From contig NZ_RYFD01000002.1 in assembly GCF_004138135.1 (NCBI RefSeq), positions 62,001-126,000 on the forward strand: a DNA stretch of 64,000 nucleotides. The letters run 5' to 3'. This stretch comes from Candidatus Oscillochloris fontis (GTDB lineage Bacteria; Chloroflexota; Chloroflexia; Chloroflexales; Chloroflexaceae). Position 1 is the first letter of the stretch. Every line of letters begins with the position of its first letter. The translations under genes were made by a program, and so were the position numbers. The notes beneath the pieces were generated by a model. That model was not told the origin of the DNA. It searched no databases and saw only the letters and a program-made list of their open reading frames with translations. Shown here one piece after another: positions 1 to 64,000 of this stretch.

Positions 1-68
1 GCTAAAGCCGCTGGAAGGGCGTGCTCACCAAAGGGCGAACCATCAAGGGGAACGAGGATCGTCTTCAT
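1..68 (-). CDS. Universal stress protein, N-terminal fragment cut by window edge
   Basis: Reading the minus strand from an ATG at 68 gives MKTILVPLDGSPFGEHALP and continues in frame to the window edge. The start Lys-Thr-Ile-Leu-Val-Pro-Leu-Asp-Gly-Ser is the beta-1 strand and loop typical of UspA-family proteins, cytoplasmic nucleotide-binding stress proteins. A purine-rich GGAAAGG lies about 9 bases upstream. Only 22 codons are visible, so neither the full domain nor ATP-binding residues can be checked. The family call rests on the conserved N-terminus alone. Confidence 0.7.
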   Translation of the reverse strand, partial: MKTILVPLDGSPFGEHALPAAL

Positions 69-160
69 GATCGGGCCTTTCCGATAACTGCCTTACAGCG
101 CTGTAGGACATGGCTCTATTGTACTCCCTGCGGGTTCTGTATGTTAGAAAGACTTGACTA

Positions 161-252
161 GTAATTGTTCACACAAACCTTATTGTTCACGCGAAGGCGC
201 GAAGCCGCGAAGGTTTTGTTATAGACGTTGCGCCTTGGCGTCTTTGCGTCAA
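161..252. repeat. Remnant of a GTAACTGTTCACAC-ended palindromic element
   Basis: GTAATTGTTCACAC at 161-174 differs by one base from the terminal repeat of the elements at 26139 and 34439. It is followed by an imperfect palindrome (about 185-252) with the same GACGCAAAG/CTTTGCGTC theme found at 34472-34538. No right-hand terminal repeat is seen. The rest of 69-269 holds no gene I can support. Confidence 0.6.
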
Positions 253-269
253 TAGCGGAATGCTAGGAG

Positions 270-956
270 CTACCCAAACGCTGGCCCCTGCGCATAGCTT
301 TGCGCCAATTGCGTTGGAGGAACCCCCAGCACATACTGTAGCCAGAGCCACATGTCGTGGAGCAGTTGGGGGATCGCGCCATTGGCGGTGAAGCGGCGTG
401 CCGAGGTGATCACCTCGGCGGGGATGACATGCACCGATGTCCGGGCGCGAGCCAACTCGAAGAGACGCACATCTTCAAAGAGCGGCCATGCGGGAAAGCC
501 GCCCAATTCCTGGTAGAAGGAGCGCCGGATGACGATCCCCTGATCGCCATAGCTGGTGAGCAGCGAATCCCACCACATCAGGCGCGCAGCCAGGGCGAGG
601 ATGGGATCATTACTATCAAAACTGAGGCGGAATTTGGCGATCTGGACATTTGGATCGCTGAAGCAGGATTCGAGGAGCGGGAAGGCATCAGTGGGTAGGC
701 GGGTATCGGCATGCAGGAAGAGTAGCACCTCACCATGTGCCTGTGCTGCCCCGGCATTGCACTGTGGCCCGCGCCCACGTTCGCTCATCACCACCTGCGC
801 TCCGGCTGTCTGGGCAAGATCGGCAGTTGCATCGCTACTGCCGCCATCAACCACAATAATCTCAGCCTCCGCGTTGAGCGCCCGCAGCGTAGTGATGTTT
901 TGGCCAATTCCCGCCGCCTCGTTGAGGGCGGGGATGATGATACTCCATGTGGTCAT
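270..956 (-). CDS. GT2 glycosyltransferase, TIGR04283-like
   Basis: A 228-residue family 2 glycosyltransferase. The N-terminus WSIIIPALNEAAGIG is the nucleotide-sugar binding strand, VVDGGSSDAT follows at about 35, and LLFLHADTRLP near 78 carries the metal-binding Asp-x-Asp-type site. The full length matches the family described as rSAM/selenodomain-associated transferase 2 (TIGR04283), which is usually cytoplasmic and of unknown acceptor. There is no transmembrane segment. It follows the 160-residue unknown gene after a 1-base gap and is probably the last gene of a minus-strand operon starting at 3197. The GT2 fold is confident; the acceptor cannot be told from sequence. Confidence 0.85.
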   Translation of the reverse strand: MTTWSIIIPALNEAAGIGQNITTLRALNAEAEIIVVDGGSSDATADLAQTAGAQVVMSERGRGPQCNAGAAQAHGEVLLFLHADTRLPTDAFPLLESCFSDPNVQIAKFRLSFDSNDPILALAARLMWWDSLLTSYGDQGIVIRRSFYQELGGFPAWPLFEDVRLFELARARTSVHVIPAEVITSARRFTANGAIPQLLHDMWLWLQYVLGVPPTQLAQSYAQGPAFG

Positions 957-957
957 C

Positions 958-1440
958 TTACTCCTTTAACAAACTCGCCGCGACCCGCGCCAACTCGACA
1001 TGACCGAGCCGCCCGCCGACCAACCAGCAGGTTGTGGGGCTGGCGCGCAGGGCAATCAGGGGCAGGCGGTCGGGGCTAACGGCGCTCCAGGCGGCAGGGA
1101 GAAAGGCAGCAGCACACCCATCGAGGTTGAGCGCTTGCAGCTTGGGTGTCGGGCCATCAGCGGGATTCCAGGCGAGTGGCAGCGGTTCATTGGGCGGCAG
1201 ATCGAGCGCGATCCACGAGACCATCAACTGCCCCTGGGCATCGAGCGCACAGTAGCCCTCACCGATCCGGTGGGGCGTCAAGCCAGCGGGCAGGAAGCTC
1301 GGCATGGGGTGATCACTGGCGGGATCGAGTGGTTCAATCGGCGGCAGCGCGTCGGGGAAACCCGCCGCGATGGGGCCGGAGACCGCCAGTAGTGCCACGC
1401 GCAAACCGGGTAGATCAAGAAGTGCCAGAACTGTACTCAT
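958..1440 (-). CDS. Conserved hypothetical protein, 160 aa
   Basis: I do not recognise this protein. It is rich in Pro, Ala and Leu, begins MSTVLALLDLPGLRVALLAV, and has no signal peptide, cysteine cluster or catalytic motif that I can name. Its ATG overlaps the TGA of the upstream VWA gene as ATGA (1437-1440), which points to translational coupling, and it ends one base before the GT2 gene. The coupling and the intact frame support a real gene. A role linked to the VWA protein is possible but only inferred. Confidence 0.6.
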   Translation of the reverse strand: MSTVLALLDLPGLRVALLAVSGPIAAGFPDALPPIEPLDPASDHPMPSFLPAGLTPHRIGEGYCALDAQGQLMVSWIALDLPPNEPLPLAWNPADGPTPKLQALNLDGCAAAFLPAAWSAVSPDRLPLIALRASPTTCWLVGGRLGHVELARVAASLLKE

Positions 1441-2801
1441 GGAACCTCTTGTTCTCCCAAACGGCGTGTCGCGTAGGTCAGTTCACGCCGCCCCACCCCG
1501 CTGGTGGTGCCGGTGGCTTCAAGATTCGCCGCTTCGTGGAGCGCCACCTGGGCCAACTCAGCTTCGCCGAGGTCGTGCAGACGGGCAGCAGCGGCGCGCA
1601 GCAGGCTCATCGCGCTGGTCGCATCGCCCCGGTTAACGGCATCTATCGCTCGTCGTTGTAGGCGCATCGCCGTAGCACGCCCAGCCGCATAGAGCAGCGC
1701 GGGCGGGGTAGGGGCGGGCGTGGCGGTGTAGTGGGCCACCAGATCGGCGCTCACTTCGACATCAGCGCTACTCGCCCGCAGCGCACACAGCCGCCGCCGC
1801 GCCCCATTGGGCGCGGGGCGCGGCGGCGTGGGCGGGGCCAGCAGTTCAAGCAAGAGGCGTATCGGGGTGCCGCGCTCCAGATCACCCAGGTGGATCAAGA
1901 GCCGCCGTGGGTCATCCCCCAGCGCCTCCAGCGGGGCCAGCGTGGGGCTGATCCGCGTCACCCGGCGCACCTCCACCCCCTGCGGGAGTTGGAGTTCCAG
2001 TTGGAGCGCCTGGGCAACCACACTGCGGGCAGCATCGAGTTCTGCTGCCACCGCCGCCGGGATCTGCTCAGCGCGGCGCATAAAACTGGCCCGCCCGCCA
2101 CTCACGTCGGCTAACCCGGTCAGCAGATCATCCTGAAACTCACCACCCAGCCCCAGTGTACTGATACTCACCCCCGCCTCTGCCGCTTGGCGCGCCAGCG
2201 CCATACACGCATCGGCATGTTCGGTAAAGCCATCGGTGAGCAGGATCAAGCGCCGCACCGTCCCCGGTGCGCCCGCGTGGGCCAGTTCCGCGAGGCCCAG
2301 CCGCATTCCACTCGACAGATCAGTCTCTTCACCGAGCCGCACGCTGCGCAGCCGCGCAATACCGGCGACCAGTTCCGCCCGCCGATCCCCGCCCATACTG
2401 GGCACCAGCGTCAACGCCTGCTCGGCACACGCCACCAGACTGAAGCGATCCTGGCGGTCTAGTCGCTCAACGACACTATGCAATGCGCGTGCGGTATAGT
2501 CGAGCGCACTCGGTGAGTGGGCGCGGATCTCGTCGGGGACAGGCCCGGCAATCTGCCAAACCGGCACGCCATCAACGAGAACTTCCTGCGCCCCACCGGC
2601 GCGCACCAACTCGCGAAATTGCTCCTCACTCACAATCGGGATGCGCATTGAGCGACTAGCATCGGCCACCAACGCCCAACTGACCGATGCGCCCACCCCG
2701 CCCGCATCGGTCGCCAACGTGATCATCGCGTAGCAAATCTGTGATTCGTTACGCGCTGGAAGAGTTATGAGTTGGGGCAGAGTCTGAAGGAGCAGGCTCA
2801 T
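1437..2801 (-). CDS. VWA-domain protein, 454 aa
   Basis: Contains a von Willebrand factor A domain from about residue 38. The MIDAS metal site is partly visible as VADASRSM (Asp-x-Ser-x-Ser), with later elements LGEETDLSSGM (Thr in MIDAS motif 2) and LLTDGFTEH (Asp in motif 3). After the domain (about 240) comes a beta-rich region, and the C-terminus (about 360-454) is Ala/Arg-rich helical sequence with TPR-like spacing. No signal peptide or membrane helix is seen, so it is probably cytoplasmic. Bacterial proteins of this kind usually act as metal-dependent protein-binding scaffolds. An insertion after the MIDAS start (about 55-90) is unusual. It sits 6 bases after the 129-residue membrane protein and is coupled by ATGA to the next gene. 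Confidence 0.8.
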   Translation of the reverse strand: MSLLLQTLPQLITLPARNESQICYAMITLATDAGGVGASVSWALVADASRSMRIPIVSEEQFRELVRAGGAQEVLVDGVPVWQIAGPVPDEIRAHSPSALDYTARALHSVVERLDRQDRFSLVACAEQALTLVPSMGGDRRAELVAGIARLRSVRLGEETDLSSGMRLGLAELAHAGAPGTVRRLILLTDGFTEHADACMALARQAAEAGVSISTLGLGGEFQDDLLTGLADVSGGRASFMRRAEQIPAAVAAELDAARSVVAQALQLELQLPQGVEVRRVTRISPTLAPLEALGDDPRRLLIHLGDLERGTPIRLLLELLAPPTPPRPAPNGARRRLCALRASSADVEVSADLVAHYTATPAPTPPALLYAAGRATAMRLQRRAIDAVNRGDATSAMSLLRAAAARLHDLGEAELAQVALHEAANLEATGTTSGVGRRELTYATRRLGEQEVP

Positions 2802-2807
2802 AGAGGG

Positions 2808-3197
2808 TTATGGACAGGCATTGGTTAAGGTTGGCACACCACTAAACACCACTTGAATCGTAGTGCCATCACCAAACGTAATCACCCGCCGACTGCGCGT
2901 AATTGCCCGTGGGCCATCGGCACCCTCGATCCGCACACAGGCATCTACATATGTCTCTTCATAGGTATCCGCCACGCCACCATGCAACAGGCCAAGAATC
3001 TGCTCCTGGGGAATCGCCAACTTCGCCGGAGCCGTGAAGCCCAGCCATGCCAGGGTTAAGGAACCAGCAAGAATTAAGACAAAAAAGAGCATGAGGACAG
3101 CGGGTGCCGATGATTTACGCCGAGGTTTGACAACAACATTCCCTTTGGCTAGGTCTTTACTTGTAACCATCTTGGAAGGTCTTTCCGGTTGTGACAC
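2808..3197 (-). CDS. Small single-pass membrane protein
   Basis: 129 residues with a charged N-terminus, one hydrophobic helix (about 31-53, APAVLMLFFVLILAGSLTL) and an exported C-terminal domain with two cysteines. The start is GTG at 3197 with AGGGG about 7 bases upstream; an ATG ten codons later is the alternative. I do not recognise the family. It lies 6 bases before the VWA gene and may be the first gene of that operon. The N-in, C-out topology is inferred from the positive residues preceding the helix. Confidence 0.6.
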   Translation of the reverse strand: MSQPERPSKMVTSKDLAKGNVVVKPRRKSSAPAVLMLFFVLILAGSLTLAWLGFTAPAKLAIPQEQILGLLHGGVADTYEETYVDACVRIEGADGPRAITRSRRVITFGDGTTIQVVFSGVPTLTNACP

Positions 3198-3291
3198 ACA
3201 AGAACCCCTCTACTCTAAACATTCTATCTTGAGGTTGAGCGCTGTCTAGCGGGTAGATAGTACCAATCTTTAACTAGTCACCCTCGAAGAT

Positions 3292-3342
3292 CCTTATTTG
3301 TTCGGTTTTGGCGGCTTCGCCGCCAAAACCGAACAAATAAGG
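3292..3342. repeat. Locus-specific GGCGGC hairpin, copy 1
   Basis: Perfect 24-bp stem (3292-3315 and 3319-3342) with loop TTC. The inner core is GGCGGC/GCCGCC; the outer arm CCTTATTTGTTCGGTTTT is found nowhere else in the window. It ends 3 bases from the carboxylase stop codon, so it may also terminate that transcript. GATCTTCGAGGG lies next to it on the minus strand, a flank shared with other copies. Confidence 0.85.
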
Positions 3343-3345
3343 GAA

Positions 3346-5328
3346 TTACGCCTCCTCTTGGGCCTCAACTTCAATCAGATCGGCTCCGCCGGTGACACTA
3401 CTACCAGCTTTGAACGGAATCCGGCGTACAATTCCGGCGTAGGGGGCCACAACGGTATGCTCCATCTTCATGGCCTCTAGCACCAGCAGCGGTTGGCCCT
3501 CGACCACCGTCTCGCCCTCACTCACCAACACCTTCACCAGCGTCCCCGGCATCGGCGCAGTCAGGCTGCCCCCATCGTGGCCATGGCCCGTCCGACCCAC
3601 CGAGTCGGCGCTGAGTGGTACAGACCGGGTCAGCCGGTAGGCATCGCCGCGCCAAGCAATCAGGAGATCGCCCGCCGCATCGCGAGCCACGCGGAAGCGT
3701 TCGCGTTCGGCGTTCTCGAAGCTAAGGATCAGTTCATCGGTGCGCAGCGATGCGACCTGAGTCGTTACTGCACCCTCAGCCGCGTAGATGTGCCATGTTG
3801 CTCGTGCACGCTTCACGCGCAGCGTGTGTTCCTCATGGCCAAACGTGAGCGTCAGCGGGGTCTCGATGCCATCGGCGCGCCAGCGGTTCTCGAAGGGCGA
3901 ACGCGGAGCCACCTGGGTTTGCACCTGCAACTCCCACACCGCCGCCGCCGCAAGCACCTGGTGCGGCAGTGTCTTGGGCGGCGCAGCGTGGATCTGCTGC
4001 TCAGCCAAGAAGCCGGTATGGGTCGCCCCGGCAATAAAGGTCGGGTTGGTCACAATCGCCCGCAACAACGGCAGATTGGTGGTCAGCCCCAGCACCGCAT
4101 AGTCATCCAGAGCGCAGCGCAGGCGATCAATCGCCGCGTGGCGATCCGCGCCAGAGACAATCAGCTTAGCGATCATCGGGTCATAATATACCGTCACCTC
4201 ATCGCCGCTGGTCAGCCCCGAATCGACGCGCACCCCCGGACCCAAGGGCGGATCGAGCAGCGCCAACTTGCCAATCGCGGGCAAAAACGTGACCGGGTCT
4301 TCGGCATAGAGGCGCACCTCAATCGCGTGGCCCCGGAATGTTACCTGCTCCTGGGTGAAGGGCAGTGGTTCACCCGCCGCAACCGCGATCTGCAAGCGCA
4401 CCAGATCCAGCCCGGTCACCAACTCGGTGACGGGATGCTCAACCTGGAGGCGGGTATTCATCTCCAAGAAATAGTAGTTGCCATCGGGATCAAGCACAAA
4501 CTCAACCGTCCCGGCATTGACATACCCAGCGGCACGCGCAGCGCGCACGGCGGCATCACCCATTGCGCTGCGCAATGCGGGCGAGAGCGCGGGCGAGGGT
4601 GATTCTTCGAGGATCTTCTGATGGCGGCGCTGGATCGAACACTCACGCTCACCCAGATGCACCACATTCCCGTGGCTATCGGCGAGGATCTGGATCTCAA
4701 CGTGGCGCGGGCGCAGGATCAGGCGCTCCAGAAAGACTGTCGCATCACCAAAGGCGGCCCCAGCCTCACGGCGCGCCCCCTCCAGCGCAGCGGGGAACTC
4801 GGCGAGGCTATTCACCACGCGCATCCCCTTACCGCCACCACCGGCACTCGCCTTGACCAGCAGCGGAAAGCCGATGCGCTCAGCCTCAGCGGCGAGGGTC
4901 GTTTCGGACTGATCGGCCCCGTCATAACCGGGAGCGACGGGCACCCCGGCCGCGACCGCAATCCGGCGTGCGCCGATCTTGCCACCCATCGCCTCAATCG
5001 CCTCGGCGGGCGGGCCAATAAAGACAATCCCGGCCTCGCGGCACATCCGCGCAAAGGCCGCATTCTCGGAGAGGAAGCCATACCCCGGATGGATCGCCTC
5101 AGCCCCTAGCGCCTGGGCTGCTTCTATTAGCTTCTCGCCCCGCAGGTAGCTCTGCGCCGCTGCGGGGGGGCCAATCTGCATCGCCACATCGGCCAGCCGC
5201 ACATGCAGTGCGCCCGCATCCGCCTCAGAGTAGACCACCGCCGGACTGATACCCAACTCGCGGCAGGCCCGAATAATTCGTACAGCAATTTCACCACGAT
5301 TGGCGATCAAGATACGTTTGAAGGTCAT
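3346..5328 (-). CDS. Acetyl/propionyl-CoA carboxylase, biotin carboxylase-BCCP fusion
   Basis: A 660-residue biotin-dependent carboxylase alpha chain that carboxylates its own biotin with ATP and bicarbonate, for transfer to an acyl-CoA by a separate carboxyltransferase. The N-terminus FKRILIANRGEIAVRIIRA, the Gly-rich ATP loop KASAGGGGKGMR and EMNTRLQVEHPVTE show a complete biotin carboxylase; the C-terminal LEAMKMEHT carries the biotinyl Lys. I chose the ATG at 5328 because GGAG lies about 8 bases upstream; the ATG at 5340 has no such site. The length fits propionyl- or methylcrotonyl-CoA carboxylase alpha chains; sequence alone does not fix the substrate. Propionyl-CoA carboxylase would suit a Chloroflexales host using the 3-hydroxypropionate cycle. 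No carboxyltransferase gene is adjacent. Confidence 0.92.
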   Translation of the reverse strand: MTFKRILIANRGEIAVRIIRACRELGISPAVVYSEADAGALHVRLADVAMQIGPPAAAQSYLRGEKLIEAAQALGAEAIHPGYGFLSENAAFARMCREAGIVFIGPPAEAIEAMGGKIGARRIAVAAGVPVAPGYDGADQSETTLAAEAERIGFPLLVKASAGGGGKGMRVVNSLAEFPAALEGARREAGAAFGDATVFLERLILRPRHVEIQILADSHGNVVHLGERECSIQRRHQKILEESPSPALSPALRSAMGDAAVRAARAAGYVNAGTVEFVLDPDGNYYFLEMNTRLQVEHPVTELVTGLDLVRLQIAVAAGEPLPFTQEQVTFRGHAIEVRLYAEDPVTFLPAIGKLALLDPPLGPGVRVDSGLTSGDEVTVYYDPMIAKLIVSGADRHAAIDRLRCALDDYAVLGLTTNLPLLRAIVTNPTFIAGATHTGFLAEQQIHAAPPKTLPHQVLAAAAVWELQVQTQVAPRSPFENRWRADGIETPLTLTFGHEEHTLRVKRARATWHIYAAEGAVTTQVASLRTDELILSFENAERERFRVARDAAGDLLIAWRGDAYRLTRSVPLSADSVGRTGHGHDGGSLTAPMPGTLVKVLVSEGETVVEGQPLLVLEAMKMEHTVVAPYAGIVRRIPFKAGSSVTGGADLIEVEAQEEA

Positions 5329-5379
5329 GGATCTCTCCATCTAAAAAGATTTCTTCTTGGGGCTGCGCCCCAAACCTGC

Positions 5380-5426
5380 TTTTTTCGCATACGTTGGCGG
5401 CGAAGCCGCCAACGTATGCGAAAAAA
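5380..5426. repeat. Locus-specific GGCGGC hairpin, copy 2
   Basis: Perfect 22-bp stem (5380-5401 and 5405-5426) with loop GAA, core GGCGGC, and unique outer arm TTTTTTCGCATACGTT. It is preceded by TTGGGGCTGCGCCCCAA (5356-5372) and followed by CTTCGGGGGAGGC. Both flanks recur around the hairpin at 55578-55610. Confidence 0.85.
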
Positions 5427-5471
5427 AGTTCTTCGGGGGAGGCTTTGCCTCATAGGCATTCGGTTAAGCGT

Positions 5472-5538
5472 GAAGGGAGCACCGGCTTCCAGCCGGTCAC
5501 GATGCGCCACCGACCGGCTGGAAGCCGGTGCTCCCTTC
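5472..5538. repeat. Long palindrome with GGGAGCACCGGCTTCCAGCC arms
   Basis: Perfect 27-bp arms (5472-5498 and 5512-5538) around a 13-base loop. Thirty bases (5478-5507) are identical to 55656-55685, where only the left half is present. It lies upstream of the carboxylase gene and downstream of the LLM oxidoreductase gene. Confidence 0.85.
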
Positions 5539-5546
5539 GGGCGTGC

Positions 5547-5574
5547 GTAGGGGCGTGTCGCGACGCGCCCCTAC
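5547..5574. repeat. GTAGGGGCG...CGCCCCTAC short palindrome
   Basis: A 28-base near-perfect palindrome (one G-T pair) ending in CCCCTAC. Its last bases form the TAG stop codon of the minus-strand oxidoreductase gene. The ends match those of the elements at 22451, 24750 and 53013. Confidence 0.75.
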
Positions 5575-6554
5575 ATCTCCAATTTGGGCAGCACATGCTC
5601 ACCATAGGCCCGAATCCACTCCTCCTGGTTGCGGCCTACATTATGCACGTAGATCTCGGTAAAGCCAAGATCAATAAAACCCTGAAGCTGGGCGCGGTGA
5701 GCCTCAAGATCGGACGCAATCAGCACCCGACCTGCAAAGTTCTCGGCACGCACGAGGCGCGCCATGGCGGCAAAATCCTCTGGGGAACGAATATCCTGCT
5801 TGGGGAAATTCATGCCCCCATTGGGCCACTCAGTCAGCGCGTTCTGAAGCGCCTCAGCATCGGTCGCTGCCCATGAGACATGCACTTGGAGCAACTTGGG
5901 CATGGTATCGGGATCTTTCCCAGCGGCGCGGGCACCCTGAGCAAAATGATCCAGAATCGTGCGCAACTTCTCGTGGTTCGCAGCGGGGGTGATCAGGCCA
6001 TCACAGACCCGCCCGGCCCAGCGCAGAGTTTGGGGGCCAGTAGCGGCAATATAGATCGGCAGCGGGCGCTCCGGCAGCGTCCACATACGCACCTTATTCA
6101 TCTGGAAGTGCTGGCCCCGGTGGCGCACCTCCTTGCCGGTCAGCAACTTCTGGATGATCTCGACCGCCTCTTGCAGCATCTCAAAGCGCACCAGCGCATC
6201 GGGCCACACGCCAGCGACCACGTTCTCATTAAGCGCCTCGCCACTGCCCAAGCCTAGCCAGAAGCGGTCGGGGTACATCGCGGCCAGTGTCGCGGCGGCG
6301 TGGGCAATCACCGAGGGGTGGTAGCGGAAACTGGGGCAGGTGACACCCGGCCCGAAGCGGTGGCCCGTCGTCGCGCCGAGTGCGCCCATCCAGGAGTATG
6401 CGAAGGCATTGTGGCCCTGTTGCGGCACCCAGGGCTGAAAGTGGTCGGCGGCCATCACCCCTCGGAACCCGTGGGCCTCGGCCAAGCGACAATGAGCGAG
6501 CAGATCGGTAGGGTGGAACTGTTCGAGCGCGGCAGCGATGCCGATAGTAACCAT
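5571..6554 (-). CDS. F420-dependent LLM-class oxidoreductase, G6PDH-like family
   Basis: 327 residues of the luciferase-like TIM-barrel family. ADHFQPWVPQQGHNAFAYSW near residue 36 and LGLGSGEALNE near 101 match the F420 glucose-6-phosphate dehydrogenase-like subfamily (TIGR03557) and are the usual F420 and substrate pocket regions. PIYIAATGPQTLRWAGR is the phosphate-binding turn. The enzyme should transfer hydride to or from coenzyme F420 in the cytoplasm; the substrate is not known for this subfamily. The F420 assignment is strengthened by cofD-cofC about 2.5 kb away. The stop codon lies inside a repeat (5547-5574). Confidence 0.85.
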   Translation of the reverse strand: MVTIGIAAALEQFHPTDLLAHCRLAEAHGFRGVMAADHFQPWVPQQGHNAFAYSWMGALGATTGHRFGPGVTCPSFRYHPSVIAHAAATLAAMYPDRFWLGLGSGEALNENVVAGVWPDALVRFEMLQEAVEIIQKLLTGKEVRHRGQHFQMNKVRMWTLPERPLPIYIAATGPQTLRWAGRVCDGLITPAANHEKLRTILDHFAQGARAAGKDPDTMPKLLQVHVSWAATDAEALQNALTEWPNGGMNFPKQDIRSPEDFAAMARLVRAENFAGRVLIASDLEAHRAQLQGFIDLGFTEIYVHNVGRNQEEWIRAYGEHVLPKLEM

Positions 6555-6576
6555 AGTGCGTCCTTGCTACGATAGG

Positions 6577-7446
6577 TTAGATGATCAGATCTAATGGAAG
6601 ATCAGCAATATCCCGCAAGCGTTTGCCATCAATCATTGTATGTAGGAGATCCTCTGCATCAGCATAACCTAATGTATTCACCGTAGATAGCAATTCTGTA
6701 AGCGCAAAGTGGTATACACAATCTATATCGCCTGTTCCCAGAGCAATTGAGGCAATTCGGCTTGGTGTTGGTTCGCCCGTAATCACCGCAATGTGTGGTA
6801 AACGTCCTTTACGGTTACGTACCAAATTTAAACCCTCAGAACGTGCATTTTGCGCCCGGTCACTCCGCAAAGTCCATTTACATGAAATACTTGCATGCAG
6901 AATAGGTTGCGTATTATTACACTTGCGTAGGCTTGTTAAGCGGGCGCATGTTTCGTCAACCAGTATTTCTTGAGAGTTAATCGTAGCATCCATTTCGGGA
7001 TGCCGGATAATGACCACATCTGGTTTGATCAGATAGTCGCTTCCTAATGCTGCTGCTAGTTCGGGATTGCTCCGTGCCGCATTATCAAGCGCAGCCAAAT
7101 GAGCATACTGGTCAAACTGTGCAATAGCGAGGCGACCTGCACCTACTCCTTTACTAATTGTCCATGTTCCGGGGCGTAAATGCTGAAGATGAGGGAAGAT
7201 AGTATCGAGATATTCTTTACAAATAATCTCGAAGTGATTACCTGCCATTTGGCCTGCCATACGAGTGCCAGGATCTCGTTTCCCCAAGATCTCAATAATA
7301 CCTTTTGCAATGGCTACACTTACTCGACTATCTTTGTCGGCATTTGTGGGGATACCCGCTGCATCAATACGGAGTACCGCACTCAGTAGTGCAGCATGAA
7401 AACTGCGGCGGGCTTCGCAAAGGAAGGTTGTACTTGCATTGCTCAT
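6577..7446 (-). CDS. Type II restriction endonuclease, NgoMIV family
   Basis: 289 residues from the ATG at 7446, which overlaps the methyltransferase TGA as ATGA; NgoMIV-like enzymes are close to this length. KPDVVIIRH and the later HASISCKWTLRSDRAQNAR fit the metal-binding Asp and the Ser-x-Lys core of this PD-(D/E)XK family; GRLPHIAVITGEPTPSR is also characteristic. NgoMIV cuts GCCGGC, so that site is predicted here by homology. A longer reading frame reaching 7584 runs into the methyltransferase gene and is not needed. The gene is visibly more AT-rich than its neighbours, which suggests horizontal acquisition. Confidence 0.88.
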   Translation of the reverse strand: MSNASTTFLCEARRSFHAALLSAVLRIDAAGIPTNADKDSRVSVAIAKGIIEILGKRDPGTRMAGQMAGNHFEIICKEYLDTIFPHLQHLRPGTWTISKGVGAGRLAIAQFDQYAHLAALDNAARSNPELAAALGSDYLIKPDVVIIRHPEMDATINSQEILVDETCARLTSLRKCNNTQPILHASISCKWTLRSDRAQNARSEGLNLVRNRKGRLPHIAVITGEPTPSRIASIALGTGDIDCVYHFALTELLSTVNTLGYADAEDLLHTMIDGKRLRDIADLPLDLII

Positions 7447-8402
7447 AAGCTGATCTTTACTTGATGTAGCCGTCGGACACTCAGTACTTGATACAACTGT
7501 GAGGCGACTGCCTGTGCCACAGGTGGAGGGAAGGCATTCCCTACTTGCCGATAGGCTGCTGTTTTGCGTCCGGCAAACTGCCACTGATCCGGAAATCCTT
7601 GCAAACGCGCCACCATACGTACAGTCAAGCGGGGCAGACCAACAAAATCAGGTGCCGGTGACTCGTCCCAGATCCCCAGTCCATCAACTCCTAGTGCTGC
7701 CCATGCACGACGGGCACGAGTAGGGCCAAGATCAGGGCCACCATGTTTCTTAGAACCACCAACGATTGTTGGGGCAATTTCGTTGGCTCGTGTACGCCAA
7801 GCATCAACACCAAGCCAGCCTCGCGCCGCCATTAAGTCGTAGAGTGTCTCACCAACGGTGGGTGGTCGTTGTATACCTACTGGCCATGAGAAATATTCGC
7901 ATAACTCCTTTTTGATCGCCACAAATACGACTCGTGGACGTAACTGAGGTACCCCAAAATCTGAAGCATTCAGAAGCCGCCAGATGGTCTGATAGCCCAG
8001 TTTATGAAGTTCATTAGCGATATAGCGCCGGTAATCCTCAAAGATTGCGTCTAGGATACCCCGTACATTCTCAATCATAATAGCACGCGGGCGAATTTCA
8101 TCTGCCAATCGTACTGCTTCAGGAAAGAGATTGCGTTCATCCAGGGTTCCAAGTTGCTTCCCAGCCTTAGAAAAGGGTGGGCAAGGTAACCCTCCCGCAA
8201 GCAAGTCTATTCCCCGATAAGGTGTTCCATGAAAGGTTGCAAGATTACCTTCAACAACATGCCAATCAGGGCGATTGAGGCGCAGAGTCGCACAACAATG
8301 GGGATCAATCTCAATCGCAGCTTGGTGTGAAAAGCCAGCCTGCTCTAAGCCGAGTGCTTGTCCACCACCACCCGCGCACATTTCGACTGAGAAGAGGGTC
8401 AT
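7443..8402 (-). CDS. DNA (cytosine-5) methyltransferase of an NgoMIV-type system
   Basis: 319 residues with the ordered C5-methyltransferase motifs: [17 protein letters not shown] (motif I, AdoMet), [14 protein letters not shown] (motif IV, catalytic Cys), IENVRG (motif VI), QLRPRVVF (motif VIII) and [13 protein letters not shown] (motif X). The target-recognition region between VIII and X is short. It protects the host from the endonuclease encoded by the coupled downstream gene; GCCGGC is the predicted site by association. The base composition is lower in GC than the flanks. Its start at 8402 faces the trpG promoter, making this a divergent pair. Confidence 0.92.
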
Positions 8403-8466
8403 AATGAGGTACCATACAAACTAGAACAGGGTTGCGATCTCTATTGTACCCCATCTTGCCATTTGC

Positions 8467-8495
8467 TTGCCAGCCTAGCCCGCCCCCGCTATACT
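8467..8495 (+). promoter_or_regulatory. Sigma-70-type promoter for trpG-cofD-cofC
   Basis: TTGCCA (8467-8472) and TATACT (8490-8495) are separated by 17 bases and lie about 40 bases before the trpG ATG. No other close match stands between the two divergent genes on this strand. Confidence 0.65.
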
Positions 8496-8534
8496 ACAAG
8501 CGCACACAAAGCCCAACACCAATGGAGATGCCCC

Positions 8535-9101
8535 ATGCGCGTGCTGTTGCTCGATAACTATGATTCCTTCACCTACAACCTCTACCAGTACCTGTGCGAA
8601 CTGGGTGCCCAGGTGGATGTGTACCGCAACGATGCCCTCAGTGTGGTCGAGGTTGCCGCGCTGCAACCGGATCGGATCGTGATTAGCCCCGGCCCCTGTA
8701 CCCCCAACGAGGCCGGGATCAGTGTTGATCTCATCCGCGAGTTGGCCCCACACATCCCGATCTTGGGAGTTTGCCTCGGCCACCAGTCGCTCGGTGCCGC
8801 CTATGGCGGCGCGGTGATCCGTGCCCCCCAGGTCATGCACGGGAAGATCTCGCCCATCCACCATAATAACCAGGGCGTCTTTGCCGGGCTGCCCGCTGGC
8901 TTCCCGGCCACGCGCTACCACTCACTGATCGTGCGGCGTGAGGATCTACCACCTGAGTTGGAGATTACCGCCTGGACTGAGGATGGCCTGATTATGGGTC
9001 TGCGCCACCGTACCTACCCGGTTCAGGGGGTGCAGTTCCATCCCGAGTCGATCATGACGACTGCGGGTAAGGATCTGTTGTGCAACTTCTTGACTGCCTA
9101 A
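8535..9101 (+). CDS. trpG: Anthranilate/aminodeoxychorismate synthase glutamine amidotransferase
   Basis: 188 residues from ATG 8535, preceded by GGAG at 8524-8527. It opens [16 protein letters not shown], has the nucleophile elbow [10 protein letters not shown] (Cys), the MHGK element and the HPES segment giving His-Glu of the triad. The subunit releases ammonia from glutamine for anthranilate synthase (tryptophan) or 4-amino-4-deoxychorismate synthase (folate). No trpE or pabB is adjacent, so the trpG versus pabA role is open. It is followed after 10 bases by cofD and is probably co-transcribed with it. Confidence 0.9.
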
Positions 9102-9111
9102 AGGAAGCGTT

Positions 9112-10050
9112 ATGATCCTCGTCCTTGCTGGTGGAGTGGGTGCGGCACGTTTCCTTGAGGGCTTGGTGCAGGTGGTTCCACCCGCATCTATCACTGCGGT
9201 GGTCAATACGGGTGATGATATGCAGTTTCATGGGTTGCACATCGCCCCTGATCTGGATATCGTCACCTGTACGCTGGCCGATCTGATTGATCAGGGCCAG
9301 GGCTGGGGTATCCGTGGCGATACCGATGCCTGCCTCTCCTGGCTGATCAAGCTGGGCGGGCCGGGTTGGTTCAAGCTCGGCGACCGCGATCTGGCGCTGC
9401 ATATCCGGCGTACCGATCTGCTGCGCTCTGGCCACACGCTGAGTCAGGTGGCCGAGGAGTTTCGGCGCGCTTTGGGGGTGGCGATCCGCATTCTGCCCAT
9501 GAGTAATGATCTGGTGCCGACCCATATTCTTACCGATGCAGGCGAAATGCACTTTGAGGAGTATCTGGTGCAGCATCGCGCTGTGCCACAGGTACACGGG
9601 GTGCGCTTTGTCGGGGTGGAGGCGGCGACCCCCGCACCGGGGGTGTTGGAAGCCATCGCGACTGCCGAGGCCATCCTGATTGCGCCGAGCAACCCGGTGG
9701 TGAGTGTCGGGCCGATTCTGGCTCTGCCGGGGGTGCGCGAGGCGCTGCAGTCTAGCCCCGCCCCGGTAGTCACGGTCAGCCCGATTGTGGGTGGTGCGGC
9801 GATCAAGGGGCCGGCGGTGCCTTTGATGCGGGCGCTGGATCTGGAGATCTCGGCCTTTGGGGTGGCTCAAGCCTATGCTGGTCTGCTCGATGGGATGGTG
9901 ATCGATCAGGTGGATGCCGATCTGCGCAATCTGATCGAAGCGTTGGGTATGCGGGTCGCCATCACCGATACGATCATGCGCGGACCAGAGGAGAAGGCCA
10001 ATCTTGCGCGGGTGAGCCTCGAATTGGCGCGGGGTTGTGGATCGTTATGA
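9112..10050 (+). CDS. cofD: 2-phospho-L-lactate transferase (F420 biosynthesis)
   Basis: 312 residues matching CofD/FbiA. The N-terminus ILVLAGGVGAARFLEGL binds the nucleotide-linked donor, VVNTGDDMQFHGLHIAPDLD is the family signature, and LIAPSNPVVSVGPIL is the second phosphate-binding loop. It transfers the phospholactyl (or phosphoenolpyruvyl) group from the GDP-linked donor to Fo, giving F420-0 or dehydro-F420-0. Its TGA overlaps the cofC ATG (10047-10050), so the last two enzymes of donor making and transfer are coupled. Fo synthase and the glutamate ligase are not in the window. Confidence 0.94.
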   Translation: MILVLAGGVGAARFLEGLVQVVPPASITAVVNTGDDMQFHGLHIAPDLDIVTCTLADLIDQGQGWGIRGDTDACLSWLIKLGGPGWFKLGDRDLALHIRRTDLLRSGHTLSQVAEEFRRALGVAIRILPMSNDLVPTHILTDAGEMHFEEYLVQHRAVPQVHGVRFVGVEAATPAPGVLEAIATAEAILIAPSNPVVSVGPILALPGVREALQSSPAPVVTVSPIVGGAAIKGPAVPLMRALDLEISAFGVAQAYAGLLDGMVIDQVDADLRNLIEALGMRVAITDTIMRGPEEKANLARVSLELARGCGSL

Positions 10051-10658
10051 TCTGTCACGCGGTTATCCCGCTCAAGCCACTCGCCCGTGCCAAGAGCCGC
10101 CTCGCTGATCTCCTCACCCCGGAGGAGCGCCAAGCCCTGGTGCGCTCCATGTTTCTGCGCGTGTTGGGCACCCTCGTGCCGCTGCGCGGCAGCCTGCTGG
10201 CTGAGGTCTGGGTGATCAGTCGTGACCCAGAGGTGCAGAATCTGGCCACGCTGCATGGGGCGCGCGTCATCTATGACCAAGCCGAGGATCTGAATGGGGC
10301 ACTCGCCCAGGCCCACGCTACCCTGGAAGACCTCGGTGCGCCTGCAATGCTCGTCATCCCCGCCGATGTGCCCCTGCTCTCCGCTGCGGATGTGGCCGCA
10401 ATGTTGGATCTGCTCGCGCAAACAGATGTCGTGCTAGTTCCCGACCGCCACGGCCAAGGCACCAATGCACTCGCGATGCACCTGCCATGCCGATTGCCCT
10501 TCCTCTTTGGGTCGGAGAGTGCGGCGCAGCATCAGGCAGCAGCGGCGGCGCTTGGTCTGCGCTGCCAGATCCTTACGTCGCCAACTCTGGGGCTGGATGT
10601 GGATGATGCGGCGAGTTTGGGTGTGTATAGGGGGATGGAACAATCTTCAACACCATAA
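10047..10658 (+). CDS. cofC: 2-phospho-L-lactate guanylyltransferase
   Basis: 203 residues from the ATG at 10047, overlapping the cofD stop. VIPLKPLARAKSRLADLLTPEER is the start typical of CofC/FbiD; VIPADVPLLSAADV holds the metal-binding Asp, and VLVPDRHGQGTNAL is the nucleotide-sugar-transferase-like loop. It makes the GDP-activated three-carbon donor used by CofD. An upstream ATG at 10035 lies within cofD and is not needed. The donor in bacteria may be phosphoenolpyruvate rather than phospholactate; sequence inspection cannot decide this. Confidence 0.92.
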   Translation: MICHAVIPLKPLARAKSRLADLLTPEERQALVRSMFLRVLGTLVPLRGSLLAEVWVISRDPEVQNLATLHGARVIYDQAEDLNGALAQAHATLEDLGAPAMLVIPADVPLLSAADVAAMLDLLAQTDVVLVPDRHGQGTNALAMHLPCRLPFLFGSESAAQHQAAAAALGLRCQILTSPTLGLDVDDAASLGVYRGMEQSSTP

Positions 10659-10720
10659 CCCTGAAGATATGCTATGCTATAGCGTTACTATTATCGGTTC
10701 AGGGGAAGCGTTAGGCAGCT

Positions 10721-11893
10721 ATGCTCACTTCGTTACCAATAATTGCCGAAAGCAATGGCACCTCAGCTCCAACTAAGGCTGCGGGGCGTGGTAGGCCACT
10801 GCGGGTCGCTCTGGCCCATGATTACCTGAATCAATATGGTGGTGCCGAACGGGTTCTGGAGGCATTGCACCTCCTCTTTCCTGAGGCACCTATCTACACC
10901 TCGATCTATGACCCGGATGTCATGCCTTCGTACTACCGCGAATGGGACATCCGTACCTCGTTTATGCAGCGCCTACCTGGCTGGCGTAAGCATTTCCGCC
11001 GCTACTTCTGGCTCTATCCAAGCGCGTTCGAGAGCTTCGATCTGAATGAATACGATCTGATCATCAGTAGTAGTAGCGCCTATGCGAAGGGCGTGATTCC
11101 ACGCCCTGGTGCGGTGCATCTCTGCTATTGTCATACCCCCATGCGCTTTGCGTGGCGCACCGGCGACTACGTCGCCCGCGAGCAGATTAGTGGGGCGCAA
11201 GGTGCCATACTGCCCTTCTTGCTCACCTTCTTACGCCTCTGGGATACCTCTGCCAATGCACGAGTTGATGCTTTTGTGGCCAATTCACGGGCAGTGGCCG
11301 AGCGCATCCAACGCTACTACGGGCGTGAGGCTACGGTTATTCCGCCACCAGTGGTTCTGCCTCCGGCGAACATGACGCCACCGGGTGATTTCTACTTGGC
11401 CGGAGGGCGGCTGATTCCCTACAAGCGCGTCGATCTGATCGTGGAAGCCTTTACCCACCTAGGGCTACCGCTCAAGATCTTTGGCGATGGCCGCGACCGC
11501 GCACGCCTGGAGCGTATGGCCGGGCCAAATATTGATTTCTTGGGTTGGGTTGATGAACCAACCCGTAACGACCTCTTTGCACGTTGTCGCGCGTTCATCT
11601 TCCCTGGCGAAGAGGATTTTGGGATCACCCCGCTTGAGTCTATGGTCTCTGGTCGCCCGGTGGTGGCCTATGGTGCGGGTGGTGCCCTCGATACGGTGGT
11701 GGAAGGCGTCACCGGGCGCTTTTTCTATGAGCCTAGCGCTGCTGCGCTTGCCGCTGCTGTCAGCGCGGTGCATAACGACACCTATGATCCAGTGGTTATC
11801 CGCCAATATGCCGAACGCTTTGGTCTCGATCTCTTCTTGAGCCGCATCCGCGATCAGGTTGAGCGCGCAGTTACGGCCAAGTTGGTGCGTTAA
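10721..11893 (+). CDS. GT4 glycosyltransferase (polysaccharide cluster)
   Basis: 390-residue GT-B fold enzyme. VALAHDYLNQYGGAERVLEA is the Gly-rich N-terminal acceptor side; FYLAGGRLIPYKRVDLIVEA opens the donor-binding domain; FPGEEDFGITPLESMVSG is the Glu-x7-Glu motif of retaining GT4 enzymes. It resembles WbaZ-type mannosyltransferases, which use GDP-mannose, but the donor is not proven. A low-complexity stretch at the N-terminus leaves the start uncertain by up to 25 codons. It is followed by two Wzz-like proteins and a BY-kinase, so a role in exopolysaccharide assembly at the inner face of the membrane is likely. Confidence 0.88.
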   Translation: MLTSLPIIAESNGTSAPTKAAGRGRPLRVALAHDYLNQYGGAERVLEALHLLFPEAPIYTSIYDPDVMPSYYREWDIRTSFMQRLPGWRKHFRRYFWLYPSAFESFDLNEYDLIISSSSAYAKGVIPRPGAVHLCYCHTPMRFAWRTGDYVAREQISGAQGAILPFLLTFLRLWDTSANARVDAFVANSRAVAERIQRYYGREATVIPPPVVLPPANMTPPGDFYLAGGRLIPYKRVDLIVEAFTHLGLPLKIFGDGRDRARLERMAGPNIDFLGWVDEPTRNDLFARCRAFIFPGEEDFGITPLESMVSGRPVVAYGAGGALDTVVEGVTGRFFYEPSAAALAAAVSAVHNDTYDPVVIRQYAERFGLDLFLSRIRDQVERAVTAKLVR

Positions 11894-11914
11894 GGCCAGC
11901 GCCGAAACAGATTT

Positions 11915-12604
11915 ATGCAGCTACGTCTCTATTTCTTGCTCCTTCGCCGTTTCTGGATGCTGATCCTGCTGCTGCCCCTGCTGACCGGCGCGGTCAGCCT
12001 GGCTAGTGGCCTGGATCGTCCGAAACAGGTTCAGGCCACCATGCGTCTGATGGTGGTTCGCACGCTCGTGGATCGCAACCATACCGCTAGTCTGCCCGAC
12101 TTTAATGAGAATTATGTCTGGCTGACGACCGAGTATATTCTTGATGATATGCCGATGGTGGTGGCGAGCGATGCCTTTGCCGATGATATTCAGGCTGCCC
12201 TAGTTGCGACTGGCCTCGATCTGCCTGTCGGGGTGTTGCGTAAACGTCTGCATGCCGAGGTGCTGCACCGTTCGGTCTATGTCACCATGGTGGCTGACAC
12301 CCCCGAACAGGCGACGCAGACGCTCCAGAGCGCTGTGGAGGTGCTGCGCAGCAAGGGGCTGAGCTATTGGGGCCGCTCGGATGGTGGCCTCCAAGTCGTC
12401 TTGCTCGATACACCCCAGATCACTGCCACCATGGGCGGCAAGCGCACCGCGCTGGTTGATGCGATCCTGCGAGCGGTGCTGGCCCTCGCAGTTGCGGTGG
12501 GCCTCGCCTTGTTGATGACCTATCTCGATGATCGCTTACATACCCCTGACCAGGCCGAGGCGTGGACGGGGGCACGTCTGTTGGCGATACTACCGAAAGA
12601 GTAA
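11915..12604 (+). CDS. Wzz-like polysaccharide chain-length protein A
   Basis: 229 residues with one N-terminal helix (about 13-30, FWMLILLLPLLTGAVSLA), an extracytoplasmic loop of about 150 residues and a second helix (about 187-208) near the C-terminus, then YLDDRLHTPDQAEAWTGARLLAILPKE, the cytosolic tail of Wzz/CapA-type proteins. These PCP proteins control polymer length and activate partner tyrosine kinases. The loop is shorter than in typical Wzz. It sits 3 bases before a second protein of the same plan, so a heteromeric ring is possible (inference). Confidence 0.8.
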   Translation: MQLRLYFLLLRRFWMLILLLPLLTGAVSLASGLDRPKQVQATMRLMVVRTLVDRNHTASLPDFNENYVWLTTEYILDDMPMVVASDAFADDIQAALVATGLDLPVGVLRKRLHAEVLHRSVYVTMVADTPEQATQTLQSAVEVLRSKGLSYWGRSDGGLQVVLLDTPQITATMGGKRTALVDAILRAVLALAVAVGLALLMTYLDDRLHTPDQAEAWTGARLLAILPKE

Positions 12605-12607
12605 GCT

Positions 12608-13255
12608 ATGCAGTTGCGTGACTATCTCTCTGTCTTGATGAAGCGCTGGTGGGTGATTGCGCTCACCGCAATGGTGGCTGCGGTGACGGCCTATGGGGTG
12701 AGTAAGTTGCTGCCCCACACCTTCCGCAGTCAAGCCGTCTACCTCGCACTTGCTAACCAGGCCGATAACGGGCTGAACATTGTGCTGCGCAACTCCATGA
12801 ATAGCTATCGCGAAATGGTGATGCAGCCAAGTGTGCTCGATCAGATCAGCCAGGGGCTAGGGCTGGACATCAGTGGCGAGACGTGGATGAGCGATGTGAA
12901 TATTCAGCCGCGCCCCGATGAACAGAAGATTGTGATCGAGGTTGATGCCACGCGCCTGGATCAGTCGCAAGCTATGGCCAATGCGGTCGGGGATCGTATG
13001 GTGGCGGATGTTAACCGCATCAACTCCACCCTGGAAGGAACCGCACGCATCAATGTGACTCGCATCCAAGAGGCGCGGCTGCTCAGTATGAGTCCCAATA
13101 CCAAGATCAATGTGCTGGCGGGTGCGATCCTGGGGCTTGTGTTGGGCCTGTTGCTGGCCTTCATTCTCGAATATATTGACGATACGCTCAAGAGTAGCAG
13201 CGACGTGGAGCGCTTTGTTGGCCTGACCACGCTGGGCGCGATTCCTGAGAAATAA
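12608..13255 (+). CDS. Wzz-like polysaccharide chain-length protein B
   Basis: 215 residues: MQLRDYLSVLMKRWWVIALTA is a canonical Wzz N-terminus followed by a helix to about residue 33; the central periplasm-facing part is about 140 residues; the second helix (about 172-192, NVLAGAILGLVLGLLLAF) is followed by YIDDTLKSSSDVERFVGLTTLGAIPEK. It ends 9 bases before the BY-kinase gene, the usual order for CapA-CapB pairs. It is closer to canonical Wzz than the gene before it and is the likelier direct activator of the kinase. Confidence 0.85.
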   Translation: MQLRDYLSVLMKRWWVIALTAMVAAVTAYGVSKLLPHTFRSQAVYLALANQADNGLNIVLRNSMNSYREMVMQPSVLDQISQGLGLDISGETWMSDVNIQPRPDEQKIVIEVDATRLDQSQAMANAVGDRMVADVNRINSTLEGTARINVTRIQEARLLSMSPNTKINVLAGAILGLVLGLLLAFILEYIDDTLKSSSDVERFVGLTTLGAIPEK

Positions 13256-13264
13256 GAGGTTTTT

Positions 13265-13921
13265 ATGACCACCCCATCCTCACCGTTGATTACGCTGCGT
13301 GATCCGGCCTCAGCCGCCGCCGAAGCCTACCGCACGCTGCGCACCAATATTCAGTTCTCTAGCCTGGATCGTCCGATCAGGACGCTCCTGATCACCAGCA
13401 CCGCCCCCGACGAGAATAAGAGCATCACCCTGGCCAACCTGGCCGTGACGATGGCCCAAGCCGAGCAGCGCGTCCTCATGGTGGATTGCGATCTGCGACG
13501 GCCCAGCCTGCACACGATCTTCGGGCTACCCAACGAGCCAGGGCTGACCAGCGCGATTCTGGAGCAAAGGGCAAGCGAGTTGCCCATTCAAGCCACCGCT
13601 GTCCCCGGCTTGAGTCTACTGGCCAGCGGGCCACTGCCGCCCCGCCCCGCCGACCTGCTCGGTTCGCGGCGCATGAGTACGCTCCTCGAACGCTTGCATG
13701 CCAACGCCGACATCGTACTGATTGATACCCCCCCGGTAGTCGCTGTCACCGACGCGGCAGTATTGGCCCCCAAGACCGACGGGGTGCTGCTGGTACTCCA
13801 GGCGGGCCACACCCGCCGCGACCGCGCCCGCGAGGCACGCCAGATCCTGGAGAAGGTCAAGGCGCACATCATCGGGGTGGTGCTGAACAATGCGCGCCTT
13901 GAGGGTGGCTATAGTTATTAG
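13265..13921 (+). CDS. CpsD/CapB-type bacterial tyrosine kinase
   Basis: 218-residue BY-kinase that should bind ATP and autophosphorylate with help from the Wzz-like partner. EAYRTLRTNIQF (about 20-31) is the family N-terminus; Walker A is STAPDENKS (45-53), Walker A' is LMVDCDLRRP (71-80), and the Walker B segment is VLIDTPPV. The usual P-loop ends GKS; here Asn51 replaces Gly. The tail is very short, NARLEGGYSY, with two tyrosines instead of a long Tyr cluster. It closes the polysaccharide operon and converges on the TerC gene. Confidence 0.87.
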   Translation: MTTPSSPLITLRDPASAAAEAYRTLRTNIQFSSLDRPIRTLLITSTAPDENKSITLANLAVTMAQAEQRVLMVDCDLRRPSLHTIFGLPNEPGLTSAILEQRASELPIQATAVPGLSLLASGPLPPRPADLLGSRRMSTLLERLHANADIVLIDTPPVVAVTDAAVLAPKTDGVLLVLQAGHTRRDRAREARQILEKVKAHIIGVVLNNARLEGGYSY

Positions 13922-13956
13922 GCAGTAGAGCAGAAGGAAGCTCCACCGAGGCGTCT

Positions 13957-14922
13957 CTACGCATCAGGCACCGCAACCTCAAGGCGACGGGCACGAATAA
14001 TCGAGGCCACAATCGCCACCACCAGGGTGGTGACAATGATACCGAGCGAGAGCACATTCGAGACGTGGTAGTGTTCATGCACCACCAAGTAGGTAATCTC
14101 CGGCCAGAGCATCTTCACCCCCACAAACGAGAGAATGAAGGCAAGCCCCGTCTTGAGGTAGTGGAACATACCCATCACCCCAGCCAGCAAAAAGTAGAGT
14201 GAGCGCAGACCGAGGATGGCGCAGATATTCGAGGTGTAGACAATAAAGGGATCTTGGGTAATCCCAAAGATGGCGGGGATCGAATCAATCGCAAAGATCA
14301 GATCGGTACTCTCCACGATCAACAGCACCAAAAAGAGCGGCGTGGCCATCAGTTGACCATGCTCGCGCACAAAGAAGTGCGGCCCGCGCATCTCCTTGGT
14401 GACGGGAATAAAACGCCGCACAATCCGCACGAGGATGTTACCTTCGGGGTGGATCTCCTCTTCTTCCTCCTTACTCAAGAACATGCGCAGGCCAGTAAAG
14501 AGCAGAAACGCCCCGAAAATATAGATAATCCACTCAAAACGCTCCAGCAGCGCAGCCCCCAGCAGGATCATCGTGCCCCGCATCAAGAGCGCACCCAAAA
14601 TGCCCCAGAAGAGGACCCGATGCTGGTAGGCGCTTGGTACACGGAAGAACGAAAAGAGCAGAACGAAGATGAAGATGTTATCAACGCTGAGTGAATATTC
14701 GATCAGATAGCCAGTAAGAAAATCTAGTGCTGATTTTGATCCCAGCCAGAAGTACAGCCCCAGGTTGAAGAGCAACGCGAGCGTAATCCACACCACCGTC
14801 CAGGTCGCCGCTTCACGGATCGAGACCGCATGGGCACTGCGGTGAAAAACACCAAGATCGAGGGCAAGCACAAAAAAGACCACAGCGTGGAAGCCCACCC
14901 AGGCCCAGATACTGATATCCAC
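13957..14922 (-). CDS. TerC/Alx-family integral membrane protein
   Basis: 321 residues with about eight to nine transmembrane helices. EYSLSVDNIFIFVLLFSFF and ESTDLIFAIDSIPAIFGIT are the paired acidic membrane motifs of the TerC family (Asp in SVDN and in STDL/AIDS). YTSNICAILGLRSLYFLLAGVM is also conserved. Alx-type members export manganese and protect against metal excess; older annotations call them tellurium resistance proteins. An acidic cytosolic loop, KEEEEEIHPEGN, lies mid-protein. The gene follows the histidine kinase by 6 bases on the same strand, which suggests co-transcription. Confidence 0.9.
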   Translation of the reverse strand: MDISIWAWVGFHAVVFFVLALDLGVFHRSAHAVSIREAATWTVVWITLALLFNLGLYFWLGSKSALDFLTGYLIEYSLSVDNIFIFVLLFSFFRVPSAYQHRVLFWGILGALLMRGTMILLGAALLERFEWIIYIFGAFLLFTGLRMFLSKEEEEEIHPEGNILVRIVRRFIPVTKEMRGPHFFVREHGQLMATPLFLVLLIVESTDLIFAIDSIPAIFGITQDPFIVYTSNICAILGLRSLYFLLAGVMGMFHYLKTGLAFILSFVGVKMLWPEITYLVVHEHYHVSNVLSLGIIVTTLVVAIVASIIRARRLEVAVPDA

Positions 14923-14928
14923 AGTTCC

Positions 14929-16902
14929 TCACTCTTCCTCAATAATCGAACGTTGCGGGAAGCGCACCTGCGCACACATCCATGGGCCATCCTCTTCACG
15001 GAAGAGTTGGAAACGGCCACCTAAATCTTCATTAACCAAGGTCTCGATGATCTGCAACCCCAGCCCACTACTATGGCTGATCGGTGGTGGCGGGTGCGAT
15101 GGGCCATCATCGCGCACATTCACAATCACCATCTCATCGCCAAGCAGCGCCGAGATCTCGACCTTGCCCCCCTCAGCGGCGAGGCCATGGGTGAGCGAGT
15201 TGCTGATCAGTTCGTTGATCACCAGCGCCAACACAGTTGCATCACGTGAGCCAACCCGTACCGCATCGCCGGTGATCGCAAATTTGATCGGAAAATCGTT
15301 ATCAACCAGAGTCGCCTTGGTGCTGTCCACTACCTGCCGCGCCACCGCATTGACGGTGGTAACACCCAGATCTTCCCGCGAGAGCAAGTTATGGATGGCA
15401 GCAATAGACTGAATGCGCGAGGCACTTTCGCGCAGCGCCTTAGCGCCCTGGCTATTCGGTTCGACACGGCGCAGTTGCATAGCGAGCAGCGCCGAAATCG
15501 TCTGGAGGTTGTTACGCACGCGGTGGTGCATCTCTTGGAGCAACGCCGACTTGATCATCAAGGCACGCTGGCTCTCGTCGTACAAACGCGCATTCTCGAT
15601 GGCAATCGCAGCCTCATCGGCGAAGGTACTGAGCAAGCGCACCTGCTCGTAATCAAACAGATGTGGCTCGGACTTATACAGGCAGATACCACCAATCGTG
15701 CGTTCACGCGCCCGCAGCGGCATACAGAAGAGTGAGTGGAAGTTCTCGCGCACAGCCACCTGGGCCAAATCGGGAAAGCGCGCATCCTGGTAGGCATTCA
15801 TCACCGCCATCGGGCGGCTGTCACGCACCGTCTGGATGATAAAATCGCGCACCCCATCACCCGCACCACCATGGCTCGACACCAACTGGAGTTTACCATC
15901 ATCCATCTGGAAGATCGCAGCGCGATCCGCCTGGGCCAGTTCGACCGCCTTCTCACTGATCAGGTTCAGCACGTCGCGCAAGCCGATCTGCTCGGCAATA
16001 CTCTTACTCACCTGCTGGAGGGTGGTCAACTCGCGCAACTTCTGATGCAGCCGCTCATCCGTCTGCTGGTAGAGCTGGGCATTGGCAATAAAGAAGGCCA
16101 ACTCCCCGGCGGCCACCTCAACAAAACTGATCTCCTCCTGGGTAAAATCGCGTGGCCCAGTCGTCTGGACACTGATCACCCCTTGGAGCTTATCAGCACT
16201 AAACTGGAAGCGCTCGGCGCTAAAGAGCACAATCGGCACCGCCAAGACCGAGTGGAAGATCTGATCACCAAGCTGCGGCTCAACGGTAAAGCGCGTCTCC
16301 TGCGAGACATCGCGCACCGCCACCGGATGCCCCAACTGCGCCGCCCAGCCCGTCACCCCAGTACCCAACTTGGTTACCACCTGGCCAACGGCGGCAAAAT
16401 TGAGGCCGCGTGCCGCCCGCAGCACCAGTTCATCACGATGCTTATCGTAGAGGTAGACCGAACATGCCTGCACATGCACCACCTCAGCGACCGTCTCAAC
16501 CACCGTTTGGAGCGAGGTATCCAGATCGAGGGTCGAGTTAGCAGCGGAGATAATGCGATGCAAACCATCCAACTCCGAGGCACGCGCCAGGAGGCGCGCC
16601 TCCCACTCGCGGGTGCGCTGCTCCTCCTGTGCTGCACCAAAGGCGAGCATCAATTCACTCACCACCAAGCCCTGGGGCATCTGGAGACGAACCGCCAGCA
16701 CCAGGCCCAACTCGGCCAACACCTCCGCCACACCACCCTGCGCATACCAAAGCCCGGCGATATGGCGTAATTGATCAACCCGCCCCTCAACCGTCTGCTC
16801 GGCCATCAGCATTTCTAAGACTTCAGCAAGCCCTGGCCAGCTTTCACACAGGGTAGCAATCAGATCGGGCGGCTGCGACGTAACAGTTTCATATAATGAC
16901 AT
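14929..16902 (-). CDS. GAF-GAF sensor histidine kinase, HisKA_2 type
   Basis: 657-residue cytoplasmic sensor kinase. Layout: helical N-terminal region (1-115), GAF 1 (about 125-285), GAF 2 (about 305-455), dimerisation/phosphoacceptor helices with ALLQEMHHRVRNNLQTISAL (His of the HWE/HisKA_2 type), then an HATPase domain with NELISNSLTHG (N box), VRDDGPS (G1) and SSGLGLQII (G2). No membrane helix is present, so the signal is probably internal, for example a small ligand or redox state. There is no response regulator nearby; HisKA_2 kinases are often orphans. TerC is the downstream gene. Confidence 0.9.
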   Translation of the reverse strand: MSLYETVTSQPPDLIATLCESWPGLAEVLEMLMAEQTVEGRVDQLRHIAGLWYAQGGVAEVLAELGLVLAVRLQMPQGLVVSELMLAFGAAQEEQRTREWEARLLARASELDGLHRIISAANSTLDLDTSLQTVVETVAEVVHVQACSVYLYDKHRDELVLRAARGLNFAAVGQVVTKLGTGVTGWAAQLGHPVAVRDVSQETRFTVEPQLGDQIFHSVLAVPIVLFSAERFQFSADKLQGVISVQTTGPRDFTQEEISFVEVAAGELAFFIANAQLYQQTDERLHQKLRELTTLQQVSKSIAEQIGLRDVLNLISEKAVELAQADRAAIFQMDDGKLQLVSSHGGAGDGVRDFIIQTVRDSRPMAVMNAYQDARFPDLAQVAVRENFHSLFCMPLRARERTIGGICLYKSEPHLFDYEQVRLLSTFADEAAIAIENARLYDESQRALMIKSALLQEMHHRVRNNLQTISALLAMQLRRVEPNSQGAKALRESASRIQSIAAIHNLLSREDLGVTTVNAVARQVVDSTKATLVDNDFPIKFAITGDAVRVGSRDATVLALVINELISNSLTHGLAAEGGKVEISALLGDEMVIVNVRDDGPSHPPPPISHSSGLGLQIIETLVNEDLGGRFQLFREEDGPWMCAQVRFPQRSIIEEE

Positions 16903-16980
16903 AGGTATGATCCTCTGCTTTATCCTATGACATTATAAAGATGATAAGATGCAGGCGCAACCGCAGCATACCGCCGGTCA

Positions 16981-17052
16981 GGGCTGTGCAAAGTCACCTC
17001 CGGTGGGGGTTCGGGGGCGACTGCGCCGCCCCAAGAACTTTGCACATGCCCT
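16981..17052. repeat. TGTGCAAAGT-ended palindromic element, copy 1
   Basis: GGGCTGTGCAAAGT at 16981-16994 faces ACTTTGCACATGCCCT at 17037-17052. The interior CACCTCCGGTGGGGG plus a GC-rich palindrome matches, in reverse orientation, the element at 59980-60046. It forms the present 3' end of the SulP remnant. A short relic, ACTTTGTCCATGCCCTGG, is at 54367-54384. Confidence 0.75.
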
Positions 17053-17503
17053 GTACCGCCGGTGGTAGGGTATTGAAGTTCAGCAAGATCACCGAAACAA
17101 CAGCACCGGGATCAAGCACGAACAGATCATCGCACTCATCGAACTTGCCCCGCACCTCGTCCACATAACGCCGGTGGCACTCATCGCCCGCATGCCTAGA
17201 GGTAATGACCAACAGCCGCGAGACCTTATGGGCGAAGAAGAGCGCACTCAGCGCAACCCCAACTATCACGCCCTGCGCGAAGTCGTGGGTGAGAACAACG
17301 ACGCCCACCGTGGCAAACGTGACCACACTTGCCGATTTGGGGTTAGTACGCAGGTTCGTCAGCGAGGCCCAGTTGAACGTGCCGATAGAGACCATGATCA
17401 TCACGGCGACGAGTGCCGTCATCGGGATCTGCTTAACCCAATCGCCTAGTACGAGGACGAGGAAGAGCAGGAACATAACACCGCAAGCATAGCCTCCAGA
17501 CAA
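16994..17503 (-). pseudogene. SulP anion transporter remnant (C-terminal part)
   Basis: The frame encodes only the last helices and the start of the STAS domain of a SulP transporter: LVLVLGDWVKQIPMTALVAVMIMVSIGTFNW, then THDFAQGVIVGVALSALFF, then a STAS-like segment. A complete SulP protein is about 480-570 residues; the first about 300 are missing and nothing like them lies upstream. The C-terminus (from about residue 152, CKVLGAAQSPPNPHRR) is translated repeat sequence, so the STAS domain is cut as well. I read this as a decayed gene truncated at both ends. Expression of a 169-residue fragment is possible but transport is not. Confidence 0.8.
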
Positions 17504-17570
17504 CGGCTATACTTAGGGTGAGAAATTCACGCCTAGCTCAGCGTGTCGTGAGCTATGGAGCGCAGCAGCG

Positions 17571-17972
17571 ATGAAGCACGCAGCCTCGATCCGGCGAGCA
17601 TGGCTACGCCTGATCAAGTACACCCTCAACCCCCTAACTCGCCGAATGGCCCGATCTGGGATCGGGCCATTCAGCCTGATCCGTCATAGCGGGCGGCACA
17701 GCGGGAAGAGTTATGAGACCCCCTTGGTGCTCGCGCCCATCCCCGACGGGTTTATGATCGAGCTAACCTACGGGCCAGTCGTGGATTGGTATAAGAATAT
17801 TGTGGCTGCTGGTGGGTGTACCGTCCTTCACCGTGGGCAGGTCTACGTGATAGACCAGATCGAACGAGTGGAGACTGCAACCGGCATGGCAGCCTTCCCC
17901 ACATACCAGCGGGTGGTGCTCCGCCTATTGCGCCGAACACATTTTGAGAAGTTGCGGATTCGTGGGTCGTAG
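17571..17972 (+). CDS. DDN-like F420-dependent quinone/nitro reductase family protein
   Basis: 133 residues of the split-barrel deazaflavin-dependent nitroreductase (DDN) family. RHSGRHSGKSYETPLV is the F420 phosphate-binding signature, and LTYGPVVDWYKNIVAAGGCTV is the conserved core that contacts the deazaflavin. Family members bind F420H2 and reduce quinones or nitro compounds, often at the membrane through a basic amphipathic N-terminus such as RRAWLRLIKYTLNPLTRRM here. With cofD-cofC and the LLM enzyme it is one of several F420-linked genes in the window. The physiological substrate is unknown. Confidence 0.85.
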   Translation: MKHAASIRRAWLRLIKYTLNPLTRRMARSGIGPFSLIRHSGRHSGKSYETPLVLAPIPDGFMIELTYGPVVDWYKNIVAAGGCTVLHRGQVYVIDQIERVETATGMAAFPTYQRVVLRLLRRTHFEKLRIRGS

Positions 17973-18124
17973 GGGTATCCCAGAAGTTCCTCAAGCAAAC
18001 CCTGCCGGATTATGATAGACTAGCTCTACGGGTCTCTATCGGGCGGTATACAACGGTGTAGAAGGATAATCCACCACTTCTCAGTTCCGGGATTATCTGG
18101 CAACCGACCAAAGGAGGTTTTCCG

Positions 18125-18655
18125 ATGACGCATGCAGTTGTAGGGGTTTTTCAGTCATCTGCCGATGCTGAGCACGCACTCGCCGATCTGTTGGAGAAGG
18201 GTTTTCTCCGCGAGAAGATCAGCCTTATTTCGCCCAAGAGCGACCATGCCGAGCATGTCAAGATCGAGGGCGCGGAGGTTGAACATGGTGAGGATATTGC
18301 CATTGGTGCCGTGGGCGGCAGTTTAGTCGGCGGGGTGCTCGGTGCCTTGGTGGGGATGCTCGTTGTCGGCATTCCCGGTATTGGGCCAATCTTGGTGGCT
18401 GGGCCAATTGCCGCCGCTATCGCCGGTGCCGGTGCGGGTGCAGTCGGTGGTGGTATCCTCGGTGGCCTGACCTGGGCGGGTATCACCAAGGACGAAGCGC
18501 ATGTCTATGAGAATCTGCTCCACGAGGGCAAGACGATCCTCATGGTGCAGACAAGTGCCGATAAGCGTGATGAAGCAGTGGCCATCCTGCACCGTGATGG
18601 TGCGGCCGATGCGGTTGAGCTAGAGAATGAGTGGCACCACGAGAAGTTAATTTAG
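18125..18655 (+). CDS. Gly-zipper stress protein with YflT-like N-terminus
   Basis: 176 residues with AAAGGAGG placed about 8 bases before the ATG. The N-terminus (VVGVFQSSADAEHALADLLEKGF) matches the general stress protein 17M/YflT-like fold. A central Gly/Ala-rich hydrophobic part (about 59-118) resembles a double Gly-zipper membrane segment. The C-terminus repeats an alpha/beta domain ending in DAVELENEWHHEKLI. Such proteins are usually induced by heat, salt or oxidative stress; the molecular role is unknown. It is a single gene, closed by the hairpin pair at 18663-18739. Confidence 0.75.
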   Translation: MTHAVVGVFQSSADAEHALADLLEKGFLREKISLISPKSDHAEHVKIEGAEVEHGEDIAIGAVGGSLVGGVLGALVGMLVVGIPGIGPILVAGPIAAAIAGAGAGAVGGGILGGLTWAGITKDEAHVYENLLHEGKTILMVQTSADKRDEAVAILHRDGAADAVELENEWHHEKLI

Positions 18656-18662
18656 GATCATC

Positions 18663-18739
18663 GTTGTGATGGTATGGCGGCTGCGCCGCCATACCATCAC
18701 AACATACAAATATTCGGGGGCGGCTGCGCCGCCCCCGAA
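18663..18739. repeat. Locus-specific GGCGGC hairpin, copy 3, plus companion hairpin
   Basis: A perfect 19-bp stem (18663-18681 and 18685-18703) has loop TGC and unique outer arm GTTGTGATGGTAT. A second 12-bp hairpin, TTCGGGGGCGGC (18713-18724) with 18728-18739, follows. The pair lies between the convergent stress-protein and permease genes and could terminate both. Confidence 0.85.
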
Positions 18740-18759
18740 CCCCCACCGAGGTAGCAGTT

Positions 18760-19632
18760 CTACTCTCGTGCGAGCAGATCGCGTAATCCATCCCCCAACA
18801 GGTTGAACCCCATCACACTCAGGGTGAAGGCCATGCCCGGTGCGAGCGCCAGCCACCATGCCGTATCGAGGTGGTCGCGGCCAGCCGCGAGCAGTGCGCC
18901 CCACTCCGGCAGGGGCGGTTGGGCACCCAGGCCAATAAAGCTGAGTCCGCCTGCGGCCAGCAGCATCGTGCCGATGCGCATGGTAAGCAGTACGATTAAG
19001 GGCGAGGCGAGGTTGGGTAGAATGTGGCGCAATAGGATGCGCGTATTGCTCACTCCAGAGGCCCGCGCAGCCTCCACATAGAGCATGTGGCTGGTGGAGA
19101 TCGTACCACTGCGTGCCATGCGGTAGAACGAGGGGATGCCCACTACCCCTAGGGCGATCACGGTTGTGTTGAGCGATGGCCCCAAGCGTGCCACAAAGAC
19201 AATCGCCAAGAGCAGGCCGGGGAAGGAGAGCCACGCATCCATCACCCGCGAGAGGAGCCGCTCGCCCCAGCCACGGTGGTAGCCTGCGAGCATCCCCATC
19301 CATACGCCGGGAATAGCCGCTAATAAGACCGAAAGAATCGACATGCGTAACGCGATCCGCGCACCATGCAGGACGCGGCTATACATGTCGCGCCCGAAGA
19401 TGTCGGTGCCGAAGGGGTGTTCCAGGCTCGGTGGTTGCAAGCGAATCATCGGTTTCATCTGGTCGGGTGGGTAGGGACTCAGCAGTGACGCAAAGGTCGC
19501 CCCCAGGATCAGCAGCAACACCAAGATGCCGCCGATCACCAGATTGGGCCGCAATACGATCCGTCGCCGTGGTCGTCGCGGACGATCAAGAAGAGCGGAG
19601 ACTGCACCCGCCGCTTCTGCCTGAAACGCCAT
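18760..19632 (-). CDS. Peptide/nickel-type ABC transporter permease (DppC-like)
   Basis: 290 residues. A cytosolic N-terminus with PRRPRRRIVLRPN precedes the first helix (about 30-50). HPFGTDIFGRDMYSRVLHGAR is the extracytoplasmic signature of DppC/OppC proteins, and EAARASGVSNTRILLRHILPN is the EAA loop that docks the ATPase. Six membrane helices are expected. It is the last gene of dppA-B-C order, 3 bases after the partner permease. No ATPase gene is adjacent, so the importer must use ATPases encoded elsewhere. Confidence 0.93.
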   Translation of the reverse strand: MAFQAEAAGAVSALLDRPRRPRRRIVLRPNLVIGGILVLLLILGATFASLLSPYPPDQMKPMIRLQPPSLEHPFGTDIFGRDMYSRVLHGARIALRMSILSVLLAAIPGVWMGMLAGYHRGWGERLLSRVMDAWLSFPGLLLAIVFVARLGPSLNTTVIALGVVGIPSFYRMARSGTISTSHMLYVEAARASGVSNTRILLRHILPNLASPLIVLLTMRIGTMLLAAGGLSFIGLGAQPPLPEWGALLAAGRDHLDTAWWLALAPGMAFTLSVMGFNLLGDGLRDLLARE

Positions 19633-19635
19633 GAG

Positions 19636-20562
19636 TTACATCGCCTCCGTGCCCACACGCGGATCGAACCATGCATGGGCGAGGTCAACCAGAATATTCA
19701 AGACCTGATAGATGAGTGCGATCAATAAGACCGCCCCGATCACCACTGGGAAGTCGCGGTCGAAGATCGCCTGCACCACTAAGCGCCCTAAGCCCGGCCA
19801 GGCGAAGATCGTCTCGATAATAAATGCTCCACCTAGCAAATTCCCCAGGTAGAGACCGAGCATCGTGATCACCGGCAGGATGGCGTTGCGAAAGATATGC
19901 TCGCGCCAAACGGCAAAATGGCTCAAGCCTTTGGCATGCGCCGTGCGCACAAAGTCGGCATTCTTTACGTCAAGTAAGCAGCCACGTACCATCCGCGCAA
20001 TCAGCGCAATTGCGGGCAGCGCCAGCGAGATCGCCGGGAGCACCAGATGCGCCAAGGTGCCTGCACCAAGGACGGGTAACCAGCCCAGGTGTAGCGCAAA
20101 GAATTGGATCAACAAGAGCGAGAACCAGAACGAGGGTAAGGATTCGCCCAGGGTGGTGAACATCATCACCAGCAGATCAACATAGCCCCCGGCACGCAGC
20201 GCCGCTATCGTTCCCGCCAATAAGCCAAAGAAGACCGCCAACGCCAATGCCGCCAGCGCCAGATTCACCGTCGCCCCGAAGCGCTCCATAAGCAACGTAC
20301 TCACCGGGCGGCCAGAGATCGCCGACTTGCCCAGATCGCCGTGCACCACCCCCTGCGCAAACTCCAGGTAGCGCACTGGCAGTGGGCGATCCAGGCCCAA
20401 TTCGCGGCGCTTCGCGGCGATCTGTTCCTGAGACGCCGAATCACCCGCCAGCGTCTGCGCGACATCGCCGGGGATGACATTGAGCAGCGCAAAGACGAGT
20501 ATGCTGACAGCGACCAGAACCAGGGCTGCACTGATGAGTCGTTTGAGGAGATAGCCGAACAT
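19636..20562 (-). CDS. Peptide/nickel-type ABC transporter permease (DppB-like)
   Basis: 308 residues starting MFGYLLKRLISAALVLVAVSI, the normal DppB/OppB N-terminus. A long extracytoplasmic loop (RRELGLDRPLPVRYLEF) follows helix 1, and RTAHAKGLSHFAVWREHIFRN is the EAA loop. The reading frame is open further upstream to 20742 but that part overlaps the binding-protein gene and looks unlike DppB. An 18-bp hairpin separates it from the binding-protein gene, a layout that often lowers permease relative to binding protein. Confidence 0.92.
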   Translation of the reverse strand: MFGYLLKRLISAALVLVAVSILVFALLNVIPGDVAQTLAGDSASQEQIAAKRRELGLDRPLPVRYLEFAQGVVHGDLGKSAISGRPVSTLLMERFGATVNLALAALALAVFFGLLAGTIAALRAGGYVDLLVMMFTTLGESLPSFWFSLLLIQFFALHLGWLPVLGAGTLAHLVLPAISLALPAIALIARMVRGCLLDVKNADFVRTAHAKGLSHFAVWREHIFRNAILPVITMLGLYLGNLLGGAFIIETIFAWPGLGRLVVQAIFDRDFPVVIGAVLLIALIYQVLNILVDLAHAWFDPRVGTEAM

Positions 20563-20571
20563 AGTGGGTGG

Positions 20572-20609
20572 GTGTACGATCAGGCACAGTGCTGTGCCTG
20601 ATCGTACAC
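20572..20609 (-). terminator. Hairpin between binding-protein and permease genes
   Basis: Perfect 18-bp arms (20572-20589 and 20592-20609) with a 2-base centre, lying between the stop of the binding-protein gene and the permease start. There is no U-run, so it more likely blocks 3' decay or causes partial termination than full termination. Confidence 0.55.
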
Positions 20610-20617
20610 AATGGGGT

Positions 20618-22324
20618 TTACGGTGCAACCACTTGCGCGTCTTGGAGCAGAATGCGCCCCATCGAAGCCAAATGGAAGCCCTCGACGCGCTTGCTGATCG
20701 CCAGCACATCCACCGGGATGTAGAGCGGCTGCCACGGCGCATCGGGCATAATCAGCTTCTGCGCCTCGACATACAACGCGGCACGCTTGACTTCGTCCAA
20801 CTCCTGAGCCGCCTGATCGAGCAGGGCGTCAACCGCAGGGTTGCTGTAGCCAAAGCGGTTCGAGCTACCAATGCGATCCGAGTGCAGGTTAACATTCAAC
20901 ACATCGGCATCGTTGCGGTCATAGCGCCAGAGGATGAGGTGGAACTGACCCTCGGTGGCGGCCTTGGCGGCAGTTGCGGTATCGAACTGCTGGATCTCGA
21001 CATTGACGCCAATCGCCTTGAGTTGGTTCTGGATCAGGGTCGCAACATCCTCATTGGGTGCCCGCGCAAAGGTGAGCAGCACGAAGTTGAGCGGCTGATC
21101 ATCCTTGGTCATCGTGCCATCCGGGCCGGGTGCAAAACCCGCCTCGGTCAGCAACTCGGTCGCCTTGGCTGGATCATAGCCCAGTTCCAAATCCTTCAGG
21201 CTGGGATCGAAGCCCGGCAGGGTGGGGGCCATCGGCGCAAACGCCACTTCGCCCATCCCATTCAGCGCCGCCATCTGGATCTCGTCCTTGTTGATCGCAT
21301 GCGAAAGCGCCTGGCGCACCTTCACATCATCAAGCGGAGTCTTGGCCAGATTGAAGCCCAGGTAGATCATGCTGTTCATCTGGGTTTCGATCATCTGGAC
21401 GCTGCTGTCTTCCTTGAGCTTGCTGATGTGATTGGGCGAGTTGACGAAGATCAGGTCAACTTCACCCGCCTGGAGCGCGGCCAATTGGGTGGCAGCGTCA
21501 GGGATGACCTTAAAGACCACGTTATCAATGTAGGGCGCACCCGCATTGCTGATCGTCTCTGGTGCCCAAGCGTAGTCGGAGTTGCGCTCTAGCACCACGG
21601 CGGTACCCTGCTGCCACTCGGCAAGCTTGAAGGGGCCGGTACCCACCGGCTGCTGGCCGAACGCATCGCCGGCAGCCGCAACGGCAGTTGGGCTGACAAT
21701 ACTCGCGTAGGGGGTGACGAGGGTGCTAAAGAAGACCGCCGAGGGGGCGCTGAAGGTGAAGCGCACGGTGTACTCATCCACCGCCTCAACCCCGGTCATC
21801 ATCGCCAGACCCTCACCGGCTGAGGTCTTGGCATCCTTGAAGCGATTGAAGGTGAAGACGACCGCCTCGGCATTCAGTGGCGTGCGATCATGGAAGATGA
21901 CATCATCACGCAGAACGAAGGTGACGCTCAGACCGTCCTCACTGATCTCCCAACTCTTGGCGAGATAGGGCTTGTAGGTATTATCCATGTCGCGGAAGAT
22001 CAGAGTCTCGAAGATGTAGGGCAGGATGATGTTCTGCCCCGAACCGGGCGCCGCGTGGGGATCGAGACTGGTCGGCTCAGCCGTGATCGCCCGTGTCACC
22101 GTGCCACCCATCACCGGCTCGGTGGCAACCTCGGTCGGTTCAGTGGTGGCCTCGACCGTGGCCTCAACGGTCGCTTCGCTCGTCGCCGCGCTTGTGGCAG
22201 CGGCAACCTCAGTCGCTGCGGTGGTTGGCTGAACCACAGGGGTCGTCGCCGCCTGTGGGGCAGCACCACATCCAGCCATGATCAGCACGAGAGCCAGTAG
22301 GGCAAGATAGCGCAATGTACGCAT
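20618..22324 (-). CDS. ABC transporter substrate-binding lipoprotein, family 5
   Basis: 568 residues. The ATG at 22324 gives MRTLRYLALLALVLIMAGCG, a lipoprotein signal with lipobox I-M-A-G-C, so the mature protein is anchored by lipid at Cys19. GGAGG stands about 11 bases upstream. A Thr/Ala/Glu-rich linker (about 25-70) leads into a family 5 solute-binding domain: TSLDPHAAPGSGQNIILPYIFETL, the hinge region, and DDVKVRQALSHAINKDEI. These proteins bind peptides, nickel or other solutes outside the membrane and feed DppB/C-type permeases, here the next two genes. The ligand is unknown. Confidence 0.93.
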   Translation of the reverse strand: MRTLRYLALLALVLIMAGCGAAPQAATTPVVQPTTAATEVAAATSAATSEATVEATVEATTEPTEVATEPVMGGTVTRAITAEPTSLDPHAAPGSGQNIILPYIFETLIFRDMDNTYKPYLAKSWEISEDGLSVTFVLRDDVIFHDRTPLNAEAVVFTFNRFKDAKTSAGEGLAMMTGVEAVDEYTVRFTFSAPSAVFFSTLVTPYASIVSPTAVAAAGDAFGQQPVGTGPFKLAEWQQGTAVVLERNSDYAWAPETISNAGAPYIDNVVFKVIPDAATQLAALQAGEVDLIFVNSPNHISKLKEDSSVQMIETQMNSMIYLGFNLAKTPLDDVKVRQALSHAINKDEIQMAALNGMGEVAFAPMAPTLPGFDPSLKDLELGYDPAKATELLTEAGFAPGPDGTMTKDDQPLNFVLLTFARAPNEDVATLIQNQLKAIGVNVEIQQFDTATAAKAATEGQFHLILWRYDRNDADVLNVNLHSDRIGSSNRFGYSNPAVDALLDQAAQELDEVKRAALYVEAQKLIMPDAPWQPLYIPVDVLAISKRVEGFHLASMGRILLQDAQVVAP

Positions 22325-22448
22325 GGGCTTCCAAACCTCCTTAACGAACATCTACAACTCGTGGTTAAAACCACGTTATGGGGTTATCTATCCTAACACA
22401 GAATCATTTATTGACAGGCAATGAACAAAGGGTGTGCGGCGGGTAATG

Positions 22449-22476
22449 TTGTAGGGGCAAAGCATCGCCCCTACAA
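22449..22476. repeat. Minimal GTAGGGGC palindrome
   Basis: TTGTAGGGGC and GCCCCTACAA are separated by AAAGCATC. It is a short relative of the 24750 and 53013 elements and stands three bases from the hemD stop codon (22480). Confidence 0.7.
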
Positions 22477-22479
22477 GTA

Positions 22480-23304
22480 TCACCCCAAACCCGCTGCAAT
22501 CGCCTCCACAAAACCATCAAAAGAACTGAAGTCACTGGCCACGACGGATGGTTCAAGGCCCATACGGCGCGCATTGGCGGCGGTGTATGGGCCAAAGCAG
22601 CAGATCGCTGGCCCCGCCGCTGGAGGATCGATCATCGCCAGAAACCCGGCCACCTCACCGGCGCTGCTGAAGGCAATCGCATCTACCGCGCCGCGTCGGA
22701 TCAGATCGAGTTCAAGCTGGTAGCGTCGCGCCTCCAAGACGCGGGTGCGGTAGGCCGGAACACGCAGCGGGATCATAGCAATCTCCTCCAACCCCGCCAC
22801 AAAGTTGGGGATGACATCGGGTTCCTCCAGCCCCTCGACGGCGGGCGCGGGAACAAGAATCCGCTGCCCGCGACTCTCTGGGCGCTGCGCCAATTCCGCC
22901 ACAATCCCACGCGGGCTTGGCTCACTCGGCAAGAGGCTCACCCGCAGCCCCACCTCGCGCAGTCGCTCCGCATCACGGCCAATCGCCGCCAGGTGGCAAT
23001 GATTGAGTTCCTTGACGGGTATCTGCAAGGCATCACAACGGTGTAGAACGGTTTCGATCCCATTGCGGCTGGTAAAGGCAATCCAATCCAGATGCGCACG
23101 CTGATGCAGTGCCGCATCCAGTTCGGTATAGTCGGACAGCAGGTCGGTCTCAATCGTCGGCATGAGGATGGGCAAGCCACCATGCCGCAACACCGCCTGG
23201 GCAAAGCGCAGCGCATAGTTGCGGGGGGCCGTAATCAGAATGCGCCGCCCGAAGAGCACTTGCTGCTCCGAGGATACGAGCATTGAGGTATCGGCGATGA
23301 GCAT
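22480..23304 (-). CDS. hemD: Uroporphyrinogen-III synthase
   Basis: 274 residues with GGGAG about 6 bases before the ATG. The two-domain HemD pattern is visible: GRRILITAPRNYALRFAQAVLRHGG, DWIAFTSRNGIETVLHR in domain 1, HLAAIGRDAERLREVG, then VDAIAFSSAGEVAGFLAM and ICCFGPYTAANARRMG in domain 2. It closes hydroxymethylbilane with ring D inversion, giving uroporphyrinogen III for heme, siroheme, B12 and (bacterio)chlorophyll. HemD is poorly conserved, but motif order and length fit. No other hem gene is adjacent; glycerate kinase follows upstream on the same strand. Confidence 0.87.
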   Translation of the reverse strand: MLIADTSMLVSSEQQVLFGRRILITAPRNYALRFAQAVLRHGGLPILMPTIETDLLSDYTELDAALHQRAHLDWIAFTSRNGIETVLHRCDALQIPVKELNHCHLAAIGRDAERLREVGLRVSLLPSEPSPRGIVAELAQRPESRGQRILVPAPAVEGLEEPDVIPNFVAGLEEIAMIPLRVPAYRTRVLEARRYQLELDLIRRGAVDAIAFSSAGEVAGFLAMIDPPAAGPAICCFGPYTAANARRMGLEPSVVASDFSSFDGFVEAIAAGLG

Positions 23305-23322
23305 ACAAATCTCCCAGATATT

Positions 23323-23366
23323 GACGCAAAGCCTTCAAGAGCGTGTATCATCGCACCCTTTGCGTC
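23323..23366. repeat. GACGCAAAG/CTTTGCGTC palindrome
   Basis: GACGCAAAG (23323-23331) and CTTTGCGTC (23358-23366) face each other between hemD and the glycerate kinase gene. This is the same inner palindrome as at 34472-34538 but without the GTAACTGTTCACAC outer ends. Confidence 0.6.
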
Positions 23367-23372
23367 TTCGCG

Positions 23373-24710
23373 TCAGAAACAAGAATTTCGAGGTAGTGCA
23401 AACAGAAAGGCCAGATCATTCACATTGGTCTCAGTGGGGCCAGTATGGATCAGATCGCCCAAAGCGGCAAAGAAGGTATAGGCATCATTACGGGCGAGGT
23501 ACTCCTGCGGATCAAGCCCCAACGCCTGGGCGCGCTGAAGGGTCGTTCCCGTCACCAGCGCCCCAGCCGCATCGGTTGGCCCATCCACCCCATCGGTAGC
23601 CAGCGTCAGCAGGGCAATGTCGGGCAACCCGGCCAGATCGGATACTGCCGCCAGCGCCAACTCCTGGTTGCGCCCACCGCGCCCACCTCCACGCAGCGTC
23701 ACGGTGGTCTCCCCACCCACAATAATGCAGGCGGGGCGCGGCAGGGGATGCTGGCCCAGCGCCAACTCACGCCCAATCGCGGCCAGCAAGCGACCCGCCG
23801 CTCGCGCCTCGCCTTGTAGGTAGGTAGTGAGGATCATGCTCTGGAACCCGGCTGCCTGGGCTGCGCACTGCGCTGCCTGCGCGGCATGCAGGTTACTCCC
23901 CACTAACAGCGTCGTGGCGCGTGCAAAACAGGCCGCAGCGGGGCCGGGCGTATCGGCCACCTGCCCGGCGAGTCCACGCTGAAGATGCTCGCGAATAGCA
24001 GGTGGGAGCGAGGCCACAAGGCCATAGCGCTCGATCACCGCCCAAGCATCGGCAAAACTGGTCGGATCGGGCACCGTCGGGCCAGAGGCGATCACATCGA
24101 GGGAGTTGCCGACCACATCGGAGAGCACCAGCGTCAGCAGATGGGCCGGAGCCGCCATGTGGGCCAACCCGCCGCCTTTGATCTGATCAAGATGCTTCCG
24201 CAGACAGTTGATCGCCTGGATCGGTGCGCCACATGCCAGCAACTGGCGTGTCAGTGCTTGCAGATCGGCCAGCGCCACCCCCGGCACCGGCAGGCTCAGC
24301 AAGGCCGAGCCACCCCCAGAGAGCAGCACCAACACCAGATCAGCGGGCTGAGTCTGAGCCAAGAGCGCCGCCACCTGCTGCGCGGCGGCAATGCTGGCCG
24401 CATTGGGGATGGGATGCCCAGCGGCGAGTACGCGCATCCCCGCAATGGGTTCAGCCACCTCCGGCGCCACCACCACCCCGGCATGCAGACGTTGCCCCAG
24501 CATCAACGCCGCTGCCGCCGCCATCGGGCGCGCCGCCTTGCCCACCGCCACCAACCAGATACGCCCGATCTGGCCCAGATCATACTGCTGCGGGCCAACC
24601 CGGAGCTGCCCCGCATCAACCTGCATAAGCGCCCGCAGCGCCGCTCCTGGCTCAACCGCCGCCAATGCTGCCGTCATCACCGTTGCGACGACATCCGCGT
24701 CTTTCATCAT
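23373..24710 (-). CDS. Glycerate 2-kinase (GckA/MOFRL family)
   Basis: 445 residues from the first of two adjacent ATGs at 24710; an upstream ATG at 24764 lies in a repeat and is unlikely. VGKAARPMAAAAALMLG, VLLSGGGSALLSLPVPGV and LRKHLDQIKGGGLAHMA are the phosphate and sugar-binding motifs of the family; the C-terminal MOFRL domain shows GGETTVTLRGGGRGGRNQELALAA and ATDGVDGPTDAAGALV. It phosphorylates D-glycerate at C2 using ATP, feeding 2-phosphoglycerate to glycolysis, for example after photorespiratory or serine-derived glycerate. There is no operon partner with a matching pathway. Confidence 0.92.
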   Translation of the reverse strand: MMKDADVVATVMTAALAAVEPGAALRALMQVDAGQLRVGPQQYDLGQIGRIWLVAVGKAARPMAAAAALMLGQRLHAGVVVAPEVAEPIAGMRVLAAGHPIPNAASIAAAQQVAALLAQTQPADLVLVLLSGGGSALLSLPVPGVALADLQALTRQLLACGAPIQAINCLRKHLDQIKGGGLAHMAAPAHLLTLVLSDVVGNSLDVIASGPTVPDPTSFADAWAVIERYGLVASLPPAIREHLQRGLAGQVADTPGPAAACFARATTLLVGSNLHAAQAAQCAAQAAGFQSMILTTYLQGEARAAGRLLAAIGRELALGQHPLPRPACIIVGGETTVTLRGGGRGGRNQELALAAVSDLAGLPDIALLTLATDGVDGPTDAAGALVTGTTLQRAQALGLDPQEYLARNDAYTFFAALGDLIHTGPTETNVNDLAFLFALPRNSCF

Positions 24711-24749
24711 GGGGCTAAACAGAATCCTTATGGCTCTCACCCCCATCCC

Positions 24750-25106
24750 GTAGGGGCGAAGCATCGCCCACCATGGAGCAGGGGAACCCGAACGAGGTTG
24801 GCGGGCGATGCTTCGCCCCTACACATGCCGGGTTCCCCCACCATGCCGGGTTCCCCGATCATCTCGTAGGGGCGAAGCATCGCCCACCATGGAGCAGGGG
24901 AACCCGAACGAGGTTGGCGGGCGATGCTTCGCCCCTACACATGCCGGGTTCCCCGATCATCCATCGCCCACCATGGAGCAGGGGAACCCGAACGAGGTTG
25001 GCGGGCGATGCTTCGCCCCTACACATACCGGGTTCCCCGATCATCCCTCGCCCGCCATGGAGCAGAGGAACCCGAATGAGGTTGGCGGGCGATGCTTCGC
25101 TCCTAC
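24750..25106. repeat. Four-copy array of GTAGGGGCGAAGCATCGCC-ended element
   Basis: Copies 1 (24750-24822) and 2 (24866-24938) are complete 73-base units with inverted ends GTAGGGGCGAAGCATCGCC / GGCGATGCTTCGCCCCTAC. Copies 3 (24962-25022) and 4 (about 25046-25106) lack the left end. Equivalent positions are spaced 116, 84 and 84 bases. CCGGGTTCCCC links the copies. The last bases of copy 4 (CTA) are the stop codon of the AmrS-like gene. Sequence identity between copies is very high, so they are recent. Confidence 0.92.
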
Positions 25107-26113
25107 GAGGACGATGTACGCGCCTTAAAGATCGAGAGTTGCAATTGCGGATCGTGGCCACACGTCTCACACATCCCATCCTTCATCCCAACTACACGCG
25201 CCATACCATTAACCCGCGTAATTAGCGTTGCCTGACACGCTGGGCAACGGGTGGTCTGATTTGCTTCGGTGGTATAGATGTAGTGCAGGCCATTCTCGTG
25301 GCCAATCCGGCGCGCCCGCACCACCGACGAGGCTGTACCACTTCCCGCATCGCCAGGAAGAAGATGCCAGGGGGTATAGGGGCCAAGAGTCGCCATGATC
25401 CACTCGACCAACTCGCGCAACTCTTCGGGGCTATCATTCACCCCATGGTGGATACGAGTCGTCACCTCGATATGGCAGTGATAACGGTCGTGCGCCTCAG
25501 CAATAATCGCGAGTGCATCGCGCCAGTTGGGGAGGCCACCTAGGCGAGTATAACTCGCATCACTAAAGCCACGCAGATCAAAACTGATCGCATCCAGGTA
25601 GGGGCCAAGCTCCTCAAGCGCTTCGGTCGTAAGGACGCCCGTCGTCACCAGTGCCGTCACGCGGCTAGAGGCGCGGCTGAGTTGGAGCAACGCCAGCACA
25701 TACTCGTGGGCTACGGCAGGTTCGCCATAGGCCCACACCACTCCTCGGCAGAGCCGTTCAAGGGCGAAATTGGCCGCACGCTCAGCATCAAGGCGGCGCT
25801 GCTTGGTCGGATCTTCGGGGATAGCCGCATAGGGACCACGTTGCTGATCCACTGTCGAGGCATAGCCCCAACTTCCGATGGCCAGCATCATGGTATCGGG
25901 GAAGAAATGCCACAAGCGATTATCTTCAATCGGGCAGATCGATGCCCCACTGATCATGCCATAGCCTAACAGGCTAATCCCCTCGTCGGTGGCAACCCGC
26001 ACCTGACAACGCCCGGTTTCACCCGGCCGCAAGGCACAACGCCATTGACATGCCGCACAGTGAAAGGCACCATCGTCATTGGGGGTGAGAAGTTCGGCAA
26101 GCGGTGTATCCAT
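25103..26113 (-). CDS. AmrS-like protein lacking the radical-SAM cysteines
   Basis: 336 residues aligned by eye with AmrS, the radical SAM enzyme of the AmmeMemoRadiSam system. The N-terminal metal motif CAACQWRCALRPGETGRC, the WHFFPDT segment, WAYGEPAVAHEYV, ISFDLRGFSDASYTRLGG, VTTRIHHGVNDSPEELRE and the C-terminal CPACQATLITR...MCETCG pairs are all present. Where AmrS has the Cys-x3-Cys-x2-Cys that holds the 4Fe-4S cluster, this protein reads IGSWGYASTVDQQRG with no Cys. The frame is intact, so it has probably been kept for another role, for example a SAM- or partner-binding protein. It is a single gene; no Memo or AmmeA partner is visible. Confidence 0.82.
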   Translation of the reverse strand: MDTPLAELLTPNDDGAFHCAACQWRCALRPGETGRCQVRVATDEGISLLGYGMISGASICPIEDNRLWHFFPDTMMLAIGSWGYASTVDQQRGPYAAIPEDPTKQRRLDAERAANFALERLCRGVVWAYGEPAVAHEYVLALLQLSRASSRVTALVTTGVLTTEALEELGPYLDAISFDLRGFSDASYTRLGGLPNWRDALAIIAEAHDRYHCHIEVTTRIHHGVNDSPEELRELVEWIMATLGPYTPWHLLPGDAGSGTASSVVRARRIGHENGLHYIYTTEANQTTRCPACQATLITRVNGMARVVGMKDGMCETCGHDPQLQLSIFKARTSSS

Positions 26114-26138
26114 ACTGTATGTTTATGCTCCTCGTGTG

Positions 26139-26267
26139 GTAAATGTTCACACGTCTCCTACGGAAGCCCGCTTTGCTGTCACGCTGAGCGAAGCGAAGCG
26201 TCCCCGACCGAGACCCTTCGCTGCGCTCAGAGTGACGATGCTCTTTACTCCAAGTGTGAACAGTTAC
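26139..26267. repeat. GTAACTGTTCACAC-ended element with TCACGCTGAGCGAAG insert
   Basis: GTAAATGTTCACAC (26139-26152) and GTGTGAACAGTTAC (26254-26267) are inverted ends with 13 of 14 matches. The interior holds a different palindrome, TCACGCTGAGCGAAG against CTTCGCTGCGCTCAGAGTGA. The element fills most of the gap between the AmrS-like gene and lepB. Confidence 0.8.
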
Positions 26268-26297
26268 GCGACCCTAGCGCTTTGCCCACCCTTGGGG

Positions 26298-26303
26298 TAT
26301 AAT
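26298..26303 (+). promoter_or_regulatory. Possible -10 box for lepB
   Basis: TATAAT stands about 100 bases before the lepB ATG, just beyond the repeat element. No convincing -35 hexamer is found at 16-18 bases upstream, so this is a weak call. Confidence 0.35.
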
Positions 26304-26404
26304 GCGGGCGAATTGGGCGACTTGACCCCTCATCATTAGTCTGGATTACCACACTCTGTAGCAGATAGTGTAGCATAGTATCGTACTGCTGCGCCAAGGA
26401 TACC

Positions 26405-27142
26405 ATGGATCAGACACCTTTACGTCGCCGGATCGGGATTGATGCGTCGGCTCCACCCCCACCAGAACCACCAAGTGTCAATAGTACCTGGGAACAACTA
26501 GCTGATCAGGTACCTGAAGATCAGCCACAAGTGCGGGTTCGTTCGTTTGTGCGCGAGTTGCTGGAAACAGCAATCTTTATTCTGCTCATCTTCTTTATTG
26601 TGCGCGGGATCGTGCAGAATTTTAAGATCGAAGGCACCAGTATGGAGCCAACGATGCACACAGGTGAATATATCCTAGTGAATAAGCTGATCTACTTTCA
26701 CTTCGATATCAATGCGCCTTTACGCCTCTTTCCAGGTCAAGAGGCGATTCCCCAAAAGATTATCTACCCCTTTCACCAGCCACGACGCGGCGATGTGGTG
26801 GTCTTTGAGTATCCCCGCGATGTGAGCAAGGACTATATCAAGCGCGTGGTCGGCCTACCGGGGGACACCTTGGAGATCCGGGATGGCAAGGTCTTTCTGA
26901 ATGGGATCGAACTGATCGAACCCTACCTCGATAGTCCAACCGCATGTATGAGCAGCCGCGTGTGTGGCAATGGGCCATTTGTCGTTCCTGAGGGGACGAT
27001 CTTTGTAATGGGTGATAATCGCAACAACAGTAGTGATTCACGCGAATGGGATTCGCTACCCCTCGACCGGGTCGTGGGCCAAGCGTGGCTGATTTACTAC
27101 CCGATCAATCAGTGGGGTCTCGTGCCTCACCACGAATATTAA
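26405..27142 (+). CDS. lepB: Signal peptidase I
   Basis: 245 residues with AAGGA six bases before the ATG. One N-terminal membrane helix (about 56-73, TAIFILLIFFIVRGIVQNF) precedes KIEGTSMEPTMHTGEYILVNK, whose Ser is the nucleophile. RGDVVVFEYPRDVSKDYIKRVVGLPGD carries the general-base Lys, and VMGDNRNNSSDSREWG-like sequence is box E. The enzyme cleaves Sec and Tat signal peptides at the outer face of the membrane. About 50 polar, proline-rich residues before the helix form a cytosolic tail. A GT4 gene begins 3 bases after the stop, followed by tatA, so export functions are grouped here. Confidence 0.95.
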   Translation: MDQTPLRRRIGIDASAPPPPEPPSVNSTWEQLADQVPEDQPQVRVRSFVRELLETAIFILLIFFIVRGIVQNFKIEGTSMEPTMHTGEYILVNKLIYFHFDINAPLRLFPGQEAIPQKIIYPFHQPRRGDVVVFEYPRDVSKDYIKRVVGLPGDTLEIRDGKVFLNGIELIEPYLDSPTACMSSRVCGNGPFVVPEGTIFVMGDNRNNSSDSREWDSLPLDRVVGQAWLIYYPINQWGLVPHHEY

Positions 27143-27145
27143 GCT

Positions 27146-28294
27146 ATGCGTATTGCTGTCAATGCCCACCTGTTGGCCCATACCCGCTCCTTCCGCCGCG
27201 CCGGGGTCTCCCACTATATCGAACAGACGCTGCTGCATCTAGCGCAGATCGATCAGCACAACCAGTACGATATCTATACCACCCGTGGCCTCGATAATGC
27301 CGCGCTGGGGCTACCGGCCAACTTTCATGTGCGCCCTAGCCACCTGCCAACGATCAACCCGCGTATTCGGATTCCTTGGGAACAGTTCCTGGCCCCCACC
27401 CTGCTGCGCATGACCAAGGCCAGCCTCTACCACGGCGCACTCAATGTGGTGCCCTTCAACTGCCCGGTGCCGAGCGTAGTGACCATCCATGATCTGGCGT
27501 TTATTCGCTTCCCACAGACCTTCCGCGCCTACAACCGCACCTATCTCGATTTCGCCACTCGCCTGAGCGCCCGCCGCGCCACCCGCATCCTGGCGGTCTC
27601 CGAGCATACCAAGCGCGAAGTAGTGGGCATCCTGGGGGTTCCCGCCGAGCGCGTGGTGGTGACGCCGAATGCCGCACGGTCCCACTTTCGCCCGCCACCA
27701 CCCGCCGAACTGGAGGCGTTCCGTACCCGCCACGGGCTGCCAGAGCGCTTCGTGCTCTATGTGGGGACGCTGGAGCCGCGCAAGAACCTCACCACGCTGC
27801 TTGATGCCTACGCCGAAGTTACGCGCCGCTTCCCAGATGTGCCGCTGCTGGTCGGTGGGGGCAAGGGCTGGCTCTATGACACGATCTTTGAGCGCCTCGA
27901 ACACCTCGGTCTGCGCGAGCAGGTCAAGTTTGTTGGCTACCTGGACGAGGAGGAGTTGCCGCTCTGGTACGCAGCCGCAACCGTCTTCGCCTTCCCCTCG
28001 ATCTACGAGGGCTTTGGCATGCCGCCCCTGGAAGCGATGGCCTGTGGCACCCCAGTTGTCACCTCGAATACCTCCAGTCTGCCAGAGGTCGTGGCCGACG
28101 CGGGCCTCATGGTTGATCCGCGCAGCGCCGATGCGCTCGCCGCTGCGCTCTGCCGCGTCCTGGGCGATCCCGATCTTCACGCCGACCTGCGCACACGTGG
28201 GTTGCGCCGAGCAACCCACTTCACTTGGGCCACGACGGCGGAGCGCACGCTGCGGGCGTATGAGCAAACGGTGTTGACACCCCCCCCCTACTAG
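27146..28294 (+). CDS. GT4 glycosyltransferase
   Basis: 382 residues of GT-B fold. RIAVNAHLLAHTRSFRRAGVSHY starts the acceptor domain, VVTIHDLAFIRFP is the usual connection in WbaZ/mannosyltransferase-like GT4 proteins, ERFVLYVGTLEPRKNLTTLLDA opens the donor domain and FPSIYEGFGMPPLEAMACG is the Glu-x7-Glu motif. It is soluble or peripheral, adding a sugar from a nucleotide donor to a lipid-linked or polysaccharide acceptor; the donor is unknown. It begins 3 bases after lepB, probably in one transcript. The last codons overlap the promoter of tatA. Confidence 0.9.
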   Translation: MRIAVNAHLLAHTRSFRRAGVSHYIEQTLLHLAQIDQHNQYDIYTTRGLDNAALGLPANFHVRPSHLPTINPRIRIPWEQFLAPTLLRMTKASLYHGALNVVPFNCPVPSVVTIHDLAFIRFPQTFRAYNRTYLDFATRLSARRATRILAVSEHTKREVVGILGVPAERVVVTPNAARSHFRPPPPAELEAFRTRHGLPERFVLYVGTLEPRKNLTTLLDAYAEVTRRFPDVPLLVGGGKGWLYDTIFERLEHLGLREQVKFVGYLDEEELPLWYAAATVFAFPSIYEGFGMPPLEAMACGTPVVTSNTSSLPEVVADAGLMVDPRSADALAAALCRVLGDPDLHADLRTRGLRRATHFTWATTAERTLRAYEQTVLTPPPY

Positions 28295-28302
28295 GGTATA
28301 AT
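28274..28302 (+). promoter_or_regulatory. Consensus sigma-70 promoter for tatA
   Basis: TTGACA (28274-28279) and TATAAT (28297-28302) are both perfect consensus boxes with a 17-base spacer. The promoter overlaps the end of the GT4 gene. A CCCGTC-AA-GACGGG hairpin (28315-28328) follows in the leader. Confidence 0.85.
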
Positions 28303-28356
28303 GCGCGTAGATCTCCCGTCAAGACGGGTATACCACTGGCGTGAAGGAGAGCCATA

Positions 28357-28527
28357 ATGCCTATTCCTGGACCATGGGAATTACTAATTATCCTCGTCAT
28401 TGTCATCGCCGTCTTCGGCGCAAGTCGTCTGGCTGGAATTGGCGGCGCACTCGGCAGCAGCATCCGCGAGTTTAAGAAGGCTGTCCGCGACGATGACGCC
28501 CCAAAGGCGGATGAGAAGAAGGTCTAG
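28357..28527 (+). CDS. tatA: Twin-arginine translocase subunit TatA/E
   Basis: A 56-residue protein beginning [20 protein letters not shown]. It has the TatA plan: a short N-terminal segment, one membrane helix (about 8-21), the hinge [20 protein letters not shown] with the conserved Phe-Gly, an amphipathic helix, and a charged tail [21 protein letters not shown] stands about 7 bases before the ATG. It forms the oligomeric pore element of the Tat system, working with TatC, which is not in the window. It has its own consensus promoter and a terminator, so it is transcribed as a strong single gene. Confidence 0.93.
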
Positions 28528-28549
28528 TATCCCACCGTTGGTGGGTGGT

Positions 28550-28578
28550 CGGGGGTGGCCAACCGCCCCCGTTTTTTT
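28550..28578 (+). terminator. Rho-independent terminator after tatA
   Basis: A 9-bp GC-rich stem (28550-28558 with 28563-28571, one G-T pair), loop CCAA, followed by seven T. A smaller CCCACC/GGTGGG hairpin stands just before it. Confidence 0.9.
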
Positions 28579-28603
28579 ATGCGAAACGGCTTGAGGTTCT
28601 GGT

Positions 28604-29917
28604 ATGGCACAAGATTTTTTTGACCGCGCAACGATTACGGTACGGGCGGGTAATGGTGGCAACGGCGCAGCCACCTTCCGCCGCGAGAAGTTTGTTCCGC
28701 GTGGCGGCCCGAATGGTGGCGATGGTGGTCGGGGTGGCCATGTCTATCTGGTGGCAGACCCGGAGTTGAATACGCTACTCCACTTCAGTTTTCAGCGTAA
28801 GTTTGCCGCCGAACAGGGTGGCCACGGGCATAAGAACCGCATGTTTGGGGCACAGGGCACCGATCTTGAGGTGCGTGTGCCACCCGGAACGGTAGTGCGC
28901 ACGGTGATTGATGGGGTGCCGTATGAGATAGATCTGGCGCTCCCCGGCCAACGCCTCCTGGCGGCGCGTGGCGGCAAGGGCGGCCTGGGCAATGTCCACT
29001 TCACGACCTCGACCCGCCAAGCGCCGCGCATCGCTGAGTATGGCGAACCAGGTCAGGAGTTGCAGATCGATCTGGAACTCAAACTAATCGCCGATGTGGG
29101 TCTGGTCGGCTTCCCCAACGCGGGCAAAAGTACGCTGCTCTCGATGATCAGTGCCGCCCAGCCCAAGATTGCCAACTACCCCTTCACCACCCTCCAACCC
29201 AACCTGGGCATGGTCACGGTGGGCGACTATGACCGCTTTGTGGTCGCCGACATCCCCGGCCTAATCGAGGGCGCACATACCGGGGTGGGTCTGGGCCACG
29301 ACTTCCTGCGCCACATCGAGCGCACCCGTGTGATCATCCATGTGGTTGATTGTGCCGGGGTGGATGGGCGCGATCCGCTGGATGACTACCATCAGATCAA
29401 TGCCGAGTTGCGCCAATATCGCCCGGAGTTGGCCGAGCGCCCCCAAGTGGTGGCGCTGAACAAGCAGGATCTGCCGGAGGCGGCGGAGAACCTCGCACGG
29501 CTGCAAGGCGAGTTGCCGGTTGAGCCGGAGAACCTCGTACCGATTGCCGCCGCCACCCGCGAGGGGGTAGATGCGTTACTCCGCCGCGTAGCCGAAGTGC
29601 TGCGCAGCCTCCCCGTCGAACCCGCACCCCTACGCGATAGCGAACTCCCCGTTCTGGATTGGGGCGTGCCCGAAATTGACCCGAACCTGTTTACAGTGGA
29701 GCGCGAGGGCGGGCGCTGGCGGGTGCGTGGAGGCAAGATCGAGCGGCTGGTGGCCATGACCAACTTTGATCAGCCCGAATCGGTAGATCGCGTCCAGCGC
29801 GTTCTTGATGCGACGAAGATCAGTGATGCGCTCCTGAAGGCCGGTTTGCAAGAGGGCGATACGGTGGTGATCGGGAACCAAGAGTTGCTCTGGTCGGATG
29901 CCGAACGGTTTCTGTAG
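28604..29917 (+). CDS. obgE: GTPase ObgE/CgtA
   Basis: 437 residues. The Gly-rich Obg fold (1-158, for example [29 protein letters not shown]) is followed by the G domain with [15 protein letters not shown] (P loop), FTTLQPNLG (switch I), [12 protein letters not shown] (G3) and LNKQDL (G4), and by a C-terminal OCT domain (about 350-430). It is an essential ribosome-associated GTPase tied to 50S maturation and stress control. Its TAG stop is the first three bases of a palindromic repeat array. Confidence 0.96.
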
Positions 29918-30020
29918 CGCCGCAACATATTGCGGCGCTACGCAACATATTGCGACGCTACGCAACATATTGCGGCGCTACGCAACATATTGCGGCGCTA
30001 CGCAACATATTGCGACGCTA
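29915..30020. repeat. Stop-to-stop array of a 20-base palindromic repeat
   Basis: Five tandem copies of CGCAACATATTGCGGCGCTA (29921-30020), copies 2 and 5 having GCGACGCTA. Together with the preceding TAGCGC the first unit is an 11-bp hairpin (29915-29940). The array starts on the obgE TAG and ends on the CTA that is the stop of the convergent DUF123 gene, so there is no other DNA between the two genes. Confidence 0.95.
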
Positions 30021-30470
30021 CGTATACACATCCAACCGGATTTCCCCCGCCCCCAATGCAATCACCGGAGCCAAGATGATCTCGGCCAGCAGATCGGGTG
30101 GGGGCGGATCGGGCAGGTAGAAGAGATGCGAGCGGCAACTGGTGTCGCTGGCCCCAAAGCCAAGCACGGGAATGCTCAAGCGCGGGTGCTGGCGGCATGC
30201 CGCGCACCAGTGGCACTCAAGCCGCTGCGAGCTCGTCACCGCCCAGATCGCCAACAGATCGGTATGGACGCGCAAGTAGTCAATATGCCAGTGCAGACGC
30301 GGCTTATCGCGGCGCTCATGGTGGCGCAGCCGCGCCTGCAACCCGCCGGGGCCAAAGGCGCTGCCCACATAGAGATAATAGCCGGGAGCAAAGGCATAGC
30401 GCCCCAAACGCCCCACCTGAAGATCGGGCAGGCCAGCCAGCAGGTGGAGCAGCAGAATATAACTACCCAT
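30018..30470 (-). CDS. DUF123 GIY-YIG-like protein
   Basis: 150 residues of the Uri/DUF123 family. GRYAFAPGYYLYVGSAFGPGGLQARLRHH is the GIY-YIG-like core (here Gly-Tyr-Tyr / Tyr-Val-Gly) with the conserved Arg, and RLHWHIDYLRVH follows. CHWCAACRQHP and a Cys later (SCRSHLFYL) may bind metal. Family members occur with archaeal and bacterial nucleic-acid enzymes and are thought to be small endonucleases; activity is unproven. It is the last gene after GNAT and mnmE on this strand, joined by adjacent stop and start. Confidence 0.85.
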   Translation of the reverse strand: MGSYILLLHLLAGLPDLQVGRLGRYAFAPGYYLYVGSAFGPGGLQARLRHHERRDKPRLHWHIDYLRVHTDLLAIWAVTSSQRLECHWCAACRQHPRLSIPVLGFGASDTSCRSHLFYLPDPPPPDLLAEIILAPVIALGAGEIRLDVYT

Positions 30471-31237
30471 CAGTAGCTGACCCGCAATAACCGCGTATGG
30501 CTATACATCCCCGCCGCCTCCAAGGTCTGCTTGGAGCGGTGGTTATGGTACCAACAGCCCGCAATCGGCTGGCGACCAATGCGACGACACTCGGCGATCA
30601 AGCCACAGATCGTCGCGGTACCAATCCCGCGCCGCCGGTAGGCAGGCAGGGTGAACATCCCCACACTCGCCACCTGGGGCATCAGCATACTGCGTTCAAT
30701 CACCCCAAAACCGACACACTCGCCCTGCTGCTCGGTGAGGTAGAGCTTCCCCTGGGCCAAATTATCCTCCAGCCGATCAAAGAAGCCCCCCGCCCCAGCA
30801 CGGATAACCTCGGCATCCGCCATGGTCGCCATGCGCAGGTGGGTATCCGGCGGCAGCGGCGGCGAGTCGTCGAGGGTCTGGAAGAAGTAGGCTTGGCGAT
30901 CAATCTGCCGACTCTCATCGAGCGCATGGGCCAAAAAGAGTTCATCGCAAGTCGGCACGAAGGCGGCATGCACATTCTCCAGGCGGCGCACACCATAAAA
31001 GATCGCTTGGCCATAGCGCCGATAGGGGCGATCCAACCCGAACTGGGTGATCAGGGTTTCGGCATGAATAGCACAAAACCCCGCCTTCGCCCCATCTACC
31101 TCAATCCGATAGTAGTTGGACTCAAGAATATGCTCTTCAAGAAACGAATCGAATGGCGAGGGCAAACTGGCTGCATGCTGACGGAGATCGGCCACAATCG
31201 TACCAAACGGGACATGGGTATAGGTCATCGCGACCAT
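30470..31237 (-). CDS. GNAT-family N-acetyltransferase
   Basis: About 255 residues. The C-terminal half is a GNAT domain: VGFGVIERSMLMPQVASVGMFTLPAYRRRGIGTATICGLI is the acetyl-CoA loop motif A (Arg-Arg-x-Gly-Ile-Gly), followed by PIAGCWYHNHRSKQTLEAAGM, the motif B turn with Asn and Ser. The N-terminal half resembles a degenerate second GNAT fold. The start at 31237 avoids overlap with mnmE; two further ATGs (31228 and 31258) are possible. The acceptor is unknown. It lies 5 bases after mnmE and abuts the DUF123 gene. Confidence 0.85.
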   Translation of the reverse strand: MVAMTYTHVPFGTIVADLRQHAASLPSPFDSFLEEHILESNYYRIEVDGAKAGFCAIHAETLITQFGLDRPYRRYGQAIFYGVRRLENVHAAFVPTCDELFLAHALDESRQIDRQAYFFQTLDDSPPLPPDTHLRMATMADAEVIRAGAGGFFDRLEDNLAQGKLYLTEQQGECVGFGVIERSMLMPQVASVGMFTLPAYRRRGIGTATICGLIAECRRIGRQPIAGCWYHNHRSKQTLEAAGMYSHTRLLRVSY

Positions 31238-31242
31238 AAGTT

Positions 31243-32613
31243 CTATTTCCCAATACAAAAACGGGCAAAGATCGTATCGAGCAGATCCTCACCCACCGTC
31301 TCCCCCGTCATCTCGCCCAGCGCATTGAGCGCCACGGTGAGATCTCCGGCCAGCAAATCAGCGGGAAGCCCCTGTTCACAACTCTCCAGCACCACCCGCA
31401 AGTGATCCGCAGCACGTTGAAGAGCATCGCGGTGGCGCGGGCTACTCACCAAGTGCGCGGCCCCAGAGGCAAGCGGCGCTCCACCCAACAGTGCGCGACT
31501 AACCGTGCGGCTAAGCAGATCAATACCCGCCCCGGTCGTGGCAGTGGTCGCCACCACCCCCAGCAGATGGGGATGCGCAAAGGGGCTGGGCGGGACGAGA
31601 TCGGGGTTATGCACGACATCCTGCTTATTCCAGATCAGGATGGTTGGTTTTTCGTAGGTCAGTTCAGCAATCACGCGATCTGCCGGGCCGGGCGGCACGG
31701 TCGCATCAAGCACCAAGAGCGCCAGATCGGCCCCGGCGAGCGCCCGGCGCGAACGTTCCACCCCCAACTGCTCGACTGGATCGTGGCTCTCGCGAATACC
31801 AGCGGTATCAATCAGCACCACCGGAATCCCGTCCAGATTCGCCGTCTCTTCAAGCGTATCGCGTGTCGTACCAGGAATAGGCGTAACAATCGCCCGCTGA
31901 ACCCGCAGCAACGCATTCAGCAGCGAGGACTTGCCGACATTGGGACGCCCGACCAGCGCAGCGCGGGCACCCTGGCGGTAGACGATCCCCTGTGAAGCCC
32001 CGACCAAGAGCCGTTCAACCCCGGCCAACCCGGCATGAAGCGCCGGGAGATACTCTTGATGCGGCACTTCATCCTCAGGAAAATCAATCAGCGCGGTGAG
32101 GTAGGCAAGTGGCTCCAACAACTGGCGACGCAAACTGCGCACCTCCTGAGCCAACCAGCCCCCCAACTGAGCCTGGGCAAGTGCCAAGCCAGCACTCGTC
32201 TGCGCACGGATCACATCAAGCGACGCCTCAGCCTGAGTCAGATCGATCCGCCCATTGAGGAACGCGCGCAACGTAAACTCACCCGGACGCGCCAAACGTG
32301 CCCCCGCCGCCAAGACGCGAGCGAGGGTCATCTGCACCGGCAGCGGGCCACCGTGACACGAGATCTCAACCACATCCTCGCGGGTGAAGCTACGCGGTGC
32401 GCGCATATAGGCACACAGCGCCTCATCAATCGGCGCACCGGTAGTATCAACCACCGCCCCATAACGTAAGCGGTAGGGCCGCAGCGGGCCGGGATGGAGG
32501 GGCCGAAAGACCGCCAGCGCAATCGCGTGGGCATGGGGGCCACTCAGGCGGACAACCCCTAGCCCGCCCTCACCGGGCGGGGTGGCAATCGCAGCAATAG
32601 TGTCGTCATGCAT
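31243..32613 (-). CDS. mnmE: tRNA modification GTPase MnmE
   Basis: 456 residues from the ATG at 32613. [23 protein letters not shown] starts the THF-binding domain; [46 protein letters not shown] is conserved; the inserted G domain has [31 protein letters not shown] and WNKQD; the C-terminus is FCIGK with the catalytic Cys. With MnmG it modifies the wobble uridine of several tRNAs. A perfect TATAAT lies only 7 bases before the ATG, so the mRNA may be leaderless. The divergent hydrolase starts 19 bases away. Confidence 0.95.
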
Positions 32614-32620
32614 GTGGTAG

Positions 32621-32628
32621 ATTATAGT
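32621..32628. promoter_or_regulatory. Overlapping divergent -10 boxes for mnmE and hydrolase
   Basis: On the minus strand TATAAT (32626 to 32621) stands 7 bases from the mnmE ATG. On the plus strand TATAGT (32623-32628) stands 4 bases from the hydrolase ATG. The -35 regions would lie inside the opposite coding sequence and are weak. Both transcripts would be leaderless. Confidence 0.5.
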
Positions 32629-32632
32629 ACAT

Positions 32633-33760
32633 ATGAAGCAAGCGCCCACAATCCTACGCGGACTCATCACCTGGCTCGGCCTACTCGACAGCCTCGCACA
32701 CCACACCGGGCTACACGGGTTATCCTGGGGGCGCGGGGTTGGCGGAGTCATACTGAGTCTGCTCGGCATGGCCGGGCGTCCCAGGCTACGCGATCTGCTC
32801 ACCAGCCTACCCCTGGCACTCCCGATCCAGATCGGCATGGCATGCCTCGCCAACCCTCACCTCAACCCCAAACACCAACTCACTCCTGGACATTATGTCA
32901 ATCGAAGAATCGAACGCCTCGACATCCCCGGCGAATACGGCGCGATCCCAGCACTGCACATCATTCCCGCCAAGGAAGCACGCGCAGCGATCTGTGTTGC
33001 CCACGGCTCCGGGGCCGACAAGACCTTCTACGCATGGCGGCTGTGTGAAGCATTGGTAGCCGAAGGATTCGCCATCCTGCTGATTGACCTCGACGGCCAT
33101 GGCGAGAGTCCGCGACCACAGAGCTACCCAGCGATCATCGAAAGCGTGGGCGCGGCGGCGCGCTGGTTACGCGAGCGCTATGCGTGGGTAGGACTGCTCG
33201 GCATGAGCCTGGGCGGAGCCGTCACCGCATGCGCGGTTGCCAACGGCGCACCCTGCGACGCCCTGGTAGTGTGGGAGAGTCCACCCCGGTTACGAGTGGA
33301 CAAAGCGGGCTACCGGCGCATGCAGATCACGGAGATGCTGCGAGTAGCGCGCCCGCCACTCATCCACCTCTTCCGCGACGGCACGTTCTACCACATCCTC
33401 AAGGCGTGGCAGACCAGCGGCATCCGGGCGCAAATCGGCACCTGGGATCTCTTCGACGCGCTGGATCTGGTGGGGAGCTTAGAGCGCATCAAAGCCAACC
33501 CACAACGCCCGCCACTACTGCTGGTCTATGCCGGACGTGACGCAGTCCTACACCCAGGGAGCGAGCAAGAAGTCGCACGAGCGAGTGCGGGATGGGGCGA
33601 ATTCCACCTGGTGCCACGTGCCAGCCACCTGACCTTACCACTTGAGCCACAGACAATCGGGATAAGTCGGGCATGGCTGGGGAAGATGCTACTCTCTCGT
33701 ATGGTGGCGGCAATGCCGCCACCATACGAGAAAAAAGCGGGTCTAGAGCGTGGGTTTTAG
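32633..33760 (+). CDS. Alpha/beta hydrolase
   Basis: 375 residues. A hydrophobic N-terminal region (about 8-75) precedes an alpha/beta hydrolase domain: ICVAHGSGADKTFYAW is the oxyanion loop, LIDLDGHGESPRP follows, LLGMSLGGAVTACA holds the nucleophile Ser, VYAGRDAVLHPGSE the acid and PRASHLTL the His. The substrate is unknown. The tail from about residue 354 (SRMVAAMPPPYEKKAGLERGF) is translated from the GGCGGC hairpin at 33695-33731 and following DNA, so the original C-terminus was replaced or lengthened by the repeat. Confidence 0.85.
   Translation: MKQAPTILRGLITWLGLLDSLAHHTGLHGLSWGRGVGGVILSLLGMAGRPRLRDLLTSLPLALPIQIGMACLANPHLNPKHQLTPGHYVNRRIERLDIPGEYGAIPALHIIPAKEARAAICVAHGSGADKTFYAWRLCEALVAEGFAILLIDLDGHGESPRPQSYPAIIESVGAAARWLRERYAWVGLLGMSLGGAVTACAVANGAPCDALVVWESPPRLRVDKAGYRRMQITEMLRVARPPLIHLFRDGTFYHILKAWQTSGIRAQIGTWDLFDALDLVGSLERIKANPQRPPLLLVYAGRDAVLHPGSEQEVARASAGWGEFHLVPRASHLTLPLEPQTIGISRAWLGKMLLSRMVAAMPPPYEKKAGLERGF
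33695..33731. repeat. Locus-specific GGCGGC hairpin, copy 4 (inside a coding end)
   Basis: A 17-bp perfect stem (33695-33711 and 33715-33731), loop AAT, outer arm TCTCGTATGGT unique to this locus. It is read through as the C-terminal codons of the hydrolase gene. A small AGGGC...GCCCT hairpin lies at about 33761-33774. Confidence 0.85.
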
Positions 33761-33788
33761 GGCAACAGCCCTAAACATACATGGTCTT

Positions 33789-34385
33789 TTAACGCGAGCC
33801 ATTCGGCTCCAGAATCGAATCGATCAAACCATACTCAATCGCCTGCGGAGCAGTGAGATAGGCATCACGACTAAAATCGTGCTCAATCCGCTCAACTGGC
33901 TGACCAGAATGTTCAGCCATAATCTCCCGCAACATCCGTTGCAGGCGCAGCATCTCATTCACCGCAATCTCAACATCAGGCGCATAACCCTCAGCCCCAC
34001 CACCCGCCGGGTGGGAATGGATCGTCGCATTAGGCAACGCGAAGCGCTTACCCTTGGCCCCACCACACAGCAAGACCGTCGCCATACTGGCAGCGCGCCC
34101 GACACAAACCGTACAGACATCAGGCGAGATCAGTTGCATCGTATCGTAGATAGCCAAACCAGCCCGCACGACCCCACCGGGGCTATTGATATAGAGCCAA
34201 ATATCGCGCTCAGGATCTTGATGCTGGAGCACCAACAACTGCGCCACGACCACCGCAGCCATATCATCATCAATCGGCGTGCCGATCATAATCACCCGCT
34301 CCTGAAGCAAGCGCGAGAAGATATCCCAACTACGCTCACCACGGGCGGTACGCTCGATAATCGTTGGAATGGGAACGGACGGCAT
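33789..34385 (-). CDS. clpP: ATP-dependent Clp protease proteolytic subunit
   Basis: 198 residues. IIERTARGERSWDIFSRLLQERVIMIG is the normal mature N-terminus; GRAASMATVLL holds the catalytic Ser, PNATIHSHPAGG the His (usual form IHQP; here IHSHP), and DFSRDAYLTAPQAIEYGLID the Asp. It forms a tetradecameric chamber fed by ClpX or ClpC. The Q-to-S-H change after the His is a mild departure from the family. No clpX is adjacent. There is a possible TATACT -10 box about 45 bases before the start, at the edge of the repeat element 34439-34574. Confidence 0.94.
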   Translation of the reverse strand: MPSVPIPTIIERTARGERSWDIFSRLLQERVIMIGTPIDDDMAAVVVAQLLVLQHQDPERDIWLYINSPGGVVRAGLAIYDTMQLISPDVCTVCVGRAASMATVLLCGGAKGKRFALPNATIHSHPAGGGAEGYAPDVEIAVNEMLRLQRMLREIMAEHSGQPVERIEHDFSRDAYLTAPQAIEYGLIDSILEPNGSR

Positions 34386-34438
34386 AGAGCCCCCTCATTG
34401 AACAGAGATCGCGGGTTTGCGAATTTCAGTATAGCACA

Positions 34439-34574
34439 GTAACTGTTCACACTTCTCCTAGCTTCCAGTTTTTGACGCAAAGACGCAGAGGCGCAAAGCC
34501 TGCAACAAAACCTTTGCGTCTTTGCGCCTTTGCGTCAATCAGAAGCTTCCTTTACCCCAAGTGTGAACAGTTAC
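34439..34574. repeat. GTAACTGTTCACACTT-ended element with GACGCAAAG insert
   Basis: Perfect 16-base inverted ends (34439-34454 and 34559-34574) enclose an imperfect palindrome (34472-34538) made of GACGCAAAGACGC-like units. The outer ends are those of 26139-26267, but the interior is unrelated to it. Confidence 0.9.
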
Positions 34575-34588
34575 ATAGCACAGCTTTT

Positions 34589-34617
34589 TTGACGCTGCCT
34601 AGCACCTCGGCTATAAT
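34589..34617 (+). promoter_or_regulatory. Promoter of the tRNA-Lys gene
   Basis: TTGACG (34589-34594) and TATAAT (34612-34617) with a 17-base spacer, ending 11 bases before the tRNA. Confidence 0.85.
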
Positions 34618-34628
34618 GGGGCGCGGAA

Positions 34629-34703
34629 GGGCCGGTAGCTCAGTGGTAGAGCACCTGACTTTTAATCAGAGGGTCGTGGGTTCGACCCCCACCCGGCTCA
34701 CCA
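34629..34703 (+). tRNA. tRNA-Lys (anticodon TTT), CCA encoded
   Basis: The acceptor stem GGGCCGG pairs with CCGGCTC (one G-T pair); the D arm GCTCAGTGGTAGAGC, the anticodon loop CTTTTAA and the T arm GTGGGTTCGACCCCCAC are all standard. The top pair of the anticodon stem is C-A. Discriminator A and CCA (34701-34703) are encoded. Confidence 0.97.
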
Positions 34704-34710
34704 AACTCAG

Positions 34711-34739
34711 AAGCCTAGTGTCGTTTCGGCACTAGGCTT
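34711..34739 (+). terminator. Hairpin after tRNA-Lys
   Basis: A perfect 10-bp stem AAGCCTAGTG / CACTAGGCTT with a 9-base loop begins 8 bases after the tRNA. The U-run is short, so it is a weak intrinsic terminator. Confidence 0.7.
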
Positions 34740-34813
34740 TATGATGTGTAGATGATTTTAGTGGTAAGACGCGGTGCCGATGCTACAATATGGATGCAAG
34801 GAGTACCCCCCCG

Positions 34814-35353
34814 ATGGCCCAAGGAGCCACCATTTATAACCTAGCCATTGACCTCGCCGATATGGATCGCGGCGTCTATGAGACGCTGGATCTCCGCGTG
34901 GCCCGCCATCCCTCCGAGAGTACCGCCTACCTCGTTACCCGCGTGCTGGCCTATTGCCGCGAGTATACCGAGGGCATCGCGTTCAGCCAGGGCATTTCCG
35001 CCGGTGACGAGCCAGCGATCTGGGTGCGTGACGCTACTGGTCAGGTGACGGCATGGATCGAGGTAGGCTTGCCCGATGCCACCCGGCTACATCGGGGCAG
35101 TAAGTTGAGTGGGCGGGCCGTGATCTATACTCACCGCGATGCGACTCAACTCTGCACCCAGCTTGCCGGGCAGAAGATCTACCACGCCGAGAGTATCCCG
35201 GTCTACGCGCTGGATCGCCACCTGATAGATGGCTTGGCCACACACCTCGAACGACGCTGCGCATTGAGTCTCTCCATCACCGAGGGCCAGATCTTCGCTA
35301 CGCTTGGCGAGGTGAGCCTGAGTGGCAGCATCACCACCCATCGCATCGCATGA
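34814..35353 (+). CDS. YaeQ-family protein
   Basis: 179 residues from the ATG at 34814 (AGGAG about 11 bases upstream); this length is that of YaeQ. ATIYNLAIDLADMDRGVYETLDLRVARHPSES is the family start; AYCREYTEGIAFSQGIS and IWVRDATGQVTAWIEVGLPDATRLHRGSK are the conserved central parts; SIPVYALDRHLI follows. YaeQ proteins have a fold related to PD-(D/E)XK nucleases; their role is unknown, with an old proposal of anti-termination. A membrane-tethered Mrr nuclease follows 40 bases downstream. Confidence 0.87.
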   Translation: MAQGATIYNLAIDLADMDRGVYETLDLRVARHPSESTAYLVTRVLAYCREYTEGIAFSQGISAGDEPAIWVRDATGQVTAWIEVGLPDATRLHRGSKLSGRAVIYTHRDATQLCTQLAGQKIYHAESIPVYALDRHLIDGLATHLERRCALSLSITEGQIFATLGEVSLSGSITTHRIA

Positions 35354-35393
35354 ACGCACCACCTTACATACATTAGGAGACAAGAACATCTCT

Positions 35394-36170
35394 ATGGCAC
35401 GTCGAAGATCAGGCCGTACTCGCTCTGATGCAAGCATCGCAGGACTGGGGGTGGTGATCTGTGTCGCTCTCTTCAGCACCTACCGCTGGATTGAAGGTCT
35501 ATCGAACGAGTGGAGAGTTGCGGTGGTTATCCTCGCACTCTCAACGTTCTGCTTGGTTGCCTGGGCAATCGTCAATCTTATCCGCCACGCACAGCGCCGA
35601 CGACTCAACCGCATCGCCCTCAGTCAACTCACGCCTACCGAATTTGAGCTACGGGTCCAGCAACTTCTCGCCGACTTAGGCTGGACAAAGTTACAACATC
35701 ACGGAGGAAGTGGAGATCGTGGAACTGATCTGACTGGTTCTTACCAAGGAAAACGCTATGTCATTCAATGTAAGCGCTATCGAAAGAAGATACCACCATC
35801 CCACATCCGTGATCTAATCGGCACACTCTACATCCAGAAGGCGGATCGCGCACTATTGGTAACAACGAGCGGTTTTACTGCCCAGGGCTATGCCGAGGCC
35901 CGTAATCAGCCGATAGACCTCTGGGATGGCGAAACCCTCGCCATGCAGATCGAACAAGCCACGGCCCGTCAAGCCGACCCATCACATGTACAGGCGACCC
36001 GCAGGCGCATAGCGGTCGTGGTGATTGGAGCGGTCTTGATCAACATCGTTGCTATTGCATACGCCTTTCTGGCAACGGGATCACTACCCTATCTAGGGGA
36101 TTCTTCTCAATACGCAAGCAGTTGGTCAGGCATCTTACCTTTCAGCCCACTCCATATTCAGCGCCAGTAA
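35394..36170 (+). CDS. Membrane-tethered Mrr-type nuclease
   Basis: 258 residues. Two membrane helices near the N-terminus (about 16-34 and 41-62), then an Mrr catalytic domain (about 78-190): LTPTEFELRVQQLLADLGW, HHGGSGDRGTDLTGSYQGKRYVIQCKRY with the Asp...Gln-Cys-Lys core of PD-(D/E)XK enzymes, and ALLVTTSGFTAQGYAEA. A third helix (about 204-228) lies near the C-terminus. The catalytic residues are intact. Mrr nucleases cut modified or foreign DNA; the tether would place it at the membrane, where incoming DNA arrives (inference). It may share a transcript with the YaeQ-like gene. Confidence 0.85.
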   Translation: MARRRSGRTRSDASIAGLGVVICVALFSTYRWIEGLSNEWRVAVVILALSTFCLVAWAIVNLIRHAQRRRLNRIALSQLTPTEFELRVQQLLADLGWTKLQHHGGSGDRGTDLTGSYQGKRYVIQCKRYRKKIPPSHIRDLIGTLYIQKADRALLVTTSGFTAQGYAEARNQPIDLWDGETLAMQIEQATARQADPSHVQATRRRIAVVVIGAVLINIVAIAYAFLATGSLPYLGDSSQYASSWSGILPFSPLHIQRQ

Positions 36171-36351
36171 CCGCGTCAGGATCGCCTCGTTGCTAATGGC
36201 GGCGTCCCAGTAATCAATTCCCTTACATACGGAAATAGCCCAAACGGCGCGAGATGTAGTGATCATCTCGTGTTGTTTATTATCCTTATTTCATTGTATC
36301 AAATATCACAAAAAAAGTATTTTTTAACGAATTTTGTAACCATATATTTAC

Positions 36352-36381
36352 TTGACATTAACATCTATAGCAAGATATAAT
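36352..36381 (+). promoter_or_regulatory. Consensus sigma-70 promoter for the giant surface protein
   Basis: TTGACA (36352-36357) and TATAAT (36376-36381) are perfect, with an 18-base spacer and an A/T-rich UP-like region upstream. The leader to the ATG would be about 205 bases. Confidence 0.85.
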
Positions 36382-36481
36382 CCGCTTTAAGCAATGCTTC
36401 CCTCCTCGCAGTAGCATCCTTGCCTCCTCGTAGCAACATCCTTCACTCTTTTATTACACCATATTGCCAAAACTGTATCGT

Positions 36482-36508
36482 GCCTAATTCCTATCTCTGG
36501 AATTAGGC
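36482..36508 (+). promoter_or_regulatory. Leader hairpin before the surface protein gene
   Basis: GCCTAATTCC and GGAATTAGGC form a perfect 10-bp stem with a 7-base loop, about 85 bases before the start codon. It may stabilise the mRNA or act in control; no known riboswitch is recognised. Confidence 0.5.
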
Positions 36509-36592
36509 TTGATGTGTCTTCTGCATAGCGTGATATTGGCGCTACGTTGGTACATCCCAAGGTTGGGACACGGAAGAAACGAGGAGACGATG

Positions 36593-39500
36593 ATGTCTAA
36601 TCACAGGAATTGGCGTTTCACAACCATGGTGGCGGTCGTTGTAGGGCTGCTCGCCGTTCTCGCACTCACTCCAACCGCCCAGGCCCAAGAGGGAACGAGT
36701 ACGCTGAAGGTGGATCTGAATGGTACGTGGTACAAGGATATTACGGTTGAGCTGTATGTCTCGGATGGAGTAAACGGTACCGTTAGTAATCAACTGTGGA
36801 CCAAAGGCAATCAGCACGGTGCTTCGCGCACCTACAGTATCAACCCGGGTACGTATGATGTGCGCTTGGTTCAGGGCGGTCAGTCCTGGATTCAAGATGA
36901 TCTCGTGTGTGGTCCTGGTATCTGCGAAGTCACGGGCTTCAAACAGACCTTAACGCTGGATCTGAGTGGCACGTGGTACAAGGACATTAGCGTCCAACTA
37001 AATATGGCTGGTGGTGCGAATATCTGGACTGTCGGCAACCAGCACGGGGCCACTCGCACCTACAACGTCCTTGCGGGTAAATACGATGTTGTGCTTACTC
37101 AAGGGCCGCAGAGCAAGACCATCGTTGGCATTGATTGCCAAGCCACCAGTTGTAGTCCACCTGTGCCGCGTAAGACCCTGACGGTGGATCTGAGTGGTAC
37201 GTGGTACAAGGATATTAGCGTTGCCTTGTACAAAGACAACAATAGCGATCCGAGTGCCGAGACGTTGCTTTGGACGGTGGGCAACCAGCACGGAGCCACT
37301 CGCACCTACAACGTCCTTGAGGGTACCTACGATGTTGTGCTGATCCAGGGGTTGCAGAGCAATACCATCCCGAACGTCGTCTGTACGACGGAGGCACCCG
37401 GCGCTGATACCTGTGTCGCCAAGGTTCCCAGCGCGATCCTGACGGTGGATCTGAGTGGCACATGGTACAAGGACATTAGTGTCCAACTGAAAATAACTGG
37501 TAGTGGGGAGATCTGGACTGTCGGCAACCAGCACGGGGCTACCCGCACCTACAACGTTCTTGATGGTACCTACGATGTTGTGCTGACCCAAGGATCGCAG
37601 AGCAATACCATCCCGAACGTTGTCTGTACGACGGAGGCGCCCGGCGCTGATCCGTGTGTCGCTACAGTGCCGCGTAAGATCCTGACGGTGGATCTGAGTG
37701 GCACGTGGTACAAGGATATTAGCGTCCAACTGAATATGGCTGGTGGTGAGAAACTCTGGGCGGTGGGCAACCAGCACGGAGCCACTCGCACCTACAACGT
37801 TCTTGATGGTACCTACGATGTTGTGCTGACCCAGGGGGTACAGAACAACACCATTGGCGGCATTGATTGCCAGAACGCCAATTGTAGTGCGGATGTGCCG
37901 CACACGATTCTGAATGTGGATCTGAGTGGCACGTGGTACAAGGATATTAGCGTTCAGTTGAATAGAGATGGCGGTGAGACGCTCTGGACGGTGGGCAACC
38001 AGCACGGGGCCAACCGCGAGTACAACGTCCTTGAGGGTAAATACGATGTTGTACTTACCCAGGGGACGCAGACCCACTCTGTCAGTAGCATTCAATGCAC
38101 ACCTGCCGTGCCGTGTAGTGCTGGTGATGTTGTCGCCGATCTGCCCCTTGACCTGCGCCTCAACCTTGGCGGCAGTGTCACTACGAGCCTCTACGATAGT
38201 ACTGGTATCTCCATCTGGAGTGTGGGCAACCAACACGGGGCCGAGCGCCACTACAATGTCCTCAAGGCAACCTACGATGTGGTTGTCACCGCAGCGGGTA
38301 AAGATTATCGCTGGGAGGACGTAAATTGTCTCGGTGAGGTGTGTGTTCTCGGTAATAGCACGCTCACTGTTGACTTCACGGGCATCAACAGTGTCCATGC
38401 CTACATCTACAAGAGCGACAACAAACCCAATCTGATTACCGGGCCACAGGTTGCGCAGCAAACGTGGAAGGATAACACGGCCTCTTTCGGCAACCTCCCC
38501 AGCGGTCTCTATGATGTCAAGCTGGTGAAGGGTTCCCAGACGAAGATCATTGACAATGTGATCGTCTTGGGGACAAATCCCGTCCTGAATGATATCGTGA
38601 CCACCCTGACAGTGAAGTTCCCTGGCATCAGCAGCGTGCATACCTACGTGAGAACCACCGATGGCGCTGCGGTGGATGAGCGTACCTGGAAGAATGACGA
38701 GGTTCCCATCACGGTTCTCAAGGGAACCTACAATGTCGTGGTCGTCAAGGGGGCACAGCAGATCATTAAGCCTGTGGACTGCTCTGGCGACACCTGTGTC
38801 GTCGAGAACATCGTCGCCCAACTGAAGGTGGAGTTCCCTGGCATCACCGGGGTGCATACCTACGTCAAGACAACCAACGGTGCTGCGGTAGACGAGCGCA
38901 CCTACCAGAACACTGGCTCGACCACGATCCCCGTGTTGAAGGCCCAAGCTCCCGAAAAGAGCCTCTACAAGGTCGTGGTTGTCAAGGGGGCGCAGCAGAA
39001 TACGTATGATGTTGACTGTAGCACAGGGATCTGCACCATCAATGGGATCGTCTCCACCTTCACCCTGCACTTCCCCGGTAAAAGCAGCGTCCATGTCTAC
39101 CTGAAGCTCAACGATGGCAACCCTGGCACCTACGGGGCCGCCGTGGATGAACGTACCTACCAGAAGGATAAAGCTACCTTTACGGCGCTCAAGGGTACCT
39201 ACGATGTGCTGGTCAGGATCGGCAACGAAAGCTACGTCCTCGATGCCGTTGACCTCAACAAGGATACGTCGGTCTATACCCTCACCATCGTCAAACTGCT
39301 CAACTCCAAAGGTACACTCATCGCGACCGCTACACCTGTGGATTACTACGGTGGTACATGGAAGCCCCTGGGAACAACCACGAATGGGGTATTGAGCGTT
39401 GCTCTCCCCGGCGCACCCGCAAACTACAGCTTCCGCATGAACTATGCCGGAGCGCGCCAGGAGAAGTGGCAGAATCTGGCGAAAGATCCCATCGTCATCT

Positions 39501-40654
39501 TCCAGACCGTCAATGTGACGATGGAACTGCGCGATAGTAGCACGAGCCTGATCAAAGGCACGGCCGGGCCGGTACAGTATTACACTGGCACGTGGCTCGA
39601 CTTCGGGGACAACGACACGCTAGAGGATGGGCAGGTGACGATGGAGTTGCTGCCGCTCAACTACAGCTTCCGCATGAGCTATGCCGGAGCGCGCCAGGAG
39701 AAGTGGCACACGGTTACACCTACGAGTTCAGTCGTCACCTTCAATACGGTTCGTGTGACGATGGAACTGCGTGATAGTAGCCTGGAGAAGAACCTGATCA
39801 CCGGCACGAACGAGACGGTACAGTACTACACCGGTACGTGGCGCGACTTCGGAACCGGCGACACGCTGGAGGATGGGCAGGTGAAGATGGAGTTGCTGCC
39901 GCTCAACTACAGCTTCCGCATGAGCTATGCCGGAGCGCGCCAGGAGAAGTGGCAGAACGTGGCTACGAGTCCAGTTGTTACCTTCCAGACGGTCAGCGTG
40001 ACGATGGAACTGCGTGATAGTAGCAACAAGCTGATCATCGGCACGACCGGGCCGGTGCAGTACTACACCGGTACGTGGCACGACTTCGGGGCCGCCAACG
40101 ACACGATGGAGAATGGGCAGGTGACAATGGAGTTGCTCCCGCTCCAGTACAGCTTCCGCATGAGCTATGCCGGGGCGCGCCAGGAGAAGTGGCACACGGT
40201 TACACCTACGAGTTCAGTCGTCACCTTCAATACGGTTCTGGTGACGATGGAACTGCGTGATAGTAGCAACAAGCTGATCACCGGCACGACCGAGACGGTG
40301 CAGTACTACACCGGTACGTGGCACGACTTCGGAACCGGCGACACGCTGGAGGATGATGGGCAAGTGATGATGGAGTTGCTGCCGCTCAACTATAGCTTCC
40401 GCATGAGCTATGCCGGGGCGCGCCAGGAGAAGTGGCAGCACGTGGGCAGCAACGCAACAGTTACCTTCCAGACCGGGCAGGTGAATTTCAACACAACCAT
40501 CACTCCGACTCCGACGCGCTACTATACGGGTACGTGGCGTACCTTCAACAACAACATGCAACTCTTGCCGGGGAACTACCTCTTCGACTTTGCCAACATC
40601 CCCGACAAGTACTACACCATCGCCGGGGGGAAGGAGAATAATATCAATCCCTAG
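36593..40654 (+). CDS. Giant secreted protein of three tandem-module families
   Basis: 1353 residues from the second of two ATGs (36593), 6 bases after GAGGAG. The signal peptide ends AQA before QEG (about residue 35). Block A (about 36700-38330) has seven modules with LTVDLSGTWYKDISVQL and WTVGNQHGATRTYNVL, the last degenerate. Block B (about 38350-39280) has four with FPGISSVHTYVKT and GAAVDERT. Block C (about 39285-40645) has six with VTMELRDSS, QYYTGTW and NYSFRMSYAGARQEKW. Modules are about 65-80 residues and beta-rich, with near-identical DNA between some. There is no sorting motif or C-terminal membrane helix. It is probably an extracellular adhesin or sheath component (inference). The family is not one I recognise. 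Confidence 0.85.
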   Translation: MSNHRNWRFTTMVAVVVGLLAVLALTPTAQAQEGTSTLKVDLNGTWYKDITVELYVSDGVNGTVSNQLWTKGNQHGASRTYSINPGTYDVRLVQGGQSWIQDDLVCGPGICEVTGFKQTLTLDLSGTWYKDISVQLNMAGGANIWTVGNQHGATRTYNVLAGKYDVVLTQGPQSKTIVGIDCQATSCSPPVPRKTLTVDLSGTWYKDISVALYKDNNSDPSAETLLWTVGNQHGATRTYNVLEGTYDVVLIQGLQSNTIPNVVCTTEAPGADTCVAKVPSAILTVDLSGTWYKDISVQLKITGSGEIWTVGNQHGATRTYNVLDGTYDVVLTQGSQSNTIPNVVCTTEAPGADPCVATVPRKILTVDLSGTWYKDISVQLNMAGGEKLWAVGNQHGATRTYNVLDGTYDVVLTQGVQNNTIGGIDCQNANCSADVPHTILNVDLSGTWYKDISVQLNRDGGETLWTVGNQHGANREYNVLEGKYDVVLTQGTQTHSVSSIQCTPAVPCSAGDVVADLPLDLRLNLGGSVTTSLYDSTGISIWSVGNQHGAERHYNVLKATYDVVVTAAGKDYRWEDVNCLGEVCVLGNSTLTVDFTGINSVHAYIYKSDNKPNLITGPQVAQQTWKDNTASFGNLPSGLYDVKLVKGSQTKIIDNVIVLGTNPVLNDIVTTLTVKFPGISSVHTYVRTTDGAAVDERTWKNDEVPITVLKGTYNVVVVKGAQQIIKPVDCSGDTCVVENIVAQLKVEFPGITGVHTYVKTTNGAAVDERTYQNTGSTTIPVLKAQAPEKSLYKVVVVKGAQQNTYDVDCSTGICTINGIVSTFTLHFPGKSSVHVYLKLNDGNPGTYGAAVDERTYQKDKATFTALKGTYDVLVRIGNESYVLDAVDLNKDTSVYTLTIVKLLNSKGTLIATATPVDYYGGTWKPLGTTTNGVLSVALPGAPANYSFRMNYAGARQEKWQNLAKDPIVIFQTVNVTMELRDSSTSLIKGTAGPVQYYTGTWLDFGDNDTLEDGQVTMELLPLNYSFRMSYAGARQEKWHTVTPTSSVVTFNTVRVTMELRDSSLEKNLITGTNETVQYYTGTWRDFGTGDTLEDGQVKMELLPLNYSFRMSYAGARQEKWQNVATSPVVTFQTVSVTMELRDSSNKLIIGTTGPVQYYTGTWHDFGAANDTMENGQVTMELLPLQYSFRMSYAGARQEKWHTVTPTSSVVTFNTVLVTMELRDSSNKLITGTTETVQYYTGTWHDFGTGDTLEDDGQVMMELLPLNYSFRMSYAGARQEKWQHVGSNATVTFQTGQVNFNTTITPTPTRYYTGTWRTFNNNMQLLPGNYLFDFANIPDKYYTIAGGKENNINP

Positions 40655-40681
40655 CCCTATTCCTCAGCGTATAACCAACGC

Positions 40682-40708
40682 GGGCGGGTGGCTACGTGCC
40701 ACCCGCCC
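40682..40708 (+). terminator. Hairpin after the surface protein gene
   Basis: An 11-bp stem GGGCGGGTGGC / GCCACCCGCCC with loop TACGT, followed by CTTACTTTG. It is a probable terminator, 28 bases after the stop. Confidence 0.75.
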
Positions 40709-40968
40709 CTTACTTTGCAGCCCGCTCCATATTCACCCTCTGAATGCAATGCCTTAATACAAGAGGCCCGTCAGTATTCCAGGGCCAAGGGCCGGGGCGA
40801 CATAAGCCCAGACCAACTCCCAGCCCCAAAAAACGCCAATCGTGCCGGAAGCGCAACACAAGCGCCTGGGAGGGAATAACCATGACGCCCCCCTACGTCC
40901 GCCTTGATAATACTAAACCGTATGGTATTCTAATTACCATGATCGGCCTATCATAAAGGAGCAATCCC
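40709..40968. other. Intergenic stretch without a supported gene
   Basis: Between the terminator and the pseudogene at 40969 I find no supported coding sequence; short frames here lack ribosome sites and family resemblance. It holds the promoter/operator candidate described at 40904-40940. Confidence 0.6.
40904..40940 (+). promoter_or_regulatory. Promoter with overlapping inverted repeat (TetR-type operator candidate)
   Basis: TTGATA (40904-40909) and TATTCT (40926-40931) with a 16-base spacer. ATGGTA (40922-40927) and TACCAT (40935-40940) form an inverted repeat over the -10 region. It stands 28 bases before a decayed gene followed by a decayed TetR gene, so it may be the relic operator. 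Confidence 0.45.
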
Positions 40969-41337
40969 ATGCGTATTGCGATCATCGGTGCGGGCAACAT
41001 CGGCGCGACTCTGGGTGCCAAATGAGCCAACGCAGGCCACACCATCTCCTTTGGGGTACGCGATCCCCAAAGCGCGAAGACTCGCGCTGCCCTGAGCGCC
41101 GCTCGCCCCCATGCCACTGTCACCAGCATTGCCGAAGCACTCGTTGGCACTGAGGTCGTCCTCCTCTCGCTACCCGGTGATACCGTAGCTGCCTTTGCCC
41201 AGGAACACGCCGCTGCCCTCAACGGTACCTTCGTGATTGATACCACCAATCAGTTTGGTCATCCGGTCATGAATGCGATTGCGACGATTGCATGCGTACA
41301 ATATCGGGCGCAGGTGTGGACAGATCACGAGAGGTAA
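40969..41337 (+). pseudogene. Rossmann-fold F420/NADP reductase-like gene, nonsense and truncated
   Basis: GGAG precedes the ATG. The translation starts MRIAIIGAGNIGATLGAK, a Rossmann Gly-x-Gly-x-x-Gly nucleotide site typical of the NpdG/F420-dependent NADP reductase-like family, then meets TGA at codon 19 (41023-41025) where related proteins carry Trp. The frame continues ANAGHTISFGVRDP...VLLSLPGDTVAAFAQEHA...FVIDTTNQ and then departs from the family after about residue 107, ending at TAA 41335. The usual length is about 200-220. One stop and a lost 3' half make it a pseudogene. Confidence 0.85.
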
Positions 41338-41343
41338 GCGCGG

Positions 41344-41875
41344 ATGGGAACCACAACCGATTCTGATGCGATGGACACCGAGCGTGTCCCCGGACGCCCA
41401 CGGGAGCCTGTGGTGAACCGTCGCATCCTTGATGCTGCCCTCCACCTCATGGTTCAGAGTGGCTATATACGCATGACGATGGATCAGGTGGCAACCCTGG
41501 CCCAAGTCACCAAGCCCACCATCTACCGTCGCTACCCCAGTAAGATCCAGATCGCCCTAGCCGCCATCGCCTCCTACTGTGATCAGGCTCCCCCTAACTA
41601 TAACGGTGACACCCGCAATGACCTGATTGCTCAAATGGAGAACTTCCGCCACGGCCTCGACCGCCCCCATGGCAATGCTCGGCACCGCCCTCGCCGAAGA
41701 GCACGAGACACCCGAACTGCTCGCTCATTTCCGCGAGTACCTCGTCACACCACGTCGCACTAGCCGAGAATATGCTGGTGGGCAATTACTACGCCCATTA
41801 CCTGCAGGCTACCCCTTCCCTCCTGATTGGGCTACTCGTGTGGTAGATGCGGTGCTGACAGGTATGCGGTGGTAA
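41344..41875 (+). pseudogene. TetR-family regulator with frameshifts
   Basis: The first frame (41344 to about 41670) encodes a TetR helix-turn-helix: RRILDAALHLMVQSGYIRMTMDQVATLAQVTKPTIYRRYPSK. Near 41670 the C-terminal domain continues in another frame (PMAMLGTALAEEHETPELLAHFREYLVTPRR). Further on, MLVGNYYAHYLQATP and FPPDWATRVVDAVLTGM lie in different frames again. At least three frame changes and a missing middle helix are needed to rebuild the family pattern, so the gene is dead. It lies 6 bases after the Rossmann pseudogene; both look like a regulator-target pair that decayed together. Confidence 0.85.
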
Positions 41876-41918
41876 CCTACATTGCTCGGTAGCTCAAGCG
41901 AAGTTATACATAACATCT

Positions 41919-43910
41919 CTATTCAAAATCGAAGCGACCCATAAACCAGATGCGATCCTCATTCGCACTGAGTCGCAACATCTCACCTGAAATATTAAGA
42001 AGATATGGTTGCCACACATCCTGGCTGGGCTGATTTGCGAAGACAAGGGTCGTTTCATTCAACCAGATAGGGTTACTATTTGGTCCAGGAAGATACGTCA
42101 ATTGGCGTAGATCAGACCCATCAGAGCGCATAATACAAATCTGGCGATCAGCAGTGTTTGATTTAGAATTACGAACGAACGCAATAAAACGACCATCTGG
42201 CGACCAAGCGGGAATATCCTCGTAAAAGTCATCTGTATTGGTGAGATTGATTGCACCACTACCATCCGCATTGGCCACGAAAATCTCGAAATTTTTTCCT
42301 GTCCAGTGGGTAAATGCAACCTTTCCAGTAGATGACCAATCTGACCAACCAGCATGTTCGGTGCGCCACTGCATGTTCCGACCAGTTGAGAGATGATAGA
42401 GGTAATTCCTTGCCGATGCCGAACCACCTTCGCTCGTTTCAGCAGTATAGAGCAATGAATTACCATCAGGAGACCAAGCAGGGAATTGACTATCAAGTTG
42501 CGGTAAAGAAGCTTGATATATATCACCATTGAGAGTATCGAAAACCCATATCGAACCAAGCTCATTATCAGATCGAGTTGAGGTAAATGCGAGTCTCTGT
42601 GTTCCTGGATGCCATGCCGGATCGAACGCATCACCGCCCGTATCAAGATAGCGCAATTCACGGATTCCAGGCAGAACGATGGCGAGTTGCCATTGTTTGT
42701 TGATTCCACGCACAGATATCAAGAGTGGTGTGGGAAGAAACTCGGTGGAAGAGAAATTGATCGGGCGAAAACGTGCGGAGTTCTCAGCATATTCACTGAT
42801 TCGATCCATGCGCAACGCCTGACTGGAGAGGAGACTACACCATGTTTTTGATCCAACTACTCCATCAATCTCAAGTTCGTTCTGTAACTGAAATTCTTTA
42901 ACTGCTGCTTTGGTCTGCGGACCAAAAATTCCATCAACAAATCCAGGATGATAGCCAAGGTGAGTGAGCCTTGTTTGTACAATCTGCACATCATCACCGC
43001 TCAGACGATCAGTATTTTGTGTATTCAGAAAAAGTGTACGTAGATCTGCACAGGCTAAGTCAGATTGAACCGTTGCTGAACTCAGCAGTAGGTTATCAAA
43101 ATTGACACGCATCTGACTCTCTGCTTGGACAAATAATCCAATCTGCCCATATCGTTCAGGAAATACTGTCCCGCGAAGAATTACGTCGCCATCAACCAAT
43201 ACAACAAGGGAATCTATTAATCGATCAATCGCTAACGTAATTGGACGATCAGGACGTGGCACATCAAATGAACGAGAATCAGCCTGTATGACATATGGCT
43301 GCATCTCACCCATAACCTTCTGTAAGAGTGCTACTTCGCCATCCAAGTTCACCGTCACTGCATAGTAGGCAAGATTTCGATAATCATTTGGATCGCCTTG
43401 AACATCAAACATCACACCGAAACGCCCACTCCCTTGAACCGAACGAATATCAACCATTAAACGTGTCGGTATAATATTTATTTCGGAATGAATATCATAG
43501 ATAATTTGCTGAGGTAATGACACATCGAACAAATAGCCCTCAGCACTATATCCATTTGCATTGCCATTCTGATCCAGATAGAGCGGCGTCCAACCACTTT
43601 GAGGTGATGAGAAATCATCATAGTAGACTGGTGTATGAGCAGCAACGACTGGTGCAACTGGTGAATTAGTAGCAGTAGGCGTGATAGCATAATCAACTGA
43701 TGAGACAAACGGAGACGGCGTTGGGGTAGTGACTGTTGCCACTATACTTGTTGATAGTGCTATATGTGTAGGATTATCTACAATATCAAAAAGAGATTGA
43801 TTATTGGTTTCAACTACAACAACACTTTGTGCATGGATCAGCATTCCAATAGTTACAATCAGCGCGAAGATTCCAATACCGACCAAGGTGATGATCATTG
43901 GACGACGCAT
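41919..43910 (-). CDS. Membrane-anchored jelly-roll/PG-binding/propeller protein
   Basis: 663 residues; AGGAGA stands about 6 bases before the ATG. Domains: one N-terminal helix (about 5-27), a Thr/Pro linker, a laminin-G/concanavalin-like jelly roll (about 95-270, from YYDDFSSPQSGWTPLY to MRVNFDNLLL), a peptidoglycan-binding domain (about 298-355, VQIVQTRLTHLGYHPGFVDGIFGPQTKAAVKEFQ), and a TolB/PD40 propeller with WSPDG-type blades (PAWSPDGNSLLYT, PAWSPDGRFIAFV). The helix places the rest outside the membrane, likely in contact with the wall. It is the last gene of a five-gene AT-rich operon. A sensor or anchor role is inferred. Confidence 0.85.
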   Translation of the reverse strand: MRRPMIITLVGIGIFALIVTIGMLIHAQSVVVVETNNQSLFDIVDNPTHIALSTSIVATVTTPTPSPFVSSVDYAITPTATNSPVAPVVAAHTPVYYDDFSSPQSGWTPLYLDQNGNANGYSAEGYLFDVSLPQQIIYDIHSEINIIPTRLMVDIRSVQGSGRFGVMFDVQGDPNDYRNLAYYAVTVNLDGEVALLQKVMGEMQPYVIQADSRSFDVPRPDRPITLAIDRLIDSLVVLVDGDVILRGTVFPERYGQIGLFVQAESQMRVNFDNLLLSSATVQSDLACADLRTLFLNTQNTDRLSGDDVQIVQTRLTHLGYHPGFVDGIFGPQTKAAVKEFQLQNELEIDGVVGSKTWCSLLSSQALRMDRISEYAENSARFRPINFSSTEFLPTPLLISVRGINKQWQLAIVLPGIRELRYLDTGGDAFDPAWHPGTQRLAFTSTRSDNELGSIWVFDTLNGDIYQASLPQLDSQFPAWSPDGNSLLYTAETSEGGSASARNYLYHLSTGRNMQWRTEHAGWSDWSSTGKVAFTHWTGKNFEIFVANADGSGAINLTNTDDFYEDIPAWSPDGRFIAFVRNSKSNTADRQICIMRSDGSDLRQLTYLPGPNSNPIWLNETTLVFANQPSQDVWQPYLLNISGEMLRLSANEDRIWFMGRFDFE

Positions 43911-43926
43911 GCATCTCTCCTAGTAG

Positions 43927-45174
43927 CTATGGCTCCCAACTGGGATACTCGCCCCATGTGAATTTTTGTGCTGTTTCGTTACTGAACCACCGCATACGCA
44001 TGGTTCCCTCGTCTACTATCAGGATGCCGCGACTCGTCGGAGACCAGAGCGCTGTCAGTGGAACGTAGCGACCACGATCAGAGAACAGAACCTTTGAATT
44101 ACTACCATCATAGTTGGCAATCGAGAGAGCCACTTCGCCTGTAGAAGAAGAAAAGCTCTGGAAGAACATACGTGATCGATCAGGCGACCAAGAGACGGCA
44201 TGACTCACATCCGTAGCTATGATGTCTCGTGGTAATCCTCGTCCGATTATCTGCAACTGTTCACCATTGGGTTTCACTCGATAGAGAGTAGACACGTTTG
44301 TATTAGGATCAACTTGTGTAAACAGCAACAAATCGCCACGCGGTGACCAGATTGGGAAGAAGTTATTCCCAGTTACAAGAACCTTTATCAGTGTACTTCC
44401 ATCAATATTTGCAGTCATCAAAACTCGAACTGTGTCATCAATAGTCGAAGTTCCAATGTAGGCAATCCGTTGCCCATCAGGCGACCATACTCCTTCGCTG
44501 CGGTGGGTAAACTGATCATTTGGTGCAAACTCACGTATCTTCGCATCTGGAGTGACTATTTGGAGTGACCAAATATCTTCTGGGGAACGTTCCGTTACTA
44601 ACACCTCATCGCGCTTCGGATGCCATATAACCTGAGGAATGGCTAAGGCAAGTGAGATCGTATTGACACGATTCTGAGCAATATCAACGATGTGAAGTTC
44701 AGAATCCCCACTATTAGAACTCATCACAGCAACATAATTTCCACTTGGAGCCCATGCCCTATCTGGCAGGATGGATGTAGGTGGCAGCATAACCTGGAAT
44801 TCAGATTGACCGTTACTCTTAGCGATCAGCAGCGTTGTACCTGATGGCTTTTCAACAATAGTCGCAAAGCGCCCACCACGCGGTGACCATTGTGGTGGCC
44901 CAAAGCTTCCATTTAATCCTGATATGCGTAATGGTCGTGGTTCCGTGCCGTCGGCACGGATAACCCCTAGCGAACCATCCGTCAGATAGATAATCTGTTT
45001 CGATGCTCGCCATTCCAACCAAGTGAAAATCAGAAAGAGTACCACCAAGCCAATGAATCCAATGCGAAACCAATAGAAAAAATCACGCCACGGAAACGGA
45101 TCATCCTTTGCCGAAAGGTTCGACGTTCCAGCCCAGAGATGTGTGTTGCTCTTACCATTCTGTGGGGATTGCAT
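43927..45174 (-). CDS. Membrane-anchored seven-bladed PD40 propeller protein
   Basis: 415 residues from the ATG at 45174 (AAGGATGAG upstream), 4 bases after the CHAT gene stop; an ATG at 45189 would overlap that gene and lacks a ribosome site. One helix (about 35-55, FFYWFRIGFIGLVVLFLIFTW) follows a polar 30-residue cytosolic tail. Outside is a TolB/PD40 beta-propeller with seven visible blades: PQWSPRGGRFATI, RAWAPSGNYVAVM, VIWHPKRDEVLVT, GVWSPDGQRIAYI, PIWSPRGDLLLFT, VSWSPDRSRMFFQ, ALWSPTSRGILIV. It has no enzymatic motif. Probably a binding module that reports to the cytosolic CHAT protein through its tail (inference). Confidence 0.85.
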   Translation of the reverse strand: MQSPQNGKSNTHLWAGTSNLSAKDDPFPWRDFFYWFRIGFIGLVVLFLIFTWLEWRASKQIIYLTDGSLGVIRADGTEPRPLRISGLNGSFGPPQWSPRGGRFATIVEKPSGTTLLIAKSNGQSEFQVMLPPTSILPDRAWAPSGNYVAVMSSNSGDSELHIVDIAQNRVNTISLALAIPQVIWHPKRDEVLVTERSPEDIWSLQIVTPDAKIREFAPNDQFTHRSEGVWSPDGQRIAYIGTSTIDDTVRVLMTANIDGSTLIKVLVTGNNFFPIWSPRGDLLLFTQVDPNTNVSTLYRVKPNGEQLQIIGRGLPRDIIATDVSHAVSWSPDRSRMFFQSFSSSTGEVALSIANYDGSNSKVLFSDRGRYVPLTALWSPTSRGILIVDEGTMRMRWFSNETAQKFTWGEYPSWEP

Positions 45175-45178
45175 AATC

Positions 45179-46717
45179 TCATCCTTCATCGGCACACTGA
45201 AGCGTAAACGTGGCGATATGGCGTTCCCATACATTTGTCTGGCGTACCAAGTATCGTATATCAACTGAGAAAGTCGTCCCAGATGTAATACTACCAAAGA
45301 CTAGGTATACCTCGATTGGCAGTGAATATTGACCTGCATGAACACGAGGAATACGTATTTGATGTGGCGTTAGTTGTACACCTCGAGGCATCTGTCTTGC
45401 CGTCATATTAATTGACTCAACATCATATGACGACGTATTGAAAGCAACCAGTGACCATTTTCGAGTCTGGGTATCTTGGTTAAACTCCAATTCAAGAACA
45501 CCTGCCCGTGCCAAATGTACTATCACCTCCGGTAATGATTTAATCACGAGATGACGTCCAGGCGCAATATCCCCATCATTACGAGGACTACGTCCAAACT
45601 GTGGTGGCACACGCAAATAGAGAGTCGGTACAAACCAACTCATCCGATCTGCCTCAACACCAAAGAGGCTGCGACGCGCTTTAGTAAGAGAGGATTGTAT
45701 TGATGTACCTTTGGAAAGTAGTTCATCATAAAAAATATCAACAAACTGATGTGATATTTCCGAACGAATTTGTAATTGCATCGCTACAACAGCACCAGCA
45801 GCATAGCTCAAGGCCGGTGCAACACCCGTGAGTAGATCACCTTCAACTATCATTGCAGATTGACATGCTTGTATCACTGCGAGATGAACCGTTCCAATCA
45901 ATAGACTAAACTGTTCAGCACTGATTCGTCGCTGTTTTCCCTGCTGATCACCATCGAGAAGTAACCAACCCTCCTGATCACGATAGACTCCATGGCCTGT
46001 ATAGTGGACAATGTGTGGTCTACGGACAGCAGAACGCATATATGCATCAAGCCCATTTGGTGTAACTGGACTTAAGATATCATAAGTCAATACACCCTGT
46101 TTTTTTAATCTTTCAAATAGATTTATTTGCAATAAACGATTCGAATCTTTCATTGCAAAATGTGGCAAAAGTACTAATATATGAGGAACTTCATTCACTG
46201 CAAGTTCTTTTGGTATTGCCTGACCAAATACAATATTACGTTCACATGAAATCTCAACACCAGGAGTCATTAGCAAAAAATGATGTTGACTTCGTAATAA
46301 TTCCCATGGCAAGGCCGCAAATCCCACACACTGAGGAGGAAAACGTAAGAGGTAATTGAGCGCACGCTCAGAGTTGCGAGCAGATCCAATTGCTTGCTCA
46401 ATAAGTGCCTTCCCCTGAGCACCCAGCGATTCATAGAGTGCAGCACCAATAATATGTGCCGACTGAGGAGCAACATTATTAAACTGTTCACTCCAAAGAC
46501 TGTGGTACTTTAGGATCGCTATCTCCGCAGCACTAAAAGAATGCGGTGCTTGAAGCGAATCCAGAGCTTTGATCACTACGGGGAGATCATCAGCAGGGTA
46601 TGGCGAGACAAATACGGTATTAATACCATCATTTAGCTCACTGAACCAGCGAATAAGCGCATCCGACCCACTGTAGGCAAATTCAAGGGTTAGATTGAGT
46701 GTCTGTTTTGCATTCAT
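45179..46717 (-). CDS. CHAT-domain caspase-like protease
   Basis: 512 residues, cytosolic, no signal or helix. The CHAT domain spans about 75-370: LPWELL (136-141) is the family signature, IVHYTGHGVY holds the catalytic His (His242), and LAVIQACQSA the catalytic Cys (Cys285); GVAPALSYAAGAVVAMQ and the SSLTKARRSLF helix complete it. The dyad is intact, so proteolysis is expected. The C-terminal part (about 390-512) is a beta-sandwich-like domain of unknown family. CHAT proteases act in bacterial conflict and cell-death systems, often controlled by TPR, NTPase or gasdermin partners; none of these is here. Partners are a double AlbA_2 protein, a membrane protein and two propellers. Confidence 0.9.
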   Translation of the reverse strand: MNAKQTLNLTLEFAYSGSDALIRWFSELNDGINTVFVSPYPADDLPVVIKALDSLQAPHSFSAAEIAILKYHSLWSEQFNNVAPQSAHIIGAALYESLGAQGKALIEQAIGSARNSERALNYLLRFPPQCVGFAALPWELLRSQHHFLLMTPGVEISCERNIVFGQAIPKELAVNEVPHILVLLPHFAMKDSNRLLQINLFERLKKQGVLTYDILSPVTPNGLDAYMRSAVRRPHIVHYTGHGVYRDQEGWLLLDGDQQGKQRRISAEQFSLLIGTVHLAVIQACQSAMIVEGDLLTGVAPALSYAAGAVVAMQLQIRSEISHQFVDIFYDELLSKGTSIQSSLTKARRSLFGVEADRMSWFVPTLYLRVPPQFGRSPRNDGDIAPGRHLVIKSLPEVIVHLARAGVLELEFNQDTQTRKWSLVAFNTSSYDVESINMTARQMPRGVQLTPHQIRIPRVHAGQYSLPIEVYLVFGSITSGTTFSVDIRYLVRQTNVWERHIATFTLQCADEG

Positions 46718-46753
46718 AGATTATCTTCACCTGAAATAGCAACGGAAATCATC

Positions 46754-48532
46754 TTAATTTGCCGGAGGCAACATATTATTCAACCTATCTACAATCAATT
46801 CACAGGTATTATTTGTGTCGTTTACAATCTGAGGACTTCGAGGATCATACAAACAGCGAGCACGAATATCAATATTCGTAGATATTTGCGGTTGATTTAA
46901 GTTGTATGTACTACCGCTGATTACAATATGAATATCCACTGCCTCCAATGAGACATGTTCGTATTTACGTCCGACAACATCCCAATAGCGCAATTGGTGA
47001 TTCAGTGTACTACTGAGAGGCTCACGGCGCGGCATTGCTTCCTCAATACGTTGGATATCGACTCCTATCTCGGTGAGTACCTGGATAAGTTTCTCCAAAA
47101 GATCTCCTGTAGGTGCAGCAGCCGTATCAATACGTTTAGCAGAGACATGCTCATGCTCTTGAGCTAATACCGCGATATTCGCCGTTAGTGTGCCTTGAAT
47201 CACACTCTTTGCTTTCACACTTGGCCGCGTTCGTGGTAGTGCCATAAGACCCATAGGATCCCATACATGATCAAGCGGTACTTGAATCCCAGACAAGGCC
47301 GCTGCAACGGTGATTTGATATGAGCCTTGAAGGAAGGGAGGCGCATTCTTCCCAAGAAGGGGTTCGCTAAAACGCACACTCAACCTTATTGAACCATTTT
47401 TCAACATGAGGTTATGCCACATAACCTCAATGTTACTGCCATTCTGTGAATAACGACCAAACTCAACATGGAGAACCTTTCCGAGTTCGACTGGAATGAG
47501 CAGCCTACACTCGTTAAGGAGGCATGGTACTTGCACATCCTCTAGCTTAAAGGTAAGATGTAGTGTGTAACTGTCAAAATTTGAAATTTGAGGTGTACAC
47601 TCTAGTTTATTACGCATACATCGCAGATCAGTATCTGTTTGAAGAACTGTCGGATTGATCTGATACGGAGCATCAAAACGAAGCATTGTACGTGTTGGTT
47701 TGCCCTGAACAACAAAAGAAGTATCAATCGGTTGGCGCAGAAGAATCCTATAATCATAGTCAATAGGAGGGTTAAACGTAAGGTATTTACGCCCCTCAAG
47801 TGCAACAACCCCTGCAAAAAGATAGTCACCGACTCCGGCTCCACGATAAGATGCATACGTATCACAATACGTGCGGTAGGTACTTAGCGCATCTTCCTCA
47901 GGTAGTACTTGAACGGTTACAGTGCCAGCAAATGTACCTGGAGTGGGTGTGGGGGTACTATTGGCCAAATCAAGCTTGTAGTGCTCCTCAATGTCAATCT
48001 GGTAAGCCCCAAAAAGTGGGAAATCATTGATTGCTGGGCGCTGACCCTTAGCTTCACGGTGGTAAATGGTATTCCGCTCGATAATCTTCCAAAAGGCGAC
48101 GCTGAGCATAAAAACAGCCCCAAAGATCGCCGTAGCAAGCGACAGGTAGACAATCCCACCCTCGATATACCCACTCCACTGGTTCATACGTGGCCAGATC
48201 AAGAAAATGCCACCGCAGAGGAGAAACACAGCACCAAGCAAACCTATGGCTTGAACCAACGGCTTACTCCAAATAAAGTGCTGAAACTCGCGCACATGCG
48301 CCGCAGACTTGAAACGATCATCCAAGGTTTTGAAGCCCGGAAAATCATGCTGCTCCCGCAACAAGGCGATCCGATCCGGGTTTGTCTCCTCGATTGTCAA
48401 GTATTGACCCGAATGATGGCAAATACGATGAGCAGGAGCAACATAACTCTCATGGCTACGAACAGCAGTCGTATTATTGCGTCGCAACCGAATGTTTGGC
48501 TGAATTTCATCACCAGGAAACTGTATCGTCAT
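46754..48532 (-). CDS. Two-helix membrane protein of unknown family
   Basis: 592 residues not matching any family I recognise. About 90 polar N-terminal residues precede two helices (about 91-113, PLVQAIGLLGAVFLLCGGIF, and 124-148) joined by a short WPRMNQWSGY turn. The large part after the second helix (about 150-592) is beta-rich and on the same side as the N-terminus, most likely cytosolic. TPTPTPGT (about 192-199) is a linker. Late segments LEKLIQVLTEIGVDIQRIEEAMP look like a helical dimer. It lies 6 bases after the AlbA_2 gene and 36 before CHAT. A membrane-side adaptor between sensor and protease is a guess. Confidence 0.7.
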   Translation of the reverse strand: MTIQFPGDEIQPNIRLRRNNTTAVRSHESYVAPAHRICHHSGQYLTIEETNPDRIALLREQHDFPGFKTLDDRFKSAAHVREFQHFIWSKPLVQAIGLLGAVFLLCGGIFLIWPRMNQWSGYIEGGIVYLSLATAIFGAVFMLSVAFWKIIERNTIYHREAKGQRPAINDFPLFGAYQIDIEEHYKLDLANSTPTPTPGTFAGTVTVQVLPEEDALSTYRTYCDTYASYRGAGVGDYLFAGVVALEGRKYLTFNPPIDYDYRILLRQPIDTSFVVQGKPTRTMLRFDAPYQINPTVLQTDTDLRCMRNKLECTPQISNFDSYTLHLTFKLEDVQVPCLLNECRLLIPVELGKVLHVEFGRYSQNGSNIEVMWHNLMLKNGSIRLSVRFSEPLLGKNAPPFLQGSYQITVAAALSGIQVPLDHVWDPMGLMALPRTRPSVKAKSVIQGTLTANIAVLAQEHEHVSAKRIDTAAAPTGDLLEKLIQVLTEIGVDIQRIEEAMPRREPLSSTLNHQLRYWDVVGRKYEHVSLEAVDIHIVISGSTYNLNQPQISTNIDIRARCLYDPRSPQIVNDTNNTCELIVDRLNNMLPPAN

Positions 48533-48538
48533 ATGCTA

Positions 48539-50758
48539 TTACTCCGTGCGTAGAAAATGTAGTCGCTCCTGGATCAACTGACTAAGTTCAACCTGGAGAC
48601 GTGCCATCTCACTACCTGTCCCATGGTTCATACCCGACATAACAATGCGTACATCCAAATGTCCTGCATTGATTTGCTTTGTGTCAGTGTGCCGTTCAAA
48701 CTGCAACTCACGGGAAATACTATGAGTAAAGTACTGAAAGCCAAGAATGAGGTAAATATCCTGATGATCGTTGCTACGTATACCCTGAAAAAATACAGGT
48801 TTATTTATTGTCAAGTGTGATACATCCATTTCCGAGAGCGAGGATATGACCTTAATCTTCTGAAAACCAAGATCAGCACACGCTTGTTGAATATCTGCTA
48901 TACGTTCACGAAATTCAAAACCAAGACTAACATCAGGGACTTGAAAATGGAGCAGTGACGCCCGACGACGACGAGTAAAGAGTTCACCTGCAAGAACCTT
49001 CATACGAGCAATAATGCGTGTAGATTTATAGATTGGCACTCTATCTAAGATCGGGTGCTGAGGCTTTACTTCACATTGTAGACCAGAAGCCAACATGTTA
49101 TTAATTTTAATCTGAAATACCCCGCTGAGTATATTATCGTTTTTCGTATTAGGATCATGAACCTCAGCAAATGCTTGGCGTAAGGGTGTTATTAGTTCGC
49201 AGATATCAGCATCAGAACCTTCACGTTTTATAAAAGGTACATTGCGCCAGACCATAGCGCGTGTCTGATGATCAAAGAGAGGGAAGGAGTGTTTATTAGG
49301 CATACTGAGAGGATGGCGACCCCACTGAAGATCACCATAAAGCAATACAACCAGATCTCTACTTATACCGTCATGCACATATTGCCCAGATCTCAGCATG
49401 TACCGTCGGTAAAGTTCAGACTGATCCATCGTGATCATCAGCGTACCATTCCACTTATACGCAACTTTTTTATAGGTTGCCACCGTCAAGGGATGGCCTT
49501 TTATGCGCAGGATAACGATACGCTCACCATCAACCGTTGCAAACTCCGGCTGGGGATTGAAGATTTGAGGTACAACATCAGTAAGTGCTTGGCGAAGTCG
49601 TTCATCAAAGCTCTGATTTGTATGTTGATTAGCAAATTTCGATAACCCACTTTGAGGTGAATCAAGATGACGAACAACTATCAAACCCTGACCTACCTCA
49701 GCATTTACAAGTGACACAAGAGCTCGGCCAAGATCATCTTTCGTAACCTCACCCTTCTCACTCCCTAATATGATGACGTCGGATGTTGAGCCCATAGTAA
49801 TCAGACCACGAATATCTCCAATAGGCTGAAGTGGTAATGCAGAAGGCGTCTTTTTTGGTAAAGGTTCATTGACTGTCGTAGATCGCCGGCGAACAAAAAA
49901 CTTACCATCTACTGTATGTGATCCGACCTGCGAGGGAAGTATGGTAACCCGAGCGACAATGATTCCCTGCTCATTTTTTAGCAGATCAGGTTGCGCAAAT
50001 ACCACCGGAGGATTACAACGAAGTGCCGCTTGAAGCAGTCGGTATTGAAGCTGTTCTAGTCTTTTATGCTCATCTTCATCTTTCAAGCCTATGACGCTAC
50101 CCGATGAGTTCACCCCAATAAGAATCCGCCCACCAGTTCCATTCGCAAGAGCAGTCATACTCTCTGCAAGGAGCGATTCGTGCTGATCAGAATCTATAAA
50201 TATTTGTATATCACTCTCCTGCTCAAGCAACATGCGTCGCAGTTCTTCGCCGGGAGCAGACATAAACAGAGATTCATTTAATTGTGGCACCCATAGGCTG
50301 AGTTTTAATCGCAGATCATTTATGAAAGCATCATTGTTATCAAAGAGCAGGTGAGTGAGGTATTCACTATTAACTGATGGGTCAATAGCTGCACCATCAA
50401 ATACCGTACCATCCGTTGCAAGTAATGTATCGCGAGGGGTGGGCGGCGTATAGTTCCACTCCCAAACCGTCTCACTACTATTTCGAAGCCGCTTCGTAAG
50501 ATCAGTACCTACAGGTAGATCGATACGTTGCGTACTCTGATGAGTATCATGAGGAGGAATGCTCAATCGAATTTCACCGAGAGGAACAGGATTACCAGGG
50601 GTTTCGTTTGCAAGAATTCGTCCATCATACGGAACCGTGACCGTCACCTGACCAGTTGCAGAGGTGAAGGTAATGATAGTAACATCGCCAACCTCGATAT
50701 CATAGGTGTATGTCTCCTCGATGATAACCACCGAGCGTGCATCACTATCATTGCTCAT
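48539..50758 (-). CDS. Double AlbA_2 (Schlafen-like) domain protein
   Basis: 739 residues from ATG 50758, with AAGGAGA 9 bases upstream; a TTG at 50782 is the alternative. The N-terminus (about 1-110) is a beta domain (TYTYDIEVGDVTIITFT). The first AlbA_2 domain (about 172-300) shows HESLLAESMTALANGTGGRILIGVNSSGSVIGL and FFVRRRSTTVNEP. A second, more divergent copy (about 318-455) shows KGEVTKDDLGRALVSLVNAEVGQGLIVV and YKWNGTLMITMDQSELYRRYM. The C-terminal 280 residues are unassigned. AlbA_2 is the core of Schlafen proteins and of many bacterial regulators and binds nucleic acid or nucleotides; some members cut RNA. It heads the five-gene operon. Confidence 0.82.
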   Translation of the reverse strand: MSNDSDARSVVIIEETYTYDIEVGDVTIITFTSATGQVTVTVPYDGRILANETPGNPVPLGEIRLSIPPHDTHQSTQRIDLPVGTDLTKRLRNSSETVWEWNYTPPTPRDTLLATDGTVFDGAAIDPSVNSEYLTHLLFDNNDAFINDLRLKLSLWVPQLNESLFMSAPGEELRRMLLEQESDIQIFIDSDQHESLLAESMTALANGTGGRILIGVNSSGSVIGLKDEDEHKRLEQLQYRLLQAALRCNPPVVFAQPDLLKNEQGIIVARVTILPSQVGSHTVDGKFFVRRRSTTVNEPLPKKTPSALPLQPIGDIRGLITMGSTSDVIILGSEKGEVTKDDLGRALVSLVNAEVGQGLIVVRHLDSPQSGLSKFANQHTNQSFDERLRQALTDVVPQIFNPQPEFATVDGERIVILRIKGHPLTVATYKKVAYKWNGTLMITMDQSELYRRYMLRSGQYVHDGISRDLVVLLYGDLQWGRHPLSMPNKHSFPLFDHQTRAMVWRNVPFIKREGSDADICELITPLRQAFAEVHDPNTKNDNILSGVFQIKINNMLASGLQCEVKPQHPILDRVPIYKSTRIIARMKVLAGELFTRRRRASLLHFQVPDVSLGFEFRERIADIQQACADLGFQKIKVISSLSEMDVSHLTINKPVFFQGIRSNDHQDIYLILGFQYFTHSISRELQFERHTDTKQINAGHLDVRIVMSGMNHGTGSEMARLQVELSQLIQERLHFLRTE

Positions 50759-50790
50759 ACCAATCCATCTCCTTAGTAACAAGGGTAAAC

Positions 50791-50830
50791 TTTATGTCTA
50801 GTTACTCGTTCATCAGTCCCTTTATGTCCA
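50791..50830 (-). promoter_or_regulatory. Direct repeats upstream of the five-gene operon
   Basis: On the minus strand GACATAAAG occurs twice, 30 bases apart (about 50821-50829 and 50791-50799), each preceded by an ACTAG-like word. Spacing of about three helical turns suits a dimeric regulator. No confident promoter boxes are identified. The remaining bases to 51044 show no gene. Confidence 0.4.
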
Positions 50831-51044
50831 GCAACTAGTCAGAAATCTTCGGCACTCATCTGACACCTAGTTAGTAGCAGGATATTGGAAAAACCGCTTG
50901 CGACATTATCTTAGCAATTGATCCAAAGACTCATCATGCTCCTTAACAGCCACCTCTCAGCCCCCCACAACATCCATGTCATCGCCATGCACCGCAGCGC
51001 CATGCTATCCTCACCATAGCATGTGATCTGAAAGGAGCTTTCCG

Positions 51045-53009
51045 ATGCGTCGCGTGATTCTTCCCTTACTCATCCTTGTCACCCTCCTTCCCGCCTTTCC
51101 CGCTGCGGCCCAGGATGATCGCCGCTGTTTCCCGGAAACCGGCTTCTGTATCCACGGGCGCATCCGTACCTTCTGGGAACAGAATGGCGGCTTGCCCGTC
51201 TTTGGCTACCCGGTTGGTTCCCAACAAGAGGCGATGGTCGAAGGTCGCCCCTTCCAGACCCAGTGGTTCGAGCGCACGCGCCTCGAACTGCATCCTGAAA
51301 ATGCGCCGCCCTACGATGTCCTCCTCGGTCGTATCGGTGCCGACCGCCTCGCCCAACAGGGTCGCCCCGATTGGCAGCACTTCCCCCAGGATGCCCAGCG
51401 TGGCGATTGTCTGCGCTTCGAGACTGGCCATGCTGTGTGTGGGGCCATCCTGGGCGCGTGGCAGGCCCACGGCTTGGAGTTTGATGGCCGCCCTGGGCCG
51501 AGTTATGCCGAGAGTCTGGCGCTCTTTGGTGTGCCGCTCAGTTCGCCCACGCTAGAGGTGCTGGAGGGCCAGGTCTATACCGTGCAGTGGTTCGAGCGCG
51601 CCCGCTTTGAACTGCACCCCGAACATGCCCCGCCCTACCATGTTCTACTCGGTCTGCTCGGTAACGAGATCCGCGCCAATGCCCCTACCGCACCACAATC
51701 TGCTGGCTCCGAGGTTGATCAGATGACCAGCGTCGGTAACGCGGTCTTCTTTAGTGCCCACGATACCCCCCACGGACGCGAGCTTTGGATCACCGACGGG
51801 ACGCCCGCTGGAACGCGGCTCGTCAAGGATCTGATCCCCGGCCCAGATGGCGGTAGCCCCCACTGGATGGTTGATCTGAATGGGCTACTCCTCTTTTCCG
51901 CCCAAACGAGTGCGTTTGAACGTGACGCGCTCTGGCGCTCGGACGGCACCACCGAGGGTACCTATCCACTGCTCCCGGTCAATCAGGTGGCCGACCCGGT
52001 GCAACTCACGGTTGTCGGCAATCGGGTCTTCTTCGTCGCCGATGATGGTATCCACGGCCAAGAACTCTGGATGAGCGATGGCACCAGCACTGGTACGCGC
52101 ATGGTCACGGAGATCTACCCCGGCGAACAGGGCATCTACCCCGAACAGAACATGCCGATGGGCTTCTTCCCCTTCGGGCTGACGCGAGTCGGCAACCGCC
52201 TCTTCTTCCACGCCGAAGCCCCTGGCCACGGCTATAGCCTGTGGGTGAGTGATGGCACAGCCGCAGGCACCCGCTTTGTCTCGCGCCTCACTACCGCCAC
52301 CACCTCGCCCGAATACTGGGATCTGACCGCCCTGAATGAAACAACGCTGCTCTTCATTGCGCGTACCGGACGCCTCAACTATGGCCTCTACCGCTCGGAT
52401 GGTACGGCAGAAGGAACCTATCTGATCCGCGATCTCAGCTACACCACCGATAGCGGTGCCATGCGGCTCTACCCACCCGTAAGTGGGCTACGGGCGATAG
52501 GAGGGCGGGTCTACTTCATTGAGGGTCTGGCCCTCAAGCAGAGCGACGGGACAGCGGCGGGGACGATCCAGATCTCCCAGTTTTTGCCGGGGCCAGTAGC
52601 CGCGATTGACGGGCGCGCCTACCTGCTCTCGCTGAGTCGCCCGTATGGCTTCGATCTCGTCCCGATCAGCCGGATGCTGGAAGAGACGGTGGTTAGCACC
52701 ATCGCCCCGACCCTCTACCAAGCCAACGCCATGCCCGTCAGCGCCGCCGGACGGCTCTTCATCGCCGTCAACGGCACCCAAGGACGCGCCGAACTCTGGG
52801 TCAGCAACGGCACCGAGGCAGGCACCCAACCCGTACTGGCACTCCAAGGTCGCCTCTTCGGGCAGACCGACGGCCTGCAAGCGGAACGACCCGCCGCCAC
52901 CCTGGGTACACGCCTCATCTTCGCCGCCGATGATGGTGTCAACGGGGGTGAAGTGTGGATCAGCGATGGCACGCCGCGTGGCACCATGATGTTGAAGGAT
53001 ATTCAATAA
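51045..53009 (+). CDS. Secreted protein with ELWxSDGTxxGT repeats
   Basis: 654 residues with AAAGGAG before the ATG and a signal peptide ending AAA or AAAQ near residue 22 (VTLLPAFPAAAQ). Residues about 25-215 are two copies of a Cys-rich module: CFPETGFCIHGRIRTFWEQNGG...WFERTRLELHPE and CLRFETGHAVCGAILGAWQ...WFERARFELHPE. The rest has eight clear repeats of the type ELWITDGTPAGTRLVKDL, about 45-55 residues apart, plus one degenerate, probably a beta-propeller. It has no anchor. The next gene is a paralogue of the N-terminal half. The role is unknown; an extracellular binding protein is likely. Confidence 0.85.
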   Translation: MRRVILPLLILVTLLPAFPAAAQDDRRCFPETGFCIHGRIRTFWEQNGGLPVFGYPVGSQQEAMVEGRPFQTQWFERTRLELHPENAPPYDVLLGRIGADRLAQQGRPDWQHFPQDAQRGDCLRFETGHAVCGAILGAWQAHGLEFDGRPGPSYAESLALFGVPLSSPTLEVLEGQVYTVQWFERARFELHPEHAPPYHVLLGLLGNEIRANAPTAPQSAGSEVDQMTSVGNAVFFSAHDTPHGRELWITDGTPAGTRLVKDLIPGPDGGSPHWMVDLNGLLLFSAQTSAFERDALWRSDGTTEGTYPLLPVNQVADPVQLTVVGNRVFFVADDGIHGQELWMSDGTSTGTRMVTEIYPGEQGIYPEQNMPMGFFPFGLTRVGNRLFFHAEAPGHGYSLWVSDGTAAGTRFVSRLTTATTSPEYWDLTALNETTLLFIARTGRLNYGLYRSDGTAEGTYLIRDLSYTTDSGAMRLYPPVSGLRAIGGRVYFIEGLALKQSDGTAAGTIQISQFLPGPVAAIDGRAYLLSLSRPYGFDLVPISRMLEETVVSTIAPTLYQANAMPVSAAGRLFIAVNGTQGRAELWVSNGTEAGTQPVLALQGRLFGQTDGLQAERPAATLGTRLIFAADDGVNGGEVWISDGTPRGTMMLKDIQ

Positions 53010-53012
53010 ATT

Positions 53013-53086
53013 GTAGGGGCGAAGCATCGCCCACCAGATGACCGGGGGAACCCCAACCATGTTGGGAGGCGATGCTTCGCCCCTAC
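53013..53086. repeat. GTAGGGGCGAAGCATCGCC-ended element, single copy
   Basis: Perfect 19-base inverted ends (53013-53031 and 53068-53086) enclose 36 bases with CCGGGGGAACCCCAACC. The element starts 4 bases after the stop codon of the preceding gene. Confidence 0.9.
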
Positions 53087-53211
53087 GCGATGTTCGGGAA
53101 CCCGACGATGATGCGGGAACCCCGGCGATAAACGGGATGTCCGGGGAAACCCCGGCGATGATGCGGGAAACCCCGGCGATAAACGGGTTGGCGGGCGTTG
53201 TAGGATATTCA
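53087..53211. repeat. Degenerate direct repeats and duplicated gene end
   Basis: GATGATGCGGGAA followed by CCCCGGCGATAAACGGG occurs at 53107 and again at 53157. GTTGTAGGATATTCA (53197-53211) matches 14 of 15 bases of the coding end GTTGAAGGATATTCA (52991-53005), so the repeat block is flanked by a direct duplication. Confidence 0.75.
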
Positions 53212-53259
53212 GTCTGATGTATAATACGAAATCTCTACCGCAACCATCTGAGGTAATCT

Positions 53260-54243
53260 ATGTCCAAACGGTCACTCATCACTATCGCCTTCATCGTCAC
53301 CATCGCCATCGCCTGGGCTGCCATTCCTGCCACCAGTAACGCGCAAACCGAACAGCGCTGTTTCTCCGAAACAAACCAGTGCATTAGTGGGCCAATTCGC
53401 GCCTATTGGGAACGTGGTGGTGGTCTATCCGTCTTTGGCTTCCCGATCACCGCTCAAACCAACGAAATCGTCGAAGGCCGCCTCCTGCAAGTCCAATGGT
53501 TCGAGCGTGATCGGCTCGAAATTCAAGCCAATGGCCAAGTCACCACTGGTCGGTTGGGGGTCGAGCGACTAGGGCAACTCGGCACTCCCTGGCAGCAGGG
53601 GCCGGGTGGCGCGGCTGGCCCGGATTGCCAACTCTTCCCAGAGACGGGCTACCAGATTTGTGGAGCTATCGCTACCTACTGGAAAACCAATGGTGGCCTT
53701 GAGCGCTTTGGGTTTCCCATCACAGGAGCCTTCGAGACGGTACTCGAAGGGAAGCCCTATACGGTTCAGTATTTTGAACGTCGCCGCTTTGAGCTTCACC
53801 CTGAGATTGGCCCGCAGGCAGTTCTGCTCGGATTGTTAGGGCGTGAGGTGCTCGATAACCGTCTTATCGTTATCCAACCTACACCTGCGCCCCAACCAGC
53901 GCCAGCACCAGCGCCAAGCCTGCCGCCACCAAGCTACAACAACTGTCAGGCTGATCCCAGCGCAGGCCAAGCCCCCAACTACCCGGTAAAGATCGTGGGC
54001 ATCAACGATAAGAGCGAAGTGGTCACGCTGCAAAACGTCAGCCCACAGGCAGTCAACCTTGATGGCTGGATCATGTGCAGTATTCGGGGCAACCAGCAGC
54101 ACACAGGTATTGGTGGCACCCTCGCCGCCGGCGAGCAGCGTGGCTTCGCCTATAGTGGTGGCAGTATCTGGAATAACTCGGAGCAAGATCCCGGCGCACT
54201 CTATAACCCGCAGGGGCAGTTGGTGAGCTACTGGGCGGATTGA
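53260..54243 (+). CDS. Secreted protein: two Cys-rich modules and a lamin-tail domain
   Basis: 327 residues. The signal peptide (about 1-29, SLITIAFIVTIAIAWAAIPA) is followed by two copies of the module seen in the preceding gene: CFSETNQCISGPIRAYWERGGG...WFERDRLEI and CQLFPETGYQICGAIATYWKTNGG...YFERRRFELHPE. A Pro/Ala linker (about 208-224, QPTPAPQPAPAPAPSLP) leads to a lamin-tail (LTD) domain with VKIVGINDKSEVVTLQNVS and VNLDGWIMCSIRGNQ. LTD domains occur on many secreted bacterial proteins, often with nucleases, but no enzyme domain is present. It is a neighbour and paralogue of the previous gene. Confidence 0.85.
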   Translation: MSKRSLITIAFIVTIAIAWAAIPATSNAQTEQRCFSETNQCISGPIRAYWERGGGLSVFGFPITAQTNEIVEGRLLQVQWFERDRLEIQANGQVTTGRLGVERLGQLGTPWQQGPGGAAGPDCQLFPETGYQICGAIATYWKTNGGLERFGFPITGAFETVLEGKPYTVQYFERRRFELHPEIGPQAVLLGLLGREVLDNRLIVIQPTPAPQPAPAPAPSLPPPSYNNCQADPSAGQAPNYPVKIVGINDKSEVVTLQNVSPQAVNLDGWIMCSIRGNQQHTGIGGTLAAGEQRGFAYSGGSIWNNSEQDPGALYNPQGQLVSYWAD

Positions 54244-54257
54244 TTATGCTCCCACGG

Positions 54258-54341
54258 TGGGGGTTTGGGGGCGGCTTCGCCGCCGCCAAAGATATTTTTT
54301 TGTTGAGTTTTGGCGGCGAAGCCGCCAAAACTCAACAAAAA
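54258..54341. repeat. Locus-specific GGCGGC hairpin, copy 5, with flank
   Basis: A 21-bp perfect stem (54297-54317 and 54321-54341) with loop GAA and unique arm TTTTTGTTGAGTTTT. A companion GGGGGCGGCTTCGCCGCC lies at about 54268-54285, and GGTTTGGGGTGCAACCCCA follows. The order is that of copies 2 and 6 in reverse. Confidence 0.85.
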
Positions 54342-54396
54342 TGAGGGTTTGGGGTGCAACCCCAATGACTTTGTCCATGCCCTGGACGTTTGGGGT

Positions 54397-54696
54397 TTAC
54401 GCCAAAAACTGAAACGTCGCCAGCATCGCCAACACAAACAGCACCGCGAAGCCCCACGGCAGCCCGATCATCCAGCCGAGCCACTGGGTAGCCCGCAGCG
54501 CAAAGAGCACCCAACCCCCAATGCCGGAGACCACAAACATCACAGGAACCAGGAATGTCATCCATAAGAGCACAAATGCCCAGGGTACGTCCATGTTGGC
54601 AATGCTGATGATGCTGCCAATAGAAAGAAAGGCCCCGCCCAGTGCGCCGATGATGCACACAATCGTATTGAGAATGAGAATAAGCATGATCGGCAT
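54397..54696 (-). CDS. Small membrane protein, 99 aa
   Basis: A 99-residue hydrophobic protein with three helices (about 3-30, 37-58, 63-96) and almost no charged residues. GAGGAAG stands 7 bases before the ATG, which supports translation. I do not recognise the family. It follows the PhzF-like gene on the same strand by 21 bases and may be co-transcribed with it. No functional residue can be identified. Confidence 0.6.
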   Translation of the reverse strand: MPIMLILILNTIVCIIGALGGAFLSIGSIISIANMDVPWAFVLLWMTFLVPVMFVVSGIGGWVLFALRATQWLGWMIGLPWGFAVLFVLAMLATFQFLA

Positions 54697-54717
54697 GGGG
54701 TACTTCCTCGTTCGTTG

Positions 54718-55506
54718 CTATACTAATTCACCACGCAATACCGTCACCGCCTGGCCCGCCAGCAACACCCGATCTCCGCGCAACTCCACCCGCAGCGTCC
54801 CACCACGCGGCGAGGCTTGGTAGGCCAAGAAGGTGCTACGCTCCAGTTTCGCACTCCAGTAGGGGGTGAGGCAACAGTGGGCCGAACCCGTCACCGGGTC
54901 TTCATCTACCCCAACTGCCGGGGCAAAGAAGCGCGACACAAAATCATAAGGCTCCGTTCCACGACTCGTCACCATAATGCCGCGCACGGGCAGATCACGT
55001 AGCAAACTGAAGTTAGGGCGCAGGTGACGCACCAACGACTCGTGCTCCACTTCAACCAGATAATCGAACTTACTGCGCGCCACCGCCACTAGCTCAACCC
55101 CTAGCGCATACGCCAGACCAGCCGGGGGTTCAGTCACTTCAGGTGGGGTGGCCGGGAAATCTAGGATGATCCAGTCCTGATCTTGGTTGGCCGTCAACAA
55201 GCCACTACGGGTATGAAAACGGGCCTGCGCTCCAGCCTCCAAATGGCCCGCCTGCCACAACACATGCGCGGTCGCCAATGTCGCGTGGCCACACAGATCC
55301 ACCTCCACCAATGGGGTAAACCAGCGCAGATCGAAATCACCATCCTCACGCCGTACCACAAATGCCGTCTCGGAGAGGTTCATCTCCCGCGCAACCTGCT
55401 GCATCCAGGCCGCATCAGCCGCCGCAGGCAGAACACACACCGCCGCCGGATTACCATGAAAAGGGGTCGCCGTAAAGGCGTCAACTTGGATGATAGGTAT
55501 TGTCAT
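54718..55506 (-). CDS. PhzF-family epimerase/isomerase-like protein
   Basis: 262 residues. IIQVDAFTATPFHGNPAAVCVLP and MNLSETAFVVRREDGDFDLRWFTPLVEVDLCGHATLATAHVLW form the N-terminal half, with the catalytic Glu in LSETAFV and the Asp-x-x-Gly-His; the C-terminal half has FFAPAVGVDEDPVTGSAHCCLTPYW. The fold is that of diaminopimelate epimerase. PhzF proper isomerises a phenazine precursor, but no phenazine genes are present, so this is a relative of unknown substrate. It begins right after a hairpin-rich region and leads to a small membrane protein. Confidence 0.93.
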   Translation of the reverse strand: MTIPIIQVDAFTATPFHGNPAAVCVLPAAADAAWMQQVAREMNLSETAFVVRREDGDFDLRWFTPLVEVDLCGHATLATAHVLWQAGHLEAGAQARFHTRSGLLTANQDQDWIILDFPATPPEVTEPPAGLAYALGVELVAVARSKFDYLVEVEHESLVRHLRPNFSLLRDLPVRGIMVTSRGTEPYDFVSRFFAPAVGVDEDPVTGSAHCCLTPYWSAKLERSTFLAYQASPRGGTLRVELRGDRVLLAGQAVTVLRGELV

Positions 55507-55515
55507 ACCAGAATT

Positions 55516-55546
55516 ATAACGCAGCCGAGCGACTCGGCTGCGTTAT
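55516..55546. repeat. Perfect 14-bp hairpin upstream of the PhzF-like gene
   Basis: ATAACGCAGCCGAG (55516-55529) and CTCGGCTGCGTTAT (55533-55546) with loop CGA, 10 bases before the ATG of the minus-strand gene. It lies in the leader and could control translation. Confidence 0.7.
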
Positions 55547-55548
55547 TC

Positions 55549-55685
55549 TGGGGCTGCGCCCCAAACCCCTATTTTTATTGTTGTTTGGTGGCTTTGCCGC
55601 CAAACAACAACAAGAAAGATCTTCGGGGGCGGCACAGCCGCATAGAACCGAAGGTAGCACCGGCTTCCAGCCGGTCACGATGCGC
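55549..55685. repeat. Composite element with locus-specific hairpin, copy 6
   Basis: TGGGGCTGCGCCCCAAACC (55549-55567), a 15-bp hairpin (55578-55592 and 55596-55610, one G-T pair, loop TTT), AGATCTTCGGGGGCGGC and AGCACCGGCTTCCAGCCGGT follow in that order. This is the same order as at 5356-5507, but the central hairpin arm (TTGTTGTTT) is unrelated. Confidence 0.85.
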
Positions 55686-55702
55686 TACAGCAAAAAAGCA
55701 AT

Positions 55703-55750
55703 ACCCCCCTGCCCCCCTATCCTTCGTGCGAGATAGGGGGGCAGGGGGGT
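55703..55750. repeat. G/C-run hairpin downstream of the fix operon
   Basis: Perfect 19-bp arms (55703-55721 and 55732-55750) around a 10-base loop. The plus strand has two runs of six G and one of four within about 25 bases, so a G-quadruplex is possible. It probably terminates the minus-strand operon ending at 55765. Confidence 0.8.
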
Positions 55751-55764
55751 GAGGGGTATGACTA

Positions 55765-56055
55765 CTACGCCTCTGGCTTGGCACTATCCTTGATCCGCGA
55801 AGCGGTCTGATCCACCGGCAGCAGCTCTTGCACCGCCTGCTGCAACAACTCCTCCGGCACCTGCCAATCCTGATCCTGGTACAAAATACCCATCTCAAGG
55901 CCCAGCAACACCCGCCGCAGGTTGGTCACCTCCGCATGCAGGCTCTCCAGATGCTCAGGAGCCAACAATGGTTTCAGTTCGTCACCGAAGGTATTCAACG
56001 CCTGCACCAAGGCCAGTGCCGCCTGATCAATCTGGAGAATTGCGGTCTCGTGCAT
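55765..56055 (-). CDS. Small unknown protein at the end of the fix operon
   Basis: 96 residues from ATG 56055, with GAGGAG about 7 bases upstream. It is helical and rich in Leu, Glu and Gln (HETAILQIDQAALALVQALNTFGDEL, then LESLHAEVTNLRRVLLGLEMGILYQDQDWQVPEELLQQAVQEL). No cysteine or cofactor motif is seen. It lies 13 bases after fixX and looks co-transcribed. I do not recognise the family; it may be a small accessory to the Fix complex or merely the last gene. Confidence 0.65.
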   Translation of the reverse strand: MHETAILQIDQAALALVQALNTFGDELKPLLAPEHLESLHAEVTNLRRVLLGLEMGILYQDQDWQVPEELLQQAVQELLPVDQTASRIKDSAKPEA

Positions 56056-56068
56056 AACCCATCTCCTC

Positions 56069-56425
56069 TTACCCAAACTTATAGGCGACGCCGTGGCCAC
56101 CGCGTGGCAGTTGCCAATCCACGTTCTTCAGCGGGCAGCCGATGCGGCAGCTTCCACATTCAACACACGCTTGGTAGCCGACCATGATCTTACCCTGGGC
56201 ATCCGCAGTAAAGACCTGGACAGGGCAGAAGTCCAAGCATGGCTTGGTGGCGCAGCGCGTACAGACCGAGTGATCACGGATCTGGATGTGGGCAAAATCC
56301 TCATCCACGTAGTACTTGATCGAGACCACGAGGTCGTTGATGTTGACCTTAGGCAGCGTGGCGCGCAGTTCTGGGCTAAGCGCTTCTTCTGGCTGCCCTT
56401 TCTTCTTCTTCGTCTTCAGTTTCAT
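56069..56425 (-). CDS. fixX: FixX ferredoxin-like protein
   Basis: 118 residues with GAGAGGA before the ATG. Two cluster motifs are visible: CTRCATKPCLDFCP (Cys55, 58, 63, 67) and CVECGSCRIGCP (Cys87, 90, 93, 97), enough for two 4Fe-4S clusters. The long basic N-terminus (KLKTKKKKGQPEEALSPELR) is unusual for FixX, which is typically about 90-100 residues. It passes electrons within the bifurcating FixABCX complex. It begins 4 bases after the fixC stop. Confidence 0.9.
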   Translation of the reverse strand: MKLKTKKKKGQPEEALSPELRATLPKVNINDLVVSIKYYVDEDFAHIQIRDHSVCTRCATKPCLDFCPVQVFTADAQGKIMVGYQACVECGSCRIGCPLKNVDWQLPRGGHGVAYKFG

Positions 56426-56429
56426 GGTT

Positions 56430-57746
56430 CTATCCTCTCATTGCCCCTAGCAACTTGACCATATCCTGCGCCACACCAAAGAAGGAACGGCGCTCCTGCA
56501 ACATGCCAACAATCTGCCGCTCCATGTCACGCTTGGGAATGCCATGGGCGGTAAAGTAGCGCAACGCCACATCGTTAAGGAAGTTGGCGTAGGTACCCAT
56601 AAAGTGCGGCGTGCTGTCCAAAAAGTCAGTCATACGGCGGTACTGCTTCATATCCTTGAGGACGAAGCTCGCTTCGAGATCCTGGCGATACTGGTTGAGG
56701 AACTTGGCCGAGAAGTCGCCTGCCTGATGGGCATTGAGCGCCGTCAGACCAGCCATGCGTCCGGCGGTCATCGCGAGGTTGGTACCCTCACGATGCAGCG
56801 CATCAACCATTCCAGCCGCATCACCCACCACCATCACACCATCGGCGGAGAGCTTGGGCATGCGGTCGTAGCCCGTCTCTGGGATCAAGTGGGCACCATA
56901 CTCAAACGGCTTGCCACCCTCCAGGTAGGGCTGAATGACCGGGTGGTTCTTGAAGCGCGCCAGCACCTCGTAGGGGCGCAGCTTGTGCTGAATGAACTCA
57001 TCAAGCAGCATGCCGACGCCAATCGAGATCCCGGCTTTGTCAGTGTAGAGGAAGGCCGTTCCCGGCAGCCCCATCGTCGCATCGCCGAAGATGTCAATCG
57101 CCGCCCCCTCGTTAGCCCCATTCAGGCCAAAACGAGCCTGAATATCCTTAGCGGGGAGCGAGATATACTCCTTGACCGCCAGAGCCACAAAGCGTGGTGG
57201 TAGATCATTCTTGATCAAGCCCAGGCGCTGGGTGAGCAGATTGTTCACCCCCTCGGCAATGATCACAATCGGCGCATAGACATCCCCATCGGGGCGGTCG
57301 GTGCGTACCCCGATCACCTTACCCTTACTATCCTGCAAGACGCGCAGCACCGCCGTGCGCGTCACCACCAAAGCCCCCGCCTTCGCGGCTTGCTCGGCCA
57401 GCCAGGGATCAAACTGGGCACGCAGCACCGTATAGGCATCGGCGGGTTCGTGCTTATAGTGCTCGCTCTTGTGCGTAATCCGCACCACACTATCCGGCGC
57501 GAGCATCCAGTAACCCTGCTCAGTCAGCGGGCGCTCGAAGGGCGGGTTGCGCTCCCAATACTCCGGCAGCAGATCGGCGATAGCGTGGGTGTACATGACC
57601 CCACCGAAGAAGTTCTTCGCGCCGACAAAATTGCCGCGCTCGATCAGGATCGTCTTCAGACCCCCACGCGCCATCGTCAGTGCCGCCGCCGTCCCCGATG
57701 GGCCACCACCGACGACGATGGCGTCAAAGGTGTGTTTAGTGGCCAT
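56430..57746 (-). CDS. fixC: FixC electron transfer flavoprotein-quinone oxidoreductase
   Basis: 438 residues. DAIVVGGGPSGTAAALTMARGGLKTILIERG is the FAD Rossmann site; GAKNFFGGVMYTHAIADLLPEYWERNPPFERPLTEQGYW is the ETF-QO/FixC signature; VMVVGDAAGMVDALHREGTNLAMTAGRMAG is the second FAD segment. FixC takes electrons from FixAB and delivers them to quinone through FAD. It overlaps fixB by 11 bases, the order being fixA-B-C-X. No nif gene lies in the window, so a link to nitrogen fixation is only inferred from the family. Confidence 0.94.
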   Translation of the reverse strand: MATKHTFDAIVVGGGPSGTAAALTMARGGLKTILIERGNFVGAKNFFGGVMYTHAIADLLPEYWERNPPFERPLTEQGYWMLAPDSVVRITHKSEHYKHEPADAYTVLRAQFDPWLAEQAAKAGALVVTRTAVLRVLQDSKGKVIGVRTDRPDGDVYAPIVIIAEGVNNLLTQRLGLIKNDLPPRFVALAVKEYISLPAKDIQARFGLNGANEGAAIDIFGDATMGLPGTAFLYTDKAGISIGVGMLLDEFIQHKLRPYEVLARFKNHPVIQPYLEGGKPFEYGAHLIPETGYDRMPKLSADGVMVVGDAAGMVDALHREGTNLAMTAGRMAGLTALNAHQAGDFSAKFLNQYRQDLEASFVLKDMKQYRRMTDFLDSTPHFMGTYANFLNDVALRYFTAHGIPKRDMERQIVGMLQERRSFFGVAQDMVKLLGAMRG

Positions 57747-58755
57747 TGCGCATTCCTTTCACCTGTTTGATCAGTTCGGGAACGACCTCATAGAGGTCAC
57801 CGACAATACTTGCATTGGCCATCTGGAAGATTGGCGCACGCGGGTCGGAGTTGATCGCCAGGATAAAGTCCGTCCCACTCATCCCCACCGTGTGCTGAAC
57901 TGCACCGGAAATACCGGCTGCAATATAGAACTTGGGGCGCACCGTCTTGCCCGTCTGACCAACCTGATGCTCATAATCCATCCAGCCCGCATCAACCGCC
58001 GGGCGGCTCGCACCGACCACGCCACCAAGGGCATCGGCCAATTCACCCAGCAGCTTGAAGCCGTGCGGGCCACCCAGGCCACGCCCACCCGCGACAATCA
58101 CATCGGCATACTCGATGTTGATCTTCGCCTCACTGGGGATGAGGCGCAAGCGGCGCAGCGGGATGTCGCTCTCGTTCATATCGAGTGCTTCACGGATGAT
58201 CTCGCCGGTGGCATCGGGGATAGAATCGGGCATCGGTAAGACGCGGGGACGCACCGTGGCCATCTGCGGGCGGTGCTGGCGACAGAGGATCGTCGCCATG
58301 AGGTTCCCACCGAAGGTGGGGCGAGTCGCAGCCAAAATCTTCTGCTTGGGATCAATTGCCAACTCGGTACAGTCAGCGGTGAGGCCAGTGCGCATATGGG
58401 TCGCAATCATCCCGGCCAAATCGCGGCCCTGCGTGGTTGCCCCAAAGAGGAAGATCTCCGGCTTATACTTCGTGATCAGATTACTGATCCCCACGCCATA
58501 GGGCATGGTGCGATAGAACTCAAGGATCGGGTCATCAATCACATAGACCCGCTTGGCTCCATACTGATACGCCTGCGGGGCCGCTCCAGCCACATTGTGG
58601 CCGAGCAATACGCCCTCCACCACGCTACCGGGCAAATCATTTGCCAGACGCTGCGCCGCCCCCAACAGTTCCCAGGAAACAGGATGCGGCTGGCCGTCTT
58701 CCTGCTCAATAAAGACCCAGATCCGTGGAGAGGAAGTCTCTACCTGCTCACTCAC
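57736..58755 (-). CDS. fixB: FixB electron transfer flavoprotein alpha subunit
   Basis: 339 residues. The N-terminal half has IWVFIEQEDGQPHPVSWELLGAAQRLA and LFGATTQGRDLAGMIATHMRTGLTADCTEL; the C-terminal FAD domain has VIVAGGRGLGGPHGFKLLGELADALGGVVGASRPAVDAGWM, QVGQTGKTVRPKFYIAAGISGAVQHTVGM and ILAINSDPRAPIFQMA, the full ETF alpha signature. It binds the FAD that shuttles electrons out of the bifurcating site. It starts 12 bases after fixA and overlaps fixC, so the complex is encoded as one tight unit. Confidence 0.95.
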   Translation of the reverse strand: MSEQVETSSPRIWVFIEQEDGQPHPVSWELLGAAQRLANDLPGSVVEGVLLGHNVAGAAPQAYQYGAKRVYVIDDPILEFYRTMPYGVGISNLITKYKPEIFLFGATTQGRDLAGMIATHMRTGLTADCTELAIDPKQKILAATRPTFGGNLMATILCRQHRPQMATVRPRVLPMPDSIPDATGEIIREALDMNESDIPLRRLRLIPSEAKINIEYADVIVAGGRGLGGPHGFKLLGELADALGGVVGASRPAVDAGWMDYEHQVGQTGKTVRPKFYIAAGISGAVQHTVGMSGTDFILAINSDPRAPIFQMANASIVGDLYEVVPELIKQVKGMRNGH

Positions 58756-58767
58756 ACTCTACCTCCA

Positions 58768-59598
58768 TCATACATGCTTCTGGAGCGTGACGACATGGGC
58801 TTGAGCGATCATTGCCAGTGCATCAGCCACCGACTCGCGCAACCCCTTCTCCGCCACCGACAAGATCGCCCCGGCCTCACGCGGTGCGGGGGTGAAGGCT
58901 TTGCCCACAATCGTGGGCGAACCTTTAATCCCAACTTGGGTAATATCAAACTGCACCGGTGTATCGGCGTTCCACATCTCAGGTTTGTAGCTCGCCGCTT
59001 TGATCATGTTGCTCAACGGTGCGCGCTTGACATGCGCAATCTCCTTCTCAACCGTGAGCAACAGTGGGAGGCTCACCTCAATCACCTCAATACCCTGCTC
59101 AATCTTGCGGTGGATCACGGCGCGCCGCTTGACGGGATCAAACTCTTCAATAGAAACCGCATAACTAACTAGCGGCACATTCAGGCGGGTGGCCACCCCC
59201 GGCCCAACCTGCCCGGTATCACCATCAATCGCTTGCTTGCCAAAGAGCAACAGATCAACCGGATGTTCGGCCTGAATGGCCTCGATTGTGCGCGCTAACA
59301 CATACGAAGTAGCTAAGGTGTCAGCGGCACCAAAACGGCGATCACTGATCAGAATCCCCCGATCCGCCCCCTGCTCGACGCATTCGATCAATGCCTCCGC
59401 AGCCTTGGGCGGCCCCATGGTGATCACCGTCACCGTTCCCCCAAACTTCTCCTTCAATCGCACCGCCATCTCGACGGCATGGATGTCGTAGGGGTTGATG
59501 ATCGTTGGAACACCATCACGGATCAACGTGCCGGTCTCAGGATTGATGCGGACATTGGTGGTGTCCGGCACCTGTTTGATTGCGACCACTGAGTGCAT
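58768..59598 (-). CDS. fixA: FixA electron transfer flavoprotein beta subunit
   Basis: 276 residues from the ATG at 59598; a GTG at 59610 directly abuts GGAGG and is unlikely. SVVAIKQVPDTTNVRINPETGTLIRDGVPTIINPYDIHAVE is the ETF beta start; GPPKAAEALIECVEQGADRGILISD and LLLFGKQAIDGDTGQVGPGVATRLNVP complete the domain. In FixABCX it binds NADH and the bifurcating FAD. It is the first gene of the operon; the 540 bases upstream are hairpin-rich and hold no obvious promoter. Confidence 0.95.
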   Translation of the reverse strand: MHSVVAIKQVPDTTNVRINPETGTLIRDGVPTIINPYDIHAVEMAVRLKEKFGGTVTVITMGPPKAAEALIECVEQGADRGILISDRRFGAADTLATSYVLARTIEAIQAEHPVDLLLFGKQAIDGDTGQVGPGVATRLNVPLVSYAVSIEEFDPVKRRAVIHRKIEQGIEVIEVSLPLLLTVEKEIAHVKRAPLSNMIKAASYKPEMWNADTPVQFDITQVGIKGSPTIVGKAFTPAPREAGAILSVAEKGLRESVADALAMIAQAHVVTLQKHV

Positions 59599-59807
59599 AA
59601 CCTGTCTCACCCTCCTAACCCGACTCTCGCGTACCCTTACTCATCGACTGTATCCCTACATAGTAGCAGGTATACTGAAAAGAGGCGCAATGAAATCTTT
59701 TCCGTTCGACATGATAATCATTCCTAAAAGATCTTATCAGACAATCCTTATGGATGAACAGGGGGAAATCTATCACCCATGTTCACCCAAAATAGTAGTT
59801 GGAGGAG

Positions 59808-59842
59808 GGATGGTGTTGGTGGCTACGCCGCCAACACCATCC
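59808..59842. repeat. Locus-specific GGCGGC hairpin, copy 7
   Basis: A 16-bp stem (59808-59823 and 59827-59842, one G-T pair), loop TAC and unique arm GGATGGTGTT. The companion GTTTGGGAGCGGC/GCCGCCCCAAAC follows at about 59851-59877. Confidence 0.8.
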
Positions 59843-59979
59843 AAAAAATAGTTTGGGAGCGGCTCGCCGCCCCAAACCCCACCAAAGGTGGGAGGCAGGG
59901 CATAGGCAAGAACCCCAATCGGTATGGTTGTTTGGCATCTGCACCGCCCCAAACCTCCACCAGGGGTAGGTAGACCAGA

Positions 59980-60046
59980 GCATGTGCAAAGTCCTTGGGG
60001 CTGAGCCGCCCCCGCACCCCACCGGAGGTGACTTTGCACATGCCCT
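59980..60046. repeat. TGTGCAAAGT-ended palindromic element, copy 2
   Basis: GCATGTGCAAAGT (59980-59992) faces ACTTTGCACATGCCCT (60031-60046). Read on the minus strand the interior matches 16981-17052 closely (CACCTCCGGTGGGG then a GC-rich palindrome). Confidence 0.8.
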
Positions 60047-60142
60047 AGGTGGGTAGACGAGAGATATTGCATCTGGCTTGGGGCTGCGCTATACTCCTGA
60101 AGGCTACCATAAGGCATTCTTTAGAAGTGGAAACAATACTAT

Positions 60143-60421
60143 ATGGAACGTGTGCGCGCACATGTACACATCTCAGGGCGAGTACAAGGGGTCAATTTCC
60201 GCGCCTACGCCCGTGATAAAGCCCGCGCTGCGGGGCTCGAAGGGTGGGTACGCAACCTGAGCGATGGGCGAGTAGAGGCGGTTTTTGAGGGTAGCCGATC
60301 TGCGGTGCAACGCATGGTGAGCTGGTGCTACAGCGGCCCGATCCATGCGGAAGTTGAGAAGGTTGATCTGGTCTGGGAGGAGCCAAATGGGAATGAAGGA
60401 AGCTTCGCGATTCTCTGGTAG
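60143..60421 (+). CDS. acyP: Acylphosphatase
   Basis: 92 residues. VHISGRVQGVNFRAYARDKA is the phosphate loop with the catalytic Arg, and GLEGWVRNLSDGRVEAVFEG holds the catalytic Asn; both are intact, and the length is right for the family. It hydrolyses acyl phosphates such as carbamoyl or 1,3-bisphosphoglycerate in the cytosol. A flippase-like membrane protein gene follows after 70-85 bases. Confidence 0.95.
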   Translation: MERVRAHVHISGRVQGVNFRAYARDKARAAGLEGWVRNLSDGRVEAVFEGSRSAVQRMVSWCYSGPIHAEVEKVDLVWEEPNGNEGSFAILW

Positions 60422-60490
60422 GCTCACAGCGACATGTCCGTATGCAACGAAAGTTGCGCCCTAATCGTCTAACGCACACCGACCGTACCG

Positions 60491-61651
60491 ATGAAAGGGC
60501 GCATGATGCAAGGCTCCCGCTGGAAGCTGGTCACTAGTGTTCTGATCAGCCTCGGAATCTTCATACTAGCCATTCTCAACCGGGCCTGGATTGGCGAAGC
60601 CTTTGGCCTTCTTGATCAGGCCAAACCCGGTTGGCTTGGAGTGGCATTTGTCGTGATCGGGCTGAGTTACCTCGTCAGTTCGCAAGTTTTTCATGTCGTT
60701 TTACATTCACTCGGCTATCGGATGAGCCTGCTGCGGCTATGGGCAACGGCACTCGTCGCGATTGTAATTAGTCAGTCGCTACCCGCCGGAGGGGTGGGCA
60801 GTTACGCCTTCCTGATGAGCAACTTTACCCGCCGAGGGGTCTCGCCGGGCGAAGCAGCGCTGTTGGCCTCGTTTGAAACCCTCAGTTATGCGGTCGCCAT
60901 GCTGATCGTCTTCAGCTTCAGCCTATTCTTTCTCGCTGCCCACGATCTGGTGACGGGGCGGGCAAGTTATATCGCTGCGCTAGTGGGGCTGTGCCTAATC
61001 GGTGCCGCCATCTTTCTCCTCACCCGCCGCGCCACAACGCTGCGCCACTGGCTGATCAGCCTCAAGAATGGCCTCGCCCGCCTCTTGGGTCAGCAATGGG
61101 GCGATGCCTGGATCAACCGCATCATCACCGATATTGATCGCGGGCGAGGGTTGTTCGTCAGCCGTCGCCGCGATGTCATCCTGCTGGTCTTTATCCAGTT
61201 GATCGCCCTCAGTGGACACAGCCTCGCGATGCTCCTGGTGCTCTACAGCCTGGGAGTGCAGACCAGCCTCCCCGCCGTTCTCGCGGCCTTCGGGGTCGCC
61301 CTGATCACCTCAACCTTTAATGTCCTTCCCGGCGGGGGTGGGACGGTCGAGGCAGCGCTAGTCGCCGTGCTCACCCAGGTCGGCATTGGCCCCGCTGCTG
61401 TTCCGGCGGCAATCATCTTCCGCCTGTTCAATTTTTGGCTCCTGGCCCCGGTCGCCGCTGCCTGTTACCATTGGTTGATGCACGAGACGGTAACGCCGTT
61501 GCATGGTGGCACCGGTAGAGACGCTTGCGTCTCTACCGGTGCCAACGGCGTCTCTACTCCGCCACCAACGTCTCTGTCTCCGGCTTGCGCCGCCCAAACC
61601 AACCCTGCCACTCACGATGCTCCCAGACCACCAGCAACTGGGCAGCATTGA
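60491..61651 (+). CDS. Flippase-like membrane protein (LPG_synthase_TM/UPF0104)
   Basis: Up to 386 residues with about eight membrane helices. Family segments include LIVISQSLPAGGVGSYAFLMSNFTRRGVSPGEAALLASFETLSY-like sequence, here split by helices, and STFNVLPGGGGTVEAALVAVLTQ. ATGs at 60503 and 60506 are alternative starts, with AAAGGG 6 bases before 60506. The family includes the flippase half of MprF and dolichol-like lipid transporters; the lipid is unknown. From about residue 335 the frame passes through a palindrome (61508-61543) and overlaps the convergent secF by 98 bases, so the native stop appears lost. Confidence 0.85.
   Translation: MKGRMMQGSRWKLVTSVLISLGIFILAILNRAWIGEAFGLLDQAKPGWLGVAFVVIGLSYLVSSQVFHVVLHSLGYRMSLLRLWATALVAIVISQSLPAGGVGSYAFLMSNFTRRGVSPGEAALLASFETLSYAVAMLIVFSFSLFFLAAHDLVTGRASYIAALVGLCLIGAAIFLLTRRATTLRHWLISLKNGLARLLGQQWGDAWINRIITDIDRGRGLFVSRRRDVILLVFIQLIALSGHSLAMLLVLYSLGVQTSLPAVLAAFGVALITSTFNVLPGGGGTVEAALVAVLTQVGIGPAAVPAAIIFRLFNFWLLAPVAAACYHWLMHETVTPLHGGTGRDACVSTGANGVSTPPPTSLSPACAAQTNPATHDAPRPPATGQH
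61508..61543. repeat. GGCACCGGTAGAGACGC palindrome at a gene end
   Basis: Perfect 17-bp arms (61508-61524 and 61527-61543) around TT. An outer pair, ACGCCGTT (61493-61500) and AACGGCGT (61544-61551), extends the stem after a 7-base bulge. It lies inside the C-terminal codons of the flippase-like gene, just before the secF stop. Confidence 0.85.
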
Positions 61652-62558
61652 AGATCGAGGAATAGGTGCCGATGATCAGGCCGATCAGCAGGATGGCGAC
61701 AAAGTTGCGGATGCTCTCACCACCAAAGAGGAGCAGTGCGGTGAGCGTAAAGAGCGTCGTTAACTGGGTGTTGATCGAGCGCGGCAGGGTCTGGACGATA
61801 CTATGGTTGACAATATCGTCAAAGACCTCGCTACTGCGGCGGTTGATCAGGTTCTCGCGGATACGGTCGAAGACCACAATCGTATCATGCACCGAGAAAC
61901 TCAGGATGGTGAGCAGCGCGGTCAGGAAGAGCGCATCTACCTCTAAGCCAAAGAAGGTTCCCAAGATCGAGGCCACACCGAGTACGAGCACCACGTCATG
62001 CACCATAGCCAGGATGGCGCACACGCCATAGCGCACCGGGTGCGGAGCCTTGCGGAAGGCCCAGGTCAGGTAGAGCAGGATCACCAATGAGGCGCCCAAC
62101 ACGGCGATGAACGCGCTGCGCGTACTCTCCTGGCTCACGGTGGGGCCAACGCTCTCCAGACGTTCACGTGAGACTGGCCCAAACGTGGTTTGGAGTGCCG
62201 TCGTCACGGCCTCAATCTGGCTATTCGGATCAATCGAACTAAGGGCGGCAGTACGTACCAACACCCCAGCGATAGTCTTCCCCTCCACCTCCACCGGGCT
62301 GAGTTTCACCAGCGCATTCTCAAAACCCTGTTCGGCAAAGACCCGCGCCACCGCATCGGTGGACACATCTGGCGGAGCCTTTTCCAAGAAGCGCAATTCC
62401 CAGAACGCACCACCACTAAAGTCAATACTGGGATGCAAGCCGATGCCCAAGCGCCCGGTCGTTACAAGCGGGTGCAAGAGGAGAAAATAGAGTCCCGGCA
62501 GGATCAACACCAACGAGACCGCAAACCACCAATAGCGGCGGCGAACAAGCTGTTCCAT
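61554..62558 (-). CDS. secF: Protein translocase subunit SecF
   Basis: 334 residues. Helix 1 (about 12-30) is followed by the large outer domain beginning GLHPSIDFSGGAFWELRF with the SecF Asp-Phe-Ser-Gly-Gly motif. Then come RSAFIAVLGASLVILLYLTWAFRKAPH, VHDVVLVLGVASILGTFFGLEVDALFLTALLTILSFSVHDTIVVFDRIREN (the characteristic SecF helix 4-5 region) and the final helices. It works with SecD to pull proteins outward using the proton gradient. It is 18 bases after secD on the minus strand. Confidence 0.96.
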   Translation of the reverse strand: MEQLVRRRYWWFAVSLVLILPGLYFLLLHPLVTTGRLGIGLHPSIDFSGGAFWELRFLEKAPPDVSTDAVARVFAEQGFENALVKLSPVEVEGKTIAGVLVRTAALSSIDPNSQIEAVTTALQTTFGPVSRERLESVGPTVSQESTRSAFIAVLGASLVILLYLTWAFRKAPHPVRYGVCAILAMVHDVVLVLGVASILGTFFGLEVDALFLTALLTILSFSVHDTIVVFDRIRENLINRRSSEVFDDIVNHSIVQTLPRSINTQLTTLFTLTALLLFGGESIRNFVAILLIGLIIGTYSSIFNAAQLLVVWEHREWQGWFGRRKPETETLVAE

Positions 62559-62576
62559 AACACAAACCTCTCTGGG

Positions 62577-63998
62577 CTAGAGCGAGTTAGCCGCCGCTGA
62601 ATCGGTCGTCACGGGTGTTCGGCGATCAATCCCGAAGAGCCAGGCTCGTTGCTCGCTGAAGAGCGGAGCCGCGAGACGCAGGAAGGTGCGCGTCACCACA
62701 ATCGCCGTAAAGAGGCTGACCACAATCCCCAGGCCCAGTGTCACCGCGAAGCCTTTGATGATGCTGACCCCAAAGCTGTTGCCAAAGAGGAACAGCACAA
62801 TACTGGTGATCAGGGTCGAAACACTTGAATCGCGGATGGCCGGCCACGATTCAACAAAACCCATCTCCAACGCACTGCGGATATCGCGCCCACGCCGATA
62901 CTCCTCGCGCAAACGGGCGAAGATCAGTACGTTGGCGTCAACCGCCAAACCGATGGAGAGAATGAAACCGGCAATCCCTGGCAAGGTGAGCGTGATCGGG
63001 ATGAGCCGATAGATCGAAAAGCTGATCAGAGTATAGATCACCAGCGCCAATGCTGCCAACAGCCCTGGTAGACGATAGAAGACGATCATGAAGACCGCCA
63101 CCACCACCAAACCAGCAAGCCCGGCAACAATACTCGTCTCAACCGAGGCTTGACCGAGGGTTGCTGAGACTGTGCGGCTCGTCTCGACTTCGAGCGGAAT
63201 CGGCAGCGCACCAAACTTGAGTTGGTTGAAGATGCGGTCACGATCTTCGTTACTATTGGTCTCGATCACCCCGGAACCATCGTTGAGCGCACCGTTGATC
63301 ACCGGGCAACTCACCACCGCACTATCGAGCACAATACACATCGGTTGGCCAATATTGGTGGCGGTAAACTGAGCCAGATTGGTGGCCGATTGGCCCCGGA
63401 AGGCAAAGGAGACTGCCGGACGGCTACCGAGCGTCCCACCCTGCGAGAAGACCGGCGACACCTGACTAGTATCCAAATCGCGGCCATCGGTGATGCTCTG
63501 GAAGATCGGGCCAAGCGCGGTCGTATCGGTCATGAGGCTCGTATCACCGAGTTGGGGAGGATTCGGCTCACCAGTGGTACGGACAACCGTCCCCTCTGGA
63601 ATGTATTGCCCCTGCGAGTTAATAAACTCCAGCCGCCCGGTACCACGTAACGTCTCCACCGCCTGTTCGGGATTATCAATGCCGGGCAACTCGACAATGA
63701 TCCGATCACTGCCCGCCAACTGCACCACCGTCTCACCCACACCCAAGCCATTCACACGGCGCTCGATCACGCCCGCCGCCGTCTCGACATCTGCCTCAGT
63801 TGCCGTAGCACTCGTGGTACGTAACAAGACCTGAATACCACCCTGAAGGTCAAGACCTAAGCGAAAACGCACATCACGCCCAAAAAAGTTCTGGCTGGGG
63901 GCGAGGTTGATCACAAGCGCAAGAACCGCAATCGCGGCGATCAACAGCAGAGAATAGAGATCTCGACTACGCACGATAAGCCACCCGGTTCCGTTCAT
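62577..63998 (-). CDS. secD: Protein translocase subunit SecD
   Basis: 473 residues, apparently complete. RDLYSLLLIAAIAVLALVINL is helix 1, VRFRLGLDLQGGIQVLLR is the SecD Asp-Leu-Gln-Gly-Gly signature, IIVELPGIDNPEQAVETLRGTGRLEF marks the P1 domain, and the C-terminal half has SIGLAVDANVLIFARLREEYRRGRDIRSALEMGF with the Asp needed for proton coupling. The start ATG at 63998 is at the window edge, so upstream control cannot be seen. secD-secF are co-transcribed. Confidence 0.95.
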   Translation of the reverse strand: MNGTGWLIVRSRDLYSLLLIAAIAVLALVINLAPSQNFFGRDVRFRLGLDLQGGIQVLLRTTSATATEADVETAAGVIERRVNGLGVGETVVQLAGSDRIIVELPGIDNPEQAVETLRGTGRLEFINSQGQYIPEGTVVRTTGEPNPPQLGDTSLMTDTTALGPIFQSITDGRDLDTSQVSPVFSQGGTLGSRPAVSFAFRGQSATNLAQFTATNIGQPMCIVLDSAVVSCPVINGALNDGSGVIETNSNEDRDRIFNQLKFGALPIPLEVETSRTVSATLGQASVETSIVAGLAGLVVVAVFMIVFYRLPGLLAALALVIYTLISFSIYRLIPITLTLPGIAGFILSIGLAVDANVLIFARLREEYRRGRDIRSALEMGFVESWPAIRDSSVSTLITSIVLFLFGNSFGVSIIKGFAVTLGLGIVVSLFTAIVVTRTFLRLAAPLFSEQRAWLFGIDRRTPVTTDSAAANSL

Positions 63999-64000
63999 TT

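Follow-up and report, generated by a model that had tools for sequence, protein, structure and literature searches.

The minus strand of the window (the whole stretch of 64,000 nucleotides of Candidatus Oscillochloris fontis DNA that was analysed) encodes a protein, here called pseudo-AmrS, which is probably a maintained pseudoenzyme of the radical SAM superfamily, non-catalytic, derived from AmrS by one loss of the cluster cysteines and acting as a binding protein. Its status as a maintained pseudoenzyme is strongly supported; the evidence on what pseudo-AmrS binds is weak. The frame starts with ATG at 26113 and ends with a stop at 25103-25105, and its 336 codons were, as originally described, free of internal stops. 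Features of the gene and its neighbours are collected in the table.

Table. Positions in the window of pseudo-AmrS, its sites and the adjoining genes
Feature	Position	Strand	Basis
pseudo-AmrS CDS	25103..26113	-	336 aa + stop; family profile match and orthologues
N-terminal Cys4, C19-x2-C22-x3-C26-x9-C36, metal-type site	26006..26059	-	Invariant in 64/64 pseudo proteins and all Cys-bearing relatives
Remodelled ex-cluster-binding loop, residues 82-96 (WGYASTVDQQRGPYA)	25826..25870	-	Y84/V88/Q91 at Cys columns; entropy shift
GEP motif, residues 130-132, equivalent of AmrS N/G-E-P	25718..25726	-	P132 conserved in both clades
C-terminal Cys4, C290-x2-C293...C315-x2-C318, zinc-ribbon-like	25160..25246	-	Invariant in 63/63 full-length pseudo proteins
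Signal peptidase I (lepB), divergent neighbour	26405..27142	+	PF10502; adjoins pseudo-AmrS in most families
GT4-type glycosyltransferase after lepB	27146..28294	+	Pfam; synteny conserved within order

The top family match of the window protein was TIGR04337 (AmrS), with an E-value of 1.1e-46 and a score of 159.4 bits, which falls short of the curated threshold (220 bits). Six pseudo-AmrS proteins from other families scored 122-195 bits against this profile and the Cys-bearing proteins tested scored 279-605 bits. Homology to the radical SAM core was found with PF04055 (Radical_SAM), for which the window protein passed the cut-off of 29.5 with 38.4 bits. TIGR04337 is of the NCBIfam type 'hypoth_equivalog' and gives AmrS no name beyond that of the system's radical SAM member, and the open-access literature yielded incidental mentions of AmrS only. 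The window protein resembles AmrS in full-length homology over 310 residues, in both Cys4 sites and in an identical order of motifs, but differs from it in the absence of CxxxCxxC. Where AmrS binds its cluster, by SxGCNxxCxxCQN, the window protein has SWGYASTVDQQRG. Since the alignment of this segment is gap-free for the window protein, Y84, V88 and Q91 could be assigned to the three cluster-Cys columns, all of which are thus substituted. The original prediction of an AmrS-like protein devoid of its cluster cysteines was exact in its coordinates.

Orthologues were sought among relatives and throughout the order, class and phylum. About 68 of the 158 class genomes carry one, as counted from match lists and with one contig-edge fragment included, and 64 distinct sequences from seven family-level groups of one class were compared. 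The CxxxCxxC triad was kept neither in the window protein nor in any of the 64. This clade-wide absence is the opposite of orthologues that all keep the cysteines, the outcome which the original prediction had named as speaking against it. The residues that replace the triad differ by family. A motif GWGYAxxxDQxRGxY is shared by f1, which comprises the window together with Oscillochloris and Candidatus Chloroploca (loci L032-L042), and f4, which we take to be Roseiflexaceae. The f3 proteins, presumably of Herpetosiphonaceae, carry a GSWGTPFPxHHD-like segment, and G-F/Y-GTP, GGYGxNxP and GSSGGNAHSIH were found in f2, f5 and f8, respectively; f6 has GGWGNNLACRH, in which one of the three cysteines is left. 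Mean column entropy of the loop spanning residues 82-96 was 0.98 bits in Cys-bearing AmrS, where no other segment compared was lower, as against 1.81 bits in pseudo-AmrS, the second highest. Segments other than this loop were mostly comparable in entropy, or lower (more conserved) in pseudo-AmrS.

A maximum likelihood tree (LG+C20+F+G4) was calculated from 82 proteins, 48 pseudo and 34 Cys-bearing, and midpoint-rooted for drawing. One branch separated the pseudo from the Cys-bearing proteins, with support of 100/100 and presence in 100% of 200 bootstrap trees. Because the pseudo proteins form a single clade, and with the Cys-bearing side taken as ancestral, one loss of the triad suffices. The Cys-bearing proteins scoring best against a pseudo-AmrS profile were AmrS proteins from elsewhere in the phylum (L127-L146), many of them from small genomes that we guess to be Dehalococcoidia. 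These share the CxxCQW N-terminus, W24, H214 and W238 with pseudo-AmrS, but keep GCNxxCxxCQNW, and several of the loci examined have a Memo-AMMECR1 fusion as the adjoining gene. The genuine AmrS of Chloroflexales genomes (L063-L077), with its triad intact, is a separate and distant paralogue. The f6 pseudo-AmrS with the one remaining cluster cysteine (L113 5547-6572) adjoins Memo, and its genome, G087, holds further Cys-bearing AmrS copies (L120, L121 and L125) and a Memo-AMMECR1 fusion. The 11 small f4 genomes of genus g21 (G039, G058 and G073-G081; 1.7-3.6 Mb) gave neither a pseudo-AmrS match nor an LplA-type homologue, absences that are consistent with genome reduction.

Redundancy-reduced sets of both kinds of protein were then compared column by column and residue by residue. 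Eighteen positions are near-invariant in Cys-bearing AmrS (DKKPGCNCCQNWDKFPTN), among them the triad, the QNW behind it, the EKKP motif and the D-x-K strand. Judging from their proximity in sequence to the cluster motif, and from radical SAM enzymes generally, these positions probably form one pocket. The pseudo proteins listed keep 0-4 of the 18 residues, compared with 14-18 in the Cys-bearing proteins listed, and the window protein keeps one, so that the conserved catalytic region of AmrS is not preserved in it. In contrast, both Cys4 sites of AmrS are retained in every sequence that spans them (see table; the count for the C-terminal site is 63 instead of 64 because one sequence is truncated), and VTTRIHHGVNDS is present in the window protein. 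The original claim that all other features of AmrS remain thus holds for the N-terminal Cys motif, GEP, VTTRIHHGVNDS, the C-terminal Cys pairs and the scaffold, but fails for the catalytic pocket, since the surroundings of the cluster have been replaced as well. R39, A57, R106 and R123 are present in 64/64 pseudo-AmrS proteins, whereas AmrS, near and far alike, varies at these positions; they therefore reflect new constraints. Leucine 151 of AmrS is an arginine in 57 of the 64. H214, W238 and Y172, on the other hand, are ancestral and not gained, as most near Cys-bearing proteins share them, even though they are fixed in pseudo-AmrS.

Selection was assessed from dN/dS (Nei-Gojobori) among orthologue pairs. 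Overall values for pseudo-AmrS were about 0.01-0.16, made up of 0.02-0.06 in genus g9, 0.04-0.06 in genus g23, 0.01-0.04 in f3, about 0.1 in f5 and, among congeners of the window, 0.08-0.16 where dS was measurable. In pairs with the window sequence itself synonymous sites were saturated, and pN/pS was 0.14-0.17. The genuine AmrS of genus g23 gave 0.02-0.10; selection on pseudo-AmrS is thus of the same order as on the enzyme. The view of a dead radical SAM fold kept under selection, put forward from the single sequence, was hence borne out by the missing triad and the low dN/dS together; the regulatory or structural role proposed with it is a candidate. Clade-wide loss of catalytic residues is combined here with purifying selection, which is what defines a pseudoenzyme, and the retention of all eight Cys4 cysteines alongside these dN/dS values marks pseudo-AmrS as a maintained pseudoenzyme and not a decaying gene. 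Loss of the site under such strong selection suggests a binding or structural task in place of radical chemistry.

A ColabFold model built from a 12-sequence alignment had a mean pLDDT of 56, with residues 1-134 below 50, and was usable only from about residue 136, which was too little to locate the N-terminal Cys4 or the pocket. Foldseek searches with this partial model returned radical SAM structures first, with viperin (6b4c) at an E-value of 1.6e-6 and the pyruvate formate-lyase activating enzyme (3c8f) lower, in agreement with the assignment made from sequence. The latter enzyme is also the nearest solved relative by sequence, the match spanning the core only and lying outside the N- and C-terminal Cys4 modules of pseudo-AmrS; in contrast to pseudo-AmrS, it is an active [4Fe-4S]/SAM enzyme.

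Our preferred reading is a binding protein that is stabilised by its Cys4 sites and has retained an interaction surface of the AmrS type. In an ancestor within this class, that of green filamentous bacteria and their relatives, an AmrS protein would long ago have lost its cluster-binding cysteines once, and the descendants would have been kept as a non-catalytic protein in which the partial TIM-barrel scaffold and the two Cys4 metal sites, the metal probably being zinc, serve as a rigid platform. With the radical-SAM [4Fe-4S] cluster gone and the SAM-side pocket remodelled, no 5'-deoxyadenosyl radical should be formed, an absence of radical catalysis predicted from the residues lost. A binding or adaptor role would follow, most likely the binding of a protein, a nucleic acid or a small ligand once handled by AmrS or AmrA. 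Dead catalytic folds have been put to use in binding before: human Memo has been described as a dioxygenase homologue that binds a phosphopeptide in a 'vestigial active site' (title of Qiu et al. 2008, from the reference list of PMC11081632). Memo belongs, however, to an unrelated family that is absent from the window genome.

The main rival to this reading has the old SAM/substrate pocket reshaped, with newly fixed arginines at its centre, into a ligand-binding or a new non-radical catalytic site. It is compatible with a binding protein, and we regard it as possible though clearly the less probable account. The fixation of R39, R106, R123 and A57 in pseudo-AmrS, at positions variable in AmrS, speaks for it, and the three arginines together with R151 in most sequences suggest an anionic ligand; the new loop motif that f1 shares with f4 points the same way. 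This motif is not common to f2, f3, f5, f6 and f8, however, the fixed residues cannot be placed with a model of such low pLDDT over residues 1-134, and conservation alone cannot tell binding from folding. Iron-sulphur chemistry might instead have been relocated, the N-terminal Cys4 binding an Fe-S cluster in a redox protein or an unorthodox radical-SAM enzyme. The C-x2-C-x3-C-x9-C motif is invariant in every pseudo and Cys-bearing protein, its metal could be Fe-S, and ThiC and Dph1-Dph2 are described as non-canonical radical SAM proteins. AmrS, however, has the same Cys4 beside a normal triad, so the site is not a replacement for it, and the residues expected around a SAM-bound cluster have also gone, which makes relocation unlikely.

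A decaying relic, without present function and on its way out, would account for the lost active site, for the lack of a match in the 11 genomes of genus g21 and for the copy in genome G010, which is interrupted by a stop. Since nearly all of the roughly 68 genomes have intact frames, dN/dS lies far below 1, eight cysteines are invariant and new positions are conserved, we consider it very improbable. A local mutation, or a sequencing or assembly error, confined to this genome can be dismissed almost with certainty. Nothing was found in its support, and it is refuted by the absence of the triad from 64/64 orthologues, which share the loss and differ by family in the residues that replace it.

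The Cys4-stabilised binding protein that we favour draws its best clue from gene neighbourhood in f3, where AMMECR1 adjoins pseudo-AmrS on its downstream side in 9/9 genomes, with a gap of about 7 bp in L048. Only in f3 has AMMECR1 stayed next to the gene; in f6 the neighbour is Memo. The window genome encodes neither Memo (PF01875) nor AMMECR1 (PF01871), so that the three-gene AmmeMemoRadiSam system is not present in it, and a search for a paralogue found no genuine AmrS there. Regulation of a genuine AmrS partner was accordingly rejected for the window genome, though some relatives carry AmrS separately. The most widely shared neighbour is divergent lepB, found in f1-f4 and also in representatives of f5, f6 and f8; within the order it is usually followed by the GT4 glycosyltransferase, and this common neighbourhood supports orthology.

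Downstream context varies by family, and thus no pathway or single partner is supported. An LplA-type ligase gene lies downstream in f2, f3 and some f4, and gcvT-gcvH-gcvP as well in f3 and some f4. A functional link to lipoate or glycine cleavage was set aside and kept as a lead, since about 340-660 bp lie between these genes and pseudo-AmrS at the loci examined and the sole lplA-like match in the window genome is distant (27-34% identity) and unlinked. Downstream of pseudo-AmrS in f5 and f8, and partly in f6 (L114 7849-13316, L117 and L118), stand a Ser/Thr kinase with beta-propeller repeats, a PP2C phosphatase, a vWA protein and an FHA protein in the same orientation, a grouping that is TerY-P-like. 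It was rejected as functional context, as no Chloroflexales locus showed it as a set next to the gene. The downstream genes of the window itself, a DUF4147/MOFRL gene of glycerate-kinase type and hemD, are not common to other loci.

The open-access literature searched contained no report of radical-SAM pseudoenzymes kept throughout a clade, which is weak evidence of their absence. From a lineage in which only the chemistry was given up, one can learn which surfaces of AmrS count beyond catalysis, and the f3 pair of pseudo-AmrS and AMMECR1 offers a simple test of AmrS-AmrA binding without chemistry. For annotation, names such as 'radical SAM enzyme' would be misleading when given to pseudo-AmrS proteins.

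Repeats were observed on both sides of the gene. Between pseudo-AmrS and lepB, positions 26177-26250 hold a repeat-like element that contains GAGCGAAGCGAAGCG and an inverted counterpart; the 24-mer tested from it occurs once in the window. On the other side, positions 24744-25106 are occupied by a tandem array, with a period of 84-116 bp, of an interspersed repeat whose ends are palindromic (TAGGGGCGAAGCATCGCCC, found both ways round); this 19-mer has about 450 occurrences in the genome within one mismatch, and none when read backwards. The 3' end of the gene enters a copy of this repeat at 25087-25113, so that the repeat (TAGGAGCGAAGCATCGCCC) supplies the stop codon TAG with its opening three bases. 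The window protein ends in KARTSSS where close relatives end in K(Q/P)R.
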